This document shows, piece after piece, positions 1 to 24,668 of a DNA stretch of 24,668 nucleotides; the first letter of the stretch is position 1, and every line of letters begins with the position of its first letter. The notes beneath the pieces are model-generated. The model saw only the letters and a program-made list of their open reading frames with translations, did no database searches and was not told where the DNA came from. This stretch comes from a virus. The stretch is from the IMG/VR virus record IMGVR_UViG_3300042868_004519, positions 1 to 24,668 of that record, one strand, 5' to 3'. Both the position numbers and the translations under genes were made by a program.

Positions 1-299
1 GATGGCAAGACGTAACCGTATCATTATATGACCCAGTCGTACCATCAGGAGCACAAGCGGTAATGGAATGGGTTCGTTTGCATCACGAATCAGTAACTGG
101 ACGAGATGGATATTCAGATTTCTATAAAAAAGATATCACATTTAATACTTTAGGACCTGTAGGTGATAAAGTTGAAGAATGGACATTGAAAGGTGCATTT
201 ATTTCATCTGCAACGTTTGGAGATCTAGATTGGTCAACAGAAGATCCGTTAATGATCGAACTTACATTGAAATACGATTACGCAATCCTTCAGTTCTAA
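1..299 (+). CDS. 19: Tail tube protein, gp19-like (C-terminal part)
   Basis: The reading frame is open from the left edge (first full codon at base 3, W-Q-D-V) and ends with TAA at 297-299, so this is the last ~98 residues of a gene that starts outside the window. The ATG at base 63 is internal, not a start. The text is very close in style to T4 gp19: YDPVVPSGAQAV, EWVRLHHESVTGRDGYSDFY, GPVGDKVEEWTLKGAFI and the end KYDYAILQF. T4 gp19 stacks as hexameric rings to form the inner tube of a contractile tail, through which DNA passes. A strong hairpin terminator follows directly, so this gene ends a transcription unit, probably one carrying the tail sheath upstream. Family assignment is confident; only the missing N-terminus is uncertain. 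Confidence 0.93.
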   Translation, partial: WQDVTVSLYDPVVPSGAQAVMEWVRLHHESVTGRDGYSDFYKKDITFNTLGPVGDKVEEWTLKGAFISSATFGDLDWSTEDPLMIELTLKYDYAILQF

Positions 300-336
300 T
301 CGTAACTGGATTAGGGTGTCCCTGGTCGAAAAAATT

Positions 337-363
337 AAGCCTCGCTTTGCGGGGCTTTTTTTT
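337..363 (+). terminator. Rho-independent terminator after the tail tube gene
   Basis: A 9-bp stem (AAGCCTCGC, 337-345, with GCGGGGCTT, 349-357; one G-U pair) closes on a 3-base loop and runs into eight T residues (356-363). It is GC-rich in AT-rich surroundings and lies 37 bases after the tail tube stop codon. It is the clearest terminator in the window. Confidence 0.93.
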
Positions 364-371
364 ATGCTTGT

Positions 372-379
372 ATATTTAT
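372..379 (+). promoter_or_regulatory. ATATTTAT element upstream of the gp26-like gene
   Basis: The core ATATTTAT sits in TATATTTATATTAAATAG, 30 bases before the ATG at 410 and just after the terminator, where a promoter for the next unit is expected. The same core precedes seven other genes here. No -35 element is evident, which would fit a T4-late-type single-element promoter; function is inferred. Confidence 0.55.
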
Positions 380-409
380 ATTAAATAGTAAAAGTTATAA
401 AGGAGAAAA

Positions 410-1285
410 ATGTCTACGACACTTAACGATGATTACCCAAAAAAGAATGTTGAATTATCCGATGCTGATCTTAAAGCAAAGGCAATTGCACAATTCGAAA
501 CAAAACAAGTTGTAGAAAGCAATAATGCTCATACAAATAAATTTCCAACAGAAATTATTCAACTTCCTTCAAAAGGAAAATTTTATCCAAAAGGACATCC
601 TTTGTCTGGAGGTACGGTTGAGATGAAATACATGACTGCAAAAGAAGAAGATATTTTAACTAACCAATCGTATATTAAGCAAGGTGTTGTATTAGATAAA
701 TTATTCAAATCATTATTAGTTACTCAATTTGATTATAACGATTTATTATCAGGCGATAAAAATGCCATCATGGTCGCTGCTCGAGTATTAGGATATGGTA
801 AAGACTATGAGTTTGAAACGGTAACGCCGTCTGGTAAAAAACAAAAAGTTGTTGTTGATTTAACACAATTACAAGATAAAGAGCTTGATTGGGATAACAT
901 TACCGAAGGTGAAAAAGAATTCCAATTAGAATTACCTGTATCAAAACGTGTTATAACAGTTCAATTGGTAACTCATGGCATTCAACGAAAAATTGATGAA
1001 GAAACAAAAGGTTTAGCTAAACTACGTAATGAAAATGCAACTGTAACAACCATGTTAAAACATATCATTACATCGGTTGATGGACAATCAGATTCAAAAT
1101 CAATTAGGCATTTTGTTGATAATGAATTATTTGCTATTGATTCGCGTTATATACGTAATGAAATAAAACAATTAACTCCAGACATTGCAATGGAAATCGA
1201 TTGTATCGATGAGGAGGACCGTGAACCCTTTCGCGGTTCGGTTAACATCGGATTGGACTTTTTTTGGCCTGACTCAAAAATATAG
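410..1285 (+). CDS. 26: Baseplate/hub assembly protein, gp26-like (T4_baseplate family)
   Basis: This 291-residue protein has a short polar N-terminus, then the conserved start of the T4 baseplate-protein family (IQLPSKGKFYPKGHPL, about residues 50-65, then VEMKYMTAKEEDIL) and ends with NIGLDFFWPD, a typical end for these proteins. T4 gp26 (208 residues) helps assemble the central baseplate hub; proteins in this position just before a tape-measure gene act as tail assembly chaperones. The start is well supported by AAAGGAG (399-405) before the ATG. The gene overlaps the next reading frame, and a run of seven T (1259-1265) lies in its last codons, so a frameshifted longer product is possible. 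Family call is strong; the exact T4 equivalent (gp26 or a gp26/gp51 pair) is less certain. Confidence 0.82.
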   Translation: MSTTLNDDYPKKNVELSDADLKAKAIAQFETKQVVESNNAHTNKFPTEIIQLPSKGKFYPKGHPLSGGTVEMKYMTAKEEDILTNQSYIKQGVVLDKLFKSLLVTQFDYNDLLSGDKNAIMVAARVLGYGKDYEFETVTPSGKKQKVVVDLTQLQDKELDWDNITEGEKEFQLELPVSKRVITVQLVTHGIQRKIDEETKGLAKLRNENATVTTMLKHIITSVDGQSDSKSIRHFVDNELFAIDSRYIRNEIKQLTPDIAMEIDCIDEEDREPFRGSVNIGLDFFWPDSKI

Positions 1286-1493
1286 GCTAAATGTATATGA
1301 CCAGATATTTGATCTAGTCTATTACGGAAAAGGTTTTTCATATTCTGAAGTATTTGATATGCCAGTATACCTGCGTGTATATTATATCAATAAAATCAAT
1401 AAGATTTTTAAGGATCAAACAAAAGCTCAAGAAAAGGCTAATAGGCAAGCACAATCATCAAGACGTTCATCACCACCTAAATTTGGTAGATAG
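1209..1493 (+). CDS. Small baseplate-hub/tail assembly protein, gp51-like, overlapping the gp26-like gene
   Basis: The informative part follows the overlap: YRLNVYDQIFDLVYYGKGFS, EVFDMPVYLRVYYINKINKIF and a basic Ser/Pro-rich end (SSRRSSPPKFGR). This resembles the short gp51-type proteins encoded right after gp26-like genes in T4-like phages, which help build the hub. The start is unclear. An ATG at 1209 gives 95 residues but lacks a good ribosome site; a GTG at 1221 follows GGAGG with only 3 bases of spacing; a TTG at 1185 has no support. It lies +1 (equivalently -2) relative to the upstream gene and may be made by ribosomal slippage at the T-run, as a fusion. Upstream residues in this frame look like a shadow of the gp26-like gene. 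That a real protein is encoded after about 1270 is fairly sure. Confidence 0.7.
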   Translation: MRRTVNPFAVRLTSDWTFFGLTQKYRLNVYDQIFDLVYYGKGFSYSEVFDMPVYLRVYYINKINKIFKDQTKAQEKANRQAQSSRRSSPPKFGR

Positions 1494-1495
1494 TC

Positions 1496-1503
1496 ATATT
1501 TAT
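1496..1503 (+). promoter_or_regulatory. ATATTTAT element upstream of the 103-residue protein
   Basis: The core ATATTTAT begins 3 bases after the stop codon at 1493 and ends 20 bases before the ATG at 1524, followed by an A-rich stretch and AAAAGGTG. It matches the repeated element seen before other genes. Promoter role is inferred. Confidence 0.5.
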
Positions 1504-1523
1504 TAAAAAAGAAAAGGTGTGAT

Positions 1524-1835
1524 ATGAGACTGAATGAATTTGAAAAGAAACAACTTCAGCAAATAAATCATTTAGATAAACAGCTTAACGAAGGTTTAGG
1601 TATTGGTAAGACTATTTTAAGTTTTTTATTTGGTTCAAAATTCAAAAAGATTCTAAAAAAACTAGTTGATCATGAAGAAGACTATCCTGAATATCAATCT
1701 GCACTGCAAAACTTAAAAACACAATTAGATACATTTCCAGAACTAGAAAAGCGTGGTAGAGATATAATTGCGAATTTAGAAGCTGATAGCGAACGTCGCG
1801 AAGAACGTATAAAAAAATTACGTGCAATGAGATAA
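1524..1835 (+). CDS. Small charged protein of unknown function between tail chaperones and tape measure
   Basis: The 103-residue product has no family I recognise. It has an amphipathic, charged N-terminus (MRLNEFEKKQLQQINHLDKQ), a short hydrophobic stretch (GIGKTILSFLFGSKFKKI, about residues 26-43) and a long charged helical C-terminus (LEADSERREERIKKLRAMR). L21-N22-E23 followed by Gly fits the L-x-E rule of T4-type prohead proteases, so an N-terminal capsid-targeting peptide is possible but much weaker than for the genes at 13140 and 13764. AAAAGGTG upstream gives a modest ribosome site. It lies 4 bases before the tape-measure gene, so it is probably co-expressed with the tail module and may be a tail assembly factor. 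Confidence 0.7.
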   Translation: MRLNEFEKKQLQQINHLDKQLNEGLGIGKTILSFLFGSKFKKILKKLVDHEEDYPEYQSALQNLKTQLDTFPELEKRGRDIIANLEADSERREERIKKLRAMR

Positions 1836-1839
1836 TGAT

Positions 1840-4548
1840 ATGGCAGCTGATAATAAATTTACGGATGAGCAGTTAAAATTAGCCAAAGACTATCAGGATA
1901 TTATTACTAGTATTAATATTACTTTGGATGAGCGCATTAGAATTGAAAATAAAATCTTAAATGGTTCTATCAAAACAACTGACCAATTAATTGATGAGCT
2001 AGATACTATTGACAAAATTAATGATAGTCAAAAAACGCAAGTTGAACAACAAAAAGCTGCTAATAAATTACGTAATGATGCTATTGAACGAGAAGAAAAC
2101 ATACTTGAACTGAATAAAGAAATAATAAAAAAAATAGAAAATCAGATAAAGAATAAACATGAAATATCTGATTTAGGTTCAAGTATATACGCAGTTGATA
2201 AAAAAATTATAGAAAATAAAATTAAAGAAGTAGAATCTGAACGAAGCTTAATTAATCAGAAAATACTTTCTGGCGATCTTACTGCGGAACAGCAGATAGC
2301 GTATAAACATTTATTGGATACGCTTGATTCTGAGGAACAAGCGCTTAAAAGATTAAACGCCGCGCGCGATTCTAAATTTGGAAGAGCTGTAGCTGCATCA
2401 TATGATTTAGCGGCAGAGAAAGCCGAAGAGTTAGGAGCTGGTGTAGAAAAGATGTTTGAAGGTTTGCCCGCCGGCGGTGCAATATCTAAAATTCTAGGAC
2501 TAGATGATGCATCTGCGAAAATGAAGGAAGGCGTAAATGCTGGATTCGCGGCCATGAATGATGAAATGGCAAAAGGCGGTGGTTTAATGGGTTCCTTAAA
2601 AGCTGGTATGGCTGGATTTAACACAATGGTAATGGCAAATCCAATGTTATTAGTAGTTGGCGCAGCAACGGCGTTATGGAGTATATTATCAGACGTTGAT
2701 AAAGAAGCATCGAGTATAGCAACAAATACTAATATGAACTTTGCTGCATCAGAACGATTATACGAATCCACATTAAAACGAAATACACGATTAAATGAAC
2801 AGTTAGCGACTACAAAAGATATAGTAGCTGTGCAAGAAGAGGTGATCAAAACGATGGGGTCCACTGCTCAATTAACAACTGAGACGGCATCCGCTGTTGC
2901 TGATTTAGGAAAATCTTATGGATATGGCGCTGATACTGCGGGACAAGTTCAAGCTACAATGATGGAAATGGGTGCCACTGCAGAGGATGCCGCGGCGATG
3001 CAATCATCATTGGCAGCTGATGCTACTCGTTCATATGTTGATGCCGGCGCTGTAATGTCCGATATTGCACAAAACGGAAAAATGACATTAAAATATTTAG
3101 GCGGAAATACAAAAGAACTTCAGAAAACGGCTATTGCAGGTGCTAAGTTAGGATTAAATTTAGAACAAATAGTAGGTATTGCAGATGGTTTATTAGACAT
3201 AGAAAATTCATTAACAAAACAATATGAATTTCAAGCATTATCAGGAAAACAGATTAATTTAGATAAAGCTCGTGAATTAGCATTGTCTGGTGATTTGGCA
3301 GGTATGGCAGAAGAAGTATCCAAACAAGCCGGTTCATATGCTGATTTCCAGAAAATGGGTCGATTGGAAAGAGAAACTTTAGCCGAGTCATTAGGTATGG
3401 AAGTTGAAGATTTAGCTAAATCATTAGCAATTCAGCAACAACGAGGAAAATTAACAAAAGATGAAATGGCCGCGGCTCAGGGATTAGGAAAGACTGCAGA
3501 AGAATTGGCAAAAATGTCTGATGAAGATATTAAAAAAGCAATTGCACAAAAGAATGAATCCGATGCAATGGCTAAGAATTGGGAAGATATGAAAGAAACA
3601 TTGAAATCATATCTATTACCAATTGCAACAGCATTAGGTCAAACTGTAATGTCTATCGCAAATGGCGTAAAATCAGTATTAACATTTTTGGCACCGGTCG
3701 GTGATATGTTTGGTGCAATCTGGAATTTTTTAGGACCGATACAAGGAGCGGTAAAATGGATAGGTGGAGGGCTTTTGCTTTGGTTAGTAGCAGCCAAACT
3801 ATATGCTAGTTACAAACAAAAACAATTAAACAAAACACTTGAGCAATATGAGTTTGAAAAACGTGTAAAAGCGATGCAAGATGAGCAAGCAGCTGCTACT
3901 AATAAAGTAGCCAATAATATTCAGCAATCAGCTGATAATGCTCAGCAATTAGCTAATAATGCGCAACACGTGGATTCAAATCTTAAAGGAGCCGTAAAAG
4001 ATGCAACAGCATTATCAGATGAAATGGCAGAGGCAGCGACAAATGCTCAGAACATACAACCAGGCGGCGGACCTCAAGACGCGGCTATTGGTGGCGGTGG
4101 TGCTGGTGGTGGAAAAGGATTGTTAGGTAAAGCAAAAGGGTTATTAGGTAAAGCCGGCGGTATGTTAGGTTTAGGCGGCGGCGGTGGTTTAATGGGAGCC
4201 GCTAGCGGATTTTTGAATTCTGATTTAGGTGGAATGGTCAAAGAAAAAGGTATTGAAATGGCCATGGGTTCTATAATGGGTGTAGGCGATTTAGCTATCA
4301 ATCCAAATGGAGGACCTGTTGTCACATCACCTCGTGAAGGTGGTATTTATCAGGGAACAAAAAATGATGGAGTATCAATGTCACCGTCTCATGGAGGTGG
4401 TGGTGGATCGGCTCCGGCAATTGATTATAATGCATTAGGCGCGGCAGTAGCAGCTGCTATCGCAGCAAATCCACCAGTAGTTCATATGGATGGGGCAAAA
4501 GTAAGTCAGTCAGTAACAGCGACTCAGTCGCGAAATAAAGGATTGTAA
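1840..4548 (+). CDS. Tail tape-measure-like protein
   Basis: The 902-residue protein is the longest in the window. It has a charged helical, coiled-coil-like N-terminal third, and a hydrophobic stretch around residues 266-285 (MLLVVGAATALWSIL). Two more hydrophobic stretches follow near 613-634 and 637-656 (GGGLLLWLVAAKLYASY), then an Asn/Gln/Ala-rich helix and a Gly-rich region around 740-790. The end (VVHMDGAKVSQSVTATQS) resembles the C-terminus of many tape-measure proteins. These proteins run inside the tail tube, set tail length, and leave through the host envelope with the DNA. The position directly after the gp26/gp51-like chaperones is the usual one. T4's own tape measure (gp29, 590 residues) is not clearly similar, so the call rests on architecture and context. 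Its stop codon overlaps the next start (TAATG). Confidence 0.75.
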   Translation: MAADNKFTDEQLKLAKDYQDIITSINITLDERIRIENKILNGSIKTTDQLIDELDTIDKINDSQKTQVEQQKAANKLRNDAIEREENILELNKEIIKKIENQIKNKHEISDLGSSIYAVDKKIIENKIKEVESERSLINQKILSGDLTAEQQIAYKHLLDTLDSEEQALKRLNAARDSKFGRAVAASYDLAAEKAEELGAGVEKMFEGLPAGGAISKILGLDDASAKMKEGVNAGFAAMNDEMAKGGGLMGSLKAGMAGFNTMVMANPMLLVVGAATALWSILSDVDKEASSIATNTNMNFAASERLYESTLKRNTRLNEQLATTKDIVAVQEEVIKTMGSTAQLTTETASAVADLGKSYGYGADTAGQVQATMMEMGATAEDAAAMQSSLAADATRSYVDAGAVMSDIAQNGKMTLKYLGGNTKELQKTAIAGAKLGLNLEQIVGIADGLLDIENSLTKQYEFQALSGKQINLDKARELALSGDLAGMAEEVSKQAGSYADFQKMGRLERETLAESLGMEVEDLAKSLAIQQQRGKLTKDEMAAAQGLGKTAEELAKMSDEDIKKAIAQKNESDAMAKNWEDMKETLKSYLLPIATALGQTVMSIANGVKSVLTFLAPVGDMFGAIWNFLGPIQGAVKWIGGGLLLWLVAAKLYASYKQKQLNKTLEQYEFEKRVKAMQDEQAAATNKVANNIQQSADNAQQLANNAQHVDSNLKGAVKDATALSDEMAEAATNAQNIQPGGGPQDAAIGGGGAGGGKGLLGKAKGLLGKAGGMLGLGGGGGLMGAASGFLNSDLGGMVKEKGIEMAMGSIMGVGDLAINPNGGPVVTSPREGGIYQGTKNDGVSMSPSHGGGGGSAPAIDYNALGAAVAAAIAANPPVVHMDGAKVSQSVTATQSRNKGL

Positions 4549-7250
4549 TGGCATTAATGGATTTACGGTCAAATTTATCATGGTATAGCTCAAACGGCCG
4601 ACCATCAGGTTATCTTCCTAATGCAGATCAAGCATCGACTCGATTTGTTAATAATGAAGATTTGACTGTAAGTGCACAGCCACGTGGATTTGATAATAAC
4701 GGAGCAGCGTCTACATTTATCCCTCGCGTTTCTAAAAATGATTTTACAATCGATGATAACTCACATAGTTTCCGTGGAACAGCATCTCGTTTAGCTCAAT
4801 TAGGTAACGGATCAAAATTTCCGGTAGGTCCAATTGGACAGGTATATCAATTTGATAAACCACGTACAGGATTTAATGTGACATCACGTTACGGTGAAAT
4901 ATATAGTTCATTGACAAATTTTGGTTTGGCAGATACATATACAGTACGCAAACCAATTGAGGCAATGTATAATAAATTCAAAGTACGTAATGAAGTTTAC
5001 AATCCATATGGCGATCCTGCACCACCTTTTATATTAAGAGGTATACAACGAGATGATAACAGCGATCCACAACGATTTGGTAAAGATGGATTTGCTGGTG
5101 ATATTCCTCGAGGTGGATTATCTGTAGTACAAGAACGAGCTAAATTAGACGTTGAACGTATATCAAACTTCCTAGCACGACCAGCTGGCCAATGGTGGAT
5201 TACCAAACAAAATTTATTGCATTTGATGTATCCAAATAGGGAAGGTGTCGAAGGTACTCCTCAGACTCCTGCATGGAATGCTAACTCGCCAAAAGTATTT
5301 GTTGTACAAAATTTACTCGATCAAGTAGGGTTAACATATACCGGAGTACATAACAGGAAGCATGGACAGTTTCCATATGATACTCCTGGATACTTACCAT
5401 TTCCTCCATCACCGCCATCAAACTATGAAGACATTCATAAGGAGCGTGCTCGAGGTATTACCCAGTCAGGTAAAACAGTATCGCCTACTGATAACAACCG
5501 ATTAGTATTAATATACCGCGATTTAATACGTGATAAAAAGAAAGGTTGGATTCAAGGACCTGGCATTGGCGAATCAATTGATAAATTGACAGATAGATTA
5601 GGACCTACCTCAATTTCATTTGATGGCAGTATCAATGAAACGGCGATACGTAGATGGAGTGTAACAACACCAGATCCTACCAGAGAAATACCAACCGGAA
5701 CACGTTTAGGTGGTATCACTACATTACCATTCTCTGAAATACGTGATCGAGAGTATTCATATATATATCCGTATAAACCACGTGCATTAAATGCATCTGA
5801 TTACGGTATTCGATTAGAAGCAGAAGATCGTACAACAGAAACACCAGCTCCATACAAGTATAAAGATTCTTTGATACGTAAATGGATGATGTTGCCTGCA
5901 TCTTGGAATGCTCATGAGAATGATCGCGATGAATTAAAATCGCCAATTGATGATACTCGTTCAAAACGTACATGGACACAGAAAACAATTGGTGGCCAAA
6001 TACAAACAGTTAAGCCTGATGTAAGAGAAAATTCATATCAATTGCTACGCCAAGCTGCGATTGATCGTGATAATGTAGGACCATATAAAAGTTCAATTAG
6101 AGACTTCCGAGCTATATTTAGTACCAAAGGTCAAGTAGCTGAGCCAGGTGAAGCGTTTAAGATTGATACCGATACAACCGAAGGTAATCGTACTAAACGT
6201 GAAGAGGCAATGATTGTTCGTTTACGTGAAGAAGCATCATCTGGAAATCGATTTAACGGGGTTGGTGACACTGATAGAGCTAAGGCAGATAACGCTGCAC
6301 AGACAATCGGTGTTCGTGATCGATTAACTGGTAAATTTACAGAAGAACGACCATCAGAAGATGAATATTATGATATAGGTAGAGCTGCGCAAGCACGTAG
6401 AGAAAATCGTAATACAGATATTGATTTCCGTACTAATAGTGATGGAAATCGTTTTGCAGTGTATCAAGGCGCTAAACCAGATGAAATTGAAACAGCCGTT
6501 AATCGTATTGAAGGCGATGACTTTCAAGGATTTTCTAATCCTGCCAGGACAGTACCAGACCGCAATGTTGCAACGCCAGAACAGCCAGCTGATGGAAACA
6601 TATCATTGCAGACATATAAAACAATGACTTACGGTGAGATTAGATCAACAGCTAAAAGCCGTAAATTAAATTATAAGAATCCACAAATTATTGATTTCCG
6701 TAAAGCAGGAGAATCATATGACGCGGGAAATGATAAAGTAACAAATTCAGAATTGATTACATTTAAGATTGGTGATGTAATATTTCCGGCATATATCACA
6801 GCATTATCAGATTCATTTTCACCATCGCTATCAGGTGAGTCAGATCAAAACAGAGCAGATCCTAGATATTTATATACGTCATTTGAACGTAGTGTTTCTG
6901 TATCATTTATGGTTGTATATGAAAAATCTGGTGACTCACCATGGCCTAAATTGAAAAAATTAGCTGAGTATTCATTACCTGGTTATGGATCAGGTCCATG
7001 GGCACAAACACCAAAAGTTACTATTGGTAAACTTTATCGTAATATACCAATGGTGATTGAATCAGTGTCATTTGACTGGGACAATGAAACACCATGGTCT
7101 ATTGCAGGAAATATGGGACGAGATAATAAATTTAAGATAGATACTAAAAACGATGGATTACCAATGTATACAGCAGTTGATTTATCAATGAAATATCTTG
7201 GTAATGTTAAACCTGCGAAAGGTAAAGGTTATGTTAAATACGGTGATTAG
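4548..7250 (+). CDS. Large baseplate / tail-tube-associated structural protein
   Basis: This is a 900-residue soluble protein with no signal peptide or membrane segment. The N-terminus (MALMDLRSNLSWYSSNGRPS) and a long, polar, Pro/Arg/Asn-rich middle suggest an extended structural protein. The C-terminal domain (about residues 730-890) has the pattern FPAYITALSDSFSPSLSGES, YLYTSFERSVSVSFMVVYEK, LPGYGSGPW, VTIGKLYRNIPMVIESVSF and ETPW. This recalls the tube-like fold shared by tail tube and baseplate initiator proteins (gp48/gp54-type). It starts on the stop codon of the tape-measure gene (TAATG) and is followed by LysM-like and hub genes, so it belongs to the inner baseplate. I cannot give a precise T4 equivalent. 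Confidence 0.65.
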   Translation: MALMDLRSNLSWYSSNGRPSGYLPNADQASTRFVNNEDLTVSAQPRGFDNNGAASTFIPRVSKNDFTIDDNSHSFRGTASRLAQLGNGSKFPVGPIGQVYQFDKPRTGFNVTSRYGEIYSSLTNFGLADTYTVRKPIEAMYNKFKVRNEVYNPYGDPAPPFILRGIQRDDNSDPQRFGKDGFAGDIPRGGLSVVQERAKLDVERISNFLARPAGQWWITKQNLLHLMYPNREGVEGTPQTPAWNANSPKVFVVQNLLDQVGLTYTGVHNRKHGQFPYDTPGYLPFPPSPPSNYEDIHKERARGITQSGKTVSPTDNNRLVLIYRDLIRDKKKGWIQGPGIGESIDKLTDRLGPTSISFDGSINETAIRRWSVTTPDPTREIPTGTRLGGITTLPFSEIRDREYSYIYPYKPRALNASDYGIRLEAEDRTTETPAPYKYKDSLIRKWMMLPASWNAHENDRDELKSPIDDTRSKRTWTQKTIGGQIQTVKPDVRENSYQLLRQAAIDRDNVGPYKSSIRDFRAIFSTKGQVAEPGEAFKIDTDTTEGNRTKREEAMIVRLREEASSGNRFNGVGDTDRAKADNAAQTIGVRDRLTGKFTEERPSEDEYYDIGRAAQARRENRNTDIDFRTNSDGNRFAVYQGAKPDEIETAVNRIEGDDFQGFSNPARTVPDRNVATPEQPADGNISLQTYKTMTYGEIRSTAKSRKLNYKNPQIIDFRKAGESYDAGNDKVTNSELITFKIGDVIFPAYITALSDSFSPSLSGESDQNRADPRYLYTSFERSVSVSFMVVYEKSGDSPWPKLKKLAEYSLPGYGSGPWAQTPKVTIGKLYRNIPMVIESVSFDWDNETPWSIAGNMGRDNKFKIDTKNDGLPMYTAVDLSMKYLGNVKPAKGKGYVKYGD

Positions 7251-7258
7251 GAGTTTAT

Positions 7259-7558
7259 ATGGCAGTAATGAACAGATATTTATTTTCAACTAAGACTGAT
7301 AATGCTCGTTTTGAAACGGTGCGTATGGCAAAGCCACCAGTACAACCTGATGACCAATACATTATTTCACGTGAAGGAGATCGGTTTGATCTGTTAGCAC
7401 AAGAATTTTATCAGGATGTTGCGCTGTGGTGGTTAATTGCAATTGCAAATGATATACGAGTTGCATCATTGATAGTACCCCCGGGAATACAATTACGCAT
7501 TCCAGCAAATTTAGATTATTTAGGAAGACAGCTAGAAGCCGCAGAAAAGGACAAGTAA
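7259..7558 (+). CDS. LysM-like/gp53-type baseplate wedge protein
   Basis: This 99-residue protein is built around a LysM-like module. YIISREGDRFDLLAQEFYQD (about residues 34-53) is followed by ALWWLIAIANDI and PPGIQLRIP, the usual 'start-up, Trp-rich helix, low strand' order. Such modules occur in small tail proteins of the P2 gpX type and in T4 gp53, a baseplate wedge subunit; there they act as structural joints and not as cell-wall binders. TAGGAG precedes the ATG at 7259, and the gene sits between the large baseplate protein and the hub gene. Role in the baseplate is confident; whether it is a true gp53 equivalent is inferred. Confidence 0.75.
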   Translation: MAVMNRYLFSTKTDNARFETVRMAKPPVQPDDQYIISREGDRFDLLAQEFYQDVALWWLIAIANDIRVASLIVPPGIQLRIPANLDYLGRQLEAAEKDK

Positions 7559-7559
7559 T

Positions 7560-9305
7560 ATGCCAGATATATATAACATAGGACCTGCCCCCAAACCTCC
7601 CGGAGGATCCGGTGGTGTCGGGTATTCTATACGGTCAAATGCATATGCATCAGTAGGCGCCGGTGGCGGCGGTCCTGATAGTCCTACAATAGCAACAGGG
7701 GGTGGTACTGGAAGACCGGCTACTATATTAGAATCTGTTAAAGTGACATTGGAAGGTACTGCTGGATCATTACGCCGTACTGAATTTACGGTTACTGCTT
7801 ATGATGCCAGAACATTTGATGCATTGCTAACACAATTCAAAGTAGGTAAAGACATTACAGTTACTATAGGAAGAAGTGGTCCCGGAGCAGGCGGCGGTTC
7901 ATCATTTTCAACAACAATATACAAGCATTCATTCAATTCATCAAAAGATGGAAAATGGACGCTTACATGCACCGGCGTTGGTAAAGGTATGGAAGTGCTG
8001 CGTACATCAGCATTTGGATTGCCTAAAGGCGCCTCCGCTAATTTTTATAGATTAGGAAAACTTTTTGATATCTTACCGTGGCAAGAAAAAATACCAGTTA
8101 CTAGTTTAATTGATTATATAATGCATGAATCATTGAAATTTTCTACTAGTACTAATCCATTAACATTATCAGCTGATACAGGTAAAGGCATACCAGGTAA
8201 ATTTGTTGAATTTGTTGCGCCAAGTGGAATATCACAAGGTACTGCTCCTGAATCTACAATAGGTCCAAAAGGTCGATTAGTATATTTTACATTTTCACAT
8301 ATCATGTCATATGTTAACAAAAGTATTACAGAGCAAGGTAAAAAGCCTATTGATTTTTCTCAAGCTATTGTTGATATGGACACAGGCGGTAAATGTCCAT
8401 TGATATCCGGCGATCCGTTAAATATATTATTTCCACGTAGTGACGGTCAGGCTGATTATGCTGTAGGAGGAGGTTCGCAGGCATTATCTGATGTTATTAA
8501 AAATTTGTTAGGTAAGCCAACTGGTATATTTACTCAGAACGCAGACGTTAACCATATGTCAGGCGGCAAGGCGTCATGTGGCGATATTTTAATTTCATAT
8601 ACCGCGTTAAAAACAATTGAAACAAATTTATCAACAAATAGTGAAACTGATCCAAGTACTGATCCGTCAGGTACTAAAATGAATTTAGAAGGTTTCTTTA
8701 GTGCATTGTTTTCAATGATTTCAGAAGCAACGGGTGGATGGTGTGATATGGCATTATTAGAAGAACCTACCGCATCCGAAGAACTTGAAGTACCGCTAAT
8801 TATTATTAATAAAAAATCAAAAAATAAAAGCGGCGGTATTGAAACATATGATGATATATCAGGGGAAGGTGGCGTACGTGAATCTAGCATTTCTGGTGAT
8901 GTACCATCGGCTTGGCAACAAGAAGCATTTGCTAAAGGAAGTGTTGCTAATGACAAAGTACCATCATTTTCATTCAAAGGTTGGACAGATGCTAAAGATG
9001 CATTGGCAAAAGCTGGTTTTGATTCAGCACAAGCCGCCGGAATAAAATCGACAATACGCGAAGCAGTTGCATCATTAAGTACAAGTGAAGCGGCAAATAA
9101 AACAGACCGACCTTATCCAATTGGATTATCGTTAAAAGTAAATGGCGTTGCTGGTGTTAAATTTGGACAAGCTTTAGAAATGGCATCGCTGTCAGCGACT
9201 AGATGGGCAGAAAATACTGCATTTACCGTTACTCGAGTAGAACATACAGTCAGCGGTCAAGATTGGGTAACTGATATTACAACGGTAGCAAGGTTAGTAC
9301 CATAA
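7560..9305 (+). CDS. Baseplate hub protein (gpD/gp27-like)
   Basis: The 581-residue protein opens with a Gly/Pro-rich tail (to about residue 50). A beta-rich region follows (ESVKVTLEGTAGSLRRTEFT, DITVTIGRSGP, WTLTCTGVGKGMEVL), similar in layout to hub proteins of the P2 gpD / T4 gp27 type. These have paired barrel domains that cap the tail tube and hold the spike. The C-terminus (TVTRVEHTVSGQDWVTDITT, ARLVP) carries the 'RxEH…G.W.T' pattern common at the end of such hubs. No lysozyme domain is visible. It follows the LysM-like gene by one base and precedes another structural gene. The hub call rests on pattern and position, not on a strong single motif. Confidence 0.65.
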   Translation: MPDIYNIGPAPKPPGGSGGVGYSIRSNAYASVGAGGGGPDSPTIATGGGTGRPATILESVKVTLEGTAGSLRRTEFTVTAYDARTFDALLTQFKVGKDITVTIGRSGPGAGGGSSFSTTIYKHSFNSSKDGKWTLTCTGVGKGMEVLRTSAFGLPKGASANFYRLGKLFDILPWQEKIPVTSLIDYIMHESLKFSTSTNPLTLSADTGKGIPGKFVEFVAPSGISQGTAPESTIGPKGRLVYFTFSHIMSYVNKSITEQGKKPIDFSQAIVDMDTGGKCPLISGDPLNILFPRSDGQADYAVGGGSQALSDVIKNLLGKPTGIFTQNADVNHMSGGKASCGDILISYTALKTIETNLSTNSETDPSTDPSGTKMNLEGFFSALFSMISEATGGWCDMALLEEPTASEELEVPLIIINKKSKNKSGGIETYDDISGEGGVRESSISGDVPSAWQQEAFAKGSVANDKVPSFSFKGWTDAKDALAKAGFDSAQAAGIKSTIREAVASLSTSEAANKTDRPYPIGLSLKVNGVAGVKFGQALEMASLSATRWAENTAFTVTRVEHTVSGQDWVTDITTVARLVP

Positions 9306-9315
9306 AGGATTAGTT

Positions 9316-10056
9316 ATGCCAGGATTGAAAAGACCATATGTCACCTCCCCAGAGAATATAAAAGTAGGCACTACTACTGGCGGTGAACTCATGTATGCAG
9401 ATACATTGCAAGAATATTTTGGTGAATATCATGTTTATCCAAACAATGCATTTTATTCAGATCCAGAATTCAATCCAAAGACTAGTCGAGAATTATTGCC
9501 ATTGATTAAACCGTTACAGAATCCACAATGTCAAATATATTTGCAATTGTCAAAAAAATTATTTAGTCAGCATACGCCGGTAACAAATCATTTTGTAACT
9601 GTCACGCCAGAAGATTATAAGAACGGTTACATTACACGTTTCTTTATTCAGAAAATTAATGAACCATTCAAAATATATGAAGTTGATACACCAATGTTCA
9701 AATCATTAAACACTGCTAATCAGCCAGGGCCGAATGGTAGATTATATCGTCGTGATCTTATACAATGGACAATTGTAGGTGACATTAACACATTGCGTGC
9801 AAAAAATAGTCTGGCAGTTCAAACATTGGAACGCACATTACCTGGTATTGGAACATACGTGCTTACAGACTTGACAGAATTTGCAAAAATAACATATACC
9901 GGTGCACAAGAAAATCTCTTTACAGCTGGAGGATTATATTTAGATAGCGCTGGTAACAATTATATAGGCGCATATCATATCAGAGCGACTGGTGAGGTAT
10001 ATCAAGGACCTAAAGAAATAAGTGGCATCAATCGACAACTTTTTCCTGTGAAATAA
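9316..10056 (+). CDS. Tail/virion structural protein with a duplicated Y-x-G-x-YH motif
   Basis: In this 246-residue protein, residues 34-64 (YFGEYHVYPNNAFY, ending in REL-L-P) and residues 216-246 (YIGAYHIRATGEVY, ending in RQL-F-P) align without gaps. Shared positions include Y, G, YH, a second Y, P, R, L and P, so the same 31-residue module starts near the N-terminus and forms the C-terminus. Similar 'YxGxYHxHxxG' modules are common in structural proteins of marine T4-like phages. Between them is a mixed region with no motif I know. AAAGGAT precedes the ATG. It is the last gene of the tail block, so it may be a peripheral baseplate or fibre-attachment protein; that role is inferred. Confidence 0.65.
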   Translation: MPGLKRPYVTSPENIKVGTTTGGELMYADTLQEYFGEYHVYPNNAFYSDPEFNPKTSRELLPLIKPLQNPQCQIYLQLSKKLFSQHTPVTNHFVTVTPEDYKNGYITRFFIQKINEPFKIYEVDTPMFKSLNTANQPGPNGRLYRRDLIQWTIVGDINTLRAKNSLAVQTLERTLPGIGTYVLTDLTEFAKITYTGAQENLFTAGGLYLDSAGNNYIGAYHIRATGEVYQGPKEISGINRQLFPVK

Positions 10057-10081
10057 TTTGGACATACGAAAAATAGTTATT

Positions 10082-10089
10082 ATATTTAT
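10082..10089 (+). promoter_or_regulatory. ATATTTAT element abutting the polymerase start codon
   Basis: The core sits in GAAAAATAGTTATTATATTT followed by ATGTAA, almost identical to the sequence before the gene at 23609. It ends only 3 bases before the ATG at 10093. If it acts as a -10 element, transcription would begin at or inside the start codon. No SD sequence is present. Confidence 0.5.
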
Positions 10090-10092
10090 GTA

Positions 10093-11442
10093 ATGATTAT
10101 AATTGAGAATAGTTCAGATCTAAAATATCTGCAGAGAAGTATCGATGAACACGACAGTTTCTGGATTCCTGTGTATTCAGATACGTATAAACATTATACT
10201 CAAAATCAGATAAGTTTCATTTATATCTATAGTATAAAACATGATGAAGAATTTATTTTTTCAGCCCGTCATTACGATTGTTTGAGCCAGGATATCGAAC
10301 ATATACAACAACTTACAAGTCAGGCGAATATCTTTGTATTAGCTAAAAAACGTTTCAAAAAGTTCTATCAACATAAATGCTATGATGCTGACCTAATGGC
10401 ATGGTGGCAAACCGGTGCAATGCTACCGTTAAATGAAACAAATACCAATGCACATGATGTCTGGAACAGATGGTGGCATAACGAAACTGATACCAATGAT
10501 TGGTTGCCAATAACTCGCCATATCGAACGATGCCAGGCAATGCGTACGGAATTTATGAAAGCATATTCTGTATTTGAAATGACAGATGAGTTTCGTAATT
10601 ACGATGAATTGGCAATTGATACATTTTCAGAAATTGAACAAAATGGTTTGCAAATAAACCAAGAAATATTTACAGAAAAATTTCAGACAAATGGAATACA
10701 TGATAACAAAGTTTTTACAGAATATAATTTATATACTACAACGGGACGACCTTCGAATAAGTTTGGCGGTATTAATTACGCGGCTCTAAACAAAGAAGAT
10801 GGTTCACGAGAAGCATTTCAATCACGATTTGAAAATGGCTTTTTATTGGAATATGATTACGATGCATTCCATGTACGGTTGATTGCAGAGTTAATTGGAT
10901 ATCAGTTACCATATGAATCAATACATACGTATTTTGGCCGGCAATATTTTAACAAGCCAGAATTAAGCAATGATGAATATGAACAATCCAAGCAGATCAC
11001 ATTTCGTTTGTTATATGGAGGTATAGACAAAGACTTTGAGCAAATACCTTTCTTTGGTGAAACTAAACAGTATATTCAGTCGTTATGGAAATCATTCAAT
11101 CGTAAAGGTTATGTGGAAACGCCTAGGCTAAAACGTAAATTATACAAGTCACATTTACCAGATATGAATGCTAACAAGTTGTTTAATTACATATTACAGG
11201 CAACTGAAACAGAACATAACTTGGTGATATTAAACAAGGTAAATACAGCAATGAAGCGTCATAACAGCAAATTAATTCTGTATACATATGACTCGTTACT
11301 GTTTGACTATGATATGAATGATGGTCGTCGTTTCATTATTCAAATGCAAAACATTTTATCTGAACACGGTAAATTTCCAGTAAAGATTAAAGCTGGTACA
11401 AACTATCATGCCATGTCTGACATGACTTCTCGTGTAATTTAA
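10093..11442 (+). CDS. Family A (Pol I-like) DNA polymerase, polymerase domain without visible 3'-5' exonuclease
   Basis: This 449-residue enzyme would replicate the phage genome. The palm and fingers motifs are recognisable: TTTGRPS (216-221), motif A EYDYDAFHVR (catalytic D255), motif B KQITFRLLYGG (K300, F304, Y308, equivalent to E. coli Pol I K758, F762, Y766), N365/Q369, and motif C YTYDSLLFD (D400). Key departures: motif A has His260 where Pol I has the steric-gate Glu710, motif B has Tyr296 where Pol I has Arg754, and motif C reads YDS instead of HDE. The first ~200 residues show no exonuclease DxE motif, and Pol I-type enzymes are normally longer, so a separate exonuclease gene may exist elsewhere. 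No upstream in-frame start exists before the stop at 10054; no SD is present. T4 itself uses a family B polymerase. Confidence 0.82.
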   Translation: MIIIENSSDLKYLQRSIDEHDSFWIPVYSDTYKHYTQNQISFIYIYSIKHDEEFIFSARHYDCLSQDIEHIQQLTSQANIFVLAKKRFKKFYQHKCYDADLMAWWQTGAMLPLNETNTNAHDVWNRWWHNETDTNDWLPITRHIERCQAMRTEFMKAYSVFEMTDEFRNYDELAIDTFSEIEQNGLQINQEIFTEKFQTNGIHDNKVFTEYNLYTTTGRPSNKFGGINYAALNKEDGSREAFQSRFENGFLLEYDYDAFHVRLIAELIGYQLPYESIHTYFGRQYFNKPELSNDEYEQSKQITFRLLYGGIDKDFEQIPFFGETKQYIQSLWKSFNRKGYVETPRLKRKLYKSHLPDMNANKLFNYILQATETEHNLVILNKVNTAMKRHNSKLILYTYDSLLFDYDMNDGRRFIIQMQNILSEHGKFPVKIKAGTNYHAMSDMTSRVI

Positions 11443-11449
11443 TATTTAT
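11442..11449 (+). promoter_or_regulatory. ATATTTAT element overlapping the polymerase stop codon
   Basis: The core begins on the last base of the polymerase TAA (11440-11442) and ends 16 bases before the ATG at 11466. It is followed by TAAAAAAGTTTATTGT. It matches the repeated upstream element and has no recognisable -35 partner; promoter function is inferred. Confidence 0.5.
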
Positions 11450-11465
11450 TAAAAAAGTTTATTGT

Positions 11466-12713
11466 ATGAATTTTGATCACATTGTAAGAGAATGGTTTTA
11501 CAGACTACCTAAAGGGTATGCTGATGCACCATATACCACGGAGGAGTTGGCAATACTAGATGAAGTATTAGCTGAGAACGGCGTTAACTTGAATGAAGTT
11601 GATGAATTGGATCAAGCATTTTTAGACGCCGAGCCAGTAGAAGAACTTTATGAATCAGCTGATTCGGTTAAAATTACATTAGCAGATATTAAAAAACTTT
11701 TAGATAATCCTGTTGTAAAATTAGATAACGATGATTTAATAAAAATACATCGCGTTATCGCAAATTCAGCTTTCAAAGAAAAAACAATTAATTATCTTAT
11801 ATCAAAAAACATTGCTCCAGAAAATTATAGTTTAGGTAACAATGCAGTTGACATCGTATTTAATAAAATATCATCATTGCCAGATGTGACCGATGTTATT
11901 AAATATTTTGATTCACCGAAAGATTTGACCTGGAAAGAAGATGGCCGTGGAAATATAAAAGACATAACAGGACTATCAGATACATCAATTGGTGAAATGA
12001 TAAAAATACAACCAGGGCCTGATGCTGGAGGAAGTGCTACCGGACCAGCTGAGATTGCATTTTCATTATTATTCAAAAATGTAAAAAATGCTACCGGCGG
12101 CGGTGATTTAGAGCTCAATGGTAAAACTGTTGAGTTAAAAGGTAAAGGTGGTCGTTTAGGTGTACAATCTGGTCGTGGCATGGAATTGAATTTGAAATCT
12201 AGTTTTATTGGCCAGATGATGAAATCAGGACCAAATAATGATTATACTGTAGAAGAAGATGCTGCTGATTTTTTTGCCGATGCTAAAAATACAAATATAG
12301 CTTATGCAATATATAACGCATATCATATTTTAGTTAAAAAAGGACAAATGCCAGAAGACGAATTTATCACAGAAATACAGGATGGGTTGACAAATATTTA
12401 TTTTGATAAAGATGAAGTCGTTAAAAAATATTTTAATAATAATACAAAATGGACAGATCTAAAATCAATCGGCCGGCAATTGGTAAAAACTAATTTAGAT
12501 GCTTATTTAACAAAAATCGGTAATGATATTATCATATTTCATCGTTTTAGAGATAGTGGAAAAACGCCATCGACAGATTTATCATTTATCGTTGTAGATA
12601 AAACCGAAATTGATTCGGTTATCGATAGTGGAGTTATTACATTAGGGTCTTCATATCCTGAAAGTAGTATTTTATGGCATAATACAAATCCTTCGGTAAA
12701 ATTAAATATATAA
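11466..12713 (+). CDS. PD-(D/E)XK nuclease-like protein with an acidic N-terminal domain
   Basis: The 415-residue protein has two parts. The first ~65 residues (EWFYRLPKGYADAPYTTEEL, then a Leu/Glu/Asp-rich stretch ending EELYESADS) look like a separate helical domain. L61-Y62-E63 followed by Ser is an acceptable prohead-protease site, so this could be a removable capsid-targeting segment. In the middle, GPAEIAFSLLF (Glu196), GGGDLELNG (Asp214) and TVELKGKGGRL (Glu223-x-Lys225) give the order and spacing of a PD-(D/E)XK nuclease: helix Glu, Asp, about nine residues, then E-x-K. Such folds occur in restriction, Holliday-junction and repair nucleases. Its neighbours are the polymerase and the small leader-bearing genes. 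Nuclease activity is inferred from the motif only; substrate unknown. Confidence 0.6.
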   Translation: MNFDHIVREWFYRLPKGYADAPYTTEELAILDEVLAENGVNLNEVDELDQAFLDAEPVEELYESADSVKITLADIKKLLDNPVVKLDNDDLIKIHRVIANSAFKEKTINYLISKNIAPENYSLGNNAVDIVFNKISSLPDVTDVIKYFDSPKDLTWKEDGRGNIKDITGLSDTSIGEMIKIQPGPDAGGSATGPAEIAFSLLFKNVKNATGGGDLELNGKTVELKGKGGRLGVQSGRGMELNLKSSFIGQMMKSGPNNDYTVEEDAADFFADAKNTNIAYAIYNAYHILVKKGQMPEDEFITEIQDGLTNIYFDKDEVVKKYFNNNTKWTDLKSIGRQLVKTNLDAYLTKIGNDIIIFHRFRDSGKTPSTDLSFIVVDKTEIDSVIDSGVITLGSSYPESSILWHNTNPSVKLNI

Positions 12714-12722
12714 GGATAAACA

Positions 12723-13109
12723 TTGAAAACGCAATTACTATGCACATTCGCACATAAAAAAGATTTAGATTTAATTACAGACTACATTACAAAGTCATAT
12801 ACAATTACAGAACGTAGAATGTTTGTGTTTTCAGATGCTGATAATCGCAATGATCTATACGTTACATTTAACATTGAAGCGGTTGGTTATACAAAAACAC
12901 CTAATACAATTTCAATACACCGAAAAAAAGAAACTAACACGTTATACACAGTTAATGCATTGAATACAATTATATGCGCTGCTAATAACGGTGTATTAGA
13001 TAAGATGTTTCAAGTGGATTGGACATTATATCGCAATTCATTGTTACTAACTAATGATGAGGGGTTACGTAGAATACAACTGCAACTAATGCGTAGAATT
13101 AATTTGTAA
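12723..13109 (+). CDS. Small conserved-looking phage protein, unknown function (TTG start)
   Basis: The 128-residue product starts at a TTG supported by TAAGGATAAACA just upstream; there is no ATG in frame near it. The text includes LLCTFAHKKDLDLITDYI, RRMFVFSDADNRNDLYVTF, NTISIHRKKETNTLYTVNAL and a basic end. This reads like a compact alpha/beta protein of a type commonly left as hypothetical in marine T4-like phages. No catalytic motif, membrane segment or leader peptide is visible, which sets it apart from the next three genes. It lies between the nuclease-like gene and the leader-bearing genes. Function unknown. Confidence 0.75.
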   Translation: MKTQLLCTFAHKKDLDLITDYITKSYTITERRMFVFSDADNRNDLYVTFNIEAVGYTKTPNTISIHRKKETNTLYTVNALNTIICAANNGVLDKMFQVDWTLYRNSLLLTNDEGLRRIQLQLMRRINL

Positions 13110-13112
13110 AGT

Positions 13113-13120
13113 ATATTTAT
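13113..13120 (+). promoter_or_regulatory. ATATTTAT element upstream of the double-leader gene
   Basis: The core lies in GTATATTTATATTAAATACG, 19 bases before the ATG at 13140 and 3 bases after the previous stop codon. It is nearly the same as the element at 372-379 (TATATTTATATTAAATA in both). Promoter role inferred. Confidence 0.55.
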
Positions 13121-13127
13121 ATTAAAT

Positions 13128-13217
13128 ACGGAAAACAAAATGAACTTGCAAGAAAATTATAGAAGGCTATTCAAAGGTAGAATATCAAGTAATGATAAAA
13201 TGTTAATAGAAGCTAAT
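13128..13217 (+). repeat. Leader-coding repeat, copy A
   Basis: This segment holds the ACGGAAAACAAA ribosome-site region plus the leader codons of the gene at 13140. It is nearly identical in DNA to copy B at 13754-13844, including silent positions, except for a 3-base gap before GAAGCTAAT and a few substitutions. That points to recent duplication of leader and untranslated region together. Confidence 0.8.
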
Positions 13218-13736
13218 GAAGTATATCTTTTTTCTGGTTATAAACGATTTATGGATCAAAAAGCTGTCAATGTATTCAAAAAGTATGGAATAGATAAGTC
13301 TGCTTTAAATCGTAAATATGATCCAAATGAAGATATAGTTGAATTTAGAATTGATTCAATAGATTCAAATACATTGCAAAAGATTGCTGACGAATTAGAA
13401 CGCGTTGATCGCGGTACCGGTGAATATGGTGGATACATAGAAGAAGGTAGAATATCTAGCAATGATAAAATGTTAATTTCAGAAGCTAATAGTGAAGCTG
13501 CGAAAGAAATTTATGATAATCCTAAAATAGAACGCCAACTTAGCCGCTTACCAGGGTATGAATCAATTACACCTGGTAAGACAAAAAAAGAAGTGTACAT
13601 ATATTTTAACAAAGAATCTGGTGCAAAATTAGCTGTTAAAGCATTAGAAAAACTTGTACCCGGGCCAAACTACGAATATTATAAAGAAAATGACCCTGGT
13701 TACTCTCAACCAATGTTTGTAATTGCAGTTCAATAA
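13140..13736 (+). CDS. Putative capsid-targeted protein with two leader/cleavage segments
   Basis: The 198-residue protein begins MNLQENYRRLFKGRISSNDK, then MLIEAN; L22-I23-E24 followed by Ala fits the (I/L)-x-E rule of T4 gp21 prohead protease. At residues 103-117 the text GRISSNDKMLISEAN appears again, with I113-S114-E115 followed by Ala. Cutting at both would release two products of about 91 and 83 residues. Each has a similar order of elements: a helix-rich start, a beta strand (IVEFRID / VYIYFN), and a helix (LQKIADELERV / LAVKALEKLV). The internal copy lacks the first half (MNLQENYRRLFK), as expected if two adjacent genes fused through their leader repeats. The upstream GGAAAAC region is a weak ribosome site shared with the next gene. 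The mature parts match nothing I know; delivery into the host cell is inference. Confidence 0.75.
   Translation: MNLQENYRRLFKGRISSNDKMLIEANEVYLFSGYKRFMDQKAVNVFKKYGIDKSALNRKYDPNEDIVEFRIDSIDSNTLQKIADELERVDRGTGEYGGYIEEGRISSNDKMLISEANSEAAKEIYDNPKIERQLSRLPGYESITPGKTKKEVYIYFNKESGAKLAVKALEKLVPGPNYEYYKENDPGYSQPMFVIAVQ
13446..13490 (+). repeat. Leader-coding repeat, copy C (internal, partial)
   Basis: This in-frame partial copy lies inside the gene at 13140. Its 5' part (GGTAGAATATC) matches copy A, while its 3' part (TTTCAGAAGCTAAT) matches copy B. It encodes only the cleavage-site half of the leader. The patchwork suggests recombination between leader repeats. Confidence 0.8.
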
Positions 13737-13753
13737 TAATAAAATTTAATTAT

Positions 13754-13844
13754 CGGAAACAAAATGAACTTACAAGAAAATTATAGAAGGCTATTCAAAG
13801 GACGTTTATCTAGCAATGATAAAATGGTAATTTCAGAAGCTAAT
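13754..13844 (+). repeat. Leader-coding repeat, copy B
   Basis: Copy B carries CGGAAACAAAATGAACTT and the following leader codons of the gene at 13764. GAAAATTATAGAAGGCTATT and other stretches are identical to copy A, so the two leaders diverged recently while the downstream parts of the proteins are unrelated in sequence. Confidence 0.8.
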
Positions 13845-14021
13845 TCCGCAATGCGTTTGAAATCTGATATTGATCGAACATGGAAAACAGCAGATGATGT
13901 AGCCGGTGATATGCAACAATGGTTATCAGGTATTGCTTCTACAGATGAAGACATGTACAATAAAGTAATGGATATCTTAGCAAACCTAGCAGATAATTTT
14001 GAGCCATATAACGAAATGTAA
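13764..14021 (+). CDS. Putative capsid-targeted small protein
   Basis: The 85-residue product begins MNLQENYRRLFKGRLSSNDK, then MVISEANS; I23-S24-E25 followed by Ala is a good prohead-protease site, which would leave a mature part of 60 residues. The mature part is acidic and helical (DIDRTWKTADDVAGDMQQWL, DEDMYNKVMDILANLADNF) and matches no family I recognise. No ATATTTAT core is present in the 27-base gap upstream, only an AT-rich variant (AAATTTAAT), so it may be read through from the gene at 13140. The ribosome-site region (CGGAAAC) is shared with that gene. In T4, internal head proteins of this size are packaged with DNA and act early in infection; that role is an analogy here. Confidence 0.75.
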   Translation: MNLQENYRRLFKGRLSSNDKMVISEANSAMRLKSDIDRTWKTADDVAGDMQQWLSGIASTDEDMYNKVMDILANLADNFEPYNEM

Positions 14022-14036
14022 AACTACGGAAATACT

Positions 14037-14297
14037 ATGAAACTAAAAACTATACTATTAGAAGCCACAGAAAATCCAATGTTAAAACAATTGGAAGATC
14101 GTCTTAAATCACATGACTGGTGGTATGAATTTAGCGATGATCATAGATATTATAAACAAGGCAGATATGAAGCGGAAGAGATCCGAAAACTAGTTGCTAA
14201 AATTAATGCTGCCGGGTTGCAAAAACAAGGCGAGGCTATATGGAAAAAAACAGCGCCTAATGACTTTAAGACTTGGTATCCTAAAAAATTAAAATAA
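14037..14297 (+). CDS. Small basic protein with a short propeptide-like N-terminus
   Basis: The 86-residue protein starts MKLKTILLEATENP. L7-L8-E9 followed by Ala resembles the 10-residue propeptides of T4 internal head proteins (for example MKTYQEFIAE then A), though the long leader of its neighbours is absent. The rest is Lys/Trp/Tyr-rich (LKSHDWWYEFSDDHRYYKQG, EAIWKKT, DFKTWYPKKLK), so the mature protein would be basic. A CGGAAAT sequence stands where the ribosome site is expected, like the two genes upstream. It ends the leader-gene cluster, followed by a 139-base gap before the gp32-like gene. Function unknown; DNA-associated head cargo is a guess from charge and context. Confidence 0.7.
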   Translation: MKLKTILLEATENPMLKQLEDRLKSHDWWYEFSDDHRYYKQGRYEAEEIRKLVAKINAAGLQKQGEAIWKKTAPNDFKTWYPKKLK

Positions 14298-14436
14298 ATA
14301 CAACGCATACACAACTAATTAACAAATAACAAATAAAAACTTTTTTCAAACTTTTTTCAATAATGTCTTGGTACATTGAAATAAAGTTTATATATTTAAT
14401 CAATATTAATTATTAACTTAAAAAAAGGAGTAAAAA
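14298..14436 (+). promoter_or_regulatory. Longest non-coding gap, with a sigma70-like promoter before the gp32-like gene
   Basis: This gap separates the leader-gene cluster from the replication genes. It holds a tandem 11-base repeat (AAACTTTTTTC at 14337-14347 and 14348-14358), then a candidate host-type promoter: TTGGTA (14368-14373), a 17-base spacer, and TATATT (14391-14396). A perfect AAGGAG (14425-14430) sits 6 bases before the ATG at 14437. The single-stranded DNA-binding protein is usually needed in large amounts, which fits a strong promoter and ribosome site. Promoter assignment is from pattern only. Confidence 0.5.
14337..14358 (+). repeat. Tandem 11-base repeat upstream of the gp32-like gene
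   Basis: Two perfect adjacent copies of AAACTTTTTTC lie 9 bases before the candidate -35 box. Read on the other strand they are GAAAAAAGTTT twice. That resembles the imperfect AAAAAGTTTAG / AAAAAGTTATC pair after the helicase gene (18814-18835). Possible regulator-binding site, unproven. Confidence 0.6.
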
Positions 14437-15228
14437 ATGGCAATTGATTTAGATGCAATTAAACGTAAACTTAGCCAGTTACAGACAGTAGGCACCCGCC
14501 AAAACAATTTGTGGAAACCCGAGCCTGGTAAACAAACAATTAGAATCGTACCTTATCAGTACGACAAAGAAAATCCATTTCAGGAATTGTATTTTCATTA
14601 CGATTTAGGTAAGAAAAATTTCTTATCACCAGTAACTTATGGAAAGCCAGATCCAGTAGTTGAATTTGCTGAGAAATTAAAATCATCAGGTAATTCAGAT
14701 GAATGGAAACTTGGCAAGAAGCTTGAACCGAAAATGAGAACTTATGTTCCTATCATTGTTCGTGGTAAAGAATCTGAAGGAGTTAAGTTCTGGGGATTTG
14801 GTAAAAATGTTTATACAGAGTTGTTAGGATTTATTGCAGATCCAGATTACGGTGATCTTTCTGATCCAATGAATGGACGTGATATCGTTGTTGAATTTAC
14901 GCCATCTGAAGGCGGAGGTTCATATCCTAAAACGACAATTCGTGTTAAACCAAATGCAACGCCATTAACTGAAGATAAAAATGTTGCATTGGCAGTAGCA
15001 AAAAATCAGCAAAGTCTTTCTGATATTTTCAAAGAACCAACTTATGATGAATTGAAAGAAGCATTGCAAAAATGGTTAGATCCAGAGTCTTCAGAAGAAG
15101 AAACAACGACTGCCAAGACAGATGAGTTTGAAGATGATTTTGATGCAGAACCAAAATCAAATGTTAAACCACCTGTAAACAAAGTAGATGATGTTTCATC
15201 TGCATTCGACGCGTTATTTAACGATTAA
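14437..15228 (+). CDS. 32: Single-stranded DNA-binding protein, gp32-like
   Basis: The 263-residue protein coats single-stranded DNA during replication and recombination and recruits partners. The N-terminus (DLDAIKRKLSQLQ), NNLWKPEPGKQTIRIVPYQY, LYFHYDLGKKNFLSP, the aromatic-rich core (FWGFGKNVYTELLGFIADPD) and a Lys-rich helix match the gp32 plan. The C-terminal tail is very acidic (EEETTTAKTDEFEDDFDAEP) and ends VSSAFDALFND, as in gp32, where the tail contacts other replication proteins. There is no cysteine anywhere, so the zinc site of T4 gp32 (one His and three Cys) is missing. A perfect AAGGAG precedes the ATG, and the next gene, uvsX, starts 11 bases after the stop. Co-expression with uvsX is very likely. 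Confidence 0.9.
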   Translation: MAIDLDAIKRKLSQLQTVGTRQNNLWKPEPGKQTIRIVPYQYDKENPFQELYFHYDLGKKNFLSPVTYGKPDPVVEFAEKLKSSGNSDEWKLGKKLEPKMRTYVPIIVRGKESEGVKFWGFGKNVYTELLGFIADPDYGDLSDPMNGRDIVVEFTPSEGGGSYPKTTIRVKPNATPLTEDKNVALAVAKNQQSLSDIFKEPTYDELKEALQKWLDPESSEEETTTAKTDEFEDDFDAEPKSNVKPPVNKVDDVSSAFDALFND

Positions 15229-15239
15229 GGAGTTACATT

Positions 15240-16379
15240 ATGTCAAAAACAAAAAGCGATCTACGCGACGACCTAGCGGTTACATTAGCAGATAATCTTA
15301 ACAAGAAATTCAAAAATACAGGATTCAAAACTGCATTTTTTCTTGATAGTGATACTGATGCACCGAGCGAGGTACGTGGTTGGGTTGATTCGGGGTCAGA
15401 TATGCTTGACCTAGCAATTTCAAATAGACCCAATGGAGGATTTCCGGTAGGCCGTATAATTGAGATCACAGGACTAGAAGCATCAGGTAAATCATTATTA
15501 GCAGCTCATGCATTAGCCAATACACAAAAAGAAGGTGGTATGGCAGTGTATATTGATACAGAAAATGCAGTTAGTAGAGAATTCCTTGAAGCGATTGGTT
15601 TAGATCTTGAAAAAATGTTATATGTGCCATTGGATACTGTTGAGGACATATTTGAAGCTATTGAAAGCATCGTTGAATCAGTTCGTAAATCAAACAAAGA
15701 CCGATTGGTAACAATTGTAGTAGACTCTGTAATGGGCGCATCTACGAAAATTGAAATGGCTAAAGAATTTGATAAAGATGGTTATGCAACATCAAAGGCA
15801 ATTATTTTGTCAAAAGGTATGCGTAAGATTACAAATATGATTGGCCGTGAAAAGATTTGTTTGATATTTACAAACCAGTTACGTACAAGACTAGGTGTGG
15901 CATTCGGCGATCCGTATACAACCTCAGGTGGTAAAGCAATTCCATTTCATGCATCGGTTAGGTTACGATTAAAATCAGTTGGTCAAATTAAAGCTAAGAT
16001 TGATGGCGTAGAACAAGTCATCGGTATTAAAACAAGATGCCAAGTGATTAAAAACAGAATGGGTCCACCATTAAAATCAATTGACTATGATATCTATTTT
16101 GAGTCTGGTATTGATAACTATGGTGGATGGTTAAATGTTATGAAGGATTACAAGTTAGTTGCTCAGTCAGGTGCATGGTATACATTCTTACGCAAAGATG
16201 GTACTGATGTGAAATTCCAATCAAAAGATTTTGAAAAGAAAATCAAGGAAGATGATACATTGCGTCAAGAAATTTATGATGCTATCTGTAGTGCATATAT
16301 CTTAAAATATCAACCAGGGCAAGATTTTGGAATTGATGATATCGAAATTGATGATGAATTTATTAGCGAAGAAGGATAA
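15240..16379 (+). CDS. uvsX: UvsX/RecA-type recombinase
   Basis: This 379-residue ATPase forms filaments on single-stranded DNA and drives strand exchange, which in T4-like phages starts replication forks. Walker A is GLEASGKS (residues 78-85), Walker B is LVTIVVDS (156-163), followed by a RecA-like TNQLRTRLG (211-219) and TTSGGKAIPFHASVRLRL (227-244). Length is close to T4 UvsX (391). AAGGAG (15227-15232) overlaps the gp32-like stop codon and gives a good start at 15240. The C-terminus is acidic (DDIEIDDEFISEEG), as in RecA proteins. Its stop overlaps the next start (TAATG), so translation of the nuclease downstream is coupled to it. Confidence 0.93.
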   Translation: MSKTKSDLRDDLAVTLADNLNKKFKNTGFKTAFFLDSDTDAPSEVRGWVDSGSDMLDLAISNRPNGGFPVGRIIEITGLEASGKSLLAAHALANTQKEGGMAVYIDTENAVSREFLEAIGLDLEKMLYVPLDTVEDIFEAIESIVESVRKSNKDRLVTIVVDSVMGASTKIEMAKEFDKDGYATSKAIILSKGMRKITNMIGREKICLIFTNQLRTRLGVAFGDPYTTSGGKAIPFHASVRLRLKSVGQIKAKIDGVEQVIGIKTRCQVIKNRMGPPLKSIDYDIYFESGIDNYGGWLNVMKDYKLVAQSGAWYTFLRKDGTDVKFQSKDFEKKIKEDDTLRQEIYDAICSAYILKYQPGQDFGIDDIEIDDEFISEEG

Positions 16380-17428
16380 TGAAAGCTAGATATTTCGATT
16401 TACTACGAGAAGTTGAACGTGATCGTGAACAAGGTACGGGGTCAAGTAAGAACAGCCATATTCTAATTATCGACGGCTTGAATACATTCATTAGGGTGTT
16501 TTCGGCCGTCCCGGCCTTGAATGATGATGGAATGCATATTGGAGGTGTAACAGGCTTTTTACGGTCTGTTGCATCTGCAATACGCCAACATAAACCAACA
16601 AGATGTATCATTGTATTTGATGGTAAGGGAGGTTCTGCTAGACGTAAACAATTGTATCCTAACTATAAAGCAAATCGAGCAGTAAAAACAGCATTCAATC
16701 GATACGCGGAGTTTGCATCATTACAGGATGAACAAGAGAGCATGAAAAAACAATTTGGTCGTATGATTGAATATTTGCAATGCTTACCTATCACAACAAT
16801 GGCAATTGATAATATCGAAGCTGATGATGCTATTGCATATATTGCAAACGAAATCTTTACAGAACCACAAAACCGAATTACAATTGTATCTACTGATAGA
16901 GACTTTTTACAGTTAGTAAATAATCGTATTACTGTATGGAGTCCTGTTAAAAAAATAATGTATACGCCAAATGTTATACGTGAAGAATTTGGATTAGATT
17001 CAAAAAATTATTTATTGTATAGAGCATTAACGGGTGATAAATCAGATAACATTCCAGGTGTTAATGGCATTGGTTTGAAAACGATGTTAAAACAGTTTCC
17101 GATAATGACAGAAGAAGCAGAAGTCGATGTTGATACATTTGTTGAATACGCTGAAACGGTTGATAAAAAATATAAAATACATGAAACCGTTGCACAGAAT
17201 AAAACTCAAATTGAATTGAATTACAATTTAATGCAGTTAAAAAACGTCGACATTAATGGTAATGCCAAAATGCTTATCATGAATCTCGTTGACAATGAAA
17301 TTAATAAAATGGATGTACTCTCATTTAAGCGTATGTTCATGGAAGACAAAATGTATACAGTTATAAAAGATCTGGATACATGGATGTCAACGGCATTTAA
17401 TTCATTAAATGCTTACAGAAATCTTTGA
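16379..17428 (+). CDS. rnh: 5'-3' exonuclease / flap endonuclease (T4 RNase H-like)
   Basis: This 349-residue metal-dependent nuclease would remove RNA primers and 5' flaps during lagging-strand synthesis. Acidic residues are all in place: IIDGLN (D32), VFDGKGGSARRKQLYPNYKA (D81), EADDAIAYIA (E147, D149, D150), STDRDFLQLV (D173, D175) and GDKSDNIPGVNGIG (D220, D223, then the helix-hairpin-helix region). T4 RNase H is 305 residues; this one has a short charged N-terminal extension of about 25 residues before the first strand. The start overlaps the uvsX stop by one base, so it is coupled. No separate polymerase-linked 5' nuclease is needed, because the family A polymerase in this window also lacks that domain. 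Confidence 0.93.
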   Translation: MKARYFDLLREVERDREQGTGSSKNSHILIIDGLNTFIRVFSAVPALNDDGMHIGGVTGFLRSVASAIRQHKPTRCIIVFDGKGGSARRKQLYPNYKANRAVKTAFNRYAEFASLQDEQESMKKQFGRMIEYLQCLPITTMAIDNIEADDAIAYIANEIFTEPQNRITIVSTDRDFLQLVNNRITVWSPVKKIMYTPNVIREEFGLDSKNYLLYRALTGDKSDNIPGVNGIGLKTMLKQFPIMTEEAEVDVDTFVEYAETVDKKYKIHETVAQNKTQIELNYNLMQLKNVDINGNAKMLIMNLVDNEINKMDVLSFKRMFMEDKMYTVIKDLDTWMSTAFNSLNAYRNL

Positions 17429-17439
17429 TAATTGAAATT

Positions 17440-17447
17440 TTATTTAT
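17440..17447 (+). promoter_or_regulatory. TTATTTAT element close to the helicase start
   Basis: A variant of the repeated element (TTATTTATATAATT) ends 10 bases before the ATG at 17458 in the 29-base gap after the nuclease gene. No SD sequence lies between. If it is a -10 element, the transcript would have almost no leader. Confidence 0.4.
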
Positions 17448-17457
17448 ATAATTAAGT

Positions 17458-18813
17458 ATGACAGATAGATTAAGTTCATACGGTTACAGTTTTCAGATAA
17501 AAGTTATTACTGCTTTATTTACAGATAAAATGTTTTTACAGCAGATAGCCGATATCTTATTGCCTAGCTATTTTGAAAGTGATGCCAATAACTGGATCAT
17601 TACGATGATATTGGAATATAATAAAGAGTATAAATCAACTCCTACATTAGAAGTGATGAAGGTCAAGTTGGATGATGTGGAACATGACGTTCTTAAAGAA
17701 CAGATTAAAGCTCATCTTAAAGATGCTTGGAAATATACAGAAGCAGATGATCTGCAATTTATTAAACAGCAAGCAATTGACTTTTGTAAAAATCAGGAAA
17801 TCAAAAAAGCAATTCTTACATCGGTTGATCTTTTGAAACATGGCCGATATGAAGATATCAAAGCAAAAATTGATAATGCATTAAAAGCCGGTGGTGATAA
17901 AGATATTGGTCATGATTACATGACATCTATAGATTCGCGTTATACAGAAGCTGTACGATTTACAAAAGAAACGCCATGGGAAGTGATCAATGAATTGACA
18001 GATGGTGGATTAGGTAAAGGAGAATTAGGCGTATTCGTTGCACCAGCTGGTATTGGTAAGTCATGGGGTTTAATTAACATTGGCGCAAATGCTGTTAAGA
18101 AAGGATTGACAGTTGTACATTATACTTTAGAATTAAATGAAGCATATGTCGGTCTGCGATATGACTCTGTAATTACTGGTATTCCAAATCAGAATCTTAA
18201 ACATTATCAGTCTCAGGTTAAAGAAGAGCTTGAAAAATTAAATGGAGAGTTAATCATTAAATACTATCCGACAAAGACAGTATCGGTATTAGGTTTACGT
18301 GGTCATATTGAAAAATGTATCATGCAAGGTAAAAAGCCTGACATAGTAATTGTCGACTATGCTGATTTGTTAAGAGGTCATGGACAAGAAAAACGACATG
18401 AGTTAGAAGGAATATATGAGGACCTACGTGGTATGGCAGGTGAATATGAAATTCCTATATGGACGGCATCTCAAGCAAATCGTTCTGCATTAGAAGAAGA
18501 TGTTATCGGTGCTGAGAAGATTTCTGAATCATATGGTAAAGTAATGGTTGCTGACTTTGTAATATCATTATCTCGTAAGGTGCAAGATAAATTGGCAGGT
18601 ACAGGACGATGGCATGTCATTAAAAATCGTTTCGGTCCAGATGGTATTACATTGCCAAGTAAAATGAATACCTCTAATGGACAAATTCATATATATGCAG
18701 ATACTTCTGTCCAAGGCAAGGAGACCCAAAAGCAAATGGATAAAGGAGAAGAATTTACTCGTAAGATGTTATCGCGTAAATTCCAAGAAATTAACAATAG
18801 CGATTTTGGTTAA
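17458..18813 (+). CDS. 41: Replicative DNA helicase, DnaB/gp41-type
   Basis: The 451-residue enzyme is a hexameric 5'-3' helicase for the replication fork. The N-terminal helical domain (1-150) is followed by a RecA-type motor: Walker A APAGIGKS (195-202), HYTLELNE (about 221-228), Walker B DIVIVDYADLL (295-305), WTASQANRSA with Gln339, and KNRFGPDG with the likely arginine finger Arg391. Length is close to T4 gp41 (475) and bacterial DnaB. No primase domain or separate primase gene is in this window. There is no SD before the ATG, and a promoter-like element lies only 10 bases upstream. It ends the replication block that begins with the gp32-like gene. Confidence 0.92.
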   Translation: MTDRLSSYGYSFQIKVITALFTDKMFLQQIADILLPSYFESDANNWIITMILEYNKEYKSTPTLEVMKVKLDDVEHDVLKEQIKAHLKDAWKYTEADDLQFIKQQAIDFCKNQEIKKAILTSVDLLKHGRYEDIKAKIDNALKAGGDKDIGHDYMTSIDSRYTEAVRFTKETPWEVINELTDGGLGKGELGVFVAPAGIGKSWGLINIGANAVKKGLTVVHYTLELNEAYVGLRYDSVITGIPNQNLKHYQSQVKEELEKLNGELIIKYYPTKTVSVLGLRGHIEKCIMQGKKPDIVIVDYADLLRGHGQEKRHELEGIYEDLRGMAGEYEIPIWTASQANRSALEEDVIGAEKISESYGKVMVADFVISLSRKVQDKLAGTGRWHVIKNRFGPDGITLPSKMNTSNGQIHIYADTSVQGKETQKQMDKGEEFTRKMLSRKFQEINNSDFG

Positions 18814-18863
18814 AAAAGTTTAGAAAAAGTTATCAAAAGCAATGGTGTAGCATCATACATGTT

Positions 18864-18871
18864 ATATTTAT
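18864..18871 (+). promoter_or_regulatory. ATATTTAT element upstream of the reductase gene
   Basis: The core lies in GTTATATTTATATAAAAAAT, 75 bases before the ATG at 18947. It is the only copy with a long downstream leader, which contains a hairpin. Promoter role inferred. Confidence 0.5.
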
Positions 18872-18886
18872 ATAAAAAATAAAAGG

Positions 18887-18916
18887 AATTGTAATCTTAA
18901 CCGGTTACAATTTTTT
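18887..18916 (+). terminator. Hairpin with T-run in the reductase leader
   Basis: AATTGTAATC (18887-18896) pairs with GGTTACAATT (18903-18912) over a 6-base loop (ten pairs, one G-U), and six T (18911-18916) follow. It could end transcripts from the helicase unit. It could also attenuate the reductase gene, because the upstream ATATTTAT element lies before it. The stem is AT-rich, so it would be weak. Confidence 0.55.
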
Positions 18917-18946
18917 GTTTAATTTAATACATAAAGGAGTTTAGAA

Positions 18947-20803
18947 ATGGACGTTTCGAATAGGATATTATCAGATATCACGGTTTACATGAAGTATGCA
19001 AAATACTTACCAGAATTAAATAGGAGAGAGAGTTGGGATGAGCTTGTAACTCGTAACAAAGAAATGCATATCAAACGATATCCTAATTTGGCAGATGAAA
19101 TTGAATCGGCTTATCAATTTGTATATGATAAGAAAGTATTACCATCTATGAGATCATTACAGTTTGGTGGTAAGCCAATCGAAATTTCACCTAACAGAAT
19201 TTACAATTGTGCTTATTTGCCAATTGATGATTGGAGAGCATTTGGCGAGACAATGTTCCTATTATTAGGAGGTACAGGCGTAGGTTATTCAGTACAAAAA
19301 CATCACGTTGAAGCATTGCCAGAAATACGTAAACCGAATCCAGATCGTACTCGTCGATTCCTTATTGCAGATTCAATTGAAGGCTGGGCCGATGCTGTTA
19401 AAGCATTGATGAAATCATATTTTTATGGAGGATCAAAATTACGTTTTGACTTTTCAGATATTCGACCAAAAGGTGCTAGGTTAGTAACCTCAGGAGGAAA
19501 AGCACCAGGACCTCAACCTCTTAAAGAATGCCTTGTTAAAATTGAAGGTATCTTAAATGAAAAAGAAGATGGTGCAAAGTTAACACCATTAGAAACGCAT
19601 GATATCGTATGTCATATTGCAGATGCTGTATTAGCAGGTGGTATTCGTAGAGCAGCTCTTATCAGTTTGTTTAGCGCTGATGATGATGAAATGATTGCAT
19701 GTAAATCTGGTGCTTGGTGGGAACAGAATCCACAGCGCGGCCGTGCAAATAATTCTGCTGTATTAATGCGACATAAATTAACTAAAGAATTCTTTTTAGA
19801 TATTTGGAAACGAGTAGAGTTATCAGGAGCAGGCGAGCCTGGTATTTATCTTTCTAATGATAAAGATTGGGGAACTAATCCATGCTGTGAAATTGCATTA
19901 CGACCTTTCCAATTTTGCAACCTATGCGAAGTAAATGTATCTAATATCGAATCACAAGATGATTATAACGCTCGTGTAAAGGCAGCTGCTTTCATTGGAA
20001 CATTGCAAGCAAGTTATACAGACTTTCATTACCTAAGACCTATCTGGCAACGTACTACAGAAAAGGATGCATTAATTGGTGTATCTATGACCGGTATTGG
20101 ATCAGGTACTGTGTTAGGTTATGATATGAAAGAATCAGCTCGTATCGTAAAAGAAGAAAATGCACGAGTAGCATTACTGCTTGACATTAATAAATCAGCT
20201 CGTTGTACAACAGTTAAACCTGCAGGAACAACATCATTAACCTTAGGTACATCGTCTGGTATACATGCATGGCATAACGATTATTATATTAGACGTGTAC
20301 GTGTCGGTAAGAATGAAGCTATTTATACTTATCTATCAATGTATCATCCAGAACTTGTTGAAGATGAATATTTCCGTCCACATGATACTGCAGTGATTTC
20401 TATTCCGCAAAAAGCTCCAGATGGATCAATCATGAGATCTGAATCACCATTCCAATTGTTAGAACGTGTTAAACGAGTATCAAAAGAATGGATTAAGCCA
20501 GGACACCGCAGCGGAAACAATACTCATAATGTATCAGCAACTATTTCATTACGTGATCATGAATGGGAGGCAGCTGGCCAATGGATGTGGGACAATAGAG
20601 ATTTTTACAACGGATTATCGGTATTGCCATATGATGGAGGTACGTATACTCAAGCACCATTTGAAGATTGTACTAAAGAAACATATGAAAAAATGATGCT
20701 GTCATTAAAAGATATTGATTTAACTCGTGTTATTGAATTAGATGATAACACTGACCTGTCAGGTGAGTTAGCTTGTGCAGGCGGAGCATGTGAGATTAAG
20801 TGA
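18947..20803 (+). CDS. nrdJ: Class II (adenosylcobalamin-dependent) ribonucleotide reductase
   Basis: This 618-residue enzyme makes deoxyribonucleotides with a B12 radical, without oxygen and without a second subunit. The radical site NPCCE (residues 311-315) has its Cys313 followed 11 residues later by Cys324, the same spacing as Cys408 and Cys419 in the Lactobacillus leichmannii enzyme; NCAYLP (Cys88) is the likely partner of Cys324. LLLGGTGVGYS (105-115) and KPAGTTSLTLGTSSGIHAWH (424-443) are typical. The tail ends ACAGGACEIK (Cys610, Cys615), matching the tail cysteine pair that re-reduces the active site. It is about 120 residues shorter than the L. leichmannii enzyme (739). AAGGAG precedes the ATG. 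The gene downstream overlaps its stop codon. Confidence 0.93.
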   Translation: MDVSNRILSDITVYMKYAKYLPELNRRESWDELVTRNKEMHIKRYPNLADEIESAYQFVYDKKVLPSMRSLQFGGKPIEISPNRIYNCAYLPIDDWRAFGETMFLLLGGTGVGYSVQKHHVEALPEIRKPNPDRTRRFLIADSIEGWADAVKALMKSYFYGGSKLRFDFSDIRPKGARLVTSGGKAPGPQPLKECLVKIEGILNEKEDGAKLTPLETHDIVCHIADAVLAGGIRRAALISLFSADDDEMIACKSGAWWEQNPQRGRANNSAVLMRHKLTKEFFLDIWKRVELSGAGEPGIYLSNDKDWGTNPCCEIALRPFQFCNLCEVNVSNIESQDDYNARVKAAAFIGTLQASYTDFHYLRPIWQRTTEKDALIGVSMTGIGSGTVLGYDMKESARIVKEENARVALLLDINKSARCTTVKPAGTTSLTLGTSSGIHAWHNDYYIRRVRVGKNEAIYTYLSMYHPELVEDEYFRPHDTAVISIPQKAPDGSIMRSESPFQLLERVKRVSKEWIKPGHRSGNNTHNVSATISLRDHEWEAAGQWMWDNRDFYNGLSVLPYDGGTYTQAPFEDCTKETYEKMMLSLKDIDLTRVIELDDNTDLSGELACAGGACEIK

Positions 20804-21021
20804 TGATGATACCAGCATCTAAAGATTGGATTCAACAAGCATTTGTGAGGGAGTTTGGAAACAAGCTCCTTCCAACTGACTTCTATTGGGAAAATGGAAA
20901 ACGCGTGATGTCAGAATCTTATCATATGCGTAGAGGCGTATGCTGCGGTAACGGATGTCGACATTGTCCATATAATCCTAAGCATGTAAAAGGAACTACG
21001 AACATATTTATTAGTAAATAA
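20803..21021 (+). CDS. Small Cys-rich protein, DUF5522-like (CCGxGCRHCPY)
   Basis: The product is about 72 residues, centred on YHMRRGVCCGNGCRHCPYNP. The run of four cysteines in CCGNGCRHC matches the small DUF5522-type proteins of bacteria, whose role is unknown to me; the cysteines could hold a metal. The start is uncertain: a GTG at 20800 overlaps the reductase stop by 4 bases, with ATG at 20803 or 20806 in the same frame. I chose 20803, which shares one base with the stop codon. Either way it is translationally coupled to the reductase, so a link to that enzyme is possible: reductant, metal or cofactor handling. That link is inference. An ATATTTAT element overlaps its last codons. Confidence 0.8.
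   Translation: MMIPASKDWIQQAFVREFGNKLLPTDFYWENGKRVMSESYHMRRGVCCGNGCRHCPYNPKHVKGTTNIFISK
21004..21011 (+). promoter_or_regulatory. ATATTTAT element inside the end of the Cys-rich gene
   Basis: The core lies in ACATATTTATTAGTAAATAA, ending 29 bases before the ATG at 21041. It matches the repeated element and would serve the leader-bearing gene and the lysis genes downstream. Because it overlaps coding sequence, chance is more likely than for the intergenic copies. Confidence 0.4.
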
Positions 21022-21040
21022 TTGAACATAAGGAAATAAT

Positions 21041-21364
21041 ATGAATTTAAGAGAATCGTATCGGCGATTGTTTAAATCTAGACCATCTTCGAACGATGCA
21101 TTGTTATTAGAATCATCACGTAAACCTTTAACAGAAAATACAAAGATGAAAAAGTTTTTTACTGATCTATTAACTACTGCACAAGCGCAAGGAAAGTTTG
21201 AAGATGTTGTAAAATTTTTAGATGATGAATATGGCGTTTGGTTTACTGATGATGCTAAAATAACTCCGCAAGCTCTGCAATCTAAGATTAACCGATCCGA
21301 CTTTAGTTCAATGTCTAGTTCAGATATAAAAGATATTGAAAAGGAAGTAAAAAATATTTTATAA
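21041..21364 (+). CDS. Putative capsid-targeted small protein (distant leader copy)
   Basis: The 107-residue product begins MNLRESYRRLFKSRPSSNDA, then LLLESS. The layout is the same as for the genes at 13140 and 13764 but diverged: Q-to-R, N-to-S, K-to-A changes and the cleavage site L22-L23-E24 followed by Ser. A second possible site is L30-T31-E32 before Asn. The mature part is helical and charged (MKKFFTDLLTTAQAQGKFED, SDIKDIEKEVKNIL) and matches nothing I recognise. ATAAGGAAATAAT upstream provides a ribosome site. That this leader reappears 7 kb away, in front of unrelated downstream sequence, is the best evidence that it is a portable targeting signal and not a domain of one protein family. 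Confidence 0.72.
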   Translation: MNLRESYRRLFKSRPSSNDALLLESSRKPLTENTKMKKFFTDLLTTAQAQGKFEDVVKFLDDEYGVWFTDDAKITPQALQSKINRSDFSSMSSSDIKDIEKEVKNIL

Positions 21365-21378
21365 TAGAGGAATGTCAT

Positions 21379-22308
21379 ATGATTCTTAAACTCGGTAGTA
21401 AAGGCGAACAAGTTAAATTACTTCAAACTAAATTAGGTTTAACAGCGGATGGTAATTTTGGACCAAAAACAGAAGCGGCAGTTAAAGCATGGCAATTGAA
21501 AAATGGATTAGTAGCAGATGGCGTTGTTGGTCCTAAAACATGGGGAGAATTAAATATTGCATCTACGGATTTATCAGAACAACATGTTGAAGAATCGGAT
21601 ACTCTTTCATATAAACAATATCTTTTACCAAAGGATGAATATCTTGCCGGGCCAACCAAAAAAGAATATTTATTCTTACATCACACAGCCGGAGGACATA
21701 ATCCTTACCAAGTAGTTGACATGTGGGCAAAAGATACTCGTGGTCGTATTGCCACTGAATTTATATTGGGTGGTCCTGCATGTAATGGTACAAATGCTCA
21801 ATATGATGGTGAATTGATACAATGTGTACCTACTGGCGGTTATGGTTGGCATTTAGGAGACAATGGTTCTCAGCATATGCATTCACATTCAGTTGGTATT
21901 GAAGTTTGTAATTATGGATATGTAACCAAAGGTAGATACCGTAAAGGTAATGCCTGGGTAGCAAAAGATCCTAGCAAATATTATAACTATGCCGGCGGTG
22001 AAGTGATTGCATCACATGTAACTACATTGCCAAAAGCATTTCGCGGTCATACAACATGGCATCGATATTCAGATAAACAATTACAAGTATTAAAAGATTG
22101 GATTCTGTTTATCGCAAATCGTGATAACATTGATATCCATAAAGGATTGATTGAAGAAGTTAAATCAAAAGGCGCAGCAGGTTTTGAATTCAATGAGAAC
22201 GCCTATTATGGACGAGTTAAAGGAATGTGGACTCATACTAATACTAGAAAAGATAAAGTAGATATGTTTCCTCAGCCTGAACTCATTGACATGTTATTGA
22301 GTTTGTAA
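21379..22308 (+). CDS. Endolysin: peptidoglycan-binding domain plus N-acetylmuramoyl-L-alanine amidase
   Basis: This 309-residue cell-wall hydrolase would release progeny by cutting the amide bond between muramic acid and the stem peptide. The N-terminal ~58 residues are a PG_binding_1 module (LGSKGEQVKLLQTKLGL, GNFGPKTEAAVKAWQ, GVVGPKTWGEL). A linker leads to an amidase_2 domain: FLHHTAGG (His101, His102), then a long catalytic core, and WTHTNTRKDKVDMFPQPELI (His286, Asp295), giving the expected His, His and Asp/Cys zinc ligands. There is no signal peptide, so it would need a holin to reach the wall. It sits between a leader-bearing gene and a membrane-anchored gene that might serve that purpose. 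Confidence 0.9.
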   Translation: MILKLGSKGEQVKLLQTKLGLTADGNFGPKTEAAVKAWQLKNGLVADGVVGPKTWGELNIASTDLSEQHVEESDTLSYKQYLLPKDEYLAGPTKKEYLFLHHTAGGHNPYQVVDMWAKDTRGRIATEFILGGPACNGTNAQYDGELIQCVPTGGYGWHLGDNGSQHMHSHSVGIEVCNYGYVTKGRYRKGNAWVAKDPSKYYNYAGGEVIASHVTTLPKAFRGHTTWHRYSDKQLQVLKDWILFIANRDNIDIHKGLIEEVKSKGAAGFEFNENAYYGRVKGMWTHTNTRKDKVDMFPQPELIDMLLSL

Positions 22309-22311
22309 ATT

Positions 22312-22917
22312 ATGGAAAGTGTATTATTAGGAATACTCACGACCGTATTAGGTATCATTGGTACATTATCAGCTATATGGTTAAAATATTATCTCGAGAA
22401 AAAAGCTAAAGCACGAGAATGTGTTGTACAACGTACGGTTGATGAAGATAGTGAAATAATTGAACGATTGGAAGAACTTAAAGATGAGATTGGTGCAGAC
22501 CGTATTTCTATATTTTCATTTCATAATGGCGGAGAATATTATTCTGGGCGTAGTATGCAAAAACTATCTTGTTCATATGAGGTTGTTCGGCCAGGAATTG
22601 CTAGACACCAAATGAGATTACAAAACGTTCCAGTATCAGCATGCTTATCGACTATTAAACATTTAATTGAACGTAAAGAATTTTTATGTTATGATGTAGA
22701 TAAAGATTTTCCAGAATCTGGATGCAAAAGTTATTTAATTGAATACGGTGTTAAATCAACTTATCAATATGCTATTTTTGATTTGAATCGTAAAGCAATT
22801 GGAATATTACGAGCAGATTTTGTATTAGATAAAGAAAAAATAAATACTAAAGAAACAGATGCATTACGATATACTGCAATTAAACTTTCTGGTTATCTGA
22901 TCGCACAAAAACATTAA
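22312..22917 (+). CDS. Membrane-anchored protein with a GAF-like cytosolic domain, possible lysis partner
   Basis: The 201-residue product has one N-terminal membrane segment (about residues 4-24, VLLGILTTVLGIIGTLSAIW), then a charged helix. A soluble domain follows with RISIFSFHNGGEYYSGRSMQ (64-83), KLSCSYEVV and AIFDLNRKAIGILRADFVL, in the order of strands expected of a GAF-like fold. The gene starts 4 bases after the amidase stop with no SD. Position next to an endolysin suggests a holin or lysis regulator, but a single-span anchor with a 170-residue soluble domain is not a standard holin; a sensor role is equally open. Several cysteines (Cys37, 87, 111, 126, 138) are present without a clear motif. 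Confidence 0.65.
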   Translation: MESVLLGILTTVLGIIGTLSAIWLKYYLEKKAKARECVVQRTVDEDSEIIERLEELKDEIGADRISIFSFHNGGEYYSGRSMQKLSCSYEVVRPGIARHQMRLQNVPVSACLSTIKHLIERKEFLCYDVDKDFPESGCKSYLIEYGVKSTYQYAIFDLNRKAIGILRADFVLDKEKINTKETDALRYTAIKLSGYLIAQKH

Positions 22918-22918
22918 T

Positions 22919-23566
22919 ATGAGTTATTTGAACGCAAACATTCCAACCATTACGTGTTTTATACGTAACGAATTTCTTTTTAATCATACTCAAGGCCATG
23001 ATGAATATACATTGGTAGATGTACATTCCGTAGCATCAATACAGAAACGTGTTCCATTATTTGAAGCATTTTTAGAAAATGGAGTAAATTGGACTCGTCG
23101 TCCTATACATGCATTCTGTTGGAAACATGATGCTGAACGATTACCATTGACAGAACATATGTACTGGGATTGCTTTTCATCTTATATCGATGTACAGATA
23201 CGTGAACGATTATCTGGTTTAAGTGCTGACCTAATATCAATAACCGGTGTTAAACGACAAGGAACATATATGTTCACATTAGACTGGTCTCATGAAAATC
23301 GCAACATGTTAGATACAAATTTTTCAGAAACACCTGAACATAAATGTGGACACGTATTCAAAATGAATAACGGCAATTATTTTATATATCCTAACAATAG
23401 AATCATATGGATGGACAATGCTTGGACATTTAATCGCATTGATAAGAATCCTGGTTACAAAATTGATATGACTGTATATACAGTTGAAGGCGCTGGTAAG
23501 TATGAAACTGATTATAATTATATTACAAATTTTACAGAAAAAGATAAAAAAGATTTGGATAATTGA
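22919..23566 (+). CDS. Phage protein of unknown function
   Basis: The 215-residue soluble protein has no motif I can name. It is rich in Trp, His, Tyr and Asn and reads like a compact alpha/beta enzyme or structural protein: ITCFIRNEFLFNHTQGHDEY, RRPIHAFCWKHDAERLPLT, WDCFSSYIDVQI, GTYMFTLDWSHEN. There is no signal peptide or membrane segment. It begins one base after the stop codon of the membrane-anchored protein and lacks an SD, so translation is probably coupled. Similar-looking proteins of this length are common hypotheticals in marine T4-like phages; I cannot assign a role. Confidence 0.72.
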   Translation: MSYLNANIPTITCFIRNEFLFNHTQGHDEYTLVDVHSVASIQKRVPLFEAFLENGVNWTRRPIHAFCWKHDAERLPLTEHMYWDCFSSYIDVQIRERLSGLSADLISITGVKRQGTYMFTLDWSHENRNMLDTNFSETPEHKCGHVFKMNNGNYFIYPNNRIIWMDNAWTFNRIDKNPGYKIDMTVYTVEGAGKYETDYNYITNFTEKDKKDLDN

Positions 23567-23578
23567 AAAATAGTTTTT

Positions 23579-23586
23579 ATATTTAT
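23579..23586 (+). promoter_or_regulatory. ATATTTAT element upstream of the 112-residue protein
   Basis: The core lies in GAAAAATAGTTTTTATATTT followed by ATGTAAA, nearly identical to the element before the polymerase gene. It ends 22 bases before the ATG at 23609. The extended match (over 20 bases, two differences) supports a functional site and not chance. Confidence 0.6.
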
Positions 23587-23608
23587 GTAAATATTAAAAA
23601 TAAAAGTT

Positions 23609-23947
23609 ATGACAAACGAAAAAGAGTTTAAGTTTAAGGACGTAGAATTAGCAGTTAACTTTAAGAAATTACCAATGTATGATCAAGAATACATTCGTAC
23701 CATGTTTTATGAAACGGTATTGGATCGATCATTTAGACATACTGGTATTGGATTTTCTGAATACTTTCCAGAAGCTACTAATTTTACAGTTTTTTCATCA
23801 GAAGAGTCAATGCATAACACGATGAGCGAATATGCTAATCCATATCGATATACTGCATCTCATTTATTACATGGTAAAAAATATTTCTTAGCTTGGACAT
23901 TTAATTATGATAAAGCAAATGCAGTAGAACGAATAAAAGAGTTTTAA
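23609..23947 (+). CDS. Small phage protein of unknown function
   Basis: The 112-residue product is rich in aromatic residues, with segments such as LPMYDQEYIRTMFYETVLDR, GIGFSEYFPEATNFTVF and HLLHGKKYFLAWTFNYD. No family, membrane segment or leader peptide is recognised. The start is preceded by an A-rich stretch (AAATAAAAGTT) without an SD, and by the extended ATATTTAT element. It ends one base before the QueD-like gene, so the two are likely expressed together; whether they share a pathway is unknown. Confidence 0.65.
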   Translation: MTNEKEFKFKDVELAVNFKKLPMYDQEYIRTMFYETVLDRSFRHTGIGFSEYFPEATNFTVFSSEESMHNTMSEYANPYRYTASHLLHGKKYFLAWTFNYDKANAVERIKEF

Positions 23948-23948
23948 T

Positions 23949-24425
23949 ATGGGTAGATACATTTCAACTAAACTATTTGAAAATTATTCTGTAGCAATTC
24001 GTCAATGGAAAGCTCAGCATTCTCATTGTCAGTTGTTACATGGTTATGCTTTGAAATTCAAAGTATGGTTTGCATCTAACGAACCATTAGAAGAAAATCA
24101 GTTAGATGATATGAATTGGATTGTCGACTATGGAGGTTTTAAGACACCGCCGGCCGGTAACGGTCTTAAAGATTGGATGGATCATATGTGGGATCATACT
24201 ACATTAATTCAAGCCAATGATCCATATCGCGATTTGTTTGAACAAATGCAAATGGAAGGTCTTTGTAAAGTACATTTTCTTGAGAAGATGGGAGCTGAGT
24301 CATGTGCTAAATTGGTATATGATAAGTTCAATGAAGTGTTATCAAAAACAGATGCCGGACGTTGCAAATGTATTAAAGTAGAATGTTTCGAAAACGATAA
24401 TAATTCAAGTATATATGAAGAATAA
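23949..24425 (+). CDS. queD: QueD / 6-pyruvoyl-tetrahydropterin synthase-like protein
   Basis: The 158-residue protein belongs to the T-fold pterin-synthase family. QueD makes 6-carboxy-tetrahydropterin, an early step to 7-deazaguanines used in queuosine tRNA and, in some phages, in modified DNA. Visible motifs are HSHCQLLHGY (His24, His26, catalytic-type Cys27, His31), WIVDYGGFK (Asp60), MWDHTTLI (Asp82-His83), GAESCAKLVYD (Glu117) and VECFEND (Glu145). In E. coli QueD the zinc ligands come from a CxxxHGH motif; here the last His is Tyr33, and His24 or His26 may take part instead. The end overlaps the next gene. Other genes of the pathway (folE, queE, queC) are not seen in this window. Confidence 0.82.
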   Translation: MGRYISTKLFENYSVAIRQWKAQHSHCQLLHGYALKFKVWFASNEPLEENQLDDMNWIVDYGGFKTPPAGNGLKDWMDHMWDHTTLIQANDPYRDLFEQMQMEGLCKVHFLEKMGAESCAKLVYDKFNEVLSKTDAGRCKCIKVECFENDNNSSIYEE

Positions 24426-24668
24426 TGAAGAAACATATCTATCGCTTTTTGAATATCTAGGTAAAGGTTCAGGTGGATCGAACATTGGTCGAGAAGTAAC
24501 AGCCGAAGCTGTTAAACAAGGTATCGAGCTTAAATGGAAAATGTTGCCTAAAGATATGCAGAAACCTGAATATACTCAAGTGCAATTGTATCCGTTATCA
24601 TTTTTAGATGAATACTTTGCAACTAAAGCAGAAGTTGATAGTACGCCATTTGTAAGACGATCAGCTTT
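24415..24668 (+). CDS. Unknown protein, N-terminal part (runs off the window)
   Basis: An ATG at 24415 inside the QueD-like gene opens a frame that stays open to the edge (84 codons), starting MKNNEETYLSLFEYLGKGSG. The overlap of 11 bases suggests coupled translation. No motif is recognised in the visible part (KQGIELKWKMLPKDMQKPEY, LSFLDEYFATKAEV). A Ser/Gly-rich patch (GKGSGGSN) follows the first helix. A competing ATG at 24425 gives only 11 codons and is unlikely. Confidence 0.6.
   Translation, partial: MKNNEETYLSLFEYLGKGSGGSNIGREVTAEAVKQGIELKWKMLPKDMQKPEYTQVQLYPLSFLDEYFATKAEVDSTPFVRRSA

Follow-up and report, generated by a model that had tools for sequence, protein, structure and literature searches.

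A divergent, shortened DNA polymerase I-like protein encoded upstream of replication genes in a viral genome fragment

A polymerase I-like gene and its surroundings

The stretch of DNA that we analyzed, hereafter the window, is a 24,668-base viral fragment that ends about 14 kb downstream of the gene considered here, the product of which is a divergent, shortened DNA polymerase I-like protein. The features of this gene and its surroundings are listed in Table 1. In the window and its relatives, the gene order runs from baseplate and tail genes to the polymerase, sometimes followed by p415, and then to p128, gp32, UvsX, a 5' nuclease, DnaB, and RNR.

Table 1. Positions of the polymerase gene, its parts, and neighboring genes in the window.
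Feature	Position	Strand	Evidence
divPolA1-type family A polymerase relative, 449 aa	10093..11442	+	Pfam DNA_pol_A, AlphaFold2 model, PDB structural matches
Exonuclease-like N-terminal domain, residues 1 to about 158	10093..10566	+	Structural alignment; no exonuclease signature
Thumb base (residues 165-197), followed by a loss of about 90 residues	10585..10683	+	Klenow alignment
Motif A, DYDAFHVR: D255 (=D705), His260 at the Glu710 gate	10855..10878	+	Alignments
O-helix: Y296 (=R754), K300, F304, Y308, G309	10978..11019	+	Alignments
Motif C, Y399-D400-S401 (=H881-D882-E883)	11287..11295	+	Alignments
p128, conserved partner gene; TTG start, AAGGA upstream	12723..13109	+	Co-occurrence
gp32-type single-strand DNA binding protein	14437..15228	+	PF08804 1.4e-12; phrog_1192
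UvsX/RecA recombinase	15240..16379	+	PF00154 6.7e-55; phrog_97
Separate Pol I-type 5'-3' exonuclease (5' nuclease)	16379..17428	+	PF02739 6.6e-36, PF01367 3.9e-11
DnaB-type replicative helicase	17458..18813	+	PF03796 8.8e-16

The protein matched Pfam DNA_pol_A with an E value of 1.7e-11 and a score of 44.1 bits, which exceeds the curated threshold of 34.3 bits. A phmmer search of the PDB with the single sequence gave no useful match, but a profile built from the window protein together with 76 relatives matched the Klenow, Bst, and Taq structures. The AlphaFold2 model had a mean pLDDT of 93.2 and a pTM of 0.89. Among the structural matches listed for this model in the PDB, all were family A DNA polymerases and none was an RNA polymerase. 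Re-alignment with VIA gave Z values of about 26-27 and rmsd values of about 3.7-4.7 against Pol I large fragments, and Bst 301-876 corresponded to residues 1-442 of the model. By its profile score above the gathering score and its Pol I fold, this predicted enzyme is a member of the family A DNA polymerases. This assignment had been proposed in the original prediction, and it was borne out by the Pfam match and the fold.

The protein had also been described as minimal and as having no exonuclease motif in its N-terminal half. The second description holds, since no match to the PF01612 exonuclease was found in a Pfam scan of the polymerase. Comparisons with the Klenow exonuclease domain using hhalign and hmmsearch likewise yielded no alignable exonuclease motifs and aligned only at the thumb base. 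From residue 1 onward, however, the model aligns with Bst from 301 or Taq from 296 onward, a layout like that of the exonuclease-like domain. Thus, minimal is apt for the thumb, most of which is missing, but not for the rest of the protein, where the model spans an exonuclease-like domain, palm, and fingers. At the thumb base, IEQNGLQIN (residues 181-189) aligns with IERNGVKID of Klenow. Only 30 residues separate this base from the Arg of the TGR motif (R219), whereas the distance to R668 of E. coli Pol I is 120 residues; the thumb is thus about 90 residues shorter. By this alignment, the window protein has a truncated thumb of the kind described for divPolA1. As a comparison, the Pol I large fragments (Klenow, Bst, and Taq) share with it the fold, the two catalytic Asp residues, and K758, F762, Y766, R668, and Q849. 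They differ from it in the thumb segment and at four positions (E710H, R754Y, H881Y, and E883S), and the 5' nuclease that belongs to Pol I is a separate gene in the window.

Active-site residues and relationship to divPolA1

In alignments with E. coli Pol I, D255 corresponds to D705, H260 to E710, R262 to R712, Y296 to R754, K300 to K758, F304 to F762, Y308 to Y766, Y399 to H881, D400 to D882, and S401 to E883; R219 and Q369 are the equivalents of R668 and Q849. The original prediction had assigned D255, D400, K300, F304, Y308, His260, Tyr296, and the YDS motif in the same way, and all of these assignments are correct. No standard Glu gate or HDE motif was found at a shifted position in the alignment, and the register is as originally given.

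We compared these positions across 88 family members with identities to the window protein down to 26%. H260, Y399, D255, D257, K300, F304, Y308, D400, and D405 were present in all 88, as were the equivalents of R668 and Q849. Position 296 was Tyr in 79 members and Arg in 8, and position 401 was Ser in 83 and Ala in 5. The dN/dS of the polymerase gene relative to four relatives was 0.13-0.20. Because the unusual residues are conserved across the 88 relatives, they are neither chance nor sequencing errors, and the alignments indicate that the histidine at the sugar-checking position is real. In Pol I, this position is occupied by Glu710, the steric gate (PMC13228545). Neither the His gate nor the Tyr preceding the motif C Asp occurred in the six regular PolAs and one divPolA2 that we compared.

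The idea that the catalytic residues are unusual therefore stands for the invariant His260 and Tyr399, but not for the change of E883 to Ser. Motif C also reads HDS in the PolA of Twort-like herellevirus PMS2 and in that of Roseobacter phage CRP-738, which makes this change an ordinary one, and we no longer regard the serine as a special sign. E710, R754, H881, and E883 all matter in Klenow and all are changed here, so the activity of the protein could be weak or altered.

The main text of Yutin et al. 2024 (PMC11348598) describes divPolA1 in 14 phages, Flavobacterium phage immuto_3-5A among them. As characterized there, divPolA1 is additional to the regular DNA polymerase and has a truncated thumb, an inactivated exonuclease, and conserved palm residues, with replication genes downstream. 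The window protein shares 34% identity with immuto35A_1 across 88% of its sequence (E 3e-64), and a FastTree tree placed both in one clade apart from regular PolAs with a local support of 0.85. The palm catalytic residues are kept in the window family (D255 and D400 in 88 of 88), and gp32, UvsX, the 5' nuclease, and DnaB lie downstream in the window. Judged from its sequence, the window gene is a member of divPolA1, a type already published in 2024.

The two proteins are about 440-450 aa long and have the same His gate, Tyr at the R754 position, and Tyr-Asp in motif C, although motif C is YDA in immuto35A_1 and YDS in the window protein. The window lineage is nevertheless separate from immuto, in that its long relatives have PolB rather than PolA and the window has p415 between the polymerase and p128. 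The divPolA2 of Vibrio phage 1.063.O (AUR84708) resembles the window protein in being a second, shortened family A polymerase beside PolB, as reported in the main text of PMC11348598. However, it has Glu at the gate position (DFKAFET) in our own alignment, and its N-terminal domain is different and its gene neighborhood variable according to the same text (PMC11348598). The split Pol III alpha of group 2.2 jumbo phages (PMC7824862) is also a minimal second polymerase that accompanies a family B replicase, but it has an unrelated fold and is encoded by two genes.

We confirmed at least 584 divPolA1-type loci in IMG/VR and 3 in genome contigs. The steric gate is not mentioned in the main text of Yutin et al. 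2024 (PMC11348598). Beyond what that main text reports, our analysis adds the wide spread of the family, the invariant His260 and Tyr399, and the partner gene p128.

The partner gene and the regular polymerase in relatives

Counted on the best-matching IMG/VR loci, with the top 80 retained by the searches, p128 was present in 80 of the 87 polymerase relatives scanned, and the polymerase lay upstream in all 36 p128 loci for which 4.3 kb or more of upstream sequence is available. Across 50,697 phage records, p128 occurred in the same six records that had strong polymerase matches. The 128-aa protein has a conserved HRKK..NTLYT.NALN stretch and an invariant W100, and its AlphaFold2 model had a pLDDT of 93.8. 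Searches of Pfam, PHROGs, PDB profiles, and folds gave no confident match for p128. The best fold match (VIA Z 6.1 over 61 residues) was rejected because it is within the range of noise.

The p415 gene (11466-12713) was present in 42 of the loci scanned. Pfam gave no match for it and PHROGs none that is confident. It carries LELNGKTVELKGKGGRLG, which resembles the PD-(D/E)XK nuclease motif. Three otherwise dissimilar open reading frames of the window (13140-13736, 13764-14021, and 21041-21364) have the N-terminal tag MNLQENYRRLFKGRxSSNDxxLLxEA in common, and the tag also occurs in relatives. A regular-expression scan recovered it in 19 distinct proteins of 85-402 aa from 11 loci, with up to four per locus and many located directly after p128. 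The tag may serve for targeting or as a propeptide, in the manner of the capsid targeting sequence of T4.

The window gene had been read as the phage's polymerase with its exonuclease split off into another gene. This is not supported, because relatives carry a complete regular polymerase elsewhere in the genome. PolB open frames of 826-892 aa were found in ten IMG/VR contigs and one of 855 aa in Microcystis phage Mel-JY01, for which a literature search found no publications. Flavobacterium phage immuto has a full-length PolA of 777 aa with an exonuclease domain, and LR756508 has pieces of PolB and a DnaE match. In this 484-kb phage record, the PolB matches are in two separate open frames of 1022 and 625 aa (260623-266900), which may represent a split or interrupted PolB.

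In nine of the contigs, the distance from the divergent polymerase downstream to PolB is 14.6-17.7 kb; in the tenth it is 21.7 kb if that contig is circular, and in Mel-JY01 it is 23.7 kb. PolB is absent from three IMG/VR contigs, whose sequence stops 2.8, 3.2, and 13.6 kb past the divergent polymerase. Thus, a regular polymerase was found in all relatives whose sequence extends far enough downstream. The simplest inference is that the PolB of this phage would be located just beyond the end of the window.

Possible roles of the divergent polymerase

The reading that we consider probable is that divPolA1 is a second family A polymerase of T4-like phages that exists beside the regular one and serves in accessory, short-patch synthesis. 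The kept active-site residues argue that the protein would be catalytically active. The loss of the thumb and of a recognizable proofreading site suggests that its synthesis would be confined to short patches, with low processivity and no proofreading. The operon points to joint work with gp32, UvsX, the helicase, and the separate Pol I-type 5' nuclease. In this arrangement, the polymerase may act with p128 and the neighboring 5' nuclease, as if the functions of a Pol I had been distributed over individual genes. Uses could include gap filling, lagging-strand maturation, and recombination-linked synthesis, and bulk replication would fall to the PolB that is expected shortly beyond the end of the window. 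According to the main text of PMC11348598, the genes around divPolA1 resemble a replication operon more closely than do those around the regular polymerase; on this account, either of the two could be the main replicase.

We think it improbable, but still worth stating, that divPolA1 and p128 form a two-part holoenzyme. Here p128 would stand in for the thumb or hold the enzyme on DNA as a clamp, comparable to thioredoxin with T7 polymerase, and the His gate would give an unusual choice of sugar or substrate.

The gate histidine also bears on the idea that the enzyme takes ribonucleotides and acts like a primase or otherwise synthesizes RNA. The steric gate of Pol I (Glu710; PMC13228545) is replaced by an invariant His, and the family A fold has given rise to RNA polymerases in other cases, as in T7 and as discussed for divPolA2 in the main text of PMC11348598. 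However, the protein retains F304, the equivalent of F762, the His side chain is bulky too and may still exclude the 2'-OH, and the structural matches listed are DNA polymerases. In addition, a search of 10 genomes or contigs found primase genes in 7, among them each of the three long phage records, and the other three are fragments. A primase role is therefore not needed. A T7 RNA polymerase-like or primase function, for which the motif C Ser and the loss of the gate had been considered, was demoted to a minor rival when these primase genes were found, and we regard ribonucleotide use as unlikely.

That the protein is a catalytically dead or near-dead subunit, serving structurally in the replisome or during recombination, is quite unlikely. 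The four changed active-site positions, the truncated thumb, and an exonuclease domain without a signature are what such a protein might have, but both metal-binding Asp residues and the equivalents of K758, F762, Y766, R668, and Q849 are present in 88 of 88 members, which is not expected if the protein is dead.

It is very unlikely that the divergent polymerase serves as the principal or sole replicase of the phage and relies on a 3'-5' exonuclease encoded by another gene. We rejected the sole-replicase version because the relatives have a regular PolB or full-length PolA. No separate 3'-5' exonuclease gene could be recognized among the window genes scanned, and the loss of the thumb disfavors long, processive synthesis. 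The precedent cited for this arrangement, Rhodothermus phage RM378, does have polymerase and exonuclease in separate genes, but these are of family B (RM378p092 matches PF00136 DNA_pol_B at 2.2e-33, and p024 matches PF03104, a PolB-type exonuclease), whereas the window protein is of family A.

Translesion polymerases of family A, Pol theta and nu among them, contain insertions. The window protein instead has deletions, and a translesion polymerase for PolB stalled at damaged DNA is thus a highly improbable role, even though the protein is kept as an extra polymerase in an operon with UvsX and gp32 and has no recognizable proofreading.

This divergent second polymerase is present in hundreds of uncultured phages. 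The invariant His gate and the p128 partner offer two precise handles, one on sugar choice and one on a thumb possibly supplied in trans. Flavobacterium phage immuto and Microcystis phage Mel-JY01 are cultured with their hosts, which makes knockouts and purified proteins feasible.

The original prediction also suggested that the changed residues could alter sugar selectivity or accommodate modified nucleotides. As to the latter, modification of DNA with 7-deazaguanine of the DpdA type is installed after replication and would need no special dNTP pocket in a polymerase. A PTPS/QueD-like gene at 23949-24425 (PF01242 4.1e-11) is a hint of queuosine or 7-deazaguanine metabolism in the window, and immuto has a fuller set of DpdA/queuosine genes than the window.
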